Assembly: GCF_017312725.1 (NCBI RefSeq) | Contig: NZ_BOPO01000090.1 | Location: 1 to 64,000, forward strand | DNA length: 64,000 bases | Reading direction: 5' to 3' | From: Actinocatenispora comari | GTDB taxonomy: Bacteria > Actinomycetota > Actinomycetes > Mycobacteriales > Micromonosporaceae | Shown here: positions 1-64,000 of the stretch, in pieces | Numbering within the stretch: the stretch's first letter is position 1 | Layout: each line of letters opens with the position of its first letter | The notes under the pieces: model-generated | Databases searched by the model: none | Told to the model about the DNA's origin: nothing | What the model saw: only the letters and a program-made list of their open reading frames with translations | Program-made: the position numbers and the translations under genes

Positions 1-150
1 CGCCGGGCGCGGCCCGTGGTTCGGCGGCGCCCGGCGCGGCCCGTGCGACGCCGTCCGGCGCGGCCCGCGGTACGGCTGGGCCCGGCACGGCCCGCGTCCT
101 GGCGGCGCCGGGCGCGGCCCGGGTCATGCCGCTGGCCGGTGCGGCCCGGC
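1..150 (+). repeat. Imperfect 24/27-bp tandem repeat at the 5' side of the mycosin gene
   Basis: The core CGGCGCGGCCCG recurs with spacings of 27, 24, 27 and 27 bp, and a weaker sixth copy follows the ATG at 126. All spacings are multiples of three. In the frame of the downstream protease the repeat reads as [PSA]-G-[AT]-A-R units with no stop codon back to base 1. It may therefore be part of the protein, whose start would then lie outside the window, or a repeat-rich leader. Confidence 0.7.
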
Positions 151-1304
151 GGATGCTGGTCGTGCTGGCGGTGGTGCTGCTCGCGGCGCTGTCCGGCGCG
201 GTCCCCGGCGCCGCGGCGCATGCCGCCCCGGACGTCCGGGCGGACGAGTGGCAGCTGCCGCAACTGCACGCCGCCGACGCCTGGCAGCTGTCCACCGGCT
301 CCGGGGTGACCGTCGCGGTCCTCGACTCCGGCGTGGACGCCGGCCATCCCGACCTCGCCGGCCGGGTCGAGAAGGGCATCGACCTGGTCGACGGCAGTAC
401 CGACGGGCGCAAGGACTTCGTCGGCCACGGCACGTCGGTGGCCGACCTGATCGCCGGCCGGCGGGACGGTCCCGGCGTGGTCGGCCTCGCGTACGACGCG
501 AAGATCCTGCCGGTGCGGGTGCTCGACGCGCAGAACCGGTACGGCGACGCCGCGACCGTCGCGTCCGGCGTGCGGTGGGCGGTTGACCACGGCGCCCGGG
601 TGATCAACCTGTCGCTGGGCGGTGCCGCGTCGTCGGACGCGCTGCACTCGGCCCTCCGGTACGCGCTGGATCACGACGTGGTGGTGGTCGCGTGCGCCGG
701 CAACACGGCGGACCGGGCCGGCAAGGGCGTCTGGTACCCGGCGCGGGCGTCCGGCGTGGTCGCGGTGTCCGGCCTGAACCCGGACGAGACGTTCTGGTCC
801 GGGTCGGTGTCCGGCCCGCAGGTGGCGCTGTCGGCGCCGGCGGACGGGCTGATCGGCGCCCGGCCGGGCGGGTACTGGCACGTGCAGGGCACCAGTTTCG
901 CCGCGCCGCTGGTGTCCGCGACCGCGGCGCTGATCCGGTCGAAGTGGCCCACCATGTCCGCGGCGAACGTGGTGAACCGGCTGATCGCCACCGCCGACGA
1001 CAAGGGGCCGCGCGGCCGGGACGACCGGTACGGGTACGGCATGGTCGACCCGGAGGCGGCGCTGACCGCCTCGGTGGGCCAGGTGGCCGCCAACCCGCTG
1101 GACACCGAGGCACCGAGCGCGTCGTCGGCCGGCGGCGCCGGTGCGGCCCCGACCGCGTCGCCGAGCGTGTCCCGCTCGCCCCGGGCCGAGCGTTCCGGCA
1201 ACACGCAGACCGCGGTACTGGTGGGCATCGGCGCGGTGCTGATGGTGGCGGTGGCCGGCTTCCTCGCCCTCGCGCTGGCCCGCACCCGCCGCGACAACAC
1301 CTAA
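126..1304 (+). CDS. Mycosin-like S8 (subtilisin) serine protease, membrane anchored
   Basis: This is a subtilase of the mycosin type, the membrane proteases that accompany ESX/type VII secretion systems. The N-terminus has an Arg-containing n-region and a hydrophobic signal stretch. The S8 catalytic triad is visible: Asp in VAVLDSGVD, His in GHGTSVA and Ser in GTSFAAP. A Ser/Ala/Pro linker leads to one C-terminal membrane helix (around residues 358-382) and a short Arg-rich tail, the usual mycosin layout, at 392 residues. The frame is open upstream to the window edge and neither the ATG at 126 nor that at 153 has a good ribosome site, so the true start may be further upstream. No other ESX component is visible downstream; partners may lie to the left. 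Confidence 0.85.
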   Translation: MPLAGAARRMLVVLAVVLLAALSGAVPGAAAHAAPDVRADEWQLPQLHAADAWQLSTGSGVTVAVLDSGVDAGHPDLAGRVEKGIDLVDGSTDGRKDFVGHGTSVADLIAGRRDGPGVVGLAYDAKILPVRVLDAQNRYGDAATVASGVRWAVDHGARVINLSLGGAASSDALHSALRYALDHDVVVVACAGNTADRAGKGVWYPARASGVVAVSGLNPDETFWSGSVSGPQVALSAPADGLIGARPGGYWHVQGTSFAAPLVSATAALIRSKWPTMSAANVVNRLIATADDKGPRGRDDRYGYGMVDPEAALTASVGQVAANPLDTEAPSASSAGGAGAAPTASPSVSRSPRAERSGNTQTAVLVGIGAVLMVAVAGFLALALARTRRDNT

Positions 1305-1395
1305 CCGCCGTGCCCGCGAGCGGTCCGGAACGGCCGTGCCGGGATTGGGCCCGGGATCGCCGGCGGCCACGGAGAGCTGCCGAGCGGGCCGCTTC

Positions 1396-1401
1396 TAGAC
1401 T
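1396..1401 (+). promoter_or_regulatory. -10-like element TAGACT upstream of the lectin kinase
   Basis: TAGACT lies 6 nt before an ATG at 1408, the spacing of a leaderless start. The ATG opens a 28-codon frame (1408-1494) that runs 13 nt into the kinase gene. No clear -35 is seen. Confidence 0.4.
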
Positions 1402-1481
1402 GACCGCATGAGCCCTTCGTCCCGGTTTGGTGTTGGCGCGGCTGCCGAGAGTGACGGCCGACGGTCGGTGCCGGGCCCGGC

Positions 1482-3389
1482 ATGCGGCCGCTGACGCCGA
1501 CCGACCCGCGCCGGCTCGGCCCGTACCCGCTGTTCGCGGAGCTGGGTCGGGGCGGCATGGGGCAGGTGCTGCTGGGCAGCGCGCCGGACGGGCGGCTCGT
1601 CGCGGTGAAGCTGGTCCGCCCGGACCTGGTCGCCGACGACGGCTTCCGGAGCCGGTTCCGCCGCGAGGTCGACGCCTCCCGGCGGGTTCCCGGGGTGCGT
1701 ACCGCCGCGGTCGTCGACGCCGACCCGGACGCGCCGACGCCGTGGCTCGCCTCGGTGTTCGTGTGCGGGCCGTCCCTGCACGACGTGCTCGCCGACGGTG
1801 GCCCGCTGCCGGTCGACTCGACCGTACGGCTGGCGTCCGGGCTGGCCGCCGCGCTGGTCGAGATCCACCAGGCCGGGCTGGTGCACCGGGACCTGAAGCC
1901 GTCCAACGTGCTGCTCGCCGCGGACGGGCCGCGGGTGATCGACTTCGGCGTGGCCCAGACCGCCGACCGCCCGGCCGGCGCCGAACTCACCCGGGCCGGC
2001 TGGCTGGTCGGTTCGCCCGGCTTCATGTCCCCGGAGCAGGCGCTCGGCCAGCCGGTGACCGCCGCGAGCGACGTGTTCAGCCTCGGCGTCGTGCTGGTCG
2101 CCGCGGCCACCGGCGGCACCCCGTTCGACGGCCCGTCGGCGCCGCAGACCCTGTACAACGTCGTCTACGCCGAGCCCGAGCTGTCCGCGCTGCCCGAGCC
2201 GGTACGGTCGGTCGCCGCGCACTGCCTGGCCAAGGACCCGGCCGCGCGGCCCACCGCGCAGCAGCTGCTGACCGCGATCGGCGCGCAACCGCACACCGCG
2301 CGGCCCTGGCCGGCCGAGGTGCACCGGCGGATCGACGCGGAGCAGGCCGAGCTGTCCCGGCTCGCCAGCCAGGCCGCCTCCGTCCCGCCCGGCTCCCCCG
2401 TCCCACCCCCGTCCAGCGGCGCGGGGTCGCTCCGCGCTGCCGGCCCGACGGGCGGTGCCGGCCCCACCAGCGGCGCCGGCCCCACCAGCGGCGCCGGCCC
2501 CACCAGCGGCGCGGGTCCCGCCAGCGGTGCGGGTCCCGCCAGCGGCGCTGGCCCGGTCAGCGGTGCCGGCCCGGTCAGCGGCGCGGGGCCGACCAGTGGC
2601 GCGGGCCCGGTCAGCGGTGCGTGGTCGGCCGGCGGCGCAGGGCCGGTCGGTGGGGCGGGACCCGCTGGCGCGGGTGCGACCGTGGCGGTGCCGGAGCTCG
2701 CCGGGACGCAGCCCGGGCGGGGGTCGGCGCCGGTACCGCCGCCACCGACCCGGATCGACCGCCGGCCGGTGCTCCCGGCGCCGCGGCCGGAGCGTGGCTC
2801 CCGGCGCACCCGTACCGTCGTGCTCGTCGCGGCCGCGGCGGTGCTGCTCGTCGCGCTCGTCGTCGGGGTCGGGTTCGCGACCTCGTGGTTCCGGCCGGAC
2901 CGGTCGACGCCGCCCGGTGCGGCCCACAGCCATCGCCCGACGCCCGCCTCGCCGTCACCGAGCGAGAGCCCGACCCCGAGCCCGAGCCCGACCGCCCCCG
3001 TCCCGGTCACCGGCGAGATCGACGGGTACGGCGGGGCCTGCGTCGACGTGGCCGGTGGCGCCACCGACGACGGCACCGCGATCCAGCTGCACAGCTGCAA
3101 CGGCACCCAGGCACAGCAGTGGACGATCGGTACCGACGGCACCGTGCAGGCGTTCGGCAAGTGCATGGACGTCACCGGCGGCGCGACCGACAACGGCACC
3201 CCGATCCAGCTGTACGGCTGCAACGGCACGCCGGCGCAGCAGTGGCAGGTCGGTGCCGACGGCCAGCTCGTGAACGTCAAGTCGGGCCGCTGCCTGGACG
3301 CCACCGGCCCGAGCGCCGCCGACGGCACCCGGCTGCAGATCTGGGACTGCACCGGTGCCGACAACCAGCGCTGGAACCTCCCCAGCTGA
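1482..3389 (+). CDS. Ser/Thr protein kinase with extracellular ricin B-type lectin domain
   Basis: The N-terminal kinase domain (about residues 12-265) has the glycine loop GRGGMG, the VAVK lysine (K43), HRDLKPSN with catalytic Asp near 136, and DFG near 154, so it looks active. A Gly/Ala/Pro/Ser linker of hexapeptide repeats (about 320-400) leads to one membrane helix near residues 445-468. The outside part is a Pro/Ser stalk and a three-lobed ricin-type lectin domain with Q-x-W motifs (QQW, QQW, QRW) and paired cysteines. Such a protein would bind carbohydrate outside and phosphorylate targets inside; the ligand is unknown. The start at 1482 is the first ATG after an in-frame stop at 1452. 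Confidence 0.88.
   Translation: MRPLTPTDPRRLGPYPLFAELGRGGMGQVLLGSAPDGRLVAVKLVRPDLVADDGFRSRFRREVDASRRVPGVRTAAVVDADPDAPTPWLASVFVCGPSLHDVLADGGPLPVDSTVRLASGLAAALVEIHQAGLVHRDLKPSNVLLAADGPRVIDFGVAQTADRPAGAELTRAGWLVGSPGFMSPEQALGQPVTAASDVFSLGVVLVAAATGGTPFDGPSAPQTLYNVVYAEPELSALPEPVRSVAAHCLAKDPAARPTAQQLLTAIGAQPHTARPWPAEVHRRIDAEQAELSRLASQAASVPPGSPVPPPSSGAGSLRAAGPTGGAGPTSGAGPTSGAGPTSGAGPASGAGPASGAGPVSGAGPVSGAGPTSGAGPVSGAWSAGGAGPVGGAGPAGAGATVAVPELAGTQPGRGSAPVPPPPTRIDRRPVLPAPRPERGSRRTRTVVLVAAAAVLLVALVVGVGFATSWFRPDRSTPPGAAHSHRPTPASPSPSESPTPSPSPTAPVPVTGEIDGYGGACVDVAGGATDDGTAIQLHSCNGTQAQQWTIGTDGTVQAFGKCMDVTGGATDNGTPIQLYGCNGTPAQQWQVGADGQLVNVKSGRCLDATGPSAADGTRLQIWDCTGADNQRWNLPS
2440..2675 (+). repeat. 18-bp tandem repeat coding the kinase linker
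   Basis: About twelve degenerate 18-bp units (consensus GGCGCGGGCCCGGTCAGC-like) encode [TSAV]-S-G-A-G-P hexapeptides between the kinase domain and the membrane helix. Codon-periodic repeats of this kind can vary in copy number without frameshift. Confidence 0.85.
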
Positions 3390-3486
3390 CCGGAGAGACT
3401 GGCGGGGGACCCTCGATCGAGCGGGCGACGAACGGGCCCGGCGCAACCGATCATGAGGTCCGCCAACAGCCTCCGGGGCCGATTGG

Positions 3487-4674
3487 TCAGGTGCAGGAGC
3501 CGGTGTCGACGCTGCCGGTGGCGGTACGGCCCTTGCTGGCCACCGGCGCGGCCTCGGCCGCGGTGAGCGCGAACCCGGTCTGCGGGTCGTCGGCGGCCGC
3601 CGCGAAGATCACCCCGTACACGGTGCCGGCGGGGGTGACGAGCGGCCCGCCGGAGTTGCCGCTGCGCACCTCGGACCGGATCGTGTACACCTCGCGTACC
3701 ACCGTGCCGGAGTCGTAGATGTTGGGGCCGCGGATGTCGTGGCGGTCGCGCACCCGGGCCGGCTCCGCCGTGTACGGCCCGTCCAGCGGGTAGCCGAGCA
3801 CGATCGCGTCCTTGCCCTCGCTGGCCGGGGTGCCGGCGAAGGCCAACGGCGGCGCGGTCAGGTCCGGCACGTACAGCACGGCCAGGTCGCGCTGCGAGTC
3901 GTACGCGACGACGGTGGCGCCGAGCCGGTCGCCGTTCTCGTTCTCCACCACCAGCGTCCTGGTACCGGCCACCACGTGCGCGTTGGTCAGCACGTGCTGC
4001 GGCGAGTAGACGAATCCGGAGCCCTCGATCCGGCGGGAGCAGCTCGGCGCGTCGCCGATCACCTTCACCACCGACTTGTGCAGCCGCTGCACCACCGCCG
4101 AGGACGCCAGCGCGGAGTCCGGCGGCGGTACCGACCGCACCTGGGTGGGGGTCAGGCCGCTGAACACGTCCGGGAAGTCGCTGGTGTTGACCGCGTCCCG
4201 GAGCCGGTTGTACAGCACCCGGGCGCCGGACGGCATCGCCGAGTCGACGCCGTGCAGCACCGCGGAGGTACGCACGCTCTTCGCCAGCCACGGCACCGAC
4301 GACGAGCCGAGCGGTACCGCGATCATCCAGGAGACGACCAGGACCGCCACGATCGACACCGCGGCGCCGCCGAGGTCGTCGACCACCTGTACCCCGCGGC
4401 TGAGGATGGAGCGGCGGATCCGGGTGCCGAGCATCGCGGCGAGCGCCTGCAGCAGGACGGCCAGGATCAGCACGGTGGCCAGCGAGACGATCACCCGCAT
4501 CGTCGGGGTGTGGAAGTGGTCGGCGGTGATCGGCGTCAGCTGCAGCCCGATCAGCGCGCCGCCGATGAAGCCGACGAACGACAGGATGCCCACCACGAAG
4601 CCCTGCCGGTAGCCGTTGATGGCGAACAGGATCGCCAACACCACGACCACGATGTCGACGACGCTGCCGTACAC
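3487..4674 (-). CDS. MarP-like membrane serine protease (CvpA-type N-terminus plus trypsin-like domain)
   Basis: The first 130 residues hold four hydrophobic segments of the colicin-V-production (CvpA) type. A chymotrypsin-like domain follows, with His in TNAHVV (near 229), Asp in RDLAVL (near 261) and Ser in SGNSGGPL (near 339). Two cysteines (in PSCSRR and at the extreme C-terminus, GSCT) could form the disulfide known in MarP proteases. In M. tuberculosis MarP is a periplasmic protease needed for acid resistance; the same role here is inference. The start is a GTG preceded by GAGGGGG at about 7 nt. It is the last gene of the minus-strand nth-tlpA-nudix-cupredoxin run, an arrangement common in actinomycetes. 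Confidence 0.88.
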   Translation of the reverse strand: MYGSVVDIVVVVLAILFAINGYRQGFVVGILSFVGFIGGALIGLQLTPITADHFHTPTMRVIVSLATVLILAVLLQALAAMLGTRIRRSILSRGVQVVDDLGGAAVSIVAVLVVSWMIAVPLGSSSVPWLAKSVRTSAVLHGVDSAMPSGARVLYNRLRDAVNTSDFPDVFSGLTPTQVRSVPPPDSALASSAVVQRLHKSVVKVIGDAPSCSRRIEGSGFVYSPQHVLTNAHVVAGTRTLVVENENGDRLGATVVAYDSQRDLAVLYVPDLTAPPLAFAGTPASEGKDAIVLGYPLDGPYTAEPARVRDRHDIRGPNIYDSGTVVREVYTIRSEVRSGNSGGPLVTPAGTVYGVIFAAAADDPQTGFALTAAEAAPVASKGRTATGSVDTGSCT

Positions 4675-4747
4675 CCTGCGTCCCCCTCGCCTCGGCGTCC
4701 CGGTCGTGGGGTGCCAGGCCGACCAGGTGCCGGCCGGGCGAGGTTCG

Positions 4748-5221
4748 CTAGGAGACCTCGATGACCCCGGTCATGTGCTGCCTCACGTGATAGGTGCACA
4801 CGAAGTCATACCGTCCGGCCGACGAAAGATCCACCTCGACCTCGCCCGGCTTGCCCTTTTTTACCATTCCGGTGTTCGCGTGCAGTCTCGTGACTTGCAG
4901 ATCGTGCGGGGTGGCACCGGTCGTGACCAGCGTGATCGTCAACTTCCCGGGGTGCGCCTTGATCACGTTCGGGGTGAACTGCATGTTCTCGTCACCCTTG
5001 ACCGTGATGTGCTGTACGCCGTTCGAACCGGTGGTCGCCGTGCCGACCCGGTCGCCGGCCGACGACGCGCCGTGCACGCCGCTGCCGTGCGCGCCCGCGA
5101 AGCCGCACCCGCCGGCGGCGAGCGCCACCCCGAGCAACGCCACCGGAAGGACGAACCGTGCGCGCCGGCCGGCGCGGTGCCGTGGTGCTGCCGATGCTCC
5201 AGCGGTCGACCTGGCCATCAT
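4748..5221 (-). CDS. Cupredoxin-domain lipoprotein
   Basis: A small exported blue-copper-fold protein of 157 residues. After a basic n-region and hydrophobic core, Cys39 (ALAAGGC) is a plausible lipidation site, although the lipobox is imperfect. The cupredoxin domain keeps the likely type 1 copper ligands: His in TPHDLQV and the C-terminal cluster FVCTYHVRQHMTG (Cys, His, then His/Met). I place the start at the ATG of 5221 because GAGG lies 7 nt upstream; the in-frame ATG at 5227 is too close to it. The open frame continues 5' into the Nudix gene but without coding support. It may act in extracytoplasmic electron transfer or copper handling beside the TlpA-like lipoprotein. Confidence 0.82.
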   Translation of the reverse strand: MMARSTAGASAAPRHRAGRRARFVLPVALLGVALAAGGCGFAGAHGSGVHGASSAGDRVGTATTGSNGVQHITVKGDENMQFTPNVIKAHPGKLTITLVTTGATPHDLQVTRLHANTGMVKKGKPGEVEVDLSSAGRYDFVCTYHVRQHMTGVIEVS

Positions 5222-5301
5222 TCGCATGACCTCAGCGTAGAAGCCGGGCAGCGGCACCCCACCGCGGGTCGGCGGGCCGGGTCGCGGCGGTCCGAAGCGG
5301 T

Positions 5302-5949
5302 TCAGAACCCGGGCGGCAGCGGTTCGACCCGGGTGGTGTCCCAGGCCCGGGCCCAGCCGCCGAGATCGAGCAGCCGGGCCAGGATGCCGCCGGTGAACCC
5401 CCACACCAGCATCCCGTCCAGCCGGAACGCGGCACCCACGTACCCGCTCGGGTGGCGCACCCGCAGCCGGTTGGCCGGGTCGGCCAGGCCGGCCAGCGGC
5501 AGCCGCGCCACCCGCGCCACCTCACCCGGATCCAGGTCGCCGAACCGGTGCGGGGACCGCCACCAGGCCAGCACCGGGGTGACCCGGAAGTCCGAGACGT
5601 TCAGGTACAGCTCGGGCAGGGTGCCGACGACCTGCACGGTGTCCGCGCGGACCCCGACCTCCTCGCCGGCCTCGCGCAGCGCGGTACCGGCGGGGCCGCC
5701 GTCGGTGGGTTCGACGCCGCCGCCCGGGAACGCGCACTGGCCGGGATGGTCGCGCAGCGTGCTGGCCCGCTGCAGGATCACCACGTCCGGCCCGGCCGGG
5801 CCGTCGGCGAGCAGGATCAGCACCGCGCTGCGGCGCGCGGACGGTGTCGGCTCGCCGAACGCCTCCGGCCGCAGCGCGCCGACCCGGGTCAGCAGCGGCT
5901 GCCACCAGCCGGGCAGCCCGGTGGCGGGATCGTCCGCGATCGCACTCAC
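5302..5949 (-). CDS. Nudix hydrolase, CoA pyrophosphatase type
   Basis: The protein (215 residues) has the CoA-Nudix signature upstream of the Nudix box: LRDHPGQCAFPGG followed by REAGEEVG. This matches the NudL/PCD1 subgroup, which splits CoA or its derivatives to 3',5'-ADP and phosphopantetheine. The first acidic residue of the classic Nudix box is an Asp in the EPTDGG segment, as usual in this subgroup. The start is a GTG at 5949, 43 nt after the stop of the upstream tlpA-like gene, so the two are likely co-transcribed. Confidence 0.88.
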   Translation of the reverse strand: MSAIADDPATGLPGWWQPLLTRVGALRPEAFGEPTPSARRSAVLILLADGPAGPDVVILQRASTLRDHPGQCAFPGGGVEPTDGGPAGTALREAGEEVGVRADTVQVVGTLPELYLNVSDFRVTPVLAWWRSPHRFGDLDPGEVARVARLPLAGLADPANRLRVRHPSGYVGAAFRLDGMLVWGFTGGILARLLDLGGWARAWDTTRVEPLPPGF

Positions 5950-5992
5950 CGCCGCCCCCGGCCGGTCGGGTCGATCCGGTGGTCCGGGCGCG

Positions 5993-6628
5993 TCATCCCA
6001 GCTCCTTCTGCACCAGCGTGGCCAGCGAGTCGGCGGTCAGCGCGGTCGAGTTGTACGTGTAGGCGAGGCTGCCGTCGGCCCGCAGCAGCAGCGTGGTCGG
6101 CAGCGCGGTGCGGTGCACGCCGACGAGCAGTTCCCGCTTCGGGTCGTACAGGGTGGGCAGCCGCACGCCGGCCGCCTGCGCGAACGACAGCCCGGCGGTC
6201 TCGGTGTCCCGGGTGTCCACGGTGAGCACGACGACCTCGGGGTGCTTTTTCGCGTACGCCTGGATCTGCGGCAGCTCCTGCCGGCACGGGTCGCACCAGG
6301 ACGCCCACAGGTTGATCACCGTGGGCTTCCCGTACGCCCGGGCGAGCGGCACCGGGCGGCCATCGTGCGCGCAGGTCAGCGTCACCGCCGGCGGCGTCGG
6401 TGTGCCGGTGGCCGGGCCGCGCGGGGTCGGGCAGGCGGCGAACCAGTCGGCCGCCGTACCGCTCGCGCCGGCGGACGGTCGCGCCGGGTGCCCGCTCGAC
6501 CCGCCCCGGTCGCCGCTGCAGCCCGCGAGCGCCGCGAGCAGCACGAACACCGCGCCGGACAGCAGCAGACCGCGCCCCGCCGGCGACCGGCGTACCCGCC
6601 GAGGGTCGGTCGGCCCGGCGGCGGTCAT
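5993..6628 (-). CDS. TlpA-family thioredoxin-like lipoprotein
   Basis: The signal peptide ends in a perfect lipobox LAGC (Cys37). The C-terminal domain is a TlpA/ResA-like thioredoxin fold with redox motif WCDPC (C112, C115) after NLWAS and a cis-Pro region (TALPTTLLL), so it is expected to be a lipid-anchored thiol-disulfide oxidoreductase outside the membrane. The ATG at 6628 overlaps the nth stop codon (ATGA), which fixes the start and indicates translational coupling. nth-tlpA-nudix-marP order is common in actinomycetes. Confidence 0.9.
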
Positions 6629-7377
6629 GGTGCCGGAACGCCGGCGGCGGCCGCGAGTTCGGCGACCCGCGGGCCCTTCAACAGCTTCGCGGCCGCCACC
6701 GGGTCGGTCGGCCCGGTGCCGTACGACGGGCAGAGCTTGGCGAGGGTGCACGCGCCGCAGGCCGGCTTGCGGGCGTGGCAGACCCGCCGGCCGTGGAAGA
6801 TCACCCGGTGCGACAGCATCGTCCAGTCGCGCCGGGGGAACAGGTCGCCGACCGCGAACTCGATCTTGACCGGGTCGGTCTCCGCGGTCCACCGCCAGCG
6901 GCCGACCAGCCGGGCGAAGTGGGTGTCGACGGTGATGCCCGGGACGTCGAAGGCGTTGCCGAGGATCACGTTCGCCGTCTTGCGGCCCATCCCGGGCAGC
7001 GCCACCAGGTCGGCCATCCGCCCCGGCACCTCGCCGTCGTACTTCTCCACCAGCGCGGCGCCGAGCTTGATCAGCGAGGTCGTCTTGTTCCGGTAGAAGC
7101 CGGTCGGTCGGATCAGCTCCTCCAGCTCGGCCCGGTCGGCGCCGGCGTACGCGGCGGCGGTCGGGTACCGCGCGAACAGCTTCGGCGTGACCTCGTTGAT
7201 CTTCTTGTCGGTGGACTGCGCGGACAGGATGGTGGCCACCGCGAGCTGCAGCGGGTTGGTGAAGTCGAGCTCGCAGTGCGCATCCGGGTGCGTCTCGGCG
7301 AGGATGCGCCCCATGCGCCGGGCTCGCCGGGTGAGCGACAGTGGGCTCTCCGCCTCGGCGTTCGTCTCTCGGATCAC
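6625..7377 (-). CDS. nth: Endonuclease III
   Basis: A base-excision-repair DNA glycosylase/AP lyase of 250 residues. It has the helix-hairpin-helix [11 protein letters not shown] with the catalytic Lys near 132, the catalytic Asp in TVDTHFAR near 150, and the C-terminal [4Fe-4S] cluster motif C-x6-C-x2-C-x5-C. The start is GTG at 7377; a -10-like TAGGCT ends 6 nt upstream, so the transcript is probably leaderless. It heads the minus-strand operon. Confidence 0.95.
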
Positions 7378-7383
7378 CCGCCG

Positions 7384-7389
7384 AGCCTA
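7384..7389 (-). promoter_or_regulatory. -10-like element TAGGCT of nth (leaderless)
   Basis: TAGGCT on the minus strand is separated by six bases from the GTG start of nth. No ribosome site lies between them. Confidence 0.5.
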
Positions 7390-7537
7390 CGTCGGGGCAC
7401 CGACGGCCCGGCCCGCTCGGGTGGTCCCCCGGGGGGCGCCCGGGGCGGCGGCAGTCGTGGAGATCACCGGGGTACGGAGCGTGAACGTGGCGCGGGCCCC
7501 TTCCCTGGCCGGGCGGGCCGCCAGTAGCGTCGGCCGG

Positions 7538-8827
7538 GTGTCCTCACCTGTCACCCTCGCCGTCGTCGGCGCCGGAAGCCGCGGCAACGCGTACGCCCGC
7601 TGGGCGCTGGAGCACCCCGACCGGGCCCGCGTGGTCGCCGTGGCCGAGCCCCGCGACGTGCGCCGGGATCGGTTCGCCGCCGAACACCAGATCCCGGCCG
7701 AGCACGCGTACCCCGACTGGCAGTCCCTCGCCCGCCGGCTCGCCGCCGGCCCACCGCTCGTCGACGCGGTGCTCGTCTGCACCCAGGACCGGATGCACAC
7801 CGAGCCGGTACTGGAGTTCCTGAAGCACGGCCTGCACGTGCTGGTGGAGAAGCCGCTCGCGCCGACCGAGACCGAGTGCCGGCAGCTGGTCGGCGCGGCC
7901 GAGGCGGCCGGCGTGCTGTTCGCGGTCGGTCACGTGATGCGCTACACCCCGTACACCCAGGCCCTCAAGCAGGTCGTCGACGACGGGGTGCTGGGCGACA
8001 TCATGAGCGTGCAGCACCTGGAGCCGGTCGGGTACTGGCACCAGGCCCACTCGTACGTGCGGGGCAACTGGCGGCGGGCCGACGAGTCGACGTTCATGCT
8101 GCTCGCCAAGTCCTGCCACGACCTCGACTGGCTGCAGTACGTGCTGGGCGAGGCGCCGACCCGGGTGTCCAGCTTCGGCCGGCTGTCGCACTTCACCCGG
8201 GAGCACAAGCCGGCCGGCGCCGCCGACCGGTGCCTGGACTGCTCGGTCGAGCCGGACTGCCCGTTCTCGGCGAAGCGGTTCTACTTCGACCGGCTGGTGC
8301 AGGGCGACCGGGGCTGGCCGATCGACGTGCTGGTCGACGAGTTCACCGCCGACGCGCTCGGCGACGCGCTGCGGCACGGCCCGTACGGGCGGTGCGTGTA
8401 CGACTGCGACAACGACGTGGTGGACCACCAGGTGGTGAACATGGAGTACCCGTCGGGTGCGACCGCGGTGTTCACCATGACCGGGTTCAGCCGGCAGGGG
8501 CACCGGGAGACGAAGCTGTTCGGTACCCGGGGCGAGCTGACCGGCGACGGCGAGAAGCTGGACGTGTTCGACTTCCTCACCGACACGCACCGCATCATCG
8601 ACACCACCACCGTCGGTGACGCCAGCGCGGCCGGCGGGCACGGTGGCGGCGACGCCGGGCTGATGGACGGGTTCGTGTCGGCGCTGGAGACCGGCGACGC
8701 GTCCCGGATCGCATCCGGGCCGCGCGACTCGCTGACCAGCCATCTGACCGTGTTCGCGGCGGAGCGGGCCCGGCTGCGGGGCAGCGTGGAGCCGGTGTCC
8801 CCACCGTTGGAGCTCATCGTCGGTTGA
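7538..8827 (+). CDS. Gfo/Idh/MocA-family oxidoreductase
   Basis: A Rossmann domain begins immediately after the start (VVGAGSRGNAYA) and the family EKPLAPT motif is present, followed by the C-terminal alpha/beta domain. Members oxidise or reduce sugars, inositols or related polyols with NAD(P). A cysteine cluster, C-L-D-C-x5-C-P, near residues 231-240 is seen in a subset of the family and may bind metal. The GTG at 7538 places the nucleotide-binding motif near residue 10, as usual; the open frame upstream is ordinary intergenic sequence. It precedes the sugar-uptake operon on the same strand with a 309-bp gap, so a shared catabolic role is plausible but the substrate is unknown. Confidence 0.85.
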   Translation: MSSPVTLAVVGAGSRGNAYARWALEHPDRARVVAVAEPRDVRRDRFAAEHQIPAEHAYPDWQSLARRLAAGPPLVDAVLVCTQDRMHTEPVLEFLKHGLHVLVEKPLAPTETECRQLVGAAEAAGVLFAVGHVMRYTPYTQALKQVVDDGVLGDIMSVQHLEPVGYWHQAHSYVRGNWRRADESTFMLLAKSCHDLDWLQYVLGEAPTRVSSFGRLSHFTREHKPAGAADRCLDCSVEPDCPFSAKRFYFDRLVQGDRGWPIDVLVDEFTADALGDALRHGPYGRCVYDCDNDVVDHQVVNMEYPSGATAVFTMTGFSRQGHRETKLFGTRGELTGDGEKLDVFDFLTDTHRIIDTTTVGDASAAGGHGGGDAGLMDGFVSALETGDASRIASGPRDSLTSHLTVFAAERARLRGSVEPVSPPLELIVG

Positions 8828-9136
8828 GCCGGCGGCGTGTCGCCGCCAGCAGCGCCGTGCCCGCTTCGCATCGAAGCAGGTACGGCGCTGCTGTCTTTGC
8901 TGGTGCCGTCGCCGGGCGGCGGTCATCCGCGGGCCGGGCGGCGTTCACCGAAGTGGTGCTCGCAAGGGTCTTGCTCGGTGGAATCGGCGATGTTAACTTT
9001 GCGTGATCCAAACGGATTCTCGTGTTAGAAGTCTCAACCACGCTGGTCATCAGGCGTACGACGGAGCACCTGTCGGGCGTCCTGGGGCCGGTCGTCTCGG
9101 CTCTGGCGGCCGGACCAGAAACGACGGAGGGCTCGC
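8828..9136 (+). other. Intergenic region ahead of the ABC sugar operon
   Basis: No gene is seen. Bases 8990-9045 are clearly less GC-rich than the surroundings and contain a short imperfect dyad, GATCC-AAAC-GGATT (9006-9019). This is the likely promoter/operator zone of the uptake operon. A ribosome site GGAGGG precedes the ATG at 9137. Confidence 0.4.
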
Positions 9137-10096
9137 ATGTCAGCGGTCGATGCCCGGGCCGGTGCCCGATCCGCCGACACGGTGGGCGCCGGTGACCGGC
9201 CACCGCCACGCCGGCGGCGGCCCCGGCACCTGCGCGAGTACCTGCTGTTCCTCGCGTTCATCGTGCCGAACTTCTTCTTCGTCATCGTGTTCGCGTACTG
9301 GCCGGTCATCTACAACGCGTACCTGAGCCTGACCAGCTGGAACATGCTGGCGCCGGTGAAGGAGTTCGTCGGGCTGACCAACTACACCGACCTGCTCACC
9401 GACGGCGACTTCCTGGGCACGCTGCGGATCACCGTGATCTTCGTACTCGGCATCGTGCTCGGCAGCATGGTGCTGGGCCTCGCGATCGCGGTGCTGCTGA
9501 ACGAGAAGCTGATCGGCCGCGGGTTCGTCCGGACCATGGCGTTCGCGCCGCACATCCTGTCCGGCGCCGCGATCGGCACCATCTGGCTGTTCATCTTCGA
9601 CCCGAACTACGGCCTGCTGCGGCCGATCTTCGGCGTCGTCGGGCTCGCCTCGCCGAACTGGATGACCAGCTCGAAGTGGGCCCTGCCCGGGCTGATCATC
9701 GTCTACCTGTGGAAGAACATGGGCTTCATCGCCACCGTGTACCTCGCCGGTCTGCAGAACGTGCCGCGCGACCTGTACGAGGCGGCGGCGATCGACGGCT
9801 CCGGCCCGTGGCACACGTTCCGGAAGATCACCTTCCCGATGCTGTCGCCGGTCACGTTCTTCCTGGTGATCACGACGACGATCGGCACCTTCCAGGCGTT
9901 CGACATCATCGCGCTGATGACCGGCGGTGGGCCGGGCAACTCCACCACGATCCTCAGCTGGTTCATCTACCAGCAGGCGTTCAAGGCGTTCGACGCCGGT
10001 CACGCCGCGGCCGCCGCGATGTTGATGTTCGTCGTACTGATCATCATCACCGCGCTGCAGGCCCGGTTCCTCGAGCGGAAGGTGCACTACCGGTGA
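9137..10096 (+). CDS. Carbohydrate ABC transporter permease (MalF/UgpA type)
   Basis: A six-helix inner-membrane permease of 319 residues. It has the cytoplasmic EAA loop (EAAAIDGSGPWHTFRKI), which contacts the ATPase, and the typical N-terminal helix after a basic segment (PPPRRRRPRHLREY). It forms a heterodimer with the next gene product. The stop overlaps the next GTG start (GTGA), indicating coupled translation. Confidence 0.92.
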   Translation: MSAVDARAGARSADTVGAGDRPPPRRRRPRHLREYLLFLAFIVPNFFFVIVFAYWPVIYNAYLSLTSWNMLAPVKEFVGLTNYTDLLTDGDFLGTLRITVIFVLGIVLGSMVLGLAIAVLLNEKLIGRGFVRTMAFAPHILSGAAIGTIWLFIFDPNYGLLRPIFGVVGLASPNWMTSSKWALPGLIIVYLWKNMGFIATVYLAGLQNVPRDLYEAAAIDGSGPWHTFRKITFPMLSPVTFFLVITTTIGTFQAFDIIALMTGGGPGNSTTILSWFIYQQAFKAFDAGHAAAAAMLMFVVLIIITALQARFLERKVHYR

Positions 10097-10956
10097 CGAC
10101 CTCCACTGTGGACAGTCCGGCCCGGCGGTCCAGCCGCGGTGGCCGGGTGCTGCGGTACGTGCTGCTCGTGGTGGTGGCCTGCGTGGTGCTGGGCCCGATC
10201 TACTGGCTCGTCACCTCGGCCCTCAAGCCGACCGCGGACATCTACACGTACCCGCCGACCTGGATCCCGAACCCGCTGCACCTGCGCTGGTCGAACTTCG
10301 CGGACGCCTGGCACGCCGCACCGTTCGGCCGGTTCTTCCTCAACTCGCTGATCGTCACCGCGATCGGCACCGTCGGCGAGATGCTCTGCGCCACGCTCTG
10401 CGCGTACGCGTTCGCGTTCCTGCGGTTCCCGTTCAAGAAGGTGCTGTTCGGGGTGCTGCTGGGCGCGATGATGGTGCCCGGCCACGTGACGCTGCTGCCG
10501 AACTACCTCACCATCTCCGACCTCGGCTGGATCAACACGTACCAGGGGCTGATCTTCCCGGGCCTCGGGTCGGTGTTCGCCACGTTCCTGTTGCGGCAGC
10601 ACATGATGACGCTGCCGGGCGAGGTGCTGGACGCGGCGAAGGTGGACGGCGCCGGCCACCTGCGCACCATGTTCCGGGTGGTGCTGCCGCTGTCGCGGCC
10701 GATGCTGATCACCGCCGGCGTGATCACCCTGGTGGCCAAGTGGAACGACTTCATCTGGCCGCTGATCGTCACCAACTCGACCAACATGCGCACCGTCCCC
10801 ATCGGGTTGCTGTTCCTCAAGACCCAGGAGGGCTACAACAACTGGGGCGCGATCATGGCCGCCACCGTTCTGGTCATCGTGCCCGTGCTGGTCGTCTTCT
10901 TCTTCGCCCAACGACAGATCGTCGCCGGCCTCACCCAAGGCGCCACCAAGGGCTGA
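10093..10956 (+). CDS. Carbohydrate ABC transporter permease (MalG/UgpE type)
   Basis: The second permease subunit, 287 residues with six predicted membrane helices and the EAA loop DAAKVDGAGHLRTMFRVVLP. The GTG start at 10093 overlaps the preceding stop. The protein ends in the usual QGATKG-like tail of this family. No ATP-binding subunit is encoded nearby, so a shared ATPase of the MsiK type elsewhere in the genome is likely (known for actinomycete sugar porters; inference here). Confidence 0.92.
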   Translation: MTTSTVDSPARRSSRGGRVLRYVLLVVVACVVLGPIYWLVTSALKPTADIYTYPPTWIPNPLHLRWSNFADAWHAAPFGRFFLNSLIVTAIGTVGEMLCATLCAYAFAFLRFPFKKVLFGVLLGAMMVPGHVTLLPNYLTISDLGWINTYQGLIFPGLGSVFATFLLRQHMMTLPGEVLDAAKVDGAGHLRTMFRVVLPLSRPMLITAGVITLVAKWNDFIWPLIVTNSTNMRTVPIGLLFLKTQEGYNNWGAIMAATVLVIVPVLVVFFFAQRQIVAGLTQGATKG

Positions 10957-11021
10957 GCCCGCCTCACCCACCACATTGGACATCCCACGTACTCGACGTG
11001 GGTACGGAAACGGAGAACAGC

Positions 11022-12380
11022 ATGGTTGCTCCTGCCCGGCTGAGCCGACGCTCGCTGCTGGCCGCGTCCGGCGGTGCGGCACTCGCCCTCACCGCCGCCG
11101 GGTGCGGCGGTGGCAGCGGCGGCGGCAACGGCTTCGCCCAGGCGTCCGGCGACAAGGTCCCGGACAAGTACGCCAAGCGCACCCGCGTCGTGGTCTGGCA
11201 CGCGTACTCGGGGAACCCCGGTACGGCGATCACCGAGCTGGCGAAGCGGTTCAACGAGTCGCAGTCCGACGTGTACGTGGAGGCCCAGTTCCAGGGCACC
11301 TACGACGAGACGGCGCAGAAGGTCACCGCCGCGGTGCAGGCCAAGAAGATCCCGGACCTGGTCACCTTCTCCGAGGTCAACTGGCACAACTTCTACCTCA
11401 ACGACCTGCTGGAGCCGCTGGACGGCTACTTCGGCTCGGGGCTGAAGCGCTCCGCCTACAACCAGAAGCTGCTGTCCGAGGGCGTGCTCAAGGACAAGCT
11501 GTGGTGGCTGCCGCTGGCCCGGTCGACGCCGATCTTCTACTACAACAAGACGCTGTTCCACAAGGCGGGGCTGCCCGACCGTGGGCCGGCGACCTGGGAC
11601 GAGTGGCGCGACTGGTCCAAGCAGATCAAGGGCCTGAAGGTCAAGGGCAAGCAGGTCAAGATGGAGGCGTACCAGAAGGTCGACGGGGACTGGCAGTTCC
11701 AGGGTTCCGTCTGGCAGTGGGGCGGCGCGTACTCCAACGGGCTGAACGTCGCGATCGACCAGGACCCGGCGGTGGCCGCCGGCGAGTGGCAGCGGGAGCT
11801 GATCTTCAAGGACAAGATGGCCTACATGGCCGACAGTCCCAGCGTCGACTTCCAGAACCAGCTGATCGCCACCCTGGTCACCTCCACCGGCGGGCTGCAG
11901 GGCATGACCGAGGCCGCCGAGAAGGGCAAGTGGGAGGTCGGCACCGCGTTCGTACCGAAGAAGGAGCAGCAGGTCGTGCCGACCGGCGGCGGCGGCTTCG
12001 GGATGCTCGCGTACTCGCCGAAGGACCGCAAGCAGGCTGCGTGGAAGTTCATCGAGTTCTGCGGCAAGGCGGAGAACTCCGCCTACTGGACGCTGACCAC
12101 CGGCTACCTGCCGGTCATCGACGCGGCGGTGGACGAGCCCGACCTGAAGAAGCGGCTCGCCGACGACCCGAACTTCTCCACCGCGGTCAAGCAGCTCGAC
12201 ATCGTCCGCAAGGAGGACGAGGTGCGGCTGATGGTGCCCAACGCCAACATCCTCATCTACACCGGGCTGCAGAAGATCTGGGCCAACAACACGCCGGCCA
12301 AGCAGGTCTTCACCGACGTGGCCGGGCAGCTCAAGAAGGCCACCGACAAGGTGCGCAAGAACATCGAGAAGCACATCTGA
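11022..12380 (+). CDS. Extracellular solute-binding lipoprotein (UgpB-like family 1)
   Basis: A 452-residue substrate-binding protein. It carries a twin-arginine-like n-region (LSRRSLLAASG) and a lipobox TAAGC, so it may be exported by Tat and then lipidated. The body is a cluster B/family 1 binding protein with the conserved NKTLFHKAGLP and TWDEW motifs. The ATG at 11022 has CGGAGAA about 6 nt upstream. Placement between two permeases and a glycerophosphodiesterase suggests glycerol-3-phosphate or a glycerophosphodiester as ligand, though many oligosaccharides are possible. Confidence 0.9.
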   Translation: MVAPARLSRRSLLAASGGAALALTAAGCGGGSGGGNGFAQASGDKVPDKYAKRTRVVVWHAYSGNPGTAITELAKRFNESQSDVYVEAQFQGTYDETAQKVTAAVQAKKIPDLVTFSEVNWHNFYLNDLLEPLDGYFGSGLKRSAYNQKLLSEGVLKDKLWWLPLARSTPIFYYNKTLFHKAGLPDRGPATWDEWRDWSKQIKGLKVKGKQVKMEAYQKVDGDWQFQGSVWQWGGAYSNGLNVAIDQDPAVAAGEWQRELIFKDKMAYMADSPSVDFQNQLIATLVTSTGGLQGMTEAAEKGKWEVGTAFVPKKEQQVVPTGGGGFGMLAYSPKDRKQAAWKFIEFCGKAENSAYWTLTTGYLPVIDAAVDEPDLKKRLADDPNFSTAVKQLDIVRKEDEVRLMVPNANILIYTGLQKIWANNTPAKQVFTDVAGQLKKATDKVRKNIEKHI

Positions 12381-12464
12381 CAGTCCACTGTGGACGAAGC
12401 GGCGCGGCGGTCCCCCGACCGTCGCGCCGGTCCGTAACGACGACGAGGAACGTGGGGACGCAGC

Positions 12465-13136
12465 ATGTCTGACCGGATCCGGATCATCGGCCACCGCGGC
12501 GCGCTCGGGCTGGAGCCGGAGAACACGCTCCGCTCGTTCCGCCGGGCCCAGCAGGTCGGCGCCGACGAGGTCGAGCTCGACATCCGGCTCTCCGCCGACG
12601 GGGCGCTCGTCGTCGTGCACGATGCCACCGTGGACCGCACCACCGACGGCACCGGTACCGTCGCCGAACTCACCCTGGCCCAGCTGCAGGCGCTGGACGC
12701 CGGCGCCGGCGAACGCATCCCCACCTACGCCGAGGTGCTCGACGCCATCGACCTCCCGGTACAGACGGAGATCAAGGCGATCGAGGCGGTACCGGCGTTC
12801 GCCGCGCTGGTGCGCGAACGACACCTCGCCGACCGGGTGTACGTCGGGTCGTTCCACGCCGAGATCCTCGCCGCGGTGCGCGACGCGGTACCGGAGGTGG
12901 CACGGGCGCTGATCCTGCCGTCCGCGCCGGCGGACGCGGTCGAGCAGGCCCGGGCCGTCGGCGCGTCCTGGCTCGCGCTGGGCATCCGCAACCTCACCGC
13001 CGAGCTGGTCGCCGCGGTGCACGACGCAGGCATCGCCATCGACGCCTGGCCGGTACCGGATCCGGAGACCCTGGACCGGGCCCGCACGTTCGGGGTCGCC
13101 GCCGTCACCACCGACAACCCGCACCTGCTCACCTGA
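12465..13136 (+). CDS. Glycerophosphodiester phosphodiesterase
   Basis: A cytoplasmic GDPD-type enzyme of 223 residues that splits glycerophosphodiesters to glycerol-3-phosphate and an alcohol. It has the conserved HRG...PENT start, the acidic pair in VELDIRLS and the HDATVDRTT motif, and is short with no signal peptide, like UgpQ. It follows the binding protein by 84 bp on the same strand, which supports a ugp-like uptake and hydrolysis unit. Confidence 0.92.
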   Translation: MSDRIRIIGHRGALGLEPENTLRSFRRAQQVGADEVELDIRLSADGALVVVHDATVDRTTDGTGTVAELTLAQLQALDAGAGERIPTYAEVLDAIDLPVQTEIKAIEAVPAFAALVRERHLADRVYVGSFHAEILAAVRDAVPEVARALILPSAPADAVEQARAVGASWLALGIRNLTAELVAAVHDAGIAIDAWPVPDPETLDRARTFGVAAVTTDNPHLLT

Positions 13137-13254
13137 GCCCGAACCGGCCGCCCAGACCCGGCCGGCGCCACAGCGGTGGTCGAGCTGGCCGCCGAGACCG
13201 GGCCTGCCGGGGCGACGGCCCGCGTCGAACCCGCCGCGGGCAACCGGGTACGCG

Positions 13255-14337
13255 TCAGCCGGCGGCCCGGTCGATCCGGGGCTGCCAGTACAGCTCCAGC
13301 CGGGACAGGTCGGTGCCGGCGGGCAGCGGCACCGTGTCGCTCTCCTGGCACCTGCCGGCGGACAACGCGGCCGTGGACGCCTCGTCGTACCGGTCGCACA
13401 TCGGTTCGTCCACCACGACCAGGGGGTCGAGATCGCCGGCCAGGATGCGGCCGTGCCGATCCCGGAGCACCACGACGACGTACTGCACGTGCTGCCGGGA
13501 CCGGTGGTCGAGATGGAGCTCGAACCCGATCCGGGCGGTCGCCTGGTAGCCGCGGGCGTCGGTCGTCGTGCCGAAGACACGCAGGTGCCCGATGGTCGCT
13601 CTGGTGTGCAGCGGTGCGTCGAGGTCGGCGTACGCCTCGCCCGCGGCGGCGATCCGGTCCACCGGGATCCACCCGGCGGCGACCACCTGCACGCTGATGC
13701 CGGTGACCGAGCCGAGCCAGCCGTCGTCGGCGTGTTCCTGGCTGACGAACTGGCCGGTGATCGCGGTCTCGGCGCCCGGCGCGAGCGCCTGAACCTGCGT
13801 GATGTCGGTGCCGTCGCCGAAGACGCCGGCCGACCGGCCGGGCGCCGGCCGCAGCCGCACCCGTACGGAGATCGCGTAGGCGCCGTCCGGGCACGGGTTG
13901 CGGAGCACCGCGGCGTACCGGATCCTGCCCTCCTTCCGGGCCACCGACCAGCCCTGATCGGCCACCTGTACCTCGCAGATCCGGCCGGGCGCGGGCAGCG
14001 AGCCGAGATCCTGCCGCGTCGCGGTGGGCGCGATCGTCGGATCGTTCCACCGGTGCACGCCGACCACCAACCCCGCCACGACCGCCAGCAGCACGACACC
14101 GGCCAGCCCGGCCAGTACCGCCCGCCGCCGCCGCCCCGGCCGCGCCGCGTCGGCCTCCGGCGCGTCGGCGACCGCGGCCACCGGCGCACCCCCGGGCTCG
14201 ACGGCCGACCCATCGACGTCCGGCCCGTCCGGCCCGGGCCCGCCAGCTTCGGGTTCGGCCGCCTCGGCCGGCTCGACGGGGGCGGGGTCGGGGTGGGCTT
14301 CGGGGTCGGGCGGCGTGGGATCGGGCGGGGTACTCAC
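13255..14337 (-). CDS. Membrane-anchored protein of unknown function
   Basis: I do not recognise a family. The 360-residue protein starts with a Pro/Glu/Asp-rich cytoplasmic segment (about 1-68), has one membrane helix (about 70-95) and a long outside domain with four scattered cysteines and beta-rich sequence. The GTG start at 14337 overlaps the stop of the upstream gene (GTGA). The pair 14334-15029 / 13255-14337 is probably a two-gene operon. Confidence 0.7.
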   Translation of the reverse strand: MSTPPDPTPPDPEAHPDPAPVEPAEAAEPEAGGPGPDGPDVDGSAVEPGGAPVAAVADAPEADAARPGRRRRAVLAGLAGVVLLAVVAGLVVGVHRWNDPTIAPTATRQDLGSLPAPGRICEVQVADQGWSVARKEGRIRYAAVLRNPCPDGAYAISVRVRLRPAPGRSAGVFGDGTDITQVQALAPGAETAITGQFVSQEHADDGWLGSVTGISVQVVAAGWIPVDRIAAAGEAYADLDAPLHTRATIGHLRVFGTTTDARGYQATARIGFELHLDHRSRQHVQYVVVVLRDRHGRILAGDLDPLVVVDEPMCDRYDEASTAALSAGRCQESDTVPLPAGTDLSRLELYWQPRIDRAAG

Positions 14338-15029
14338 GAGCCGTTCCCGGTGTGCGAGCGCAGCCTGGCGACGGTGGCGCGGGTGATCGCGGTGGCCGCC
14401 CAGCGGTGCCGGTCCTGGGTCATCCGCTCGCCGGTCAGCTCGACGTACACCTCCAGCAGCAGGTTCTCCTCGCGCACGGCGATCAGGTAGCCGCCGCCGA
14501 GTGCGAACGCGTCGGCGCCGGTGGCCTTCGCGGTGCAGAACGCGGTGGGCACGCCGAGGCCGGTCGCGTCGGTGAACCGGACCGGCTCCCGGCCGACCGA
14601 CTGCGGCGTCGGCAGCGAAACGTCGCCGGTGTCGCCGCGAAGGTCGCCCGCCCTGCTGTGCAGGTACGCCCGGGCCGCCTGGCGCCGGGACGGGTAGACC
14701 GCGAACGCGACCCGCACCAGGCTGGTCGGGCCACCGGCGGCCGCGTGCAGGTCGTACCCGCCGGTGCAGTAGTCGACCCGGAGCCCGGTCTCCCCACCGG
14801 TCCCGTCGTCGTGCGTCGGCACCGAGCGGGACCGGTCGGTCGCGAACGGGTCGGCGGTCCGCAGCGGCGACACGTCGACCAGGTCGCACGGCCGGCGCAC
14901 CGGGTCGTACCGCCCGGCGGCGCTCCACCGGACCGCGCCGACGGCGGCCGCGACGGCCAGGACGGCGGCCGCCCCGCCGAGCCACCACCGGGCCCGGCGC
15001 GATCGTGCGGCGGGGATCGGATCGTCCAT
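14334..15029 (-). CDS. Single-pass exported protein of unknown function
   Basis: 231 residues with a basic n-region (ARSRRARWW), one membrane helix (about 14-34) and an outside domain with cysteines (CDLVD, DYCTGGY, AFCTAK). The overall look is of the DUF3558-like anchored actinomycete proteins, but I cannot confirm a family. The ATG at 15029 is preferred over the upstream ATG at 15089 because the basic/hydrophobic anchor then lies at the N-terminus. It overlaps the next gene by 4 nt. Confidence 0.65.
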   Translation of the reverse strand: MDDPIPAARSRRARWWLGGAAAVLAVAAAVGAVRWSAAGRYDPVRRPCDLVDVSPLRTADPFATDRSRSVPTHDDGTGGETGLRVDYCTGGYDLHAAAGGPTSLVRVAFAVYPSRRQAARAYLHSRAGDLRGDTGDVSLPTPQSVGREPVRFTDATGLGVPTAFCTAKATGADAFALGGGYLIAVREENLLLEVYVELTGERMTQDRHRWAATAITRATVARLRSHTGNGS

Positions 15030-15131
15030 GCGGCGGGCTCCGGGAATCGAGGCGACGGCAATGCAGCAGAGTGTCTCAGTCGTCCGCAACTGCGGGAGTC
15101 TGCTCCGTTTGCGGCGTCGTTCCCGGGTCGG

Positions 15132-15866
15132 TCAGGCGGCGTGCCGGCGGTTGACCGGGCGGAGCCGGCGGCCCGGGTGCTCCGGCGGTACCAGCGGGGT
15201 CGGTGCGTCGAGGTCGGTCGGCCCGGTCGGCGCGTCGTCCGCCGTCGCAGCCGAGCGCGTGGCCGGGCCGTGCGTACCGTCGGCGGCGCGGCGGACCATC
15301 AGCATCAGGGTGAAGCCGATCAGCAGCAGGCCGTGCTCCGAGACCCGCATCGCGGTCACCGTGCCGGCGGCCAGGTCCCGGATGCAGAACGCGGTCAACA
15401 GCACCAGGAAGCCGCCGACCACCGGGATCAGCCCGGCCGCGGCGCGGGACCGCCAGGCCACCCACGCCATGCCCAACCCGAGCGCCACGTTCCACGCCGT
15501 ACTCTCGTCGAACAGGTGCGCGCCCATGTCGTGCCCGCCGGCCGCCGGCATTCCGGCGTGCCAGCCGAGCAGCTGCGCCAGCCCGAGCGCCAGCTGCGCC
15601 GCGGCCACCACGGCGAGCGCGATCCGCCAGCGGCCGCCGGTGCCGGCGCGCGGTGGCCAGGCCGTCGCCAGTACCCGGTCGGTCAGGTCCGGCTCCGCCA
15701 CCGCCGGCCGCACCCGCAGCCGCCGGGTCAGCGCGGTCGCCTGCCGCTGCCAGGTCCGGCACGCCGCACACCCCGCCAGGTGCCGATCGGTCGACTCGGC
15801 CGGTACCGGCTCGGTCTCGCCGTCCAGCCGCGCCGACAGCGCCGTACGACACTGCTCACACTCCAT
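15132..15866 (-). CDS. Zinc-finger anti-sigma-like membrane protein
   Basis: The N-terminus has a zf-HC2/ZAS-type motif (CEQC, then HLAGCAACRTW), the domain by which many anti-sigma factors hold ECF sigma factors. It is followed by about four membrane helices (near 80-100, 124-140, 146-166 and 180-195) and a Pro-rich cytoplasmic tail. A Met/His-rich loop (MPAAGGHDMGAH) could bind metal. It is divergent from the sigma gene at 16027, the usual head-to-head arrangement for a regulator and its target. Confidence 0.82.
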   Translation of the reverse strand: MECEQCRTALSARLDGETEPVPAESTDRHLAGCAACRTWQRQATALTRRLRVRPAVAEPDLTDRVLATAWPPRAGTGGRWRIALAVVAAAQLALGLAQLLGWHAGMPAAGGHDMGAHLFDESTAWNVALGLGMAWVAWRSRAAAGLIPVVGGFLVLLTAFCIRDLAAGTVTAMRVSEHGLLLIGFTLMLMVRRAADGTHGPATRSAATADDAPTGPTDLDAPTPLVPPEHPGRRLRPVNRRHAA

Positions 15867-16026
15867 GCTGTGACAGTCGTCGGCGGTGGCCGTCGAGTTC
15901 CCGGCGCCCGGCTGCGGCCGGCCGGGGGCCGACCCGTACCCTGTTCTACGTTTCGTCGAACTGCTGTCCCGGGGCGAACGGGACGGCGCCGACGGTCCGG
16001 CCCGGACCGGTCGCGAAGGGAGCGGC

Positions 16027-16608
16027 GTGGGACACCCGGCGCGTGACGATGCGCAGCTCACCGCGTGGGCGCTGGCCGCGGGTGCCGGCGACCGGGACGC
16101 CGCGGACGCGTTCATCCGGGCCACCCAGCGCGACGTCTGGCAGCTCGTTGCGCACCTGACCGACCCGCAGCGGGCCGACGACCTCGCCCAGGAGACGTAC
16201 CTGCGTGCCTTCGGCGCGCTGGGTCGCTTCGCCGGCCGGTCCACCGCCCGTACCTGGCTGCTGTCGATCGCGCGGCACGTCGTCACCGACCACATCCGCA
16301 CCCGGTACCGGCGGCCGCGCACCGTCGACGCCGACTGGGTCCGGGCGGCCGAGCACCGACAGCTGCGCGCGTACCAGGGGGCCGCCGGGTTCGTCGACCT
16401 GGTGGAGACCGTGCAACTGCTCGCCGGGCTCGACCCGGACCGGCGGGAGTCGCTGGTTCTGACGCAGATCCTCGGCCTGGACTACGCCGAGGCGGCGGCC
16501 GTGTGCGGCTGCCCGGTCGGCACCATCCGGTCCCGGGTGGCCCGGGCCCGCGCCGACCTGGTCGCCGCCCGCGCCGACCACCCCGCCACCGACTCGCACA
16601 CCGGCTGA
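16027..16608 (+). CDS. ECF RNA polymerase sigma factor (SigC-like)
   Basis: A 193-residue group 4 sigma factor with region 2 (RADDLAQETYLRAF) and region 4 (YAEAAAVCGCPVGTIRSRV). The GTG at 16027 has a good ribosome site, AAGGGAG, 5 nt upstream; the longer open frame upstream lacks one. The neighbouring zf anti-sigma-like protein and the DUF5134 protein both carry Met/His-rich segments, so control of a metal (copper) response is a reasonable guess; SigC of M. tuberculosis has been linked to copper acquisition. Assignment to the SigC group is by resemblance only. Confidence 0.88.
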   Translation: MGHPARDDAQLTAWALAAGAGDRDAADAFIRATQRDVWQLVAHLTDPQRADDLAQETYLRAFGALGRFAGRSTARTWLLSIARHVVTDHIRTRYRRPRTVDADWVRAAEHRQLRAYQGAAGFVDLVETVQLLAGLDPDRRESLVLTQILGLDYAEAAAVCGCPVGTIRSRVARARADLVAARADHPATDSHTG

Positions 16609-16725
16609 CCCTCGCCGGTCCTGGCCGTTCCCGCCCGCCGGTCCGGTTCCGGTACGGCGATGAGTCCCGTGCCGCCGCGTCGTCTGTCCCGGTAGCACCG
16701 CATCGTCCGTACCGGGGAGGCCGCG

Positions 16726-17295
16726 ATGTCGGAACCGTTGCTGCCGCTGTGGCTGCGGCTGGTGGCGATCGTCGCGCTGGCCGCGATCACGGTGCTCCAC
16801 CTGGGCCATCTGCGCCGGGGCGCCCGGTCGGACCGGGTCTGGCACGGCGGTCACCTGGTGATGGCGCTCGGCATGATCGGCATGCTGCTGCCGCGCGGCG
16901 CCGGGGCTCCGCCGGCGCTGCTCGGCGAGGTGGTGTTCGCGATCTGCGCCGCCGGCTCGGCCGCGATCGGCGTGGCGCGGCTCCGCCGGTACCGGCCCAG
17001 CCTGCCCTGGTTCGCTGCCGCGGCCGGGCACGCCGGGATGGTGTGCATGTTCGCGCTGCCCCGGCCCGGCTTCGAGCTGCTCGTCTGGGTGCTGGCGCTC
17101 TGCTCCGGGCTGACCGCGCTGGGCTGGGCGACCGGCCGGCTGCCCGCCGGCGGCGGCGCGGTGGCCGGATCCGGTGCCGCCGTGCACGTGGTGGCGGTCC
17201 GGGTGTCGCTCGCCGTGATGGCCCTGGCCATGGCGTACCTGCTGGTCGCGATGCAGCTCGCGATGCCGGCCGGCCACACCATGCCCGGCATGTGA
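16726..17295 (+). CDS. DUF5134-type integral membrane protein
   Basis: 189 residues with about six membrane helices and a Met/His C-terminus (MPAGHTMPGM). DUF5134 proteins are found beside ECF sigma factors in actinomycetes; function is not established. The ATG has GGGGAGG 5 nt upstream. The Met/His tail resembles copper-binding tails. Confidence 0.78.
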   Translation: MSEPLLPLWLRLVAIVALAAITVLHLGHLRRGARSDRVWHGGHLVMALGMIGMLLPRGAGAPPALLGEVVFAICAAGSAAIGVARLRRYRPSLPWFAAAAGHAGMVCMFALPRPGFELLVWVLALCSGLTALGWATGRLPAGGGAVAGSGAAVHVVAVRVSLAVMALAMAYLLVAMQLAMPAGHTMPGM

Positions 17296-17300
17296 CCGCC

Positions 17301-17479
17301 CGGTCGCCGGCGCGGGCGCCGGTCCGGCCAGCGCAGCAGGTCGGGGGAGCGACAGGCGGCGGTTCGGTCGGGCCAGCAGGTCGTGGGCGTGGCGGGTGGC
17401 GGTTCGGTCGGGCCAGCAGGTCGCCGGAGCGGCAGGTCGCGGTTCGGTCAGGACAGCAGGTCGTGGGCGCGGCGGGCGG
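17301..17479. repeat. 40-bp tandem repeat overlapping the 3' end of the SWIM gene
   Basis: Copies at 17341-17380, 17381-17420 and 17421-17460, plus a partial copy at 17461-17479 and a weak one at 17301-17340, each end in CAGCAGG. The period is exactly 40 bp. The last part contains the real 3' end and stop codon of the SWIM-protein gene, so the array looks like duplication of that gene end into the intergenic space. Confidence 0.85.
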
Positions 17480-18266
17480 CGCGGGCGGCGAGCGCGGTCA
17501 GCGCACCGAGGTCGACGCCGTCGGTCGCGGGCAGCGATACCGGGGTGCCGGGCCCGGCCGGCGGCGGCAGCGGCGTGGGCAGCGGTGCGGGCAGCCGCGC
17601 GTACGCCTCGGCCGCCGCAACGGTGTCCACCATGGACGGTGCCGGGGCCGGTGCGGTGCCGCCGCGCCGGTCGCGCAGGGCGTCGAGTACGGCGGTGCGG
17701 GGCCGGCCGCGCAACAGCAGCAGCGCGAACGGATCGGTGTCGAGCAGGTCGGCGAGCACGTAGCACAGCGCCGCCGCGTGCTTGCACGGGACGGCCCGGT
17801 CCGGGCAGTTGCAGGAGACGGTCAGCTCGCGCGGCCCGGGCAGCAGCGGCAGCCCGGCCGCCGCCACATCGTCCACGATGGACGGTGGCAGCTCGCCGTC
17901 CAGCAGCGCCGCGGTGTGCGCGAGCTGGCCGCCGATCGCGTCCAGTACCCGGCCCCACCCGGCGTCGTCGAAGGTCGCCACCCGCACCTCCACCTGGTAC
18001 GGCGTGGGCCGGCTGCCGCGCACCCGCGCCGACGCGGTACCGGCGGCCACCACCGCGTCGCGCACCGCGCCGGACCGGGCGTACGTGCGGCCGCGCGGCA
18101 GCCGGTTCGGGTCGATCAGTGCCTGCTGCTGCAACGCATCCAGCCAGGCCCGGGACCACCAGGTCGCGCCGAACCGGCGTCGGGCTGCCGGCGGCACGTC
18201 CCCGATCGCGATCTCCTCGTCCGGCGCCGGGCCGGCCCCGCCGGTTCGGTGTGCTCGGTCGGTCAT
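17448..18266 (-). CDS. SWIM zinc-finger protein
   Basis: 272 residues with the SWIM motif C-x-C-x6-C-x-H (SCNCPDRAVPCKH) near residues 150-162. SWIM proteins paired with SNF2 helicases are widespread in actinobacteria and thought to act in DNA metabolism, with no defined reaction. The ATG at 18266 overlaps the helicase stop (ATGA). Two short segments, PSMVDTV and PSIVDDV, are coded around two copies of the GTCCA-N3-TGGAC dyad. Confidence 0.88.
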   Translation of the reverse strand: MTDRAHRTGGAGPAPDEEIAIGDVPPAARRRFGATWWSRAWLDALQQQALIDPNRLPRGRTYARSGAVRDAVVAAGTASARVRGSRPTPYQVEVRVATFDDAGWGRVLDAIGGQLAHTAALLDGELPPSIVDDVAAAGLPLLPGPRELTVSCNCPDRAVPCKHAAALCYVLADLLDTDPFALLLLRGRPRTAVLDALRDRRGGTAPAPAPSMVDTVAAAEAYARLPAPLPTPLPPPAGPGTPVSLPATDGVDLGALTALAARAARRAHDLLS

Positions 18267-21079
18267 GACAGGGCCACCAGGTCGGCGAGTTCGGTGTCGG
18301 ACAGCTCGGTCAGCCAGGTCTCGCCGCTGCCGACGACCGCGTCGGCGAGTGCCCGCTTGTCCGCGATCAGCTTCGCCACCCTGTCCTCCACCGTGTGCTC
18401 GGTGACGAGCCGGTGCACCTGCACCGGGCGGTCCTGCCCGATCCGGTACGCCCGGTCGGTCGCCTGGTCCTCCACCGCCGGGTTCCACCACCGGTCGACG
18501 TGGATCACGTGGCTGGCCCGGGTCAGGTTGAGGCCGACGCCGGCGGCCTTGAGCGACAGCAGGAACACCGGCGCGCCGCCCTCGTCGAACCGGCGTACCC
18601 GCTCCTCCCGTTGCCGCACCCCGACGCCGCCGTGCAGCAACAGGGTGTCCACGCCGCGGTCGGCCAGGTGCCGCTCCAGCAGCCGGCACAGCTGCACGTA
18701 CTGGCTGAACACCAGCACCGACTCGCCCTCGGCGAGGATCACGTCGAGCAGCTCGTCCAGCGCGGTCAGCTTGCCGGACCTACCGGCGAGCGGCCCCGGT
18801 TCGCCCAGGTACTGCGCCGGATGGTTGCAGATCTGCTTCAGCGCGGTCAGCAGCTTGAGCACCAGGCCGCGCCGGGCGACCCCCTCGGCCGCCTCGATCT
18901 CGGCCATCGTGTCGCGCACCACCGCCTCGTACAGCGTGGTCTGCTCGGCGGTGAGCGGCACCAGCACGTCGGTCTCGGTCTTCGGCGGCAGTTCGGGCGC
19001 GATGCCGGGGTCGCTCTTGCGGCGGCGCAACAGGAACGGCCGGGTCAGGGTGGCGAGGCGGCGGGTGGCGTCGGCGTCCGCGTACCGCTCGACCGGGTTC
19101 GCGATCCGCCGCCGGAAGTCGGCCAGCGGGCCGAGCAGGCCCGGCGTGGTCCAGTCCACGATGGACCACAGGTCGGTGAGCCGGTTCTCCACCGGCGTAC
19201 CCGTCAGCGCGATCCGCGCCGCGGCCGGCACGGCGCGCAGCGCCTTCGCGGTGCGCGACAGCGGGTTCTTCGCCGCCTGCGCCTCGTCCGCGACCACCAG
19301 CCCCCACCGCGCGCCGGCGAGCGTGGCGGTGTCGGCGCGCAGTACGCCGTAGCTCGCCAGCACGATCTCGTCGCCGGCCAGCGCGCCGAGATCCCGGTCG
19401 CTGCCGTGGAACCGGCGCACCGCGACGCCGGGCGCGAACCGGTGCACCTCGCGCTCCCAGTTGCCCAGCAGCGAGGCCGGGCAGCAGACCAGTGTCGGTC
19501 CACAGTGGAGGGTATGGCGGTGCAGGTGCAGCGCGATGATCTGCAACGTCTTGCCCAGCCCCATGTCGTCGGCGAGGCAGCCGCCCAGCCCGGTGCCGGT
19601 CATCGCGGCCAGCCAGCCGAGCCCACGCCGCTGGTACGGGCGGAGCGTGGCGTCCAGGCCGTCCGGCGGCGGCACCTCGGAGCCCGCACCGGCCAGCCGT
19701 TCGACCAGCTCGGCCAGCGGCCGGTCCGGGGTGAACGGCACCTCGCCGTCCGCGGTGGACAGCGTGCCGGTGAGCGCGGCGGCCAGCGCCTGCGCGCCCC
19801 CGACCCGCTGCCGGCGCCGCCGCAGCCGGGCGACCAGCGACCGGTCCACCCGTACCCAGCGGCCGCGCAGCCGGATCAGCGGCCGCTTCGCCTCGGCCAG
19901 CGCGGTCAGCTCGTCCTCGGTCAGCGCGGTGCCGTCCAGCGTGGCCTGCCACTGGAAGTCGAGCAGGTCGGTCAGCCCGAACGCGGCCGGGCCGGTCGCC
20001 GCCGGCCGCTTCGTGGTCGCGGCCAGCCGGGGCGAATGGTCGGTCAGCTCGGCCGGCCACAGCACGTCGGCGCCGGCCGTACCCAGCGCCTCCGCCGCCT
20101 CGAACAGCCCGTCCACGTCCTCGTCCGCCAGCGGCAGCGCGCTCGGCGCGTGCTCGGCCAGCGCGGCCGACAGCGGCGGCCACACCCTGGCCGCCCGCCG
20201 CAGCGCCAGCAGTACGTCGGTCTCCGCGTCCGCGCCGAACCGGTCCAGCACCTCGCTCGGCGCCGACCACAGCCGCGCCAACTCCACCACCAGGCTCGGG
20301 TCACCGGCGCTGCGCATCGCCAACGCCACCGAGAACCCGTTCCCGGCGGCGCCGTCCGGCGCGGAAGCACCGTCCGCTGCCGCCGCCACGTCCGGCGCCG
20401 GCACGTCCCGGGCCGGTACGCCCTGCTCCCGCACGCCCTGTTCCGCGGGCGTGGGCAGGCACAGCCGCAGCACCAGCCGGACCGAGCCGGCCAGTTCGGT
20501 GTCGATCGCGGTGAGCAACCGCCGGTACGGCTCCGCCGGCAGCGGTTCGTCCCCGGCATACGCCGCGACGGGTGAGCCGTCGGCAGCGGTGCGGGCGAGG
20601 GTGTCGGCCAGGGCGTCCCAGCAGGCGGTGATCAGCGACGCCGGGGTACGCAGCAGCGCCCGGCCGGCGCCCGTCGTCGGTGCCGCGTACGCCTCCGGCG
20701 GCATCGCCGCCGCGCACCGGTGCAGCCAGTCGGTGGCGGCGGGATCCGGCAGTACCCGCCAGGCGGCGGTGCCGGTGGCGCTGCGGCCGGGGGCGAGCCG
20801 GCCGGCCGCGAGCTGGCCGAGCCCGGACAGGACGACGGCGCGCCAGGCGCGGGCCGAGTCGGTGTCGTCGTCGCCGTCGAGCAGCCGGCGGACGGCCGCG
20901 TCGATCGGCAGGATGCGGGCGGGGGTCCGGTGCCGCCGAATCCGTCCGTACGCCGATTGAGCGACAACGAACTCCGAATTCGTGTCGGATATCCGACCGT
21001 CCGACCGCCAGAATGCGAAGGTGCCACGTCGCGCCGGATCGCCCGGCAGAAACGTCGCGTGTACCGCGTGGTCACCCAT
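18263..21079 (-). CDS. SNF2-family DEAD/DEAH-box helicase
   Basis: 938 residues. The N-terminal half is the SNF2-helicase-associated region; the ATPase core has DDMGLGKTLQ (Walker A, near 506) and VADEAQAAKN (Walker B, near 596), then motif III LTGTPVENR. The C-terminal helicase lobe ends with the Q/R motif region DQATDRAYRIGQ. It matches the bacterial HepA/HelZ-type SWI2/SNF2 translocases (e.g. Rv2101 type). The operon partner is the SWIM protein. A TAGCCT hexamer ends 8 nt before the ATG, with no ribosome site. Confidence 0.92.
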   Translation of the reverse strand: MGDHAVHATFLPGDPARRGTFAFWRSDGRISDTNSEFVVAQSAYGRIRRHRTPARILPIDAAVRRLLDGDDDTDSARAWRAVVLSGLGQLAAGRLAPGRSATGTAAWRVLPDPAATDWLHRCAAAMPPEAYAAPTTGAGRALLRTPASLITACWDALADTLARTAADGSPVAAYAGDEPLPAEPYRRLLTAIDTELAGSVRLVLRLCLPTPAEQGVREQGVPARDVPAPDVAAAADGASAPDGAAGNGFSVALAMRSAGDPSLVVELARLWSAPSEVLDRFGADAETDVLLALRRAARVWPPLSAALAEHAPSALPLADEDVDGLFEAAEALGTAGADVLWPAELTDHSPRLAATTKRPAATGPAAFGLTDLLDFQWQATLDGTALTEDELTALAEAKRPLIRLRGRWVRVDRSLVARLRRRRQRVGGAQALAAALTGTLSTADGEVPFTPDRPLAELVERLAGAGSEVPPPDGLDATLRPYQRRGLGWLAAMTGTGLGGCLADDMGLGKTLQIIALHLHRHTLHCGPTLVCCPASLLGNWEREVHRFAPGVAVRRFHGSDRDLGALAGDEIVLASYGVLRADTATLAGARWGLVVADEAQAAKNPLSRTAKALRAVPAAARIALTGTPVENRLTDLWSIVDWTTPGLLGPLADFRRRIANPVERYADADATRRLATLTRPFLLRRRKSDPGIAPELPPKTETDVLVPLTAEQTTLYEAVVRDTMAEIEAAEGVARRGLVLKLLTALKQICNHPAQYLGEPGPLAGRSGKLTALDELLDVILAEGESVLVFSQYVQLCRLLERHLADRGVDTLLLHGGVGVRQREERVRRFDEGGAPVFLLSLKAAGVGLNLTRASHVIHVDRWWNPAVEDQATDRAYRIGQDRPVQVHRLVTEHTVEDRVAKLIADKRALADAVVGSGETWLTELSDTELADLVALS

Positions 21080-21200
21080 GGCATTGAAGGCTACCCAAAG
21101 CGCGGTGGCCGGTTTTTCGCCGAAACGACGAATCCCGGGGCGGGGCCCCGGGACATTCGATGCGGATCATGCTGCCATGGCCGGTGCCGGCGCACGGTGG

Positions 21201-21410
21201 TCAGTGCTTCGCGCCGGCTCCAGCGATCACGGAGCGTGTATCGGGCGGGGCGAGGGCGTGGCCGTCGGGGAGGATCTCCCCGTCGTCCTCGAACAGGATG
21301 ACGCCGTTGCACAGCAGGCTCCAGCCCTGCTCCGGATGAGCCGAGACGACGTGTGCCGCCTCCCGGTCGAGGGCCTGTGCCGAGGGGCATTCCGGCGTAT
21401 GGAGGCACAT
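21201..21410 (-). CDS. DUF5999 family small protein
   Basis: A 69-residue protein with the family pattern: MCLHTPECPSA, DREAAHVVSAHPEQGWSLLC and NGVILFEDDGEILPDG. These short proteins are common and conserved in streptomycetes and relatives; function unknown. GGAGGAG is 2-4 nt before the ATG. Three cysteines and two histidines near the N-terminus could bind metal. Confidence 0.85.
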   Translation of the reverse strand: MCLHTPECPSAQALDREAAHVVSAHPEQGWSLLCNGVILFEDDGEILPDGHALAPPDTRSVIAGAGAKH

Positions 21411-21788
21411 AGCTCCTCCATTGCGGTCGTGGTGGGATGGGAGCCATCCCCGGTCAGGTCAAGTCTGCTCCGCGGGTACGGAAGCTTCAAGCGAATCACC
21501 GTCCGAGGAGAATATTTCCCCTGTTCGTATCCGGAGCGTTACCAAGCCGGCCCCGGTGCCCCGCCGTACGGCCGATGCCGGGTCGCCGACCGGTGGGTGC
21601 CGTGCGGGGCCGAAAACCCGCGCACGGTGAGGGTCGTGCCGGTGTGCGCGCGTACCGCTTCTGCGCGTGACGCCCGCTCGGCGATCGGATCGATCGGTAA
21701 ACCCTTGTGACATTCCATGGTTCGTTTCCGGTCGTATTCTCATTCACACGCGACCCGCACCGAGCCGGGTCGTAGGGGGGTGCTCGGC
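21411..21788 (+). other. Intergenic region between DUF5999 and the GGDEF-EAL gene
   Basis: No gene is convincing. It holds AT-richer stretches near 21487-21548 and 21685-21745 that are likely divergent promoter zones. A possible alternative ATG start for the downstream gene lies at 21717. Confidence 0.4.
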
Positions 21789-23903
21789 GTGACGAGGGAG
21801 GTCGACGCGCGGCGAACCCGGTTCACCAAGCGTTGGGCCCGGGGCATCGTCGACCGCGCGTTCGTTCCGATGTCGTCCGATGAACTGGTCGGCTATCTCA
21901 CCGATCTGTCCGATCGGATCGTCGCGCTGCACACCGCCGCGAAGTTCGACCCGGACCAGGCCCGCGAGATCGGTGCCGCGCTGGTCGCCGCGGACGTCAC
22001 CGACTCCGGCGCGCTCGGCCTGACCCTCACGCTGCTCACCGCCGACCCGCTCACCGCGACCGCCGGTACGCCGAAGCGGCGGCGGGAGATCCGCGCCGCG
22101 CTCGCCGACGGGTTCGCCGCCGCGCTGCGCGAACGTACCCTCGCCGAGCAGGAGTCGATCCGGCTCGCCCTGGTCGACGCGCGCCGGCAGGCCGAGCAGG
22201 CGCTGTCGGTCAGCCAGGCCCGGTTCCAGGCCGTGTTCAGCGAGGCGGCGATCGGCATCGCACTGATCGACGATCAGCAGCACATCGCGGACGCCAACCA
22301 GGCGCTCGGTGACCTGCTCGGCCGCGCTCCGGACGGGCTCGCCGGCCACGGTCTCGACGAGTACGCGCACCCGCAGGACGCCGAGGCGGTCCGGTCGGCG
22401 GTGGCCGGCCTGTTCGCCGGCGCGCCGACGCCGGTGCAGCTGGAGCGGCGGTTCACCGGCCGGGACGGCGCGCTGGTCTGGGGCCGGATGACGCTGACCA
22501 CGATCGAGGCGCCCGCCGGCCACCAGTACGCGGTGGCCATGATCGAGGACTCCACCGAGCGCCGGCTGCTGGAGGCGCGGCTGGAGTACCAGGCCTGGCA
22601 CGACCCGCTGACCGGGCTGGCGAACCGGGAGCTGCTGCTCAAGCGGCTGGACGAGACGCTCGCCGGCAAGACCGGTGCGGTCGGCCTCTGCTACCTCGAC
22701 CTGGACGGCTTCAAGGCGGTCAACGACTCGTACGGGCACGAGACCGGTGACGGGGTGCTCGTCGCGGTCGCGCAGCGGCTCGACCTGGCGCTGCGGCGCA
22801 CCGGGTGCCTGGTCGCCCGTACCGGCGGGGACGAGTTCGTGATCCTCATCGACGACCCGGACGGTGAGCCGGTGCAGTGCGGTGAGCGGGCGCTGGCCGC
22901 GCTGCACGACCCGCTGCGGGTCGGCGGGCACGAGCTGTCGGTGTCGGCCTGCGTGGGCGTGGTCGACCGGGTGGTCGACCGGTTCACCGCCGCCGAGCTG
23001 ATGCAGGCCGCCGACACCACGCTGTACTGGGCGAAGTCGGAGGGAGCCGGCCGGCTCGCGGTGTTCGACCCGGACCGGCACGCCCGCGAGGTGGCCCGCT
23101 ACTCGCTCGCCGCGGCGATGCCCGCCGCCGTCGAGCACGGTGAGTTCGTGGTCGAGTACCAGCCGCTCGTCGGGCTCGCGGACGACCGGCTGCGCGGGGT
23201 GGAGGCGCTGGTCCGCTGGCGGCACCCGGAACTCGGCTGGCTGCCGCCGGACAAGTTCATCAACCTGGCGGAGGAGACCGGGGCGATCGTCCCGCTCGGC
23301 CGCTGGGTGCTGCGGTCGGCCTGCGAGCAGGCGCAGCGGTGGCAGGACATCGCCGCGGACGACTTCTTCGTCAGCGTCAACCTGGCGGTCCGGCAGGCGC
23401 ACGAGAAGCACCTCACCGACGAGGTCTCCGAGGTGCTGTCGAGTACCGGGCTGCCGGCCGACCGGCTCGTGCTGGAGCTGACCGAGAGCGCGATCATGGG
23501 GCCGGCCGCCGAACCGCTGCGGGCCCTGCACGCGCTCACCGACATGGGCGTGCGGCTCGCCATCGACGACTTCGGTACCGGCTACTCCAACCTCGCATAC
23601 CTGCGCCGGCTGCCGGTGCACGCGCTCAAGATCGCCGGCTCGTTCGTGTCCGGGATGGCCGACGCGACCGACAACGGTGTCGGCGGCCCGGACCCGGTGG
23701 ACGAGCGCATCGTCGAGACGCTGGTGGAGCTGGCGCACGCGCTCGACCTGACGGTGATCGCCGAGGGCGTCGAGACGGTCGGGCAGGCCAGCCGGCTCCG
23801 CGAGTTCGGCTGCGACGTCGGCCAGGGCTGGCACTTCGCCCGGCCCAGCGCGCCGGACGCGATCACCGCCCGACTCCTCGCCGAACGCAACAACCACCAC
23901 TGA
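21789..23903 (+). CDS. PAS-GGDEF-EAL c-di-GMP cyclase/phosphodiesterase
   Basis: About 704 residues: an N-terminal helical region, a coiled segment, a PAS fold (about 137-257), a GGDEF domain with intact RTGGDEF (near 346) and an EAL domain with GVEALVRW, DDFGTGYSNL and EGVET. The two catalytic domains both look intact, so it could make or break c-di-GMP depending on control by the PAS ligand. No membrane helix. I choose GTG 21789 because AGGGGGG lies about 9 nt upstream; ATG 21717 would add 24 Arg/His-rich residues. Confidence 0.9.
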   Translation: MTREVDARRTRFTKRWARGIVDRAFVPMSSDELVGYLTDLSDRIVALHTAAKFDPDQAREIGAALVAADVTDSGALGLTLTLLTADPLTATAGTPKRRREIRAALADGFAAALRERTLAEQESIRLALVDARRQAEQALSVSQARFQAVFSEAAIGIALIDDQQHIADANQALGDLLGRAPDGLAGHGLDEYAHPQDAEAVRSAVAGLFAGAPTPVQLERRFTGRDGALVWGRMTLTTIEAPAGHQYAVAMIEDSTERRLLEARLEYQAWHDPLTGLANRELLLKRLDETLAGKTGAVGLCYLDLDGFKAVNDSYGHETGDGVLVAVAQRLDLALRRTGCLVARTGGDEFVILIDDPDGEPVQCGERALAALHDPLRVGGHELSVSACVGVVDRVVDRFTAAELMQAADTTLYWAKSEGAGRLAVFDPDRHAREVARYSLAAAMPAAVEHGEFVVEYQPLVGLADDRLRGVEALVRWRHPELGWLPPDKFINLAEETGAIVPLGRWVLRSACEQAQRWQDIAADDFFVSVNLAVRQAHEKHLTDEVSEVLSSTGLPADRLVLELTESAIMGPAAEPLRALHALTDMGVRLAIDDFGTGYSNLAYLRRLPVHALKIAGSFVSGMADATDNGVGGPDPVDERIVETLVELAHALDLTVIAEGVETVGQASRLREFGCDVGQGWHFARPSAPDAITARLLAERNNHH

Positions 23904-23942
23904 CCGGCGCCGCGACACCGGACCGGCGGGCCCGGACAGGGT

Positions 23943-23979
23943 GAGGGCCGGCCTCCACGTGGTGGCGGGGCCGGCCCTC
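23943..23979. terminator. Bidirectional hairpin between convergent genes
   Basis: A perfect 11-bp stem (GAGGGCCGGCC / GGCCGGCCCTC) with a 15-nt loop sits between the convergent GGDEF-EAL and NlpC/P60 genes. Confidence 0.7.
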
Positions 23980-24010
23980 CTCGGTGGCTACCGAGTCGTG
24001 TGTCCTGGCG

Positions 24011-25009
24011 TCAGGGGCGAACCGCTCCGTACCAGGAACCGGGATAGTCGAGCGGGGACACCTTGACGTACTCGCCGGGCTGCGGTGCGTGGATCACGTA
24101 GCTGGTGCCGTCGTACCTGCCGATGTAGATGGCGACGTGCTCGCCGCCGTTGTAGAACACCAGGTCACCGGGCTGCAGCTCGTCCCGGGTGACGTGCGGG
24201 AACGCCGCGTACTGGCTGTAGGTGTAGGCCCGCATGTGCACGCCGGCGGCGGCCCAGGAGGCCGAGGTCAGCCCGGAGCAGTCGAAGGTGTTCGGCCCCG
24301 CGGTCGCCCACACGTACGGGTCGCCGAGGTGCGCGATCGCGTAGCGCACCGCGACCCCGCCCGGCCCCGGGATGTAGGGCATCTGCGGCAACGCCGTCCC
24401 GGTGTTCTTCCGGGCCGCCGCCGTCTTCATCCACTGCTTCTGCATGGTGTCCATGTCGGACTTGAGCTTCTTCTTCTCCGCCGAGAGCTTCTTGGCCTGC
24501 GCCTTGTTGCCCGCGACGAGCTTGTCGTACTTGGCCTTCGACGCGTCCAGCTTCTTCTTGGCGTCCGCGTACTTGGCGACCTTGGCGTGCTGGTCGGCGG
24601 CCATCCGGTCCAGCGTCGCCATCTGGTCGAGCATGGTGGTCGGCGAGCCGTACTTCAGCATCGAGTTGAAGGCGGACAGGTTCCCGCCCCGGTACGCGGC
24701 CGCCGCGTAGGTGCCGACCTGCTTGTACATCGCGTCGACCTTCTTCTTCAGCGGCGCGATCTGCTTGGCCAGGTCCTTGGACTTCTTCTCGTTCTTCGCG
24801 AGCGCGTCCTCGTTCTGCTTCAGCTTCTCGCCGTTGGCTTCCATCTTGGACCAGGTCGAGTCCATGCCGTGTTCCAACTGCGAGGCGGACGGATCCGCGT
24901 GCGCGGCGGTCGGCCCGATCAGGCCGACGCCGACGGTGGCGCAGACGGCGGCGGCGAGCAAAGCAAGCGCGCGCCGGGTCGGGCGCGCAATGGTCCCCGC
25001 TACTGACAC
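24011..25009 (-). CDS. NlpC/P60 (C40) peptidoglycan endopeptidase, RipA-like
   Basis: 332 residues with a signal peptide (cleavage near AAHADP), a long Lys/Ala coiled-coil (about 40-200) and a C-terminal NlpC/P60 domain. The catalytic Cys is in FDCSGLTSASW, His in GEHVAIYIG, and the third polar residue near VIHAPQ. Such enzymes cut D-Glu-mDAP bonds and are kept inactive or positioned by the coiled-coil. The start is GTG with AAGGAG 10 nt upstream. A c-di-AMP riboswitch lies in its 5' leader, which is the known context for these enzymes. Confidence 0.93.
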   Translation of the reverse strand: MSVAGTIARPTRRALALLAAAVCATVGVGLIGPTAAHADPSASQLEHGMDSTWSKMEANGEKLKQNEDALAKNEKKSKDLAKQIAPLKKKVDAMYKQVGTYAAAAYRGGNLSAFNSMLKYGSPTTMLDQMATLDRMAADQHAKVAKYADAKKKLDASKAKYDKLVAGNKAQAKKLSAEKKKLKSDMDTMQKQWMKTAAARKNTGTALPQMPYIPGPGGVAVRYAIAHLGDPYVWATAGPNTFDCSGLTSASWAAAGVHMRAYTYSQYAAFPHVTRDELQPGDLVFYNGGEHVAIYIGRYDGTSYVIHAPQPGEYVKVSPLDYPGSWYGAVRP

Positions 25010-25029
25010 CAGTAGCTCACTCCTTCTCC

Positions 25030-25192
25030 CGCAACCGCCTACCGGGTTAGCTGACGGGTTCGGGCGGGAAGAAGTGAGTTCGCCCTACCACCGGCTCTCG
25101 GGGAGAGCTGGCGGATTCACCCCGGATGGACGCCGCGAGCGGCACCCGTTGGATCCCCGGCTCGCCGAGCGACGACTCGGCGGTGCCCGTTC
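25030..25192 (-). ncRNA. c-di-AMP riboswitch (ydaO-yuaA type)
   Basis: The minus strand before the NlpC/P60 gene has the conserved ydaO-class segments in order: a CGCCGAG-type hairpin (25161-25182), GAGCCGGGGATCC (25151-25163), GGGGTGAATC (25114-25123) and CCGAACCCGTCAGCTAAC followed by CCGGTAGGC (25038-25066). These match the actinobacterial c-di-AMP aptamers upstream of cell-wall hydrolases (Rfam ydaO-yuaA). c-di-AMP binding typically switches expression off. End points are approximate. Confidence 0.93.
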
Positions 25193-25613
25193 GGCGCCAC
25201 CGGTTTGATGGCAGACTCCCGACCGGACCGCCCAAGAGTACGGATACCGCCGAGTGCCGTTCAACCCTGCGTGATCTGTTTGGCTTCGCCGGCTGGTCAG
25301 CGGTGGACCGCGCTCCCGTGTGCGGACACCTGGGGTAACGAACTCGTTATCGTGCCGTTACGAGTGGCTGGCCGAGAAGGTGCCCAGAAGAGGGCCACCA
25401 CCAGGTAAATCGCCGCCCGGTGGGAGCGACCCGCGGTCCGCCATGTGGGAATGGCCACAGCATTCCGGGCGATGCTGCGCTCCGCGATGGACGCGACACC
25501 AACCGTTTGCCGATCCACAGAATCCCGGTACGCGGCCCGGTCCGGTGCACGAGAGTGGAGGGGTGACGGCGGCGCTGGGCACGCGCCGGCGTACCGGCGA
25601 GGGGGTGGCGTCG
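25193..25613 (+). other. Intergenic region between the riboswitch and the aldo/keto reductase gene
   Basis: No gene is convincing. A 66-codon ATG frame at 25208-25408 has many A/T third positions, unlike real genes here. The stretch must hold the promoter of the riboswitch transcript (minus) and probably that of the reductase (plus). It is noticeably less GC-rich around 25330-25410 and 25490-25530. Confidence 0.4.
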
Positions 25614-26774
25614 ATGCCCGGTGGCGATCTGCCGACCCGCCGCCTGGGTCGTACCGACCTGCGCATCACCCGGGTGGGCTTCGGTGCCTGGGCGATCGGC
25701 GGCGCGGGCTACGCGTACGGCTGGGGGCGGCAGGACGACGGCGACTCGGCGGCGGCGATCCGGTACGCGGTGGAGCACGGGGTCAACTGGATCGACACCG
25801 CACCGGTGTACGGGCTGGGCCACTCCGAGCAGGTGGTGCGCGCCGCGCTCGCCCCGTACGCCGCGGCGGATCGGCCGTACCTGTTCACCAAGTGCGGTCT
25901 GACCTGGGACGACACCGACCGGAGCCGGCCGCCGCGCGCGGTCGGCGCACCGCACCAGCTGCGCCGCGGCCTGGAGGGCTCGCTGCGCCGGCTCGGCGTC
26001 GAGCGCATCGACCTCTTCCAGCTGCACTGGCCGCGGGCCGCCGGCGTGCCGCTCGCGGAGACCTGGCAGACGCTGCTCGACCTGCGCCGGGAAGGCAAGG
26101 TCCGGGCGGTCGGGCTGTGCAGCCAGAACACCGCCGGGCTGAAAGCCGCCGCCACGCTCGGCCCGCCGGACGCGGCGCAACCGCCGTTCTCCGCGATCGA
26201 CCGGGAGGCGGCCGAGGGGCTGCTCGGCTGGTGCGCGGCGAACGAGGTCGGCGTGCTCGCCGCCAGCCCGATGCAGTGCGGCCTGCTGACCGGCGCGTTC
26301 ACCCGGGACCGGGTGGCCGCGCTGCCCACCGACGACTGGCGCCGCGGCGACGGCGACTTCGTCGGCGCCGCGCTGGACCGCAACCTCGACCTGGCCCGCC
26401 GGATGGGCCACGTGGCGCACCGCCGCGGCCGTACCCTCGCCTCCGTCGCGGTCGCCTGGACACTGGCGTGGCCCGGTGTGACCGGCGCGATCGTTGGCGC
26501 CCGCCGGCCCGACCAGGTACGGGACTGGCTGTCGGCGGCCACCGAGCCGCTCGACGACGACGACCTGGACGAGATCGCCGAGGCGATCGAACGCTCCGGC
26601 GCCGGTACCGGCCCGACCCGGCCACCGGCCGACCCGCCGTCGTCCGCCGTCGCGCCGACCTCGCCGGGGCCGGCCCTGGCCGAGCCGACGCCGGTACGCC
26701 CGGAGCCGGCGGACGGGACGCTCCCGGTCGCGGCGGACCAGCCCCGCGGCGACCTGCTCGCCGAGCCCTCCTGA
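25614..26774 (+). CDS. Aldo/keto reductase
   Basis: 386 residues of the AKR TIM-barrel superfamily: NWIDTAPVYGLGHSE holds the catalytic Asp and Tyr, KCGLTW the Lys, and LFQLHWP the His. The NADPH-binding GARRPDQVRD is near the C-terminus. The last 65 residues are a Pro/Ala-rich tail unusual for the family. ATG 25614 has GAGGGGG 8 nt upstream. Followed by an aminotransferase after 79 bp. Confidence 0.88.
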   Translation: MPGGDLPTRRLGRTDLRITRVGFGAWAIGGAGYAYGWGRQDDGDSAAAIRYAVEHGVNWIDTAPVYGLGHSEQVVRAALAPYAAADRPYLFTKCGLTWDDTDRSRPPRAVGAPHQLRRGLEGSLRRLGVERIDLFQLHWPRAAGVPLAETWQTLLDLRREGKVRAVGLCSQNTAGLKAAATLGPPDAAQPPFSAIDREAAEGLLGWCAANEVGVLAASPMQCGLLTGAFTRDRVAALPTDDWRRGDGDFVGAALDRNLDLARRMGHVAHRRGRTLASVAVAWTLAWPGVTGAIVGARRPDQVRDWLSAATEPLDDDDLDEIAEAIERSGAGTGPTRPPADPPSSAVAPTSPGPALAEPTPVRPEPADGTLPVAADQPRGDLLAEPS

Positions 26775-26853
26775 CGGCGCCCCGGGCCCGTCTCCGACCG
26801 CGGCCCCGGCCGCGCGGTACGGTCGCCGCAAGCCGGGTACGAGGGGGTTGAGG

Positions 26854-28095
26854 ATGGGCGCGTTCTGGCATCCGTTCGCGGACATGGGCGACGTCGAGTC
26901 GGCGGGGGAGTTCGTGCTCTCCCGCGGCGAGGGCGTCTGGGTGTTCGACGAGAACGACCGCCGCTACCTGGACGCGACCGCCGGGCTGTGGTTCGCCAAC
27001 GTCGGCCACGGCCGGCGCGAGCTGGCCGAGGCCGCCGCCGACCAGCTGCGCACCCTCGCCGCCTACTCGTCGTTCGGCGACATGGCGGTGCGCACCACGA
27101 TCGAGGCGGCCGAACGGGTGGCGTCGCTCGCCCCGATGCCGAACGCGAAGGTCTTCTTCACCTCCGGCGGCTCCGACTCGGTGGACAGCGCGGCGAAGCT
27201 CGCCCGCCGGTACTGGCACGAGCTCGGGGCACCGGAACGCACGGTGCTCATCTCCCGGACCAACGCGTACCACGGGATGCACGTGGCCGGTACCGCGCTC
27301 GCCGGGATCCCGGGCAACCGGGCCGACTACGGCGAGCTGATGGCCGACACCGCGGTGGTCGACCGCGACTCGGTGGACGACCTGCGCGCCACCATCGAAC
27401 GGATCGGCCCCGGCCGGGTCGCCGCCTTCTTCTGCGAGCCGGTCATCGGCGCCGGCGGCGTGTACCCACCGGCCGAGGGCTACCTGGCCGCCGCCCGGCA
27501 GGTGTGCCGGGAGTACGGCGTGCTGTTCGTCGCCGACGAGGTGGTCACCGGGTTCGGCCGGATCGGCGGCGACTGGTTCGCGAGCACCCGGTTCCACCTC
27601 GAACCCGACCTGATCACCTGCGCCAAGGGCATCACCTCCGGGTACCTGCCGCTCGGCGCGGTGATCGCCGCCGAGCACGTCGCCGAGCCGTTCTTCCGGC
27701 CCGGCGCCGGGGTGTGGTGGCGCCACGGCTACACGTACTCGGGGCATCCGGCGGCGTGCGCGGTGGCGCTGCGCAACCTCGACCTGCTGGAGCGCGAGCA
27801 GCTGCTGTCCGAGGCGAAGCGGCTGGAGTCCACTCTGGCCAAGCAGCTCGGCCGGCTGACCGAGCACAAGCTCGTCGCCGAGGTACGGGCCGGCGTCGGC
27901 GCGGTCGCCGCCGTCCAGCTGACCGAGCCGGCGCTGGCGCCGCAACTGGTCAAGGCGCTGCGCAAGCAGGCGGTGGCCACCCGCGCGGTCGGCGCCGGCG
28001 GCATCCAGGTGTCCCCGGCGTTCGTGATGTCCGACGACGAGGTACGCCTGCTCGCCGACGGCATCTGGGCCGCCCTCACCGACCTCCGCCGCTGA
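26854..28095 (+). CDS. Class III (omega) aminotransferase
   Basis: 413 residues of the acetylornithine/omega-amino acid aminotransferase family. The PLP lysine lies in CAKGITSGYLPLGAV, with the upstream VADEVVTGFGR motif and GGSDSVDSAAKLARRYW for cofactor contacts. Enzymes of this type transfer amino groups from diamines, beta-alanine or similar to a keto acid; the substrate cannot be told. GAGGGGG precedes the ATG. Confidence 0.92.
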   Translation: MGAFWHPFADMGDVESAGEFVLSRGEGVWVFDENDRRYLDATAGLWFANVGHGRRELAEAAADQLRTLAAYSSFGDMAVRTTIEAAERVASLAPMPNAKVFFTSGGSDSVDSAAKLARRYWHELGAPERTVLISRTNAYHGMHVAGTALAGIPGNRADYGELMADTAVVDRDSVDDLRATIERIGPGRVAAFFCEPVIGAGGVYPPAEGYLAAARQVCREYGVLFVADEVVTGFGRIGGDWFASTRFHLEPDLITCAKGITSGYLPLGAVIAAEHVAEPFFRPGAGVWWRHGYTYSGHPAACAVALRNLDLLEREQLLSEAKRLESTLAKQLGRLTEHKLVAEVRAGVGAVAAVQLTEPALAPQLVKALRKQAVATRAVGAGGIQVSPAFVMSDDEVRLLADGIWAALTDLRR

Positions 28096-28147
28096 CCCGG
28101 CCGCCGCGCCGCCTCGGCGGAAGGCGGTCGGCGGTCGGCGCGGCGGG

Positions 28148-29764
28148 TCACTCCGCGCGGAGGTCCTCCAGCCGGGTACTGGCGCGCAGGAACGGCAGGC
28201 TCAGCAGCGCCGTGACCAGCACGGCCGCGATCGCGACCGCCACCACCAGCGTGGTCTCCCCCCACGGCACCGGGGTCGACACGTGCACGTGCAGCGCCGG
28301 CAGCGACACGTGCCGGAGCCCGTCGTCGTCCGGGCTCACGCACGGCTGGACGTAGTCGGAGCCGACGCAGTAGACACCGGCCGGCTGACTGACGTCGTAG
28401 TTCGGGAAGATGGCCCGGCCGGTGAACATGCCGACCAGCGCCGCGATGATCATGCCGGGCAGCGTCGTGATCAGGGTGTGCAGCACGAGGGCGGCGCCGA
28501 GCGTGCGCCGCGGTACCCCGGCGGCGGTCGCGGCGGCGAGCTGGCGGCGCTGCCCGACGATCCGCTCCACCAGCGCGATCAGCAGCGCCGCGGCGGCGAC
28601 CACCAGTACCACCCGCACGCCGATCTGCACGATGTCGAACGCGCGGACGTAGACCGGGTCGGTGAAGTCCTGTTGGTGGACTCCGGTGTACCGGGCGATC
28701 AGCCCGTCCATGGTCGCGTTCGCCCGCTTGGGCAGCAGGAACGCCTTCTGCAGGGCGGCGGCACCGGCGCCGAACAGAACCGCGGCGAACAGTACGGACA
28801 GGCTGCGGCCGCCGAGCCACGGGTCACTCGCGGCGCGACCGGCGGCAAGCAGCACGGCCGGCCGACGGGCGAGGCGACGCACCGCGCCACCGGTGAGGTG
28901 GCTGAGCCGGGCGGCCCCGAAGGCCAGCCCCGTCACGACGAGCAACGCGCCGGCGATGATCACCACGCCGAGGTAGGGACCGGAGACGAGGTCGAACGAG
29001 GTACTGCGGAGCGGGCCGGCCATCACCCGGCGGGCCAGCGGAACGTAACCGACCGACAACACGACGCCCGCCCCGAGCAGGACCACCGGCCAGGTCGCGG
29101 GCCGGCGGGACCGGGACCGCCGGGTCAGCCCGTGCGGGGCCGCCGCGACCCGGCGCAGGAGCAGTACGGACAGCGCGACGACGAGGACCGGCACCAGTGC
29201 GATCAGCACGACCAACGCCCACCACGGCGGCAGCACATCGGTCGGCAGCGGGCGCAGACCGTACCGGTTGGGTGCGTCGGCGACGAGCCGGCCGACGAAG
29301 TAGCCGAGCGCACCCAGCGCGGCGCCGGCGCACGCGGCGAGACCGCTCTCCGCGGCCACCACCCGGACCACGTCGGCCGGGGTGGCGCCACTCATCCGCA
29401 GCGCGGCGAGCCGGCGCTCCCGAGCCGGCGCGCCGAGCCGGGCACACTGCACCACGAACAGCAGCACCGGCACGGTGACCAGCAGCAGCCCGATGGACAG
29501 ACCCTTGCGCAGCCCGTACTGGGCGAGCAGCTCGCTGGTGTAGTGCGCGGTCAGGTAGGTGCTGTCGTTCGGGTTGTGGTCGACGGGGACCGACAGCACG
29601 GTACCGACGGCGAGCAGGCCGAGGGTGGCGGCCGCCGAGCCGAGCACCGTCAGCACGATCCGCACGGTGTCGGTCCGGGTACCGGCCCGGGCGAGGCGCA
29701 GCACGGTGTGCGCCGACATGCTGCCGGACGACCCGGCCCGTGGCGTCGCGGTGGCCGTGCTCAT
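28148..29764 (-). CDS. FtsX-like ABC permease
   Basis: 538 residues with a large number of membrane helices and FtsX-like fold: two FtsX-type blocks, the conserved ERRLAALRMSGATPADV cytoplasmic motif and a second RRQLAAATAAGVPRR repeat. It works with the ATPase just upstream (ATGA overlap) as a MacB/LolCDE- or BceAB-like exporter. PadR and the micro-ORF are in the same operon. Confidence 0.9.
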   Translation of the reverse strand: MSTATATPRAGSSGSMSAHTVLRLARAGTRTDTVRIVLTVLGSAAATLGLLAVGTVLSVPVDHNPNDSTYLTAHYTSELLAQYGLRKGLSIGLLLVTVPVLLFVVQCARLGAPARERRLAALRMSGATPADVVRVVAAESGLAACAGAALGALGYFVGRLVADAPNRYGLRPLPTDVLPPWWALVVLIALVPVLVVALSVLLLRRVAAAPHGLTRRSRSRRPATWPVVLLGAGVVLSVGYVPLARRVMAGPLRSTSFDLVSGPYLGVVIIAGALLVVTGLAFGAARLSHLTGGAVRRLARRPAVLLAAGRAASDPWLGGRSLSVLFAAVLFGAGAAALQKAFLLPKRANATMDGLIARYTGVHQQDFTDPVYVRAFDIVQIGVRVVLVVAAAALLIALVERIVGQRRQLAAATAAGVPRRTLGAALVLHTLITTLPGMIIAALVGMFTGRAIFPNYDVSQPAGVYCVGSDYVQPCVSPDDDGLRHVSLPALHVHVSTPVPWGETTLVVAVAIAAVLVTALLSLPFLRASTRLEDLRAE

Positions 29765-30477
29765 CGGTGGTCTCCCTGCTTGCCGGCGAGCGCCGACAGG
29801 TCCAGGCCGTTCGGGTCGAGGGCGCCGTCGCGCAGCGCGATCTCCCGGTGCGCGTACGCCGCGACCTTGCCGTCGTGGGTGACCAGCACGATCGTGGTGC
29901 CGTGCTCGGCCGACTCGCGGACCAGCTCGGTGAGCACCCGCTCGCCGGCGAGGCTGTCCAGCGCGCCGGTCGGCTCGTCGGCGAACAGCACGGCCGGGTC
30001 GGTGACCAGAGCGCGGGCCAGCGCCACCCGCTGCAGCTGGCCGCCGGACATCTCGCCGGGCAGCAACCCGGCGACGTCGTCGACGCCGAGGCGGTCCAGC
30101 CGCTCGTGCGCCGCCGCGTACGCCCCGCTGCGGCGCGCGCCGCCGAGCAGCAACGGCAGCGCGACGTTCTCCAGCGCGGACAGCTCGGCGACCAGCTGCC
30201 CGAACTGGAACAGCACCCCGAACTCGGTGCGCCGCAGCCGGGACCGTTCGGCCTCGCCGAGCGTGTCGATCCGGCGGCCGGCGTAGTGGACCTCGCCGGA
30301 GTCGGGGCGCAGGATGCCGGCGAGGCAGTGCAGCAGGCTGGACTTGCCGCACCCGCTCGGGCCGGTGACCGCGACGATCTCGCCGCGGTGCACGGTGACG
30401 TCGAGGCCGCGCAGCGCCGGCGTCGGCCCGTACGACAGGGCGAGCTGGCGGGCGGTCAGCAGCGGTTGGTCGGTCAT
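29761..30477 (-). CDS. ABC transporter ATP-binding protein (LolD/MacB type)
   Basis: 238 residues with Walker A GPSGCGKSS, signature MSGGQLQR, Walker B AVLFADEPTGALD and H-loop VTHD. It powers the FtsX-like permease encoded next (overlapping start). Its ATG overlaps the stop of the 39-residue micro-ORF and is preceded by GAGGAGG. Confidence 0.95.
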   Translation of the reverse strand: MTDQPLLTARQLALSYGPTPALRGLDVTVHRGEIVAVTGPSGCGKSSLLHCLAGILRPDSGEVHYAGRRIDTLGEAERSRLRRTEFGVLFQFGQLVAELSALENVALPLLLGGARRSGAYAAAHERLDRLGVDDVAGLLPGEMSGGQLQRVALARALVTDPAVLFADEPTGALDSLAGERVLTELVRESAEHGTTIVLVTHDGKVAAYAHREIALRDGALDPNGLDLSALAGKQGDHR

Positions 30478-30593
30478 GCGGCCTCCTCGGCGGTACGGAG
30501 TGCGTCGTCGGGTGTTCCCGCCTCCTCCGCGGAGGGGAGTGCGTCGTCGGATGTTTCCGCCTCCTCCGCGGAGGGGAGTGCGTCGTCGGTCAC
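30474..30593 (-). CDS. 39-residue repeat micro-ORF, coupled at both ends
   Basis: A GTG at 30593 overlaps the PadR stop (GTGA) and the ORF stop (TGA 30474-30476) overlaps the ATG of the ABC ATPase (ATGA). The 39 residues are three 13-residue units with core DDAL-[PR]-[ST]-AEEA, strongly acidic. AGGGAG lies upstream of the GTG, and each unit codes GAGGAGGC, the sequence that also serves as ATPase ribosome site. No known family; it may be a real acidic peptide or a translational relay. Not detected by its length alone. Confidence 0.55.
   Translation of the reverse strand: MTDDALPSAEEAETSDDALPSAEEAGTPDDALRTAEEAA
30481..30593 (-). repeat. 39-bp tandem repeat (about 2.9 units)
   Basis: The segment GGAGTGCGTCGTCGG (plus strand) begins at 30497, 30536 and 30575, exactly 39 bp apart; the first two copies are almost identical. 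Each unit carries a CTCCGCGGAG dyad or its variant and one GAGGAGG on the minus strand. Confidence 0.9.
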
Positions 30594-31144
30594 CGGTGGT
30601 CTCCCTCGTGCAGTTCGGCGCGCAGTGCGCCGAGGCGGGTCAGCGTGGTCTGCATCCAGGCGAGATCGGCGTCGAGGTGCCCGAGCAGGTAGTCGACCGC
30701 GACGACGTCGGACACGTTCGCCGCGGGGTCGGTCTTGGCCCGGGTCAGCTCGCGCATCCGGTCGGTGTGCGCGGCCCGCTGCGCGATCAGGTACGCCCGG
30801 GCGGTGGCGCCGTCGGAGCCGGTGCGCAGGGCGACGACCACCTTGGTGAACAGCGCCTCGGTGACGAACGGCGCGGGCCGCTCGACGGTGCCGAGCCAGC
30901 CGGCGAGCGAGTCGCGGCCGGCCCCGGTGATCTGGTAGCTGGTGCGTTCCGGGCCGCCGGCCGAGTCGTGCCCGGCCTCGGCGATCAGCTCGTCGCGCAC
31001 CATCCGGCCGAGCGTGGCGTACGCCTGGCCGAAGGCGAGTGGCCGCGCCCGGGGCAGCAGCGCGTCGTACGCCTGTTTGAGGTCGTAACCGTGCCTGGGG
31101 GTGCCGTCGGCCAGGATGCCGAGCAGGACGTGTACCGCGGACAT
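30590..31144 (-). CDS. PadR-family transcriptional regulator
   Basis: 184 residues: winged-helix N-terminus (LLGILADGTPRHGYDLKQAYD) and a C-terminal helical dimerisation region (PadR-like Vir_act_alpha_C). I take ATG 31144 because it directly follows the promoter dyad; a second in-frame ATG at 31159 lies inside the dyad. It is first in the PadR/micro-ORF/ABC operon and probably represses it until a ligand such as an antibiotic or phenolic binds. Confidence 0.9.
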   Translation of the reverse strand: MSAVHVLLGILADGTPRHGYDLKQAYDALLPRARPLAFGQAYATLGRMVRDELIAEAGHDSAGGPERTSYQITGAGRDSLAGWLGTVERPAPFVTEALFTKVVVALRTGSDGATARAYLIAQRAAHTDRMRELTRAKTDPAANVSDVVAVDYLLGHLDADLAWMQTTLTRLGALRAELHEGDHR

Positions 31145-31179
31145 GACTCCACTATTCACTCAGAGAATAGTGGAGTCAA
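31145..31179 (-). promoter_or_regulatory. PadR promoter with perfect 13-bp dyad operator; leaderless start
   Basis: GACTCCACTATTC (31145-31157) and GAATAGTGGAGTC (31165-31177) are perfect inverted repeats with 7 nt between them, ending exactly at the ATG. On the minus strand TTGACT (31174-31179) and AATAGT (31151-31156) are 17 nt apart and fit -35/-10, putting transcription start at or near the ATG. The repressor would cover both promoter elements. Confidence 0.75.
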
Positions 31180-31270
31180 GCCCGCGCTGTGAGATCTGCC
31201 GCGGACCGGCCCGGCCGCACCGCCCAGGCGGCAGGATCACAGGCGGAACGTACGAAGAGGGGGCTGCGCC

Positions 31271-32224
31271 ATGGAACTGGTGACCATCGACGACATCCGC
31301 GCCGCCGCGGAGATCCTCACCGGGGTCGTGGTGCACACGCCGCTGTTGCCGCAGCCGTGGTCCCAGCCCGGCCGGCAACTGTGGCTCAAGCCGGAGAACC
31401 TGCAGCCGGTCGGCGCGTTCAAGCTGCGCGGCGCGTACCACGCCATCGCGGTGCTGCCCGACGAGGCGCGCAAGGCCGGCGTCGTCACCCACTCGTCCGG
31501 CAACCACGGCCGTGCGGTCGCGTACGCCGCCGCGCTGTTCGGAGTGCCCGCCGTCGTCGTGATCCCGGACGTCGCGCCGCCGATCAAGATCGAGGCGGTC
31601 CGCGAACTCGGCGCCGAGGTGGTCCTGGTACCCGGCAGCGAACGGGCCGACGCCACCGAACGCATCGCCGCCGAGCGCGGGATGGCCGTGATCCCGCCGT
31701 TCGACCACCGGGACGTGATCGCCGGCCAGGGCACCGTCGGCCTGGAGATCCTCGCCGACGCCACCGACGCCGACGTGGTACTCGTGCAGGTCGGCGGCGG
31801 CGGCCTCGCCTCCGGCGTGAGTACCGCGATCAAGGCGCTGTCACCGCACACCGCGGTGTACGGGGTCGAGCCGGCCGTCGCGCCGGACGCCCGGGACTCG
31901 CTCGCCGCCGGCCGGCTGGTGCCCTACCCGGACGAGCAGCGGTACGCGACGATCGCGGACGGGATGCGCACCGGGCTGTCCGAGCTGACCCTCGCCCACC
32001 TGACCGCGCACCTGGACGGCATCGTCACCGTCGCCGAGGACGAGATCCGGGACGCGGTCGGAGTCCTCGCCCGCCAGGCGAACCTGGTCGCCGAACCCTC
32101 CGGCGCCACCACCCTCGCCGCCTACCTGCACCACGCCGACGAACTACCGGCCGGCCGCACCGTCGCCGTCGTCTCCGGCGGCAACCTCGACCCCACCCAA
32201 CTGGCCACCCTCGTCACCCCCTGA
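31271..32224 (+). CDS. Threonine/serine dehydratase-like PLP enzyme (fold type II)
   Basis: 317 residues with the PLP lysine in GAFKLRGAYHA, the SSGNHGRAVA substrate loop and the glycine-rich phosphate loop VGGGGLASG. It lacks the C-terminal ACT-like regulatory domain of biosynthetic IlvA, so a catabolic dehydratase or racemase of threonine/serine type is likely. The protein ends in a short region. Located alone between PadR (divergent) and the oligopeptidase (convergent). Confidence 0.9.
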   Translation: MELVTIDDIRAAAEILTGVVVHTPLLPQPWSQPGRQLWLKPENLQPVGAFKLRGAYHAIAVLPDEARKAGVVTHSSGNHGRAVAYAAALFGVPAVVVIPDVAPPIKIEAVRELGAEVVLVPGSERADATERIAAERGMAVIPPFDHRDVIAGQGTVGLEILADATDADVVLVQVGGGGLASGVSTAIKALSPHTAVYGVEPAVAPDARDSLAAGRLVPYPDEQRYATIADGMRTGLSELTLAHLTAHLDGIVTVAEDEIRDAVGVLARQANLVAEPSGATTLAAYLHHADELPAGRTVAVVSGGNLDPTQLATLVTP

Positions 32225-32379
32225 CCAGCCCGACGGGCCGCCGAACCCGCCAGGCGGCACCCGTCACGCCCGGCCCCGAAGCGAGTCAGGCGGCGTCAGG
32301 CGAGCAGCACCGGACCCCGCTGTTCCGATGCGGGCCAGGCGGCGTCCGGACCTCGTCTCCGCTCCCCCGGCGGGGGATG

Positions 32380-32405
32380 GTCAAGGGGGCGAAGGCCCCC
32401 TTGAC
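32380..32405. terminator. 11-bp perfect hairpin with GAAG loop
   Basis: GTCAAGGGGGC / GAAG / GCCCCCTTGAC is a perfect 11-bp stem. Its position after the dehydratase and facing the convergent oligopeptidase fits a terminator. Confidence 0.7.
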
Positions 32406-32418
32406 GGGGAAGGAGCGC

Positions 32419-32443
32419 GAGGAGGGGGCGAAGCCCTCTCCTC
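32419..32443. terminator. Second 11-bp hairpin with GAA loop
   Basis: GAGGAGGGGGC / GAA / GCCCTCTCCTC pairs along 11 positions with one G-T. It shares the GGGGGCGAA apex with the neighbouring hairpin, 14 nt away. Confidence 0.65.
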
Positions 32444-32575
32444 GCATCCCCCCACGCGGGCTCAGACCGCGAACAGAGGTGGCCTTCACCCGCCAGCCCC
32501 ACGCACATCAGACGCCCCCGCGGGCCCACCCGCACGAGGCGAACTGAGGGCTCTACGCCGGCGGCACCCCGGCAC

Positions 32576-34684
32576 TCACCGCGCCACGGTGGAGATGATC
32601 CAGGCGTAGCACCGGGCCCGGTCGTGCCAGGCCTGGTACCGGCCGGACCGGCCACCGTGCCCCGCTTCCATCTCCGTCCACAGCAACACGTCCGGCGCCC
32701 CGTTCGCGCGCAGCCTGGACACCCACTTGGCCGGCTCGTGGTAGAGCACCCGGGTGTCGTTGAGGCTGGTCTCGACGTAGATCGGTGGGTAGTTCGACGC
32801 GTCCGCGGCGACGTTCTCGTACGGCGAGTACGACTTCATGTAGCGGTAGACGTCGGCGTCGTGCAGCGGGTCGCCCCACTCGTCCCACTCGATGACCGTC
32901 AAGGGCAGCGACGGGTCGAGGATCGAGTTGAGCGCGTCGACGAACGGCACCGCCGCGTAGATCGCGCCGAACGCGTCGGGCGCCTCGTTGACCACCGCGC
33001 CCATCAGCAGCCCGCCGGCCGAACCGCCGAGCGCGGCGAGCCGCGGCGTCGAGGTCCAGCCGGCCTCGACCATCCGGCGGGCGCACGCGACGAAGTCGGT
33101 GAACGTGTTCTTCTTGTGCAGCATCTTGCCGTCTTCGTACCACCGGCGGCCCAGCTCACCGCCGCCGCGGATGTGCGCGATGGCGTACACGAAGCCTCTG
33201 TCCAGAAGGGACAGTCGGTCGATCTGGAAGCCGGGGTCGATGGAGATCTCGTACGAGCCGTAGCCGTACAGCAGGCACGGCGCGCTGCCGTCGCGCACCA
33301 GGTCCGTGCGCGCCACCACCGAGATCGGCACCTTCGTGCCGTCCGGCGCGGTCGCCCACTCGCGGAACTGCTCGTACTGGTCCGGGTCGTAGCCGCCGAG
33401 CACCGGCTGGCGCTTGCGCAGCACCAGGTGCCGCTGCGCCAGCTCGTAGTCGTACACCGAGCGCGGCGTCACCAGCGAGGCGTAGGTGAGCCGGAACGTA
33501 CCGGTGTCGTACTCCAGGTTGGCGTCCGGTTCGACCGTGTAGATCGGCTCGGTGAAGGCGATGTCGTGCGGCGTGCCGAGCGAGCCGTCGGCGCCCAGCG
33601 GGTACACCCGCAGGCCGGTGAGCACGTCGTGCCGGCGGTGCACGACGAGGTGGTCGGCGAACACGTCGAAGTCCAGCAGCCGGGTGTCGGCCGCGTGCTC
33701 GATCAGCGGGGTCCAGTCGGCGGGCGCGTCCACCGGCGCCGCGGCGAGCGCGAAGTTCTCCCCGCCGCCCACCTCGGAGTCGTTGTGCAGCACCAGGAAC
33801 CGGTCTTGTCCATTGTGGACGATCTGGTGGTCGACCTCGTACTCGACGTCCTGCTTGCGGGCCCGCACCAGTGTCGGCGTACCGGTCGGATCGTCCGCGG
33901 CGAGGTAGCGGACCTCGCTGGTGACCTTGCTGTGCGACTCGATCAGCAGGTACCGCTCGGAGCGGGTCAGCCCGACGCCGACCCAGAACCGCTCGTCCGG
34001 CTCCTGGTAGACCACCACGTCCTCGGCTGCCTTGGTACCGATCCGGTGCCGCCACACGGTGTCCGGCCGCCACGCGTCGTCGACGGTCAGGTAGAACAGG
34101 TGCGTCGAGTCGGCCGACCAGGCCGCGCCGTACGACGTGTTCGGCACCTCGTCGTCCAGCAGCTCGCCGCTGGGCAGGTCCTTGACCCGCAGGGTGAAGC
34201 GCTCGTCACCGGCGTAGTCGTCCGCGTAGGCCAGGTAGCGGCCGTCGGCGGTGACGGTGAAGGTACCGAGCGCGAAGAAGTCGTGACCGTCCGCGAGCTC
34301 GTTCTCGTCCAGCAGCACCTGCTCGCCGGGCACCGGGACGCCCGGCACGATCACCGGCGGCGCCGGGTCGTCGCCGGCCGCCACCCGGCACCGGATCGGG
34401 TACTGCTGACCCTCCACCGTGCGGGTGTAGTACCACCAGCCGTGCCGCCGGGCCGGCACCGACAGGTCGGTCTCCTGCACCCGGCTCTTGATCTCGGTGA
34501 AGATCTCGTCCCGCAGGCTCGCCTCGTCGGCGGTGGCCTGCTCGGTCCAGGCGTTCTCCGCGGTCAGGTACGCGATCGTGTCTGGATTGTCCTTCTCGGC
34601 CAACCAGGCGTACTCGTCCACCACCGTGTCGCCGTGCTGCGTCCGCTCGCTCGCCACCCGCTTCGCCGCCGGCGGCTTGCCCAT
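32576..34684 (-). CDS. S9 family oligopeptidase (oligopeptidase B/prolyl oligopeptidase type)
   Basis: About 702 residues: an N-terminal beta-propeller starting HGDTVVDEYAWLAEKDN and a C-terminal alpha/beta-hydrolase. The catalytic Ser is in LGGSAGGLLMG, Asp near NDTRV and His in MEAGHGGRSGR. YGSYE and HIRGGGELGRRWYEDGK are the usual family motifs. ATG 34684 is chosen as GCGAGGG lies 4-6 nt upstream; the ATG at 34699 would add five residues. It is a cytosolic peptidase cutting short peptides after basic or prolyl residues. Confidence 0.92.
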   Translation of the reverse strand: MGKPPAAKRVASERTQHGDTVVDEYAWLAEKDNPDTIAYLTAENAWTEQATADEASLRDEIFTEIKSRVQETDLSVPARRHGWWYYTRTVEGQQYPIRCRVAAGDDPAPPVIVPGVPVPGEQVLLDENELADGHDFFALGTFTVTADGRYLAYADDYAGDERFTLRVKDLPSGELLDDEVPNTSYGAAWSADSTHLFYLTVDDAWRPDTVWRHRIGTKAAEDVVVYQEPDERFWVGVGLTRSERYLLIESHSKVTSEVRYLAADDPTGTPTLVRARKQDVEYEVDHQIVHNGQDRFLVLHNDSEVGGGENFALAAAPVDAPADWTPLIEHAADTRLLDFDVFADHLVVHRRHDVLTGLRVYPLGADGSLGTPHDIAFTEPIYTVEPDANLEYDTGTFRLTYASLVTPRSVYDYELAQRHLVLRKRQPVLGGYDPDQYEQFREWATAPDGTKVPISVVARTDLVRDGSAPCLLYGYGSYEISIDPGFQIDRLSLLDRGFVYAIAHIRGGGELGRRWYEDGKMLHKKNTFTDFVACARRMVEAGWTSTPRLAALGGSAGGLLMGAVVNEAPDAFGAIYAAVPFVDALNSILDPSLPLTVIEWDEWGDPLHDADVYRYMKSYSPYENVAADASNYPPIYVETSLNDTRVLYHEPAKWVSRLRANGAPDVLLWTEMEAGHGGRSGRYQAWHDRARCYAWIISTVAR

Positions 34685-34803
34685 CGCACCCTCGCTCATC
34701 TGCGCCACGCTACCGCCGGCACCGCCGATTCGCGGGCGTGGACGCGGCCCCGGCGTACCGGTCTCGGCCGGGCACCGCGCCGAGGTCGCCGGGATGCGCT
34801 CGT

Positions 34804-34813
34804 CTGGCACGAT
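34804..34813 (+). promoter_or_regulatory. CTGGCANNNT leaderless promoter element of the kinase gene
   Basis: CTGGCACGAT is followed by six bases and the ATG at 34820. The same arrangement occurs at four other genes of this window. Confidence 0.5.
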
Positions 34814-34819
34814 ATCCGC

Positions 34820-36733
34820 ATGCCCGAGCAGCTCTCGGATCACTTCTGCGGACCACCGGATGCCCCGGATCGCTACCTGCTGCGCGAACGGCGCTCCAGC
34901 GGCGGCGAGGGCGAGATCTGGAGCGCCGTCGAGCAGCACGCCAACTTCTCCTTCCGGTACGCCGTGAAGATCATTCACGCCGACCACCAGGACGACTCCG
35001 GCCGCTGGCTGGAGAACCTGCGGTTGCAGTCCGCGCTGCTCACCCAGCTGGAGCACCCGTCCCTGGTGAAGGTGCGCGAGGTCTTCGTCGGCGCGCCGCC
35101 GCACCCGCACGGTGGGTCCGACGCCGCCGCGGAGTCCCGGCTGTACCTGGTGATGAAGTGGATCGAGGGGCGCAGCCTGCAGGAGCTGCTGGAGGCGGGC
35201 GAGCTACCCGGCCCGGCCGCGCTCGATCCGCTGGCGCCGGTCGCCGAGGCCATCGACTACCTGCACAGCGGCCGGGACACCGAGGGCCAGCCGGTGCTGC
35301 ACCGCGACATCAAACCGGCGAACATCCTGCGCGCCGACGACGGCCGGGTCTACCTCGTCGACTTCGGGCTGGTCCGGTTCGCCGGCGCGGCCACCATGTC
35401 GAAGGTGTCCGGCACCGTCCCGTTCATGGCGCCGGAGTCGCTGCACCGCGGCGAGTACGGCCCGGCCAGCGACCGGTACTCGCTCGGCGCCAGCCTCTAC
35501 TACATGCTCACCCGGGAGTTGCCGGTTCCCGGCGACACCGACGCGATGCAGCAGCGACTCGCCGCCGCCCTCGGCCCCGGCCAGGACCGGATGGTGCAGG
35601 GCATCCTGTCCATGATGGCGGTCAGCCCGACGCACCGGCCGGCGTCGGCGCAGCAGTGGCTGCACGCGCTGCGTACCCCGGTCGCGGAGACCACCCTCGG
35701 TGCGCCACCCGCTCCGCCGACGCCGGCCCCGCCGCGCATCACCGCCGAGACGGTCTTCGGCTCGCCGGGGCCGGGCGGCTCGATCGCCGGCGCGCCCGTA
35801 CCGCGGCCCGGTTCGGTGCCGCCGGCGCCACCGTCGGTGCCGGCCGGCCCGGTACCGCCGTCGGTGGTCGGCCAGCCGCCGATGGGCGGCCAACCTCCGC
35901 TCGGTGGTCGGGCCCCGCTCGGTGCGCCGGCCGCGGCCCGGATGCCAGGTGCCGGGGGAGCGCCGCCCGGCTACCGGCCGGCCGCACCGCGCAGCGCGCC
36001 CCCGCCACCGTTCCCGGGCACGCCGAAGCCGTGGCAGCCGCCGAAGAAGCGCAAGCTGTCCGGCGGCAAGATCGCCGCGATCGTGGCCGGCTCGGTCGGC
36101 CTGGTGGTCGTCGCCAGCTGCGTCGGGCTGGGCATCCTCGGCTACAAGGAGGACCAGCGCAAGTCCGGCCACAGCCCCGATGCCAGCGCCTCGGTCGACC
36201 ACAAGCATCCGCCGCCGACCGCCGCCCGGCTCAAACAGATCCAGGTGTCGGTCGGGCAGATCGAGAAGGCGACCGGCGCGTCGTCCGACGACATCCAGGC
36301 CAGCGAGGACAAGGACCGGCTGCTCGGCGGGCTCGACCAGTTCGAACCGTGCGCGGAGGGCACCGTCGACGGTGCCGCGATCGGCTCGCAGACCAGCAAC
36401 GGCTTCTCGTACTACGACGGCCACGAGACCGGGTACGCGTCGTCCTCGGTGGTCGGCTTCTACGGCACCGCGTCGAAGAAGTTCTACACCGCCGCGAAGC
36501 AGTCGCTGCAGCGCTGCGGCTGGAGCACCTTCGCGATCGGCAAGATCGGCCAGCAGTCGGTCGGCTACACCCGCCACCTCGGCGAGTACGAGGACGGCCC
36601 GACGACGCTGGTGCTCGTCCGGTCCGGCCAGGTCGTGTACGAGCTGACGCTCACCGCCGAGTCCGGCGGCGCCCAGGTCCAGGCGGAGCAGCTGGCCACC
36701 GCCATGGCGAAGTACCTGCCGGAGGAGAAGTGA
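34820..36733 (+). CDS. Membrane Ser/Thr protein kinase of the FHA-ABC transporter pair
   Basis: 637 residues. The kinase domain (about 15-285) has an atypical glycine loop (SSGGEGEIW), Lys in YAVKII, HRDIKPANIL and DFG (VDFGLV), so it should be active. A Pro-rich linker leads to one membrane helix (about 415-437) and an outside domain with two cysteines, loosely like PknH-type sensor domains. The stop overlaps the GTG of the next gene. The order kinase then FHA-ABC transporter parallels Rv1746 (PknF)/Rv1747 of M. tuberculosis, where the kinase phosphorylates the transporter. Confidence 0.9.
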   Translation: MPEQLSDHFCGPPDAPDRYLLRERRSSGGEGEIWSAVEQHANFSFRYAVKIIHADHQDDSGRWLENLRLQSALLTQLEHPSLVKVREVFVGAPPHPHGGSDAAAESRLYLVMKWIEGRSLQELLEAGELPGPAALDPLAPVAEAIDYLHSGRDTEGQPVLHRDIKPANILRADDGRVYLVDFGLVRFAGAATMSKVSGTVPFMAPESLHRGEYGPASDRYSLGASLYYMLTRELPVPGDTDAMQQRLAAALGPGQDRMVQGILSMMAVSPTHRPASAQQWLHALRTPVAETTLGAPPAPPTPAPPRITAETVFGSPGPGGSIAGAPVPRPGSVPPAPPSVPAGPVPPSVVGQPPMGGQPPLGGRAPLGAPAAARMPGAGGAPPGYRPAAPRSAPPPPFPGTPKPWQPPKKRKLSGGKIAAIVAGSVGLVVVASCVGLGILGYKEDQRKSGHSPDASASVDHKHPPPTAARLKQIQVSVGQIEKATGASSDDIQASEDKDRLLGGLDQFEPCAEGTVDGAAIGSQTSNGFSYYDGHETGYASSSVVGFYGTASKKFYTAAKQSLQRCGWSTFAIGKIGQQSVGYTRHLGEYEDGPTTLVLVRSGQVVYELTLTAESGGAQVQAEQLATAMAKYLPEEK

Positions 36734-39210
36734 CCGAGCTGCTCGTCGGCGTCGGCGGGGCGGAACGCCGGTTCGACGCCGGTGGCCCGGCCGCGATCGT
36801 GGGCCGGGATCCGCTCTGCCAGGTGGTCGTCGACGACCCGCTGGTGTCGCGGCAACACGTGGCGCTGGAGTGGGCCGACGGCCGCTGGTGGGTCCGCGAC
36901 CTCGGCAGCAGCAACGGTACGTTCCTGGACGGTCGCCGCGTGCAACGCATCGCGGTGGAACAGCCGGTGGCGCTGCTGCTCGGCGACGCCGCCACCGGTG
37001 TCCCGGTGCAGGTACGGCCCGCGTCGGTGGTCCCGCCGACCGTGATACCGGGCCAGCCGGCCGCCGCCCCGGCCACCGTGCCGCGCCCCGTCCTCGGCAT
37101 GCCACCGCCGGCCGCCCGTACCCCGAACGCCGTCACCCCGCTCCCGGGCCCGCCCGCCGCGCCGCCGGCCGGTGTACCGCAGAACGTCGTGCCCATGCCG
37201 GTTGCAGGGTCGGCGCTGCCGGTGGCGGCGGTGCCGGCATCGGTGGTCGGCCGCACCCCGTCCGGGTCGTACCGGGCGGGCGAGGTGGTGCGGATCGGCC
37301 GCGACGCGGCCAGCGACATCGTGCTCACCGACCTGCTGGTGTCCCGCCGGCACGCCGAGCTGCGCCGGCTCGGCCACGGGTACGAGGTGGTCGACCTCGG
37401 CACCCGCAACGGCACGTTCGTCAACGGCCAGCGAATCAGCCGGGCGGTGCTGCAGCCGGGCGACGTGGTCGGCGCCGGGCACCACCAGCTGGTGTTCGAC
37501 GGCGCCATGCTGCACGAGTACGTGGACACCGGCCGGGTGTCGCTGCGGGCCGAGTCGCTGACCGTCACCGCCGGGCCGCACACGCTGCTGGCCGAGGTCG
37601 GGTTCGAGCTGCCCGAGTCGAGCCTGCTCGCGGTGGTCGGGCCGAGCGGCGCCGGCAAGTCCACCCTGCTCGGCGCGCTCACCGGCATCCGGCCGGCCAC
37701 CCGCGGCACCGTCCGCTACCAGGAACGCGACCTGTACGCGGAGTACGACGACCTGCGGCACCGGATCGGCCTGGTCCCGCAGGACGACATCCTGCACCGG
37801 CAGCTGACCGTGCGCCGCGCCCTGCGGTACGCGGCGGCGTTGCGGTTCGGCGCCGACGTCTCGGCCCGCGAACGCGACCAGCGCATCGACGAGGTGCTCG
37901 CCAAGCTCGGCCTGACCGAACGCGCCGACCAGCGGATCAGCACCCTGTCCGGCGGCCAGCGCAAGCGCACCTCGGTGGCGCTGGAACTGCTCACCGAGCC
38001 GTCCCTGCTGTTCCTGGACGAGCCGACCTCCGGCCTCGACCCGGCGCTGGACCGGGACGTGATGCTGGCACTGCGCGACCTCGCCGACGGCGGCCGCACG
38101 GTCTGCGTGGTCACCCACAGCGTGCTGCACCTCAACCTGTGCGACCGGATCCTGGTGCTCGGCCGCGGCGGCCGGGTCTGCTACTTCGGCCCGCCGGACC
38201 GGCTGCTCGCCTTCTTCGGCGCCCAGGAGTACGCGGAGGTGTTCGAGCGGGTCGCCACCGAGCCGGAGGCGTGGGCCGACCGGTTCCGGCAGCACGCCAC
38301 GCCCCGGCCGCAGGTCGAACCGACCGTCCGGATCGCGCCGCCGCCGCGGGTCGACGACCCGGACGGGCCGGGCGCCGCGACTTCCCGGCAGGGGTTCTGG
38401 CGGCAGCTGGCGATCGTCGCCCGCCGCACCATCGCGGTCACCCTCGCCGACCGGCTGTACGCGTCGCTGCTGGTCGGCCTGCCGCTCGGGCTGGCGCTGC
38501 TGGCCCACCTGGTACCGGGCGACGACGGGCTGGCGAAGCCGGCCAACGCGCTGCACCGCTCCGCCGAGGCCGGCCAGCTGCTGACCATCCTGGTGATCGG
38601 CGGCGTGTTCATGGGTCTCGCCGGCGGCATCCGCGAACTGGTCGCCGAGCGCGCCATCTACCGGCGAGAACGCGCGGTCGGCCTGTCCCCCGGGGCGTAC
38701 CTGGGCGCCAAGCTGGTGGTCTTCGCGGTGCTGAACGCGGCGCAGGCGACGGTGTTCGTGCTGGTCGCGCTGTGGGGCGCGAAGCGGCCGGCCGCGGCGC
38801 TGGTGCTCGGCTCACCGACCGTCGAGCTGATCGCCGCGGTCGCGCTGGTCACCCTCGCCTCGACCGTGCTCGGCCTGCTGATCAGCGCGTACGTGTCGAC
38901 CTCGGAGCAGACCATGCCGGTCCTGGTCGGCCTGGTGATGGCGCAGCTGGTGCTCAGTGGCGGGCTGTTCGCGGTGGCCGGCCGGGCGGTGGTCAGCCAG
39001 CTCTCCTGGCTCGCCCCGGCCCGCTGGGCGTACGCGGCGGCCGCGGCCACCGTCGACCTCAAGAACGTGATGCCCGGCCCGCCGGACGACCCGCTCTGGG
39101 ACCACACCTCCGGCCGGTGGCTCGTCGCGGCCGGTGTCCTGGTCGGCCAGACCGTCCTGCTGCTGATCGCCACCCGCCTGGCCCTCCGCCGCCACGAACC
39201 CGGCCGCTGA
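36730..39210 (+). CDS. Double-FHA ABCG-type transporter (Rv1747-like)
   Basis: 826 residues in one chain: two FHA domains (about 6-75 and 175-255, with GRDPLCQVVVDDPLVSRQH and GRDAASDIVLTDLLVSRRH), an ABC ATPase with Walker A GPSGAGKST, signature LSGGQRKR and LFLDEPTSGLD, and about six C-terminal membrane helices of the ABC-2/ABCG type. FHA domains bind phosphothreonine, so control by the coupled kinase is expected. In mycobacteria the homologue exports cell-envelope lipids. The Pro/Ala linker between the FHA domains is a likely phosphorylation site. Confidence 0.93.
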   Translation: MTELLVGVGGAERRFDAGGPAAIVGRDPLCQVVVDDPLVSRQHVALEWADGRWWVRDLGSSNGTFLDGRRVQRIAVEQPVALLLGDAATGVPVQVRPASVVPPTVIPGQPAAAPATVPRPVLGMPPPAARTPNAVTPLPGPPAAPPAGVPQNVVPMPVAGSALPVAAVPASVVGRTPSGSYRAGEVVRIGRDAASDIVLTDLLVSRRHAELRRLGHGYEVVDLGTRNGTFVNGQRISRAVLQPGDVVGAGHHQLVFDGAMLHEYVDTGRVSLRAESLTVTAGPHTLLAEVGFELPESSLLAVVGPSGAGKSTLLGALTGIRPATRGTVRYQERDLYAEYDDLRHRIGLVPQDDILHRQLTVRRALRYAAALRFGADVSARERDQRIDEVLAKLGLTERADQRISTLSGGQRKRTSVALELLTEPSLLFLDEPTSGLDPALDRDVMLALRDLADGGRTVCVVTHSVLHLNLCDRILVLGRGGRVCYFGPPDRLLAFFGAQEYAEVFERVATEPEAWADRFRQHATPRPQVEPTVRIAPPPRVDDPDGPGAATSRQGFWRQLAIVARRTIAVTLADRLYASLLVGLPLGLALLAHLVPGDDGLAKPANALHRSAEAGQLLTILVIGGVFMGLAGGIRELVAERAIYRRERAVGLSPGAYLGAKLVVFAVLNAAQATVFVLVALWGAKRPAAALVLGSPTVELIAAVALVTLASTVLGLLISAYVSTSEQTMPVLVGLVMAQLVLSGGLFAVAGRAVVSQLSWLAPARWAYAAAAATVDLKNVMPGPPDDPLWDHTSGRWLVAAGVLVGQTVLLLIATRLALRRHEPGR

Positions 39211-39256
39211 CCCGCCCGCGGACGGGCCGGCGGTCACGTCACGGCCGTACCGCCGG

Positions 39257-39358
39257 TCAGCCGCCGTGGCGGACGGCGGCGAGGAACGCGTACCACTGCG
39301 CCGCGTCCACCCGCAGCACGCCGCCGTCGGGGTCGGGAAGCCGTACCCAACACCCTGG
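39257..39358 (-). pseudogene. DUF397-like C-terminal remnant
   Basis: On the minus strand one frame reads WVRLPDPDGGVLRV then DAAQWYAFLAAVRHGG and stops at 39257. This resembles the end of DUF397 proteins (DPDGPVL...W..FL..VR). A TGA stands three codons upstream and no start codon is available, and the response-regulator gene occupies the space before it, so it is a broken fragment. Confidence 0.5.
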
Positions 39359-39369
39359 CGGTCATCGGG

Positions 39370-39975
39370 TCAGAGCCAGCCGTTGGTGCGGGCGGCGTTG
39401 AGGGCCTCGATGCGGTTGCGGGTGTTGGTCTTGCCGATGGCGGCGGACAGGTAGTTGCGCACGGTGCTCTCGGACAGGTGCAGCGAGCCGGCGATGTCGG
39501 CGATGGTGGCGCCGTCCGCGGAGGCGGCGAGCACGTCGCATTCCCGGGCCGACAGCGGGTTCGGGCCGGCGCGCAGTGCCGCCGCGGCGAGCGTCGGGTC
39601 GACCACCGTCTCGCCGGCGACGACCCGGCGGATCGCGTCGGCGAGCTGCTCGACCGGGCTGTCCTTGATCAGGAAGCCACGCGCGCCGGCGTCCATCGCC
39701 CGGCGCAGGTAGCCGGGGCGGCCGAAGGTGGTGACGATCAGCACCCGGCAGGACGGTACCGCGGTGGCCAGTTCGGCGGCCGCGTCCAGGCCGCTGCGGC
39801 CGGGCATCTCGATGTCGAGCACGGCGACGTCGGGCGTCAGCCGTACGCACGCGTCCACGACCTCGTCGCCGCGGGCGAGCAGCCCGACCACGTCGATGTC
39901 GTCCTCCAGCTCCAGCAGGGTGGCCAGCGCGCCGCGCATCATGCCCTGGTCTTCGGCCAGCAGTACCCGGATCAC
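39370..39975 (-). CDS. NarL/LuxR-type response regulator
   Basis: 201 residues with a receiver domain (phospho-acceptor Asp in VAVLDIEMPG; LLAEDQ acidic pair; Lys in FLIKDSP) and a C-terminal LuxR helix-turn-helix (LSARECDVLAASADGATIADI, HLSESTVRNYLSAAIGKT). GTG 39975 overlaps the kinase stop (GTGA). It likely regulates the preceding ABC genes (DesR-like). Confidence 0.95.
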   Translation of the reverse strand: MIRVLLAEDQGMMRGALATLLELEDDIDVVGLLARGDEVVDACVRLTPDVAVLDIEMPGRSGLDAAAELATAVPSCRVLIVTTFGRPGYLRRAMDAGARGFLIKDSPVEQLADAIRRVVAGETVVDPTLAAAALRAGPNPLSARECDVLAASADGATIADIAGSLHLSESTVRNYLSAAIGKTNTRNRIEALNAARTNGWL

Positions 39976-41162
39976 GCGTCCATCCTGCCAACCGCGGCCG
40001 GGACGGTCGCGGTCAGCGTGAACCCGTGCCGCCCGCCAGCGGTGCGTACCGTGCCGCCGGCGACCTCGAACCGTTCGGCCAGCCCGCGCAGCCCGTTCCC
40101 CCCGCCGAGCCCGGCGAGCCCGGCCGGGTCCGCGCCGGTGCCGTCGTCGGCGACCTGCAGGATCGCCTGGTCGTCGGCGTAGCGCAGGCTGATCGTGCAG
40201 TGCGTCGCGGCCGAGTGCCGGATCACGTTGGTGGTGGCCTCCCGTACCGCCCAGCCGAGCAGGGCGTCCGCCGCCTCGTCCAGGTTGCCGGCAGCGCGCC
40301 GGACGGTGGCGGTGATGCCGGCGTCGGCGAGGGCCGCCCGGGCGCCGTCGAGCTCGGCGGCGAGACCGCGCTGCCGGTACCCGGTGACCGCCTCCCGCAC
40401 CTCCACCAGTGCCTGCCGGCCGATCGTCTCGATGTCGGCGGCCGCCTCGGCGGCCTTCGCGGCGTCCCGGTCGACCAACCGCCGCACCACCTGCGCCTTG
40501 ACCACGATCACCGACAGGGTGTGGCCGAGCAGGTCGTGCAGGTCCCGGGCGAACCGGGTCCGCTCGTCCGCCACGGCGGCGCGGGCCAGCTCCTCGCGGG
40601 CCTCGCGCAGCAGCCCGATCGTGGTGAAGAACCGCCGCATCATGAACATCACCAGGCCGGACATCCAGGCGGCCAGCGCGATGCTGGCGTAGTCCATCCC
40701 GCCGTGCCCGCCGAGGATCACGATGCTCAGCACCGAGACCACCAGCACCCCGAGGAACGACGGGAACACCATCGGCAGGACCATCGCCGTGGCCTGCGCC
40801 GGCAGTACCACCAGCAGGCCGCTGGAGCTGGGCACCACCAGCCCGATCGCCAGCGCCAGCCCCAGCAGCGGGAGCAGCAGCAGGTACCGGGCGAGCTGGC
40901 GCAGGCCGACCGGGGCCAGCCGCATCGTGACGGTCATCGTCCCGCCGAGCACGACGATCCCGACCGCGCCGAGCCACTTGCCGTTGGTCACCGCCGAGAT
41001 CAGCGGGAAGACCAGCAGCGCGAGCCAGACGGCGATACCGCCGCGGCCGATCTTGCCGTCCGGGGTGTGCTCGGTGCCGTTGCGGATCCGCTCCCGGGAC
41101 CGTTCGACGGACCGCGACTCGATCGCGTCGACCCGCCGCGACAGCCTTGCCAGCCAGTGCAT
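39972..41162 (-). CDS. Sensor histidine kinase (HisKA_3 type)
   Basis: 396 residues with several hydrophobic helices (about 45-200), the HisKA_3 phosphoacceptor His in FARDLHDLLGHTLSVI, and the HATPase motifs REATTNVIRHS and GNGLRGLAER. ATG 41162 is taken because GAGG lies 9 nt upstream; the in-frame ATG at 41171 touches that site. It resembles the DesK membrane-thermosensor class by layout, and its partner is the response regulator that overlaps it. Confidence 0.93.
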   Translation of the reverse strand: MHWLARLSRRVDAIESRSVERSRERIRNGTEHTPDGKIGRGGIAVWLALLVFPLISAVTNGKWLGAVGIVVLGGTMTVTMRLAPVGLRQLARYLLLLPLLGLALAIGLVVPSSSGLLVVLPAQATAMVLPMVFPSFLGVLVVSVLSIVILGGHGGMDYASIALAAWMSGLVMFMMRRFFTTIGLLREAREELARAAVADERTRFARDLHDLLGHTLSVIVVKAQVVRRLVDRDAAKAAEAAADIETIGRQALVEVREAVTGYRQRGLAAELDGARAALADAGITATVRRAAGNLDEAADALLGWAVREATTNVIRHSAATHCTISLRYADDQAILQVADDGTGADPAGLAGLGGGNGLRGLAERFEVAGGTVRTAGGRHGFTLTATVPAAVGRMDA

Positions 41163-41180
41163 GGCTACCATCCTCGCTGG

Positions 41181-41912
41181 TCAGGCGATCCGGCGGCCGG
41201 CCCGGCGGTACGCGACGATGGCGAGGCCGGCGAATCCCACCATCCAGGCCAGCAGGACCGCGATGTCGGTCAGGTGCGGTGTCGCGTTCAGCGCGATCTG
41301 GCGGGAGATGTTCGCATACCCGGAGGTCGGGACGAGCTGGCTGATCCGGCGCAGGGTGTGCGGGAACAGGCTCGCCGGCACCCAGAGCCCGCCGAGGATC
41401 GACATCGAGATGTTCAGCAGCATCGTGACCGGCTGCGCCGCCGGGACCGACACCAGGTAGCCGACCGCCAACCCCAGCAGCGCGAACGGCGCGAGCCCGA
41501 CCCACAGCAGCCCGACCACCGCGACCCAGCGGCCGACCGGCAGGTGGATGCCGTTCAGCAGCCCGCCGAGTACGCAGACGGCGAGGATGCCGGGCAACCC
41601 GGCGAGCATGCCGGTCAGGCCGCGCGCCACCACGACCCGGCGCGCGTCCAACGGGGTGATCCGCAGCTGCCGCAGCCAGCCGTTGGACCGGTCGGCGACC
41701 ACCGACATGCCGTTCGTCAACGCCGCGCCGACGGCGCCGAAGCCGGCCATGCTGACCATCAGGTACAGCGCGGTCTGCTCGCGTTCCGCGCCGGACCCGC
41801 TGTACAGGTTGCTGATCACCAGGTACATCACCAGCGGCATCGCCAGGCTGCCGACCAGGTAGCCGGGGCTGCGCAGCAGCCGGCGGATCTCCAGCTTCAG
41901 GTACCCGATCAT
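41181..41912 (-). CDS. ABC-2 type permease
   Basis: 243 residues with about six membrane helices and the ABC-2 pattern near the C-terminus (LGGLWVPASLFPHTLRRISQLVPTSGY). Its start overlaps the stop of the ATPase gene, and the histidine kinase follows closely, so ABC exporter and two-component system form one operon. Such sets are often resistance or envelope-stress exporters. Confidence 0.92.
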   Translation of the reverse strand: MIGYLKLEIRRLLRSPGYLVGSLAMPLVMYLVISNLYSGSGAEREQTALYLMVSMAGFGAVGAALTNGMSVVADRSNGWLRQLRITPLDARRVVVARGLTGMLAGLPGILAVCVLGGLLNGIHLPVGRWVAVVGLLWVGLAPFALLGLAVGYLVSVPAAQPVTMLLNISMSILGGLWVPASLFPHTLRRISQLVPTSGYANISRQIALNATPHLTDIAVLLAWMVGFAGLAIVAYRRAGRRIA

Positions 41913-42829
41913 CGGGCTGCTCCTTCGAGAATCGGTTCGGTGTCGGACGCGGCGGTGAGCGCCAGGTACGCGTCCTCCAGCCGGGCGCCGTGGACCTCCA
42001 GGTCGTGCAGCAGCCCGGACCCGGCGAGCGCCAGCACGGTGGCGTCCGGGTCGTCGGTGGTGAGGTACGCCCGGTCGCCGCGGATCTCCACCGCGGTGAC
42101 GGCCGGCAGCCGGTCCAGCCCGCCGGTGCCGTCCACCGGTACGGCGATGCCGACGGTGTGGGTACCGACCGAGCGGCGGATCGCGGCCGGGGTGCCGTCG
42201 GCGATCAGCCGCCCGCCGGCGATCACCACCACCCGGTCGGCGCTCTCGTCCGCCTCCTCCACGTAGTGGGTGGAGAACAGCACGGTGTGGCCGTCGCGCG
42301 CGTAGCGCCGCATGGCCCGCCAGAAGTCGTGCCGGGACTCGACGTCCATCGCCGCGGTCGGCTCGTCCAGCACCAGCAGGTCGGGGCGGCCGGCGATCGC
42401 GGCGGCGAACTTGACCCGCTGCGACTGACCACCGGACAGCCTCTCCAGCCGCCGGCCGGTCAGCTCGTCCAGGTCGGCCAGCCGGACCAGCTCGTCGGTC
42501 GGCAGCGGATCCGGGTAGAGCCCGCGGATGAACGCGAGCAGCTCCGCCACCGTGATCCGGGGCAGCAGCTGCGTCTCCTGCAGCATCGCGCCCACCTTCC
42601 CGGCCGTACTGGCGGCGGCCGGTGCGGCGCCGAACAGCTCGACCGTGCCGGCGGCCGGCGCGAGCAGGCCGAGCAGCATCGCGATCGTGGTGGACTTGCC
42701 GGCGCCGTTCGGGCCGAGCAGCGCCACCGTCTGTCCACAGGGGATGGTCAGGTCCAGGCCGGACACCGCCCGTACCTGGCCGTAGCGGAAGGACACTCCG
42801 CGAAACCGCACCGCATCCGTGTTCTGCAT
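41909..42829 (-). CDS. ABC transporter ATP-binding protein
   Basis: 306 residues with Walker A GPNGAGKST, signature LSGGQSQR, LLVLDEPTAAMD and the H-loop STHY. The last third is the regulatory/substrate-end segment common in multidrug or NatA-type ATPases. First gene of the operon; TAGCGT ends 7 nt before the ATG, so the message is probably leaderless. Confidence 0.95.
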   Translation of the reverse strand: MQNTDAVRFRGVSFRYGQVRAVSGLDLTIPCGQTVALLGPNGAGKSTTIAMLLGLLAPAAGTVELFGAAPAAASTAGKVGAMLQETQLLPRITVAELLAFIRGLYPDPLPTDELVRLADLDELTGRRLERLSGGQSQRVKFAAAIAGRPDLLVLDEPTAAMDVESRHDFWRAMRRYARDGHTVLFSTHYVEEADESADRVVVIAGGRLIADGTPAAIRRSVGTHTVGIAVPVDGTGGLDRLPAVTAVEIRGDRAYLTTDDPDATVLALAGSGLLHDLEVHGARLEDAYLALTAASDTEPILEGAAR

Positions 42830-42836
42830 GGCTACG

Positions 42837-42842
42837 ACGCTA
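42837..42842 (-). promoter_or_regulatory. -10-like TAGCGT of the ABC/two-component operon
   Basis: TAGCGT on the minus strand is followed by seven bases and the ATG. No matching -35 is visible, which fits a promoter that needs an activator. Confidence 0.5.
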
Positions 42843-42888
42843 CGAATCCGCCGACCCCACCGGCAGGCGTACCTGTCCCCACTCCGCC

Positions 42889-42902
42889 AGGACAAATGTC
42901 CT
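42889..42902. promoter_or_regulatory. Candidate response-regulator box AGGACA-AA-TGTCCT
   Basis: A perfect 6-bp inverted repeat with a 2-bp spacer centred about 66 nt upstream of the ATPase start. DesR/LiaR-type regulators bind short dyads of this kind upstream of weak promoters, so it is the natural target of the response regulator in the operon. Not tested. Confidence 0.4.
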
Positions 42903-42918
42903 ACCGCCGCCGACCGCC

Positions 42919-44145
42919 TCAGTACCCGCCGGGGCGGATGGCGACCTGGGCGTCGCCGGTCAGGCGGGCCACGGCGGACACCTTCTCGGTACGCAGGTCC
43001 ACCGACAGGAGCTGATGCTGGCTGTGCGCGTGGTCGACCACCAGCAGCCGGTCGGGCCCGGCCCAGCCGAGCGGCCGGCAGGACGCCTTCTGGTGCGGCC
43101 CGTTCCCGCCCGGGCAGGTGACCACCACCGCGTCCGGGCTCGCGTTCCCGTTCACCGGCACCGCGACCACGGAGTCGTTCTGCGCGTCCGGATCGACCCG
43201 GGTACCGCTGGATGCCCGGACCGCCCACGAGCCGTTCGTGACGCCCGGCCCGTACCAGCCGTGCAGCCCGTTCCAGGAGCCGGCGTACCCCTTTCGGTGG
43301 CCGCGCTCGTCGTAGCTGCGCACCTCGACCGCGACGTTGTACGGCCCGAGGGCACCGGCCGGGCGGTCCACCGGCATGGCGAGGAAACCGGTACCGGGGT
43401 TCGGGTACCGGGGCATCAGGGCGTCCCCGAACGGCAGCAGCCGGCTGCGCCCGGTGGCCAGATCGAGTACCCGGGTCAGCTCGCTGGTGCTCACCACGAT
43501 CTCGGCATCGCCGTTCCACCACAGTGACTCCACCGTGCCGGTCGCCATCCGGTACGAGCGGTGTCCGGTGCCGGTCAGGTCGACGGTCAGCAGGGTGCCG
43601 TCCGGCTGCGGGAACGCCGCCCGGGTGCCGGCCGCGTTCAGCGCGCCGGGGGCGATCGGCGCCGGCTCGTACCCGTCCCGGCTGCCGAGCACCCGCACCG
43701 TGTCGATCCGGCGCATCCGGCCGTCGTCCCCCAGTACCAGCACGACCGAGGTCCGGGGCAGCACCTGCGGCCAGCCGGCCGGGTACGCCGCGAACAGGCC
43801 GAGCGCGTGCTCGACCGGATGGGTGGACAGCGGTTCGGCGTGCGCCGGGTCGGTGTCGATGGTGCGCGGCAGCCGGGTCGCGGCGAGTGGCAGCGCGTCC
43901 GCCGCGCTGTCGCCGGTGGACCGGTGCGCCGGCGGGGACGGGTGCCGCGTCGTGCCGGGCAGGCCGCCGCCGAGCGCGCCGGCGCCGAGGAGGGCGACGG
44001 CGACGACCGCGGCGGCGGTGCCGGCGGTGGCGCGGCGGCGGCGTCGGCGTACCGCGGCGAGCCGCCAGGACGACTCGGCCAGCGCCGGCGGCTGCACCGG
44101 CTCCGCCTTGTCCCGCAACAGATCCCGCAACTGCTGTTCACTCAT
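42919..44145 (-). CDS. Membrane-anchored beta-propeller-like protein, partner of the SigE-family sigma
   Basis: 408 residues. A short cytoplasmic N-terminus (LRDLLRDKAEPVQPP), basic stretch, one helix (about 40-60) and a large outside domain with repeated short strands and cysteines (VVTCPGGNGPHQKASC), consistent with a beta-propeller. It sits 42 bp after the ECF sigma gene, the position and topology of an anti-sigma or sensor protein, although no ZAS motif is present. Confidence 0.7.
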   Translation of the reverse strand: MSEQQLRDLLRDKAEPVQPPALAESSWRLAAVRRRRRRATAGTAAAVVAVALLGAGALGGGLPGTTRHPSPPAHRSTGDSAADALPLAATRLPRTIDTDPAHAEPLSTHPVEHALGLFAAYPAGWPQVLPRTSVVLVLGDDGRMRRIDTVRVLGSRDGYEPAPIAPGALNAAGTRAAFPQPDGTLLTVDLTGTGHRSYRMATGTVESLWWNGDAEIVVSTSELTRVLDLATGRSRLLPFGDALMPRYPNPGTGFLAMPVDRPAGALGPYNVAVEVRSYDERGHRKGYAGSWNGLHGWYGPGVTNGSWAVRASSGTRVDPDAQNDSVVAVPVNGNASPDAVVVTCPGGNGPHQKASCRPLGWAGPDRLLVVDHAHSQHQLLSVDLRTEKVSAVARLTGDAQVAIRPGGY

Positions 44146-44187
44146 CGGCCGTCCTCCTTCGGCGCCAGCCCGCCGGGGTTCGTGCGG

Positions 44188-44715
44188 TCATGCGTGACCC
44201 ACCGCCTCGGCCAGGTCGGGGGAGAGCTCGACGATCCGCCGCAGCGCCGCGTTGGTCTGGCTCTTCACGGTGCCGACCGACACGCCGAGGATCTCGGCCG
44301 CCTCCCGTTCGGAACGGTCCTCGAAGTACCGCAACGCGAGCACCGCGCGTTGCTTGGGGGTGAGCGCCGCGAGCGCCCGCGCGAACAGCAGTTGCAGCGT
44401 GACCCGGTCCGCCGGGTCGGCGTCTGCCGGCGGCTCCGGCGGCGCGGCGACCAGCCGTTCCCGCCGGTGCCGGCGCCACCAGGACACCGCGTCGCGGTAC
44501 AGGATCGTCCGCAGGTACGCCTCGGGGTTGCCGTCCCGCACCCGCGACCAGCGGTCGGCGAGCTTGATCAGCGCGTTCTGCAGCAGATCCTCGGCCAACC
44601 GCTCGTCGCCGACGATCAGGTACGCGGCGCGCAGCAGCCGGTGCTGCCGGCGCTGCACGAACGCACTGAACTCGGCGCGGTCCCGCTCCCGGTCGCCCAC
44701 GTCCACCTCCACCAC
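44188..44715 (-). CDS. SigE-family ECF RNA polymerase sigma factor
   Basis: 175 residues with region 2 (RLAEDLLQNALIKLADRW) and region 4 (EREAAEILGVSVGTVKSQT). The short FSAFVQRRQHRLLRAAYL opening is typical of the actinomycete SigE family that is often followed by an anchored anti-sigma-like protein. Same strand as mshD upstream (48 bp). Confidence 0.92.
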   Translation of the reverse strand: MVEVDVGDRERDRAEFSAFVQRRQHRLLRAAYLIVGDERLAEDLLQNALIKLADRWSRVRDGNPEAYLRTILYRDAVSWWRRHRRERLVAAPPEPPADADPADRVTLQLLFARALAALTPKQRAVLALRYFEDRSEREAAEILGVSVGTVKSQTNAALRRIVELSPDLAEAVGHA

Positions 44716-44763
44716 CAGAACGCGCTCCGCGCCCCGAAAGGTTGGGAGTCGGTGGCGTCGCGG

Positions 44764-45681
44764 TCAGTCGCCGGCGTTGCGGTGGAGGGCGACGTCGGTG
44801 ACCCACTGGGTGAAGCCGGCCTTGCGGTAGAGCGCGACCGCGCGCGGGTTGTCCTCGTCGACGTAGAGCAGCACGGTGGCCAGGCCGCGGGCGTCCCGCA
44901 GGTAGCGCAGCCCGGCCGCGGTCAGTGCCGCGCCGAGCCCGCCGCCCTGCGCGTCCGGGTCGATGCCCAGCACGTACACCTCGCCGACCTGGTGATCGCC
45001 CTCGTCGTGCACCTTCGTCCAGTGGAACCCGACGAGCCGGCCGGTCGCGTCCTCGGCGAGCAGGAAGCCGGCCGGGTCGAACCACGGCTCCGCCTCCCGC
45101 AGCAGCAGGTCCTCCCGGGTCCAGCGGCCCTGGTCCGGGTGGTCCGCGAAGGCCCGCCCGTTGACGTGCAGCCAGGCGTCCTCGTCCACGCCGGGCTCGA
45201 ACGCGCGGATCCGGATCCCCTCCGGTACCGCCACCTCCGGCAGCGGCCCGGTCAGGTCGCGGCGCAGCTGCCAGAGCACCCGGTACCGCCGGAAGCCGGC
45301 CGGCCAGCCCAGCGCGGTGGCCGACGGGTGGTCGCCGTGCGCCCACATGGACAGCGGCGCGTCGGCGCCGGCCGCCTCGACCAGCGCCCGCAGCAGCTCC
45401 CGGCCGACCCCGCGCCGCCGGTACGCCGGGTGCACCACCAGCTCCGCCTCGCCGCCGGCGACGTCGAGCTGCGCGTACCCGACGAGCACCGTGCCGGCGC
45501 GCGCCAGCAGGTGCAGCACGCCGGTACCGCCGTGCGCCAGGCGCAGCCGGACCGACTCACCCAGCGGCGCGACACCGTCGGCGACCCCGGCGACGTCGGC
45601 GAGCTCCGCCACCTCGTCCCGCGCGTCGACGGACACCTGACCGACCGTGGTCACCGCGATGTCAGCGGCCCCGATACTCAT
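44764..45681 (-). CDS. mshD: Mycothiol synthase
   Basis: 305 residues with two GNAT acetyltransferase folds. The N-terminal half has PAYRRRGVGRELL and MWAHGDHPSA; the C-terminal half EVYVLGIDPDAQGGGLG and LYVDEDNPRAVALYRKAGF. It acetylates Cys-GlcN-Ins to complete mycothiol. glnR lies upstream on the same strand, as Rv0818/Rv0819. A palindrome covers the -10 and reaches the ATG. Confidence 0.94.
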   Translation of the reverse strand: MSIGAADIAVTTVGQVSVDARDEVAELADVAGVADGVAPLGESVRLRLAHGGTGVLHLLARAGTVLVGYAQLDVAGGEAELVVHPAYRRRGVGRELLRALVEAAGADAPLSMWAHGDHPSATALGWPAGFRRYRVLWQLRRDLTGPLPEVAVPEGIRIRAFEPGVDEDAWLHVNGRAFADHPDQGRWTREDLLLREAEPWFDPAGFLLAEDATGRLVGFHWTKVHDEGDHQVGEVYVLGIDPDAQGGGLGAALTAAGLRYLRDARGLATVLLYVDEDNPRAVALYRKAGFTQWVTDVALHRNAGD

Positions 45682-45682
45682 G

Positions 45683-45697
45683 GCCCTACGGTAGGGC
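45683..45697. promoter_or_regulatory. Palindrome over the mshD -10 and leaderless start
   Basis: GCCCTAC-G-GTAGGGC is a perfect 7+1+7 palindrome. On the minus strand it contains TACCGT, which ends 6 nt before the mshD ATG at 45681. A regulator binding here would block a leaderless promoter. Confidence 0.5.
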
Positions 45698-45780
45698 GCG
45701 CTCGCCGGCCGTACCTGCCGGACCGCCGGTGCCGGGAGTGCCGCCCGGTCGTTCCGGCGCGGTGTCGCCGGTCGGCCGGG

Positions 45781-46524
45781 TCAGCGGACCGGGGCGGGCG
45801 CCGGGTCGGTGTCGGGCAGCTGCCGTGGTGGCGGTGCCGCGATGAACTTGTAGCCCACCTGCCGCACCGTGCCGATCATCGACTCGTACTCGCTGCCAAG
45901 CTTCGCCCGCAGCCGCCGGACGTGCACGTCGACCGTCCGGGTGCCGCCGAAGTAGTCGTACCCCCACACCTCGCGCAGCAGCTGGTCGCGGGTGAACACC
46001 CGGCCGGGATGCTGGGCGAGGAACTTCAGCAGCTCGAACTCCTTGTACGTCAGGTCCAGCGGCGCGCCGCGCAGCCGCACCGAGTACGTCGCCGGGTCGA
46101 TCACCAGGTCGCCGGAGCGCACCAGCTCGGCGTCGCCGTCCGCGGCGAGCGCGGCCCGGCCGGCGGCGAGCCGCAGCCGCGCCTCCACCTCGGCCGGCTC
46201 GGCGCCGGCCAGCACCACGTCGTCGATGCCCCAGTCGGCGGCCACCGCGATCAGCCCGGCGCCGGTGACGACGGCGATCAGCGGCACGCCCTGGCCGGCG
46301 GCGGCGAGCAGCCGGCAGGTGGCGCGGGCGCCGGCCAGGTCGGACCGGGCGTCGACCAGCACCGCGTCCGGCGTCGGGCCGGACAGCAGCGCGGACACCC
46401 CGAGCTCGGCGGCGCGCACCTGGTGCGGCAGCAGGTCGAGGGCGGGAAGCACCGGGTTGCCGTCGGCGCGGTCGCGCATCGCGCCGGCCGGATCGGCGGG
46501 GTCGGTCAGGACGAGGATCTCCAC
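45781..46524 (-). CDS. glnR: GlnR-type winged-helix nitrogen regulator
   Basis: 247 residues. The N-terminal receiver-like domain lacks a normal phosphorylation pocket but has the GlnR segments [11 protein letters not shown] and [10 protein letters not shown]. The DNA-binding half reads [20 protein letters not shown] and [19 protein letters not shown], nearly as in Streptomyces GlnR. GlnR is the global activator/repressor of nitrogen genes. GTG 46524 has GGGAGGTG about 8 nt upstream. In M. tuberculosis GlnR (Rv0818) is likewise beside mshD. Confidence 0.93.
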
Positions 46525-46663
46525 GGGATGGACACCTCCCGCTCGTCCGCCCCGGCGCGCTGGCCGGGACGGCGGCCCGTGGGCCGAGCTGCTCGGGTCT
46601 CCCGACGGCGCTGACGGGCTGCTCTGCCGACAAAGGTTACCGGAGGCCGGGGTCGGCGCAGGT

Positions 46664-46677
46664 TGTGATCGGTCACA
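46664..46677. promoter_or_regulatory. Perfect dyad TGTGA-TCGG-TCACA between glnR and the divergent gene
   Basis: A 5+4+5 perfect dyad in the glnR/membrane-protein divergent region. Half-sites look like CRP/FNR sites with shorter spacing. A GTTACC (46636-46641) nearby resembles half a GlnR box. Regulator unknown. Confidence 0.4.
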
Positions 46678-46700
46678 GGTTCGCCTCCGGCTGCGGTGCT

Positions 46701-46710
46701 CTGGCACCAT
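46701..46710 (+). promoter_or_regulatory. CTGGCACCAT leaderless promoter element
   Basis: CTGGCACCAT followed by six bases and the GTG start at 46717. Confidence 0.5.
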
Positions 46711-46716
46711 CGCTGC

Positions 46717-48690
46717 GTGTCCGCGAACCCGCCACCCCGCCCACCCGGCGACGGAACCGGCCGATACCAGTACGATCCGGACTGGTTCGGCTCGCCCGCC
46801 GGCCCCCCTCGCGACGGGGATGCCGAGGACGATCCGCGGTACCGGCCGGCGGATCCATCGCCGTCGATGGCCGACGGGACGTCGACCGTCGACTGGTTCG
46901 GCGCCGCGCCCGGTGCGGCCGACCCCGGCGCCGGCCGGTTCGCCGGCGGCCAGCCCGGCCCGGATGTGCCGTACTTCGGTGCCACCCCGCCGGACCTGCC
47001 GGCCTCGCCGCGCGGTGCGGAGCCGGACCCGTTCGCCGACCTGCGGGCGCCCGGCCGGTACGCTCCCGAACCGCCCGGCCCCCGCCAGCCTGGCCATTAC
47101 GCTGACCCTGTGGGTCGCGACGGTAACCCTGAGTCGCCGGCGTCCGGTCGGGACGGCTGGCCGACGGCCGGCGGAGACCGGTTCGCCCCACCCGCCGACG
47201 ATGCCGGGCCGGCCACCGCCGCCCAGCCCCGGTACCGCGACGAGCCGGACCCGGCCGGCGCCGCGCCACCCCGCTACACCAACGAGCCCGACCGCTACCC
47301 CGCCGGACCGGACCGCTACGCCGGCGGATCCGACCACCCCGCCGGCGGATCCGACCGCTACGCCGGCGGTGTGGACCGTGCTGCCGGCGGGCCCGGGCAC
47401 TACGCCGGCGAGCCGGACGCGGACCGGTACGACGACCGGTGGTCCGGCGAACCGGACCGGTACCAGGCGCCGGCCGACCGGTACGACGCGGCGCCCTCCG
47501 GGCCCGGCTCGGGCGAGCCGTACGGCGCCGGGTCGCATCCGGCCGACCGCTCTGCCGCGCCCGCTGACGACGCCGACCGGTACGCCGTGCCGGCCGACCG
47601 CGCCGGTGCGCAGCCGGACCGGTACGACCCGCGTCCCGGCCCGGATCCGTACCAGCCGACCGACCCGTACCGAGCCGACCCGTACGACGCCGACCGGTAC
47701 GACGCCGACCGGTACGGAGCCGACCGGTACGGAGCCGACCAGGACCAAGCCGGCCCACATCAAGCGGCCGATCCGTACGGCCCGCCGCCGGCAGCGGAAC
47801 CGGCCGACGACCCGTACGGCGCCCGGACCCCGGCGGGCGCCGCCGCCGCGCCGGGGTCGCCGGAGCCGGTACCGCCGGACCGGGCCGCCGCGGCGGTCAA
47901 CGCGGTGCTGGCGGTGGTGGTGTTCGGGGCATTGATCGCGGCCGGCCGGCTCGGCCCGCCGGTGGATCTCGCCGCGTGCGCGCTGGTGCAGGTCGCGCTG
48001 GTGCTGAGCTGGGTGTTCGGCACCCGCCGGCCGGGACCGGTGGTGGTTGCGGTGGTCGCGCTCGGCGCCGGCTTCGTCGCCGACTGGTTCGCGCAGTACG
48101 GCGCGGCCGTCTCGCTCGCGCCGTTCGGGTACGTGCTGGCCGGTGGGCTGCTCGCCGCGGCCGCCGGGCAGCTGGCCCGGGGCAGCGGGCGGACCCGGAT
48201 CACCGACTCGCTGGCGTCCACCATGTTCGCGGTCACCTGCACGGTCGCGGTGCCGGCGGTGGTGATGCTGGCGCGGCTCGACCAGGGGCCGTCCGCGGTG
48301 GTACCGCTGCTGGGCGCCGCCGGTGCCGCGGTGGTCCTGGCCCGGCTGGTCGACCTGGCCTGGCACGCGCCGCGGGCCAGCGCGCCGGTGGCCCGCGGGG
48401 TGATCGGGGTGGTCGCCGGCGGGGTGGTCGCCGGTACCGTCGTCGGTTTCGTCGCCGGCCAGCTGGCCGACCTGCCCGGGCTGCACGCCGCGGTGGCCGG
48501 GCTGCTGATGGGGCTGGCCGCGGTGCTGGCCGACGTCGGCGTCAGCTTCGGCAGCTCCGGCCGGGAGCTGTCCGGTGAGCCGGCACACCGGTGGCCGGCC
48601 CGGTTCGTCCTGGGCCCGGCGGTGGCCGCGGCGCTCGTCGCTCCGGTCGCGTTCGTCCTCGGCTGGTTGGTGCTGCTGCCACCGCAGTGA
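46717..48690 (+). CDS. Large membrane protein with Asp-Arg-Tyr-rich N-terminal repeats
   Basis: 657 residues. The first 370 are low-complexity (Pro, Gly, Asp, Arg, Tyr) with many DRY units such as [16 protein letters not shown]; the last 280 form about eight membrane helices with short loops. Not a family I recognise. The N-terminal half is likely disordered and cytoplasmic. GTG 46717 follows a CTGGCANNNT element by 6 nt. A later in-frame start is possible but has no better signal. Confidence 0.7.
47690..47745 (+). repeat. 15-bp tandem repeat coding DRY-[DG]-A units
   Basis: Units GCCGACCGGTACGGA or close variants occur in tandem within the coding sequence of the DRY-rich protein, keeping frame. 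Confidence 0.7.
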
Positions 48691-48693
48691 AGA

Positions 48694-48714
48694 GCCGGCG
48701 GATGAGCCGCCGGC
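48694..48714. terminator. 8-bp perfect hairpin after the DRY-rich membrane protein
   Basis: GCCGGCGG / ATGAG / CCGCCGGC directly after the stop, with a second GCCGGCG...CGCCGGC stem 9 nt on. Confidence 0.65.
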
Positions 48715-48829
48715 CGTCGAGCGCCGGCGAGTGAACCGCCGGCCAGAGCAAAATCTGACGAGATTATCGGCACTTCGTAGGCGATCTGCGCGGTTTGTCG
48801 GATGCCGCGCGTTGCGGTGGTGCGGTCAT

Positions 48830-48839
48830 CTGGCAACCT
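48830..48839 (+). promoter_or_regulatory. CTGGCAACCT leaderless promoter element of the LmeA-like gene
   Basis: CTGGCAACCT followed by six bases and the GTG at 48846. Confidence 0.5.
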
Positions 48840-48845
48840 GGGCCC

Positions 48846-49628
48846 GTGGTTGTGTACGCGAAGCCCAAGCGCACCCGGCGCAAGGCGCCGATCGTCCTGC
48901 TCGTGCTGCTGATCGTGATCGTGCTGCTGCTGGTCGCCGCCGACCGCGTCGGCCACTCCGTCGCGGACGACAAGCTGGCCGACCAGGTCGCCGCCCAGGC
49001 GCAGAGCAAGGACGTCAAGCTCGGCGTGCCGCCGACTGCCGACATCACCGGTTTCCCGTTCCTCACCCAGGTCGCGGCGGGTAAGTACGACAAGATCCTG
49101 GTGCACATGCGGGACGTGACGGTGCAGAGCTACGCGATCCCGAAGCTGGACATCACCGCCACCGGCGTGCACGCGAAGACCAGCGACGTGCTCAACGGCA
49201 ACGGCCCGATCACCGCCGACGCCGTCTCCGGCACCGCGACCGTCGGCTGGGGGTACGTCAACCAGGCGGCCAAGGAGCAGCTCGACCAGGACCAGGTCAA
49301 GGACGTGCAGCTGTCCGGCGACAACGGCACGCTCGACGTACGGATGACCGTCAACGTGCTCGGCCAGGACCTCAAGCTCGCCGGTACCGCCAAGCCGACG
49401 CTCAGCGACGACGGCAAGAGCCTGCGGGTCAGCTTCGCCGACCTGCACACCACCGGCAGCAAGCTGCCGGACGCGGCGAAGAACGTCCTGGACGGGGTGC
49501 TCCAGCAGCTCGGCCTGCAGATCAAGCTGCCGACCCTGCCGTACGGGCTGAAGCTGACCCACGTCGACCCGCAGTCCGACGGCCTGCGGGTCACCGCCGC
49601 GGCCAACGACGTCACGCTCGCGGAGTGA
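48846..49628 (+). CDS. DUF2993 protein, LmeA-like
   Basis: 260 residues with a Lys/Arg start (YAKPKRTRRK), one membrane/signal helix and a soluble DUF2993 domain. In M. tuberculosis the homologue in the same place (Rv0817c, LmeA) is needed for lipomannan elongation; DUF2993 folds resemble lipid-transfer domains. GTG 48846 is supported by the promoter element spacing and leaves a short basic n-region. Confidence 0.82.
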   Translation: MVVYAKPKRTRRKAPIVLLVLLIVIVLLLVAADRVGHSVADDKLADQVAAQAQSKDVKLGVPPTADITGFPFLTQVAAGKYDKILVHMRDVTVQSYAIPKLDITATGVHAKTSDVLNGNGPITADAVSGTATVGWGYVNQAAKEQLDQDQVKDVQLSGDNGTLDVRMTVNVLGQDLKLAGTAKPTLSDDGKSLRVSFADLHTTGSKLPDAAKNVLDGVLQQLGLQIKLPTLPYGLKLTHVDPQSDGLRVTAAANDVTLAE

Positions 49629-49797
49629 CCGGGTCGCCGCCGCGGCCCGGGGCGGTCGTGGAGTGAGCGGGTCACCGGAACGGGCCCGCTCGCGAAGGGA
49701 GCGGCGCCCCGCCGCGGGCCGGGACGCGACGCTCGTCGGGTGACCGGCGAGACGGCGACCGGCCGGCGGCGCACTGTCCGGTACGCGCGGCGCGCGA

Positions 49798-49803
49798 TAC
49801 GGT
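49798..49803 (+). promoter_or_regulatory. -10-like TACGGT of the thioredoxin-like gene
   Basis: TACGGT is separated by seven bases from the GTG start at 49811. Confidence 0.4.
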
Positions 49804-49810
49804 CGACAGC

Positions 49811-50284
49811 GTGCCGAGCTGGATGACGGGTCTCGTGGTCGCGGTGGTGGTGCTGGCCGCCGCGACGGTGGTCGGCCTGCTCTGGCAGCGCCGCAACGGT
49901 CGGTTGCGCGCGGTGGAGGGGGGCGGCCCGGTGCCGGAACAGGATGCCGAGGCCGGCGTGCTGGCCCGGCTCGGCGTGCCGGCCGACGCGCCGGTGACGC
50001 TGCTGCAGTTCTCCTCCGCGTTCTGCGCGCCGTGCCGCGCCACCCGGCGGATCTGCGCCGAGGTGAGCGAGCGGCTCGACGGCGTCGTGCACCTGGAGGT
50101 CGACGCGGAGAGCCACCTCGACGAGGTGCGCGCGCTGAACGTGCTGCGCACCCCGACGCTGTTCGTGATCGGCGCCGGCCGGCAGATCGTGCAGCGGGCC
50201 AGCGGCGCCCCGACCAAGCCACAGCTGATCGCCGCGGTCGCCCCGCTGCTCACCGAGCCCGCCGGCGCCGGCCAGTCCTCCTGA
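49811..50284 (+). CDS. Membrane-anchored thioredoxin-like protein (ThiX type)
   Basis: 157 residues with one N-terminal membrane helix and a thioredoxin fold with FCAPC. A cis-Pro occurs in LRTPTLFVI. The homologue is Rv0816c (ThiX). Start GTG 49811. It is convergent with the MazF module. Confidence 0.85.
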   Translation: MPSWMTGLVVAVVVLAAATVVGLLWQRRNGRLRAVEGGGPVPEQDAEAGVLARLGVPADAPVTLLQFSSAFCAPCRATRRICAEVSERLDGVVHLEVDAESHLDEVRALNVLRTPTLFVIGAGRQIVQRASGAPTKPQLIAAVAPLLTEPAGAGQSS

Positions 50285-50296
50285 GCAGAGCTGTTC

Positions 50297-50332
50297 GGGG
50301 CCTCACGGTCGGCTCGCCCGACCGACGGCCCC
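50297..50332. terminator. Bidirectional two-tier hairpin
   Basis: Outer stem GGGGCC/GGCCCC and inner stem GGTCGG/CCGACC between the convergent thioredoxin-like and MazF genes. Confidence 0.6.
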
Positions 50333-50339
50333 AACGGTC

Positions 50340-50639
50340 TCAGAGGTCCAGGCCGCTGCGGAGCATGGCTTCCACGTCGCGCAGCGTCTCCTCGCCGATG
50401 TGTGCCTGCGGCGGCCCGGCCAGCCACTCCCGGTACACCCGGGTGAGCGAGCAGCCGTCCGCCCAGCGGCCGTCCGGCAACCGCACGGTGAGCAGGTCGC
50501 CGGAGTCGCCGTCGCGCACGTCCAGCGCGTACAGCCAGCTGCGGGTGGAGTCGTTGATGCCGTCGGCGGACACGATCAGCACGTCGCGGCGGCGCGGTGA
50601 CCCCTTCGGCTCGTACCGGTAGATGGCGCCGCGCATCAC
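50340..50639 (-). CDS. MazF/PemK-like toxin
   Basis: 99 residues with the PemK-fold start (RGAIYRYEPKGSPRRRDVLIVS) and the conserved Arg/Pro pattern of MazF endoribonucleases. GTG 50639 overlaps the antitoxin stop (GTGA); ATG 50636 is a close alternative. It is translated with the upstream antitoxin, a type II toxin-antitoxin arrangement. Confidence 0.85.
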   Translation of the reverse strand: MMRGAIYRYEPKGSPRRRDVLIVSADGINDSTRSWLYALDVRDGDSGDLLTVRLPDGRWADGCSLTRVYREWLAGPPQAHIGEETLRDVEAMLRSGLDL

Positions 50640-50845
50640 GCCGCGCCCTCGGCGGCCAGCAACTCCTGCTCGTCGTACCGGCAGTGCTGCTCGGCCTCGG
50701 GCTGCGGTGCGGCGCAGGTGCGCAGCGCCTCGCGCCGGGTCACCGCGGACAGCCAGGCGGACGCCGAGATGCCGGCCCGGGCGGCCACCTGGCGGAGCAG
50801 GAAGTCGGCCTCGTCGTCGAACACGATGGTGCGTTTGACGGTCAT
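50636..50845 (-). CDS. Ribbon-helix-helix antitoxin of the MazF module
   Basis: 69 residues: TVKRTIVFDDEADFLLR then ISASAWLSAVTRREAL, a CopG/RHH-like N-terminus, and an acidic C-terminal tail that would block the toxin. ATG 50845. It precedes and overlaps the toxin gene as expected. Confidence 0.8.
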   Translation of the reverse strand: MTVKRTIVFDDEADFLLRQVAARAGISASAWLSAVTRREALRTCAAPQPEAEQHCRYDEQELLAAEGAA

Positions 50846-50998
50846 GGCCGGCAGCGTACCGAGCCGGGCCGAACCGGTCGGAAGCCTCGTCACCGGTACG
50901 GACGGGTACGTCCTGCCGCTGCCCGCCGATCGGCGCCGTACCGAGGAAGAACGGTGAGCGGGGTCACTTCGAGGGTGAGCGACCACGGGTCGGCGTGT

Positions 50999-51004
50999 TA
51001 GCGT
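50999..51004 (+). promoter_or_regulatory. -10-like TTAGCGT before the leader peptide
   Basis: TAGCGT lies 6 nt ahead of ATG 51011, so the transcript would start at the leader ATG. Confidence 0.5.
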
Positions 51005-51010
51005 CACGGC

Positions 51011-51088
51011 ATGAGCATGCTGCTCACCCGACGCCGGCCGATCGACCACTGCCGCGTCGCCACCTGCCTCTGTCGCCGCCCGGCCTGA
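51011..51088 (+). CDS. Cysteine-rich leader peptide of the sulfur operon
   Basis: A 25-residue peptide with Cys at positions 14, 19 and 21 and the pattern RRRPID-HCRVATCLCRR. It resembles the actinomycete 'RRHIDLCRV' leader peptides found ahead of sulfur genes; in mycobacteria short cysteine-rich leaderless ORFs act as cysteine-responsive attenuators upstream of Rv0815c/Rv0814c homologues. Here it lies 184 bp ahead of DUF4395, then a sulfurtransferase and SseC. Confidence 0.75.
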   Translation: MSMLLTRRRPIDHCRVATCLCRRPA

Positions 51089-51272
51089 CCGGCGACGACC
51101 GTTTCGCGCACCCCGCAGCTGCTCGATCCGAGATCCTCCGGGCGATCGTTGCGCCCGTCCTGAGCACGGTGTGCGAACCATCGGTACCGATCTGTTGACC
51201 CGCAGTGGATCCGCGGGTCTGATTTCGGCATAGTCGCCGCAAAGACGCTTACTCGTCTGCCGGAGGTGTGCT
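51089..51272 (+). promoter_or_regulatory. Putative attenuator region
   Basis: Between the leader and DUF4395. It contains a stem GACCCGC/GCGGGTC (51197-51219) followed by TGATTT, a possible intrinsic terminator, and the ribosome site GGAGGT of DUF4395. Its folding may depend on ribosome stalling at the Cys codons. Confidence 0.5.
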
Positions 51273-51794
51273 GTGCCGTCTTCACCCGTTTCCGAATCCG
51301 CAACACCCACCCCGTCGCCACGCCCGGACGCCGGACTGCTCGATCCGCGTGGCCCGCGGTTCGCCGCCTGGGTGACCACCGTGGTGTTCGTCGTCGTACT
51401 GGTGCTCGCGTTCGTCTCGCCGCTGGCCGCCGCGATCGTGGCCGGCGTGCAGACGGTCGTGTTCGCGATCGGTGCCTTCGCCGGGCCGAAGCACGGGCCG
51501 TACGGGCTGGTCTACCGGTACGCGATCGCCCCGCGCCGGGGCCGCCCGAGCGAGCTGGAGCCGGTCGCGCCGGTGCGGTTCGCGCAGGCGGTCGGGTTGG
51601 TGTTCGGGGTGCTCGCCACCGTCGGGTTCGGCACCGGAGTCGTCGCGCTGGGCGTCATCGCCGCCGCCCTGGCGCTGGTCGCGGCGTTCCTGAACGCCGC
51701 GTTCGGGTTGTGCCTCGGCTGCGAGGTCTACCTGCTGTACCGGCGGGCGACGCACCGTCCGCTGGCCGCCCGTGTCCATCCATCGACACCCTGA
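51273..51794 (+). CDS. DUF4395 membrane protein
   Basis: 173 residues with about four membrane helices and the family Cys pair GLCLGCE near the C-terminus. DUF4395 genes are often next to thiosulfate sulfurtransferase genes, so a role in sulfur or thiol handling is likely. GTG start with GGAGGT 6 nt upstream. Confidence 0.85.
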   Translation: MPSSPVSESATPTPSPRPDAGLLDPRGPRFAAWVTTVVFVVVLVLAFVSPLAAAIVAGVQTVVFAIGAFAGPKHGPYGLVYRYAIAPRRGRPSELEPVAPVRFAQAVGLVFGVLATVGFGTGVVALGVIAAALALVAAFLNAAFGLCLGCEVYLLYRRATHRPLAARVHPSTP

Positions 51795-51826
51795 CCGCCG
51801 CACGCACCACCTAGGGAGAACGCATC

Positions 51827-52681
51827 ATGAGTCGCGACACCGCACTCGTCTCGGCCGACTGGGCCGAAAAGAACCTCGGACAGCCGGGGATCGTCTTCGT
51901 CGAGGTCGACGAGGACACCACCGCCTACGACGGTGGGCACCTGCCGGGCGCGATCAAGCTCGACTGGAAGACCGACCTGCAGGACCCGGTACGCCGCGAC
52001 TTCGTGAACCAGCAGCAGTTCGAGCAGCTGCTGTCCAGCCGGGGCATCGGCAACGACGACACCGTCGTGCTGTACGGCGGCAACAACAACTGGTTCGCCG
52101 CCTACGCGTACTGGTACTTCGCGCTGTACGGGCACGGTGACGTGAAGCTGCTCGACGGTGGCCGCAAGAAGTGGGAGCTGGACGGCCGTCAGCTGTCCAC
52201 CGAGCTGCCGCAGCGCGCCGCCACGAACTACCGGGCGAAGCCGCAGGACCTGTCGATCCGCGCGTTCCGGGACGAGGTCGTCGACTCCATCGGCGTCAAG
52301 AACCTGATCGACGTCCGCTCGCCGGACGAGTACGCCGGCCGGCTGCTCGCGCCCGCGCACCTGCCGCAGGAGCAGTCGCAGCGTGCCGGGCACGTACCGA
52401 CCGCGGCGAACGTGCCGTGGAGCAAGGCCGCCAACGAGGACGGCACCTTCAAGTCCGACGACGAGCTGCGTGCCCTCTACACCGAGGCCGGGCTCGACAC
52501 CAGCAAGCCGACCATCGCGTACTGCCGGATCGGGGAGCGCTCGTCGCACACCTGGTTCGCGCTGCACGAGCTGCTCGGCCAGCCCGACGTGAAGAACTAC
52601 GACGGCTCGTGGACCGAGTACGGCTCGCTCGTCGGCGTGCCGGTCGCCCTCGGCGACGAGCCGGGCAGCAAGGAGGCGTGA
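51827..52681 (+). CDS. Thiosulfate/3-mercaptopyruvate sulfurtransferase (CysA2/SseA type)
   Basis: 284 residues with two rhodanese domains; the catalytic loop is CRIGERSS in the second. The first domain has no active Cys. Homologues Rv0815c (CysA2) and Rv3117 lie beside SseC proteins. It moves sulfane sulfur to cyanide, thiols or carrier proteins. Start ATG 51827, shared operon with DUF4395 and SseC (2-bp gap). Confidence 0.93.
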   Translation: MSRDTALVSADWAEKNLGQPGIVFVEVDEDTTAYDGGHLPGAIKLDWKTDLQDPVRRDFVNQQQFEQLLSSRGIGNDDTVVLYGGNNNWFAAYAYWYFALYGHGDVKLLDGGRKKWELDGRQLSTELPQRAATNYRAKPQDLSIRAFRDEVVDSIGVKNLIDVRSPDEYAGRLLAPAHLPQEQSQRAGHVPTAANVPWSKAANEDGTFKSDDELRALYTEAGLDTSKPTIAYCRIGERSSHTWFALHELLGQPDVKNYDGSWTEYGSLVGVPVALGDEPGSKEA

Positions 52682-52683
52682 CC

Positions 52684-52992
52684 GTGACCAGTAGTTGCGG
52701 TGCACCCGACCAGACGGCAACGCTGCCGGCGAGCGTCGACCTGACCAAGGAGACCGTCATCGCCGGCACCGTCACCGCCGACGGCGCCACGGTGTCCGGC
52801 GCGTACGTGCGACTGCTGGACGGCACCGGCGAGTTCACCGCGGAGGTCGTGGCGTCCGACGACGGTGCGTTCCGGTTCTTCGCCGCGCCCGGCGCCTGGA
52901 CCGTACGGGCGCTGTCCCGGGCCGGCAACGGCGACGTGCCGGTGACCGCCGACCGCGGCCTCAACGAGGTCGAGGTCGCCGTCACCCGCTGA
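52684..52992 (+). CDS. SseC-like DUF1416 protein
   Basis: 102 residues with a beta-sandwich (carboxypeptidase-regulatory-like) look, YVRLLDGTGEFTAEVV and FRFFAAPGAWTVRAL. Matches SseC (Rv0814c). GTG 52684 follows the sulfurtransferase stop by 2 nt. Function in sulfur metabolism is by association. Confidence 0.9.
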   Translation: MTSSCGAPDQTATLPASVDLTKETVIAGTVTADGATVSGAYVRLLDGTGEFTAEVVASDDGAFRFFAAPGAWTVRALSRAGNGDVPVTADRGLNEVEVAVTR

Positions 52993-53007
52993 CCTTCCAG
53001 CCACGGC

Positions 53008-53042
53008 CGTGGCCCCGGGGAACCAGCTTCCCCGGGGCCACG
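53008..53042. terminator. 15-bp perfect bidirectional hairpin
   Basis: CGTGGCCCCGGGGAA / CCAGC / TTCCCCGGGGCCACG between the convergent SseC and antiporter genes. Confidence 0.8.
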
Positions 53043-53082
53043 TGCGTCGTCGCGGCGGCCCGGCGCGCGGCGGCCGTCGCGG

Positions 53083-54666
53083 TCAGGTGCGCTGGATGGC
53101 GCGCAGGTCGAGGCGGCGCAGAACGTGGTCGGCGGCCTCCGGGTCGGCGCCCTGCTGGCGGGCCGCCAGCACCGCGCGGCGGGCCGCGGACAGCAGCTCC
53201 GCCTCCAGCCCGACCAGCTCGTGCCGCATCGCCAGCCGGCGGGCCAGCTCCGGGTCGTCGTCCCGGTCCTCGCCGCTGCGCATCCGGTTCAACACCGCCT
53301 GGTACCAGGACTGCAGCCGGTCGTACAGCTCCGGCGGCACGTCGCCGGAGTCGGTCAGTTCCTGCAGCCGGGTCAGCGCCGCCTTGGCCGCGGCGCCGGT
53401 GATCGCCAGCTCCGCCTTGCGCTGCTTCTCGCTGCTGGCCTGCACGCCCAGCACCCGGACCAGCGTGGGCAGCGTCAAGCCCTGCAGCACCAGCGTCACC
53501 AGGATCACCGCGAACGCGATCAGCAGGATGTTCGCCCGCTGCGGGAAGTCCAGCGGCAACGCCAGCGCGGTCGCCACGGTGACCACGCCGCGCATCCCGG
53601 CCCAGGCCAGTACGGCACTCTCCCGCCAGCTGCGCACCCCGCTCGGCTCGGCGCCGGCGTAGGTCCGGATCCGCCGCCGGGTGTGCGACAGCAGGCCGGC
53701 GAACAGCATCCAGCCGATCCGTACCCCGATCACGACCACGCACACGATCCCGGCGTCGATCAGCGGATGCAGCAGGTGGTGCCGCAGCTGCGGCAGCACC
53801 TGGGTCAGCTCCAGGCCCACCACCCCGAACGCGAACCCGGTCACCAGCAGCTCCACGACCTCCCAGAACGACCGGCTCTGCAGCCGCCCCTCGGCGTCGT
53901 CCGGATCGGCCGCGAAGTGCCCCAGGTAGAAGCCGGTGGCGAGCACCGCCAGCACCCCGGACGCCTCCAGCCGGTCGGCCGCCACGTACGACACGAACGG
54001 CACCAGCAGCGACAGCCCGCTCTGCAACGTCCCGGTCGGCAACCACCGCAGCAGGTACCGGCTGAGCACGCCGACGAGCAGCCCGATCACCGTGGCGGCG
54101 ACCGCGGAGTAGACGAACAGGCCGCCGACCCGCAGCGCGGAGAACGAGCCGGTGACGACCCCCGCCACCGCCACCTGGTACAGGGTGAGCGCGGTGACGT
54201 CGTTGAACAGCCCCTCGCCCTCGATCAGCGCGACCAGCCGGCGGGGCAGGTTGAGCCGGTTCGCCACCGAGGTCGCGGCCGCCGCATCCGGCGCCGCGAC
54301 GATCGCCCCCAACGCGATCGCGCCGGCCAGCGGCAGTCCGGGCATCAGCGCCGACGCGACCGCGGCGACCGCGGCGGTACTGACGAAGACCAGGGCCACC
54401 GCGAGCAGCAGGATCGGCCGCGCGTTCGCCACGAAGCTGCGCCACGAGCTGCGCTGGGTCGCCGCGTACAGCAGCGGCGGCAGCACCAGCGGCAGGATCA
54501 GATCCGGTTCGAGCTTCAGCGCCGGCACGATCGAGTTCGGGATGACCGCGAGGATCAGGCCGAACACGGTGATCAGCACCGGGTACGGCAGCTTCAGCCG
54601 CTCGGCCAGCGGCGTGATCAGGATCGTCGCGATGGCCAGCAGGAACACGACCGCGAGCTGGCTCAT
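53083..54666 (-). CDS. CPA1-family Na+/H+ antiporter
   Basis: 527 residues with about 12 membrane helices; the ion-site Asp is in APDAAAATSV and the family motif EGEGLFNDVTALTLY is intact. The C-terminal 130 residues are cytoplasmic and Arg/Glu-rich. A 25-codon ORF overlaps its ATG (ATGA). Confidence 0.9.
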   Translation of the reverse strand: MSQLAVVFLLAIATILITPLAERLKLPYPVLITVFGLILAVIPNSIVPALKLEPDLILPLVLPPLLYAATQRSSWRSFVANARPILLLAVALVFVSTAAVAAVASALMPGLPLAGAIALGAIVAAPDAAAATSVANRLNLPRRLVALIEGEGLFNDVTALTLYQVAVAGVVTGSFSALRVGGLFVYSAVAATVIGLLVGVLSRYLLRWLPTGTLQSGLSLLVPFVSYVAADRLEASGVLAVLATGFYLGHFAADPDDAEGRLQSRSFWEVVELLVTGFAFGVVGLELTQVLPQLRHHLLHPLIDAGIVCVVVIGVRIGWMLFAGLLSHTRRRIRTYAGAEPSGVRSWRESAVLAWAGMRGVVTVATALALPLDFPQRANILLIAFAVILVTLVLQGLTLPTLVRVLGVQASSEKQRKAELAITGAAAKAALTRLQELTDSGDVPPELYDRLQSWYQAVLNRMRSGEDRDDDPELARRLAMRHELVGLEAELLSAARRAVLAARQQGADPEAADHVLRRLDLRAIQRT

Positions 54667-54740
54667 CGCCCGCCCCCGCCCGGGGTGGCCACCGGGCCGG
54701 GCAGCGCAGTCCCGCCGGCCGGCGTCGTGTCCCCCGTCAT
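54663..54740 (-). CDS. 25-residue leader ORF coupled to the antiporter
   Basis: ATG 54740 follows TAGGGT by 7 nt (leaderless form) and its stop overlaps the antiporter ATG. The peptide is Gly/Pro/Thr-rich with no known family. It may only serve to bring ribosomes to the antiporter start, which otherwise has only a GGGGGCGGG upstream. Confidence 0.35.
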   Translation of the reverse strand: MTGDTTPAGGTALPGPVATPGGGGR

Positions 54741-54820
54741 GCCAGCGACCCTAACGGCTCCGGCCGGCCGTCCCGGGCGGATCGCCGGCGGTTCCCCGCC
54801 CGACGGGCCCGAGCGGGCGG

Positions 54821-54830
54821 CTGCCACCAT
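54821..54830 (+). promoter_or_regulatory. CTGCCACCAT leaderless promoter element
   Basis: CTGCCACCAT, then six bases, then GTG 54837: the CTGGCANNNT class with one change. Confidence 0.4.
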
Positions 54831-54836
54831 GGTCGC

Positions 54837-55628
54837 GTGACGAGGCGGGCGCGATGGCTGTGGGCGACGGTCGCGGTGTGGGCCGTGGTGCTGGTCGCAC
54901 TCGCGTTCGTGGCGGCCAGCCGGCCCACCGTCAAGCAGCAGCAGAGCCCGGCCGCGGCCCGCCCGTCGGTGCAGGCGGCGCTGGCCGCGGTGCTGTCCGC
55001 CGCCGGGCCGGACACGGTGACCGCGGTCGGCCCGTACCGGCAGGTCGGCACGTGTTCGCTGACCGCGGCGCGGCGCGGCGTCGAGTGGTCGCAGGTCGTC
55101 GACGTGTACGGCCCGACCGCCCGGCTCGCCGGGCTCACCGACCGGCTGCCGGCCCGGTACCAGGCGAAGTCGGAGCTGTCGTTCACCGGTGGCGGCCGGA
55201 TGACCGTCGCGCACCCTTCGCCGTTCCTGAAGCTGACCGTGCGCGCCGCCGAGAAGGACCCGGGCCACCTGATCGCCACCGTCGACACCGGTTGCCGGCC
55301 CACCACCGGCAACCCGTACCCGGCCTTCCTGGCCACCGCGTCCGACCCGGAACGGGGCCCGGCGAAGCGGGTGTTCGGGCTGTTCGACGCGACGCCGAAG
55401 AGCTGGCAGCGCACCGAGCTCGGCTGCGGTGCCGGCACCGTCACGGCGACCGGCACCGCATCGTCGCCGCTTCCCTCGCCCGGCCGCGTCCTGGACGCCC
55501 ATCCGCAGCCCGGCCGGCTGATCACGCACGACGACGCGCGGTACGTGTACCTCGACCACGGCCGCGGCCTGGTGGTGACCGCGGACGGCGACCGGCTCAC
55601 GGTCACGGCCACCACACCGTGCCGCTGA
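54837..55628 (+). CDS. Exported protein of unknown function
   Basis: 263 residues with a basic N-terminus, one membrane helix (about 8-28) and an outside domain with five cysteines and DUF-like beta structure. Not a family I know. GTG 54837; leaderless. It is upstream of the small membrane ORF and FABP gene (91 bp). Confidence 0.65.
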   Translation: MTRRARWLWATVAVWAVVLVALAFVAASRPTVKQQQSPAAARPSVQAALAAVLSAAGPDTVTAVGPYRQVGTCSLTAARRGVEWSQVVDVYGPTARLAGLTDRLPARYQAKSELSFTGGGRMTVAHPSPFLKLTVRAAEKDPGHLIATVDTGCRPTTGNPYPAFLATASDPERGPAKRVFGLFDATPKSWQRTELGCGAGTVTATGTASSPLPSPGRVLDAHPQPGRLITHDDARYVYLDHGRGLVVTADGDRLTVTATTPCR

Positions 55629-55705
55629 CCCTGCCCGCCGCCCGGCCCGCGGACGCGGCCGGCGGCCGGACCCGACACGGCCGAGCGGGCGACTGCCTCG
55701 CCCCG

Positions 55706-55711
55706 TAGACT
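55706..55711 (+). promoter_or_regulatory. -10-like TAGACT before the small membrane ORF
   Basis: TAGACT, then eight bases, then GTG 55720. Confidence 0.4.
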
Positions 55712-55719
55712 CACGCACC

Positions 55720-55818
55720 GTGGTCGAGCTGGGATTCGTCAGCCTGTTGGTGGTGCTGTTCGGCGTGCTCGCCGGCACGTTCGGATATCTCGCGGTACGG
55801 ATCGGGAGGACGCGGTGA
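55720..55818 (+). CDS. 32-residue single-helix membrane protein coupled to the FABP gene
   Basis: A GTG frame codes VVELGFVSLLVVLFGVLAG then TFGYLAVRIGRTR: one hydrophobic helix and a basic tail, a plausible membrane microprotein. The stop overlaps the GTG of the next gene (GTGA) and the start is 8 nt after TAGACT. Third positions are G/C-rich as in real genes here. Confidence 0.6.
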   Translation: MVELGFVSLLVVLFGVLAGTFGYLAVRIGRTR

Positions 55819-56489
55819 GCGAGGACGGCAACGCGGACCAGGCCGCCGCCGGGCCGGCTGACGCCGGGCGGGGCGGTGCGGCGCAGGGTGACGGGGCCGG
55901 CGCCAAGCCGGGGCTGCCGCCGGGCTTCCCGAGCCAGACCGCGCCGGCCTACCCGTACGAGGAGACGCACGACCTGCGGGTCGGCCCGGACCTGCATCCC
56001 TCGTTGCTCGGGCTGCTGCCGTACGTCGGGGTGTGGCGCGGCTGGGGCAAGGGCGGCTACCCGACGATCGAGGACTTCGACTTCGCCCAGGAGATCCGGT
56101 TCAGCCACGACGGCCGGCCGTTCCTCTACTACGAGTCGCGGTCCTGGCTGGTGGACGCTGCGCGCCAGCCGATCCGGCCGGCGGCCCGCGAGGTCGGCTG
56201 GTGGCGACCGCAGGTCGGCCCGAACGGCGCCCGGGACGGCGACGAGATCGAGGTCGAACTGGCCCACCCGACCGGCATCATGGAGCTCTACCTGGGCCGG
56301 ATGACCGGCACCCAGGTCGAGCTGGGCACCGACGCGGTGCTGCGCTCCGGCTCGGCCAAGGACGTCTCGGCCGGCCACCGGCTGTACGGGATCGTCGAGG
56401 GTGCCCTGCTCTACGCGTACGACATGACGGCGATGGGCCAGGAGTCCAGCCCGCACCTGTCCGCCCGGCTGGAACGCGTGGCGGGCTGA
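55815..56489 (+). CDS. FABP-like/nitrobindin family protein (Rv0813c-like)
   Basis: 224 residues: Ala/Gly-rich N-terminus, then a small beta-barrel with GVWRGWGKGGYPTIEDFDFA, the nitrobindin signature GxWxGxG. In the family a C-terminal His binds heme and the protein can isomerise peroxynitrite; the exact heme ligand here is not certain. GTG start overlaps the small ORF. Confidence 0.88.
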   Translation: MSEDGNADQAAAGPADAGRGGAAQGDGAGAKPGLPPGFPSQTAPAYPYEETHDLRVGPDLHPSLLGLLPYVGVWRGWGKGGYPTIEDFDFAQEIRFSHDGRPFLYYESRSWLVDAARQPIRPAAREVGWWRPQVGPNGARDGDEIEVELAHPTGIMELYLGRMTGTQVELGTDAVLRSGSAKDVSAGHRLYGIVEGALLYAYDMTAMGQESSPHLSARLERVAG

Positions 56490-56492
56490 TCC

Positions 56493-57332
56493 TCAGGCTT
56501 CGAACCCCAGCAGGTCGCGGAGGGTGTCGGTGTGCGCGGGGTCGGCGAGCTTGACGCCGTCGAGCTCGCGGACCGCGACGATGCCGCGGACGCTGGAGGT
56601 CAGCCAGACGCCGGTGGCGCGCTCCAGCTCGTCCTGCCGGACCATCCGCTCGCCGGCGTGCCAGCCGAGCGCGTCGACGTGGTCGAGCAGCCAGCGTGCG
56701 GTGGTGCCGGACAGGATGCCGGTCGCCTGCGGCACGGTGTAGAGCGTGCGGTGCTCCAGCCAGACCAGCGTCGAGGTCGGCGCCTCCAGCAGGTAGCCGT
56801 CGGACGACACCCACAGCACGTCGTCCAGCCCGGCCGCCGTGGCCCAGCGCTGGCAGGCCATGTTCATCGCGTACGACAGGGTCTTCGCGCCGCCGAGCAG
56901 CCACGGCGCCGCGGACCGGGCGTCGGCCGCGAAACCGAGGTTGAGGGTGCCGAGCCGCAGCCCGTCGCGGCGCACCGCGCGGGTGCTGTCCGGCACCGCG
57001 GTCAGGGTGCCGTAGCAGGTGAGGCCGTCGCCGTCCTCGGGGCCGCGGGTGCAGATCAGCTTCAGCGCGCCCTCGGTGTCGGCCGGCCACTGCGCGCAGA
57101 GGGTCTCGGCGAGGCCGACCAGGTCGGCGCGGGGCGGGAGGTCGAGATCGAGCCGGGCGGCCGAACGGGCCAGCCGGTCCAGGTGTTCGTCGAAGAGCCA
57201 GGGGCGACCGGACCGTACGTGCATGGTCTCGAACACGCCGTCACCACGCACCGCGCCGAGGTCGTCGGCGCGGAGGATCGGGGTGGTCGCAGGTATGACT
57301 CCGCGGCCCAGGACCGCGACGACTCGTTCCAC
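56493..57332 (-). CDS. Class IV aminotransferase-fold lyase (aminodeoxychorismate lyase-like, Rv0812)
   Basis: 279 residues of the PLP fold type IV class. PLP Lys is in GGAKTLSYAMN, with GVFETMHV and SSDGYLLEAPTSTLVW. Aminodeoxychorismate lyase makes p-aminobenzoate for folate; a D- or branched-chain aminotransferase cannot be excluded. GTG 57332 after TAGGGT + 7 nt (leaderless). Convergent with the FABP gene, 3 bp apart. Confidence 0.85.
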   Translation of the reverse strand: MERVVAVLGRGVIPATTPILRADDLGAVRGDGVFETMHVRSGRPWLFDEHLDRLARSAARLDLDLPPRADLVGLAETLCAQWPADTEGALKLICTRGPEDGDGLTCYGTLTAVPDSTRAVRRDGLRLGTLNLGFAADARSAAPWLLGGAKTLSYAMNMACQRWATAAGLDDVLWVSSDGYLLEAPTSTLVWLEHRTLYTVPQATGILSGTTARWLLDHVDALGWHAGERMVRQDELERATGVWLTSSVRGIVAVRELDGVKLADPAHTDTLRDLLGFEA

Positions 57333-57339
57333 GTCACCG

Positions 57340-57345
57340 ACCCTA
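57340..57345 (-). promoter_or_regulatory. -10-like TAGGGT of the class IV aminotransferase gene
   Basis: TAGGGT on the minus strand, seven bases before GTG 57332. Confidence 0.45.
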
Positions 57346-57491
57346 TCCGGTACGGGTAGCACTCTGCGCGACGGTACCCGCCGTTTTACCGGCCTCGAAC
57401 GCCACAATTGATCACCCTCCGTGTTCTCAATGGGGTATTTCCGTCCTCCGTCGCCGATCGGTGGATTGCCGGCAGTACGCCGGTGGAGGTA

Positions 57492-57521
57492 TCGACCGCA
57501 GCGTCCCGATCTGCGTATGAT
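57492..57521 (+). promoter_or_regulatory. Candidate sigma-70-type promoter of the GH43-like gene
   Basis: TCGACC (57492-57497) and TATGAT (57516-57521) with an 18-nt spacer, about 45 nt ahead of the GGAGGT-ATG of the glycosidase gene. Confidence 0.45.
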
Positions 57522-57565
57522 CGAACGCTTGTCAGATACCTTCTGGGTTCTGCATGGAGGTGGCA

Positions 57566-58639
57566 ATGAGTTTCCGCGTCCGAGGGATCCTGCGCCGGAC
57601 CGTCGGCGCGGCGGTGGTCGCCGCCGTTGCCGGAGCCCCGCTGGTACTGACCGCCCCGCCCGCGGCCGCGGCCGGCTACCGCCCGCCGGTGGCGTCGTAC
57701 CCGATCGCCGATCCGGGCGTTCTCCACGCCGGCGGCAGGTGGGTCGTGATGGGGACCGGGTCCTGGAGCACGACCAACACCATCTCGACCGCGCCGGCCG
57801 CCAACGGGCCGTGGAGCCGGGTCGGGAACGCGCTGCTGACCCGGCGGCCGGGCTGGGCGTCGAGCGGCGACCACAGCATCTGGGCGCCGTCGGAGGTCCG
57901 CATCGACGGCAGCGACGGCACCAGGTACGTCGTCTTCTACGCGGCGGTGATCGCCGGGCAGACGTCCAAGCGCTGCATCGGCACCGGCGTCTCGACCAGC
58001 CCGACCGGCCCGTTCGTCCCCCGGGACGCGCCGATCTCCTGCATCGCCGGGTACGGCGCGGCCGACCCCGAGCCGGGCACGGTCCAGGCCGACTCCACCA
58101 TCGACTCGACCGCCAGCTACGTCACGATCGACGGGCAGCAGCGGCTGTACCTGCTGTACAAGACCCAGCACGTGGCGTACGTCGACTCGTCCGGCCACAA
58201 GCACTACCACTCGACGATCCGGATGGTGCGGGTCAACATCGCGAGCTACGCCACCGCCGTGCTCGGCGACAGCCACCAGCTCACCGAACGCACCGACAAC
58301 CCGATCGAGGAGAACCCCGTCCTGGTACAGCGGGGTGCCACGTTCACGCTGTTCACCTCGGTCGGCGGCTACACCACGTGCAACTACCACACCGAGTGGC
58401 GCCAGTCGACGCACCTCTGGAGCTGGCCGGCCACCGGCCAGCGGCTGTCGTTCCCGACCGGTACGAACACCTGCGCGACCGGTGATGCGCAGGTCGTCCC
58501 CGGCCTGCCGGAAGATTCCTGGCGCATCTTCTTTTCCGGCCGCTATCCGGACGCATCGTCCAGTTTCATGCTGTACGTCGGCACCGTCACCTGGTCCGAC
58601 GGGACCCCGGAGGTGTACTCGATGCTCGATCCGGCCTGA
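57566..58639 (+). CDS. Secreted GH43-like five-bladed-propeller glycosidase
   Basis: 357 residues with a signal peptide (RVRGILRRT, hydrophobic core, cleavage near AAAAG) and a five-bladed beta-propeller. Candidate catalytic acids are Asp in IADPGVLHAGG, Glu/Asp in HSIWAPSEVR and Glu in NPIEENPVL, the GH43 order (base, pKa helper, acid). Likely acts on arabinose/xylose-type polymers outside; substrate unknown. GGAGGT is 4 nt before the ATG. Confidence 0.82.
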   Translation: MSFRVRGILRRTVGAAVVAAVAGAPLVLTAPPAAAAGYRPPVASYPIADPGVLHAGGRWVVMGTGSWSTTNTISTAPAANGPWSRVGNALLTRRPGWASSGDHSIWAPSEVRIDGSDGTRYVVFYAAVIAGQTSKRCIGTGVSTSPTGPFVPRDAPISCIAGYGAADPEPGTVQADSTIDSTASYVTIDGQQRLYLLYKTQHVAYVDSSGHKHYHSTIRMVRVNIASYATAVLGDSHQLTERTDNPIEENPVLVQRGATFTLFTSVGGYTTCNYHTEWRQSTHLWSWPATGQRLSFPTGTNTCATGDAQVVPGLPEDSWRIFFSGRYPDASSSFMLYVGTVTWSDGTPEVYSMLDPA

Positions 58640-58661
58640 GCGACCTGCCGGGTCGCGTGCC

Positions 58662-58667
58662 TATCAT
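58662..58667 (+). promoter_or_regulatory. -10-like TATCAT of the Fur/Nur gene
   Basis: TATCAT, then seven bases, then ATG 58675: leaderless spacing. Confidence 0.5.
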
Positions 58668-58674
58668 CGATCAC

Positions 58675-59109
58675 ATGGCTGCTGACACCGCTCCGTCGCT
58701 CGCCGATGTGCTGCGCGCCCGGGGTCTTCGGCTCACCGCCCAGCGGCAGCTCGTGCTGGAGGCGGTGCAGCGGCTCGGCCACGCCACCCCGGAGCAGGTG
58801 CACCAGGCGGTCTGCGCGACGGCGGCGGGCGTCAACATCACCACCATCTACCGCACCCTGGAGCTGCTCGAAGGGCTCGGGCTCGTCACGCACACCCACC
58901 TGTCGCACGGCGCACCCACGTACCACGTGCCGGGCGAGCGGTCGCACCTGCACCTGGTCTGCCACCGGTGCGGTGCGATCGACGAGGCGCCGCTGTCGCT
59001 GATGGGCCCGCTCGCCGAGCAACTCCTCGCCGAACGCGGGTTCCGGCTCGACATCGGGCACATGGCGCTGTTCGGCACCTGTGCCGACTGCGCCGAACAG
59101 CCGTCGTGA
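58675..59109 (+). CDS. Fur-family regulator, Nur-like
   Basis: 144 residues. Winged-helix N-terminus (LRLTAQRQLVLEAV, NITTIYRTLELLEGLGLV), then HTHLSHGAPTYH, HLHLVCHRCG and the Cys pair CADC for structural zinc. It is closest in my reading to the nickel regulator Nur of Streptomyces (shared HGAPTYH and GHMALFG segments), though one of the Nur histidines before HLVC is Ser here, so Ni, Fe or peroxide as effector is open. Confidence 0.85.
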   Translation: MAADTAPSLADVLRARGLRLTAQRQLVLEAVQRLGHATPEQVHQAVCATAAGVNITTIYRTLELLEGLGLVTHTHLSHGAPTYHVPGERSHLHLVCHRCGAIDEAPLSLMGPLAEQLLAERGFRLDIGHMALFGTCADCAEQPS

Positions 59110-59223
59110 CCCGCCGGCAACCGCGGATGCCCAGGCCGTAGCGGCGGCGCATCCGATCCGAGCACGAGGTCCGGCCGGGAAGGCACCCCCTTCGCGGCCC
59201 GGCCGAGGAAGGCAGGCAGCCCG

Positions 59224-60330
59224 ATGAACGCACCGACCGACACCGCCTCGCCGCTGCTGCGGCTGCCCGGCGCGGTGGCCGCCGACCCGGCCGGCCCGGA
59301 CGCCGGCATCGCCGCCCACTACGGCGACCCGATGCGCGAACAGCGCACCCTGGCCGAGACGGTCGGGCTGGTCGACCGGAGCAACCGCGGCGTCCTCCAG
59401 GTGCCCGGCGCCGACCGGCTCAGCTGGCTGCACACCCTGGGCAGCCAGCACCTGGAGCGGGTCAGCGCCCCGACCGGCAGCGAGCTGCTGCTGCTGTCCC
59501 CGCACGGGCACATCGAGCACCACGCGGTACTCGCCGAGTTCGACCAGGCGGTCTGGCTGGACACCGAGCCCGGCGCGGCCGGCGCGCTGCTGGACTTCCT
59601 CACCTCGATGCGGTTCCTGCTGCGGGTCGAGCCGACCGACGTCACCGCCGGGTACGCGGTGGTCAGCCTGGTCGGCCCGGACGCGCCGGCGGCACTGGCC
59701 CGGCTCGGTGTGCCCGAGCTGGGCCCGGCCCGGGTCGCCGCGGTCCCGCCCGCGCAGTTCGCCACCGGCGCGGTGCCGCCGGTGCCGACCTCGGCGTACC
59801 CGGTGGTCGCGCTGCCCGGCGGCGGGTTCGCCCGGCGGATGCCGGACTTCGGCGACGCCGCGGTCATCGACCTGGTGCTGCCCCGTCCGGCGCTGGCCGA
59901 GCTGCCCGAGCGGCTGGCCGTCCCGGTCGCCGGCGGCTGGGCGTACGAGGCGTTGCGGGTCGCCGCCCGCCGGCCCCGGTTCGGCCTGGACACCGACCAC
60001 CGCACCATCCCGGCCGAGGGCGGCCTGCTCGCCTCGGCGGTACACCTGGACAAGGGGTGCTACCGCGGTCAGGAGACGGTGGCGCGGGTGCACAACCTCG
60101 GCCGCCCGCCCCGCCGTACGGTGCTGCTGCACCTGGACGGGATCGGCGAGCAGCTGCCCGCCCCCGGTACCCCGGTGCTGCGGGACGACCGGCAGGTCGG
60201 CGTCGTCGGCAGCGCCGCCCGCCATTACGAGTTCGGCCCCGTCACCCTGGCCCTGGTCAAGCAGAACGTCCCCGCCGACGCCACGCTGCGGGTCGGTGAC
60301 GCCAACGCCGCCATCGACCCCGACCTGTAG
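59224..60330 (+). CDS. YgfZ/GcvT-like folate-binding protein
   Basis: 368 residues of the GcvT-like family with the YgfZ motif DKGCYRGQE near residue 277. YgfZ aids Fe-S cluster assembly or repair with tetrahydrofolate. Preceded by Nur and followed by the inverted-repeat element. Confidence 0.92.
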   Translation: MNAPTDTASPLLRLPGAVAADPAGPDAGIAAHYGDPMREQRTLAETVGLVDRSNRGVLQVPGADRLSWLHTLGSQHLERVSAPTGSELLLLSPHGHIEHHAVLAEFDQAVWLDTEPGAAGALLDFLTSMRFLLRVEPTDVTAGYAVVSLVGPDAPAALARLGVPELGPARVAAVPPAQFATGAVPPVPTSAYPVVALPGGGFARRMPDFGDAAVIDLVLPRPALAELPERLAVPVAGGWAYEALRVAARRPRFGLDTDHRTIPAEGGLLASAVHLDKGCYRGQETVARVHNLGRPPRRTVLLHLDGIGEQLPAPGTPVLRDDRQVGVVGSAARHYEFGPVTLALVKQNVPADATLRVGDANAAIDPDL

Positions 60331-60336
60331 CCGTCA

Positions 60337-60500
60337 GGGTCGCTGCGCCGGCCCGATTCGCCCGCTGGCGGCGTTGTCGTCGGCTTGTGTGCATTCGCAC
60401 ACGGCGCCTCCTCCGCCTTGCCAGCGAACGAATCGGACTCGGCTCGCTTCGGTGACCTCACATCACCGTCAGAGCAGAGATCGGGCCGGCGCAGCGACCC
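60337..60500. mobile_element. 164-bp element with perfect 21-bp terminal inverted repeats (MITE-like)
   Basis: Bases 60337-60357 and 60480-60500 are perfect 21-bp inverted repeats. Inside are a second nested pair (60354-60369 with 60419-60434, 14 of 16 matching), a GTGTGC-ATTC-GCACAC hairpin and a GGTGA/TCACC stem. No ORF. It starts 6 bp after the ygfZ stop and ends 8 bp before the promoter element of the next gene. It could be a small mobile element or a structured RNA/terminator. Confidence 0.55.
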
Positions 60501-60508
60501 GGACAGGT

Positions 60509-60518
60509 CTGGCAGGAT
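60509..60518 (+). promoter_or_regulatory. CTGGCAGGAT leaderless promoter element
   Basis: CTGGCAGGAT, then seven bases, then ATG 60526. Confidence 0.5.
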
Positions 60519-60525
60519 CGCGGGT

Positions 60526-61359
60526 ATGGGTGGCACGTTGATCACGGTGGCGCCGACCGGCGCCGAGTCGAAGAAGTCCGAGGTACCGGCGCTGCCGGTG
60601 ACGCTGGCGGAGCTGGTCTCCACGGCGAAGGAGTGCGAGGCGCTCGGCGCGAGCGTGGTGCACGTGCACATCCGCGGCGCGGACGCCGAGCCGACGCTGG
60701 ACCTGGGCCGGCTGAAGGACACCGTGGCGGCGCTGCGCGCCGAGACGAACCTGATCGTGCAGCTGTCGTCCGGCGGCGCGGTGACCGACCCGGAGTCCGA
60801 CCGGCTGCGGGTGCTCGCGGCCGAGCCGGACATGGCCTCCTGCACCATGGGTACGGTCAACTTCGGTGACGACGTGTTCTCGAACCGCTGGGAGTTCATC
60901 GTCGAGCTGCACACCCGGCTGCGCGACGCGAAGATCGTCCCCGAGTACGAGATCTTCGACCTGGGGCACCTGGCGTCGCTGGCCCGGCTGCTCGACAAGC
61001 ACGGCCTGCCGTACGGCGGGCACGTGCACGTCGACTTCGTGATGGGCGTGCCGGGCGGCATGTCGGGCAGCGCGCAGACCCTGGTCGCCGCGGCGAACGA
61101 GGTGCGCACGCTGCTGCCGGCGGGCACCACGTTCGCCGCCACCGGTATCGGCCGGACCACCCTGCCGGTGCTGCTCACCTCGCTCGCCGCCGGCGGCCAC
61201 CTGCGGGTCGGCATGGAGGACACCCTGACGTACGCGCGGCGGCAGCCGGTGGAGAGCAACATGCAGCTGGTGGCGCGGGCCGCCGGCCTGGCCCGGCTGG
61301 CCCAGCGCCCGCCGATGCCGGTCGACGAGGCCCGGGCCCTGCTGCACATCCGCGACTGA
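60526..61359 (+). CDS. BKACE-family beta-keto acid cleavage enzyme
   Basis: 277 residues of the 3-keto-5-aminohexanoate cleavage (BKACE, DUF849) family: metal His pair in VHVHIRGAD and the GGHVHVDFVMG and GIGRTTLPV motifs. It condenses/cleaves a beta-keto acid with acetyl-CoA; the natural substrate cannot be told. ATG 60526 is leaderless. Confidence 0.9.
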   Translation: MGGTLITVAPTGAESKKSEVPALPVTLAELVSTAKECEALGASVVHVHIRGADAEPTLDLGRLKDTVAALRAETNLIVQLSSGGAVTDPESDRLRVLAAEPDMASCTMGTVNFGDDVFSNRWEFIVELHTRLRDAKIVPEYEIFDLGHLASLARLLDKHGLPYGGHVHVDFVMGVPGGMSGSAQTLVAAANEVRTLLPAGTTFAATGIGRTTLPVLLTSLAAGGHLRVGMEDTLTYARRQPVESNMQLVARAAGLARLAQRPPMPVDEARALLHIRD

Positions 61360-61467
61360 CCTCGCCGCGGGGGCCGACCGTCCGAGCGGGCGCGCCGGCT
61401 CCGCCCCGAGCGCTCGGCGCCACCTGCTGCGCCGGCGTGCTCGGCGCGGCAGGTGGCGGACGGGCGG

Positions 61468-62256
61468 TCAGCCGCGGTGGAAGCCGCCCTCGACGTTGAT
61501 GATCTGGCCGGTGACCCAGCCCGCCTCGGCGGAGCAGAGCCAGCCGACCACCGGCGCGACATCGGCCGGGGTACCCCAGCGGCCGGTCGGGAACGCCGCG
61601 GCGACCCGCTCGTACGCCTCGCCGGTCGCGTATCCGGTGTCGCACGGGCCGGGGTTGACCGCGTTGACGGTGATGCCCTGCCCGGCGACCGACGCGGACA
61701 GCGACAGGGTGAGCGCCTCGATCGCGCCCTTGCTGGCGATGTAGGCGAGCTCGTTCGGCATCGGGCCGAGCCGCTGGCCGCTGGTGAACAGCACCACCCG
61801 GCCGCCCGGCCCGCCCAGCTCCGCTTCCTGCCCGTACGCGGCGGCGAAGTGCTTGACCAGCAGCAGCGAGCCGCGCGCGTTGACGCTCAGGTGCCGGTCG
61901 ATCTCCTCCGCGGTGATCTCGGCGAGCGGCGTCTGGGTCGAGTACGCGTGCACGGCGGCGAGCGCGTCGATCCGTCCGTACCGCTGCAGCGCCGCGTCGA
62001 CGAGCGCCCCGGGTTCGGCCGGATCGGCGAAGTCCCCGGCCCGGTACTCGACCGCGGCGCCGGTCTCGCGCAGCGCCGCGACCACCTCCGCGGTGTGATC
62101 CTCGGTGCCGTACTCCGCGGCGTCGTAGGCGGGCAGCCCGGACAGGAACAGGTCGTACCCGTCGACGGCGAGTCGGTGCGCCACCGCGGCGGCGATCCCG
62201 TTGGTACGGCTGACTCCGGTGACCAGGGCGGCCCGGCGGGTGCTGGATGCGAACAT
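61468..62256 (-). CDS. SDR-family oxidoreductase
   Basis: 262 residues with the SDR Rossmann start LVTGVSRTNGIAAA (a variant without the usual GxxxGxG spacing), NARGSLL, catalytic Ser in VLFTSGQ and Tyr/Lys in AYIASKGA, and a C-terminal INVEGGFHRG. ATG 62256 is preferred to the TTG at 62292. Divergent from the XRE gene across an operator-like dyad. Confidence 0.88.
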   Translation of the reverse strand: MFASSTRRAALVTGVSRTNGIAAAVAHRLAVDGYDLFLSGLPAYDAAEYGTEDHTAEVVAALRETGAAVEYRAGDFADPAEPGALVDAALQRYGRIDALAAVHAYSTQTPLAEITAEEIDRHLSVNARGSLLLVKHFAAAYGQEAELGGPGGRVVLFTSGQRLGPMPNELAYIASKGAIEALTLSLSASVAGQGITVNAVNPGPCDTGYATGEAYERVAAAFPTGRWGTPADVAPVVGWLCSAEAGWVTGQIINVEGGFHRG

Positions 62257-62377
62257 GTCGCGCAGTCTCGCGGGCTGCTCCGCCGGCGGCAACGCAATAC
62301 CGTCCCGCTAGCAGGACGCAGATCACTTCTGCACCTGTTTCCGCAGGTGAAACCGCTGTCGAGGTCGGCGCGCACCG

Positions 62378-62424
62378 CTCCTGCAAGCATGGTGCTTGCA
62401 GGAGTTAGCACTGCGCGCTACCGT
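62378..62424 (+). promoter_or_regulatory. 12-bp dyad and promoter of the XRE gene
   Basis: CTCCTGCAAGCA (62378-62389) and TGCTTGCAGGAG (62393-62404) are perfect inverted repeats around TGG. TTGCAG (62396-62401) in the right arm and TACCGT (62419-62424) are 17 nt apart and fit -35/-10, ending 7 nt before ATG 62432. A binding protein would block the -35. Confidence 0.7.
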
Positions 62425-62431
62425 CGTTGGC

Positions 62432-63325
62432 ATGGCTGGACTGCGGGACGTCGGCGACTTCATTCGCGAGCAGCGGCGCAGCGCGCAGATCTCGCTGCGG
62501 CAGCTCGCGAAGCAGACCGGCGTCAGCAATCCGTACCTCAGCCAGATCGAGCGGGGCCTGCGCAAGCCGAGCGCCGAGGTGCTGCAGCAGATCGCGAACG
62601 CGCTGCGCGTCTCGACCCCGGTGATGTACCTGCGCGCCGGCCTGCTCGAACACTCCGACGGCCAGGGTGTGCTGACCGCGATCGCCGCCGACGAGGTGCT
62701 CACGGCTCGGCAGAAGCAGTCCCTGGCCGAGATCTACGAGGCGTTCCGCCGGGAGAACCTGCGGTACGCGAAGGCCGACGCGGCGTCGCCCGACGGCGGC
62801 GCAGCCGACGCCGAACCGTCCGGGGGCGAGGCGTCCGACGCCGAGCCGTCCGAGGTCGGTACGACACCAGAGCCGCACGACCCGGGGGTGGGTGCGGCGG
62901 CCGGGGCCGGTGCGAAACCGGCCCCGGCCGCCGAGGCACCAGCCGTCGGCACGTCCGTGACGGCAGCTGGCGTGACCGCCGAGGCGGGAGCAGGTGGCAC
63001 GACCGCCGGGGCGGCCAGCCGCAGGACCGCGCCGGCGGCCGATCCGATCGACGCAGGGCGGGCGACCGCGGTGCCGATGGCGCGCACCGCGGCCAGCGCG
63101 GCCCGGCGGGCGGCGAGCAAGGCCGCGCAACGGGCCGCCGACGGTGCTGCCCGGGCCGCCGGCAGCCCGGCGGCGAAGGCCGCCCAGCGTTCGGCCGGCA
63201 AGGCGGCGCAACGGGCCGCGGACACCGCGGCCGGCGCGGCACAACGGGCCGCGGACACCGCGGCCGGCAAGGCAGTTCGATCCGCGGTCGGCAAGCGGGG
63301 GCGCGGCCGACCGGATGACCAGTGA
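62432..63325 (+). CDS. XRE-family regulator with Ala/Lys-rich tail (Rv0474-like)
   Basis: 297 residues: an N-terminal HTH (LRQLAKQTGVSNPYLSQIER) in the first 60, a linker with acidic Ser/Asp/Glu, and an Ala/Arg/Lys-rich C-terminus with 11-residue units (AAQRAADTAAG twice). In M. tuberculosis the XRE protein Rv0474 also precedes hbhA. Leaderless start; the dyad at its promoter suggests self-regulation. Confidence 0.88.
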   Translation: MAGLRDVGDFIREQRRSAQISLRQLAKQTGVSNPYLSQIERGLRKPSAEVLQQIANALRVSTPVMYLRAGLLEHSDGQGVLTAIAADEVLTARQKQSLAEIYEAFRRENLRYAKADAASPDGGAADAEPSGGEASDAEPSEVGTTPEPHDPGVGAAAGAGAKPAPAAEAPAVGTSVTAAGVTAEAGAGGTTAGAASRRTAPAADPIDAGRATAVPMARTAASAARRAASKAAQRAADGAARAAGSPAAKAAQRSAGKAAQRAADTAAGAAQRAADTAAGKAVRSAVGKRGRGRPDDQ

Positions 63326-63346
63326 CCACAGTCGAGGGGTGGAGAA

Positions 63347-63856
63347 ATGGCAGACAAGCAGAAGTACCCCGGCCCGCTGTACGCGGCGGCCGGGTTCGGT
63401 GATCTCGCCGCGGAGAAGCTGCGCGAGCTGCCCGACCGGGTGTCCGGCCTGCAGTCGTGGGCCCGCGAGGAGTTCTCCGGTGGCCGGGAGAAGGCCCAGG
63501 CCGACCTGGCCGACCTGGGCGGCAAGGTCGGCGCCGGGCTCGCCAACTGGCGGCACCGGGTGCAGGACATCGCCGCGACCGACCGCACCCAGCTGCGCGC
63601 CGACGCTCGCCGCCGGGCCGGCGAGCTGGCCGACGAAGCGGGCCGCCGGCTGGTGACCGCGCAGGTCCGGGCGGCCGAGGCGTACCAGGACCTGGTGGCC
63701 CGGGGCAGCACCCTGCTGGACTCCGACGCCAGCGCCGACGAGCCCGGCGAGATCTCCGAGCGCTCCGCGCCGGCGCCGGAGTCGGCGCCCGCGCCGAAGA
63801 AGAAGATGGCGAAGAAGGCGACCCGTCCGGCAGTCCGGAAGAGCGCCGACAAGTAA
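63347..63856 (+). CDS. hbhA: Heparin-binding haemagglutinin-like protein
   Basis: 169 residues, mostly helical: an amphipathic N-terminal region (GPLYAAAGFGDLAAEKLREL), a long coiled coil and a Lys/Ala/Pro tail (KKKMAKKATRPAVRK). This layout matches HbhA, a surface adhesin and lipid-droplet/peptidoglycan-linked protein of mycobacteria (Rv0475). GGAG lies before the ATG; 22 bp after the XRE stop, so one operon. Confidence 0.85.
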   Translation: MADKQKYPGPLYAAAGFGDLAAEKLRELPDRVSGLQSWAREEFSGGREKAQADLADLGGKVGAGLANWRHRVQDIAATDRTQLRADARRRAGELADEAGRRLVTAQVRAAEAYQDLVARGSTLLDSDASADEPGEISERSAPAPESAPAPKKKMAKKATRPAVRKSADK

Positions 63857-63936
63857 CGGTCCGGTGGGCGGGTGGCGCACTTCGGCGATCCGGCCCCGGA
63901 TGCACGAGTGGCGCATCCGGACCCCGACACCGCCAC

Positions 63937-63974
63937 AGGGCGTGGCACCGGCACACCGCCGGCCGCCACGCCCT
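63937..63974. terminator. 10-bp hairpin with nested 5-bp stem after hbhA
   Basis: AGGGCGTGGC / GCCACGCCCT perfect stem with an inner CCGGC/GCCGG in the loop, 81 bp after the hbhA stop. Likely terminator of the XRE-hbhA operon. Confidence 0.55.
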
Positions 63975-64000
63975 CGCCGTGCCCGGCTGCCACGCTCCTC

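Follow-up and report, generated by a model that had tools for sequence, protein, structure and literature searches.

A 39-codon micro-ORF between padR and an ABC-transporter gene of Actinocatenispora comari is best read as a MIRU-like repeat insertion

The DNA analysed here (the window) is a stretch of 64,000 nucleotides from the genome of A. comari (G000). Between a PadR-family regulator gene and an ABC transporter ATPase gene it contains a micro-ORF that very probably arose by insertion of a dispersed repeat into a pre-existing NTGA stop/start overlap; the repeat would consist of self-coupling units that hand ribosomes over from one gene to the next, and would have spread near-neutrally. The element itself is real, and insertion of a MIRU-like repeat accounts for it best. 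Its dispersal, and its presence in some species and absence in others, are well supported. Comparisons were made with three further genomes of the genus (G001-G003) and with 350 other genomes of the family.

The micro-ORF and its junction

The frame MTDDALPSAEEAETSDDALPSAEEAGTPDDALRTAEEAA (30593-30474, minus strand) consists of GTG, 38 codons and TGA. It had been predicted to be threaded between its neighbours by overlapping codons, and inspection of the sequence confirmed an open frame and both overlaps, all on the minus strand. At the upstream joint, GTGA, the micro-ORF GTG (30593-30591) lies over the PadR TGA (30592-30590); at the downstream joint, ATGA, the micro-ORF TGA (30476-30474) lies over the ABC ATG (30477-30475). 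Coordinates of the features are given in Table 1.

The array was described by Tandem Repeats Finder with a period of 39, 2.8 copies, 91% matches and a score of 176. The prediction of a 39-bp unit that stays in frame through every copy holds for the frame and was refined for the length: the start-to-start distance is 116 bp (39+39+38), and the final unit is therefore 38 bp long. GAGGAGG, a strong SD-like motif, is present in all three units as predicted; a start codon follows it only in the last, the other two of the three motifs having none. An anti-SD duplex energy of -10.9 kcal/mol was obtained for the 16 nt that precede ATGA at the start of the ABC gene. When a 48-unit profile (see below), which contains the three window units, was run on the window, only these units rose above background (E 1e-11, 1e-10 and 1.5e-8; next best 0.001).

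The PadR gene was taken as the longest frame, from GTG at 31159, with an alternative ATG at 31144. The ATPase stop is itself overlapped by the ATG of the next gene as ATGA (29764-29761). The inverted repeat at the PadR start, a candidate PadR operator, overlaps the sole sigma-70-like site found in 30400-31300, and its inner part is also present in the G003 relative. Other repeats located in the window by Tandem Repeats Finder were long tandem repeats with 15- to 63-bp periods (47195-47756), a 33-bp repeat (63203-63268; two copies, 96% matches) and an 80-bp repeat (17312-17481; 2.1 copies, 82%).

Table 1. Features at the PadR-ATPase junction, in window coordinates
Feature	Position	Strand	Basis
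Micro-ORF, 39 codons, three fused units, -4 nt overlap at each end	30474..30593	-	sequence, ORF list
Repeat unit 1, 39 bp, begins GTGA within PadR stop	30555..30593	-	repeat finding and sequence
Repeat unit 2, 39 bp, in frame, no internal start or stop	30516..30554	-	repeat finding and sequence
Repeat unit 3, 38 bp, followed by ATGA of ABC gene	30478..30515	-	repeat finding and sequence
GAGGAGG of unit 1, no start codon after it in array	30560..30566	-	sequence
GAGGAGG of unit 2, no start codon after it in array	30521..30527	-	sequence
GAGGAGG, SD-like, 4 nt 5' of ABC ATG	30482..30488	-	sequence
PadR-family regulator, gene 5' of junction	30590..31159	-	Pfam PF03551, E 7.4e-12
ABC transporter ATPase, gene 3' of junction	29761..30477	-	Pfam PF00005, E 1.7e-32
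Next operon gene, putative ABC permease by position alone	28148..29764	-	ORF list
Inverted repeat GACTCCACTATTC / GAATAGTGGAGTC at PadR start, candidate operon operator	31145..31177		sequence

Distribution and arrangement of the repeat

A junction search followed by an eight-unit profile located the window unit elsewhere in G000, on other contigs; its recurrence in this genome at unrelated junctions makes the window repeat more than a chance one. With the eight-unit profile the best matches had E values of 1.5e-14 in G002, 5.5e-13 in G003 and just 1.5e-4 in G001. The best G001 match reached 5.9e-8 with the 48-unit profile, one unit of which is from G001; as that profile includes units of the genus, its E values there are partly so by construction. 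Copy counts per genome based on profiles are to be read as 'at least'. The exact core CGACGYNNTN5CCGCGGAGG was present in 12, 8, 14 and 13 copies in G000, G001, G002 and G003, respectively. Among the 350 genomes outside the genus it occurred 0-3 times per genome, 117 of them having at least one copy; GC-rich DNA shows a certain background of this core. As a spacing control, a core one base shorter was used, which matched in five of 354 genomes and not in G000; its match in G001 (L204) resembles a true copy. In G000 the repeat occupies eleven sites (ten in the 20-array set described below, plus L013).

Profile matches outside the genus with E between 1e-3 and 1e-5 are mostly background. Single junction copies in other genera were read by eye in a few genomes (G064, G005, G045, G128 and G099). 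The G064 copy lies behind a semialdehyde dehydrogenase gene (Pfam) and the G005 copy reads as the same junction, which we take to be argC-argJ. Tandem copies of about 39 bp were also observed within genes or at gene ends (L199 and L208 in G001, L195 in G008 and L088 in G003). L202 and L204 are likewise copies away from junctions. A plasmid-borne repeat was dropped as a candidate, a plasmid collection giving no match to the repeat at E 0.01.

The arrangement of the units was analysed in 20 arrays (50 units). Single or decayed units at junctions or leaders (L013, L076, L078, L079 and L089) were left out, as were L081, L082 and L088, which are not at junctions, and the weak matches L080, L083 and L090, which were taken as chance. 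Tandem arrays at junctions hold one to five units, and the 30 unit spacings were 38 bp (19), 39 bp (10) or 35 bp (one). Each unit begins with an NTGA, comprising its start and the upstream stop, and continues through about 20-25 nt, an SD-like GCGGAGG(AGG) and a few bases to the next NTGA. A stop/start chain needs a start-to-start length of 3k-4, with which 38 and 35 bp comply. Each 38-bp copy therefore forms a frame of 13 codons, with a 4-nt overlap between its stop and the start that follows, so that any number of copies keeps the outer genes chained by overlaps. Every one of the 20 spacings of 38 or 35 bp ends in NTGA; at the 39-bp spacings (the window, L067, L070, L075 and L087) there is no internal stop and the frame runs on.

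Downstream, 18 of the 20 arrays end in an NTGA that overlaps the start of the next gene; of the other two, L010 is fused to the downstream N-terminus and L073 has the joint ATGG. The downstream protein had a Pfam match in 12 arrays, and the other eight starts were read from the sequence or from an orthologue. On the upstream side, the stop of the preceding gene supplies the first NTGA in 11/20; otherwise there is no clear overlapping gene (six arrays), the array is fused to the upstream C-terminus (L071 and L077) or the overlap is with a partial unit (L087). The leader copies L013 and L078 lack a start codon of their own. Anti-SD duplex energies of -8 kcal/mol or lower were calculated for the 16 nt before 34 of 40 unit-ending NTGA (two of the 40, in L087, are an in-frame ATG followed by A and not stops), compared with 2.1% of 2000 random 16-mers drawn from these loci. 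An SD ahead of the first NTGA is part of the host junction; in seven of the 18 arrays having one it was weak (-1.3 to -4.6 kcal/mol), and in these the first mini-ORF would rely on the ribosome coming from the gene upstream. The genes joined are unrelated (Pfam): an oligopeptide ABC ATPase pair, a BPD_transp_2 permease pair, kinase-regulator, IclR-permease, solute-binding protein-permease, PAPS reductase-CbiX and others.

At orthologous junctions with retained flanks the repeat is present in some species of the genus and absent in others. The oppB-oppC junction (names by Pfam) has 116 bp in G000 and none in G002 (flanks 99%/98%) or G003. The kinase-regulator junction has 38 bp (one unit) in G000, 184 bp (five units) in G002 and none in G003, and the oligopeptide ATPase pair 114 bp in G000, 91 bp in G002 and none in G003. 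At the GFO/IDH-TIM-barrel junction 158 bp were found in G003, none in G002 or G001 and a decayed piece in G000. Comparisons at L066, L069, L077 and L085 were less clean owing to decayed copies or different gene ends. The trehalose-phosphatase leader carries four, two and one units in G000, G002 and G003, and the BPD_transp_2 pair three units in G000 versus one in G002; all copy-number comparisons are between species.

The micro-ORF had been put forward as an element of PadR-ABC operons, to be checked in close relatives. In the closest, G003 (PadR 89.7% and ATPase 84.8% identical), the element is absent from the orthologous junction and the direct ATGA overlap of the two genes is retained; the ATPase N-terminus differs from that of the window, being 12 codons longer. 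None of 39 PadR loci from relatives (28 from the family, G003 and ten named records) had a profile match at the junction, and the best match in these loci (E 0.0069) was off the junction. On reading by eye, the PadR stop lies in an NTGA that could serve as the ATPase start in 29 of the 39; the others have different overlaps, a gap or a junction that is not resolvable (L099, with no adjacent ATPase, and L103, with the stop position misplaced). With 0/39 at these junctions and the same unit at many unrelated ones, assignment to PadR-ABC operons was rejected.

Eight copies or sets of copies lie within one frame on both sides, and all eight frames are open; the host genes carry Pfam matches. A PLP aminotransferase of G002 (36 bp), a class I aminoacyl-tRNA synthetase of G001 (39 bp) and a methylmalonyl-CoA mutase of G001 (36 bp) each have three orthologues without the copy. 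The NAD kinase of G002 has 117 bp that are missing in G000 and G003, G001 being different at this position. A methyltransferase holds a copy in G002 and a decayed set in G000. In a PolX-like protein of G001 the copy is in a variable region; this protein is shorter than its counterparts in the other three genomes, which precludes reading an insertion. The remaining hosts are the leucyl-tRNA synthetase of G008, from another genus, and a LacI-type regulator of G001 that contains the one sense copy, the other seven of the eight being antisense. Six of these seven share a reading frame that gives a stretch rich in Ala/Ser/Gly (like ASAAESASAG), and the NAD kinase copy is read in another. Sense copies may be rarer inside genes because the SD would come along.

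Proposed mechanism and competing explanations

In the mechanism that we propose, a short dispersed repeat would enter a 4-nt overlap (NTGA) already present between padR and the ABC gene, each insert supplying its own start, SD-like site and stop. The mini-ORFs would be translated and their translation coupled: ribosomes leaving PadR would traverse the micro-ORF and initiate again on the ATPase gene, aided by the last SD, so the ribosome could probably keep moving to the next gene. Judged from the layout, a coupling relay is the likeliest mode of action. The translational relay of the original prediction thus stands as far as the layout fits a ribosome hand-over, translation itself being presumed from the sequence. 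The element would spread and expand, probably as a near-neutral passenger, since the following gene would be expressed almost as well with the insert as without it.

No mobilising enzyme was found for the repeat. The Y1 transposase family (Y1_Tnp) is present in G000 and G002 only (two of the four genus species), and mobilization of the REP/RAYT type was rejected, as Y1_Tnp is missing from G001 and G003, which also carry the repeat. A structured RNA unit was likewise dropped, with no consensus base pairs found among 48 units and no Rfam match in a scan of 28000-33000; the single-strand fold of the array (z -1.95; 7/200 shuffles at least as stable) is suggestive only.

A selected, repeat-tunable coupler, as originally suggested, would have the unit number set the ATPase-to-PadR ratio and array slippage act as a switch. 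Such a coupler is compatible with insertion, and we regard it as improbable. The part of the suggestion that stood is that copy number varies at the same junction between species (1 versus 5, 4/2/1 and 3 versus 1). Similarity between units is also higher within an array (mean 0.91, 50 pairs) than across arrays (0.74, 1175 pairs), as local expansion predicts, and a relation between length and expression is reported, in the available part of the source, for an array of tandem repeats upstream of M. tuberculosis fpg (PMC2734929). No sign of selection was seen, however; the element occurs at many unrelated junctions and at none of the PadR-ABC junctions of the 39 relatives, and a change of the 39-bp count in the fused window frame leaves start, stop and SD as before.

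It is very unlikely that the repeat carries a promoter or regulator site driving the ATPase gene independently. MIRUs at the senX3-regX3 junction are reported to drive regX3 independently (PMC4213456, from the part of the article available), but the array contains no sigma-70-like site, the only one in 30400-31300 being at the PadR start, and the intragenic copies are antisense in seven cases of eight.

An acidic micro-peptide with a role, made from the repeat, had also been considered; the frame is open and an acidic motif recurs in the units, yet only a slight probability attaches to it. The mean entropies at codon positions 1, 2 and 3 were 0.60, 0.47 and 0.32 bits for 18 representative units (one first unit from 17 of the 20 arrays, plus L076, with L068, L072 and L074 left out), which include several orthologous pairs and hence are not independent. 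Variation is highest at position 1 and lowest at position 3, the reverse of what a conserved peptide would show, although GC pressure also lowers the third-position value. As variation is not concentrated at third codon positions, a conserved peptide is unlikely and this candidate was rejected. In addition, the antisense intragenic copies of the same DNA mostly encode the Ala/Ser/Gly stretch, and relatives do not retain the peptide at this locus. The least probable explanation of all is slippage that is purely local, in which the native start region was duplicated in tandem without any relation to the other sites; it would explain the high identity within arrays, but the core is common to non-homologous junctions and intragenic copies and the empty G003 site holds no unit.

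Comparison with known elements and implications

Repeat insertion into the overlap, the reading preferred here, has a close parallel in the MIRUs. In the parts available of the three sources, these are apparently mobile, insert at start codons and contain an internal ORF coupled at -4 nt, with little effect on genes (PMC12548453, a 2025 review); they are short, dispersed, tandem repeats of 40-100 bp whose copy number varies between isolates (PMC2734929), with unit lengths of 77 and 53 bp (PMC4213456). The original remark that no such element was known therefore gives way, MIRUs following the same logic (PMC12548453). The two published lengths satisfy 3k-4, as do 38 and 35 bp here. The present repeat is also dispersed (8-14 exact cores per genus genome), is inserted at start codons (repeat-free orthologous NTGA sites at four junctions and at PadR-ABC), has an internal ORF at -4 nt to the next gene (18/20 arrays downstream and 11/20 also upstream) and differs in tandem copy number, here between species. 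It differs from MIRUs in its unit of 38/39 bp, below the 40-100 bp given for them (PMC2734929), and in its genus; the likeness is one of layout. In-frame, mostly antisense copies in enzyme genes, as found here, are not described for MIRUs in the available portions of these articles.

Rickettsia palindromic elements (RPEs) are about 150 bp long, palindromic and located in frame in unrelated coding genes (PMC10969869, available in part). The in-frame insertions found here (36, 39, 36 and 117 bp, compared with orthologues without them) resemble them; the units here, however, are 36-39 bp with no consensus pairing among 48 units, and coupling at gene junctions is not described for RPEs in the part of that source available. 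Coupling uORFs, short ORFs with a stop/start overlap before a gene, deliver the ribosome to the next gene (PMC12548453, as far as the source was available); what sets the present case apart is that its short ORF is a repeat with copies at many genes. The literature searched contained no further description of an element of this kind.

A second dispersed family, ATGAGYGAGCGNNAGCGAGCGARTCA, was observed in the same genus, with 14, 9, 8 and 10 exact copies in G000-G003 (loci L282-L289, L252:680 and L257:668), and was not seen in the window. It forms five tandem pairs with a spacing of 77 or 80 bp, also 3k-4, and an SD-like AAGGAGG often stands before the next ATGA. At the oppB-oppC junction a 77-bp insert of this family is present in G001, versus the 38-bp family in G000. 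It resembles the 77-bp MIRU class in length.

Translation-compatible mobile micro-repeats may form a general class, a proposal to which we give even chances. It would comprise sense 3k-4 cassettes of start, SD and stop at NTGA and antisense linkers of 12-13 Ala/Ser/Gly codons tolerated by housekeeping enzymes, with stop/start overlaps as hot spots across actinomycetes; the last point is suggested because at least two families of seemingly different sequence (38 bp and 77/80 bp) obey the rule in one genus and share a junction in different species.

If the insertion reading is true, an actinomycete genus other than the mycobacteria would share the MIRU way of life, its units being about half the length of the 77-bp MIRU and clean empty sites occurring in sister species, under a simple length rule: 3k-4 at junctions and 3k in genes. 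It would become testable whether overlaps are landing sites for insertions that do no harm, what copies the repeats and how unit number relates to operon output. It would also suggest that inserted repeats, rather than genes, account for some of the micro-ORFs predicted between operon genes.
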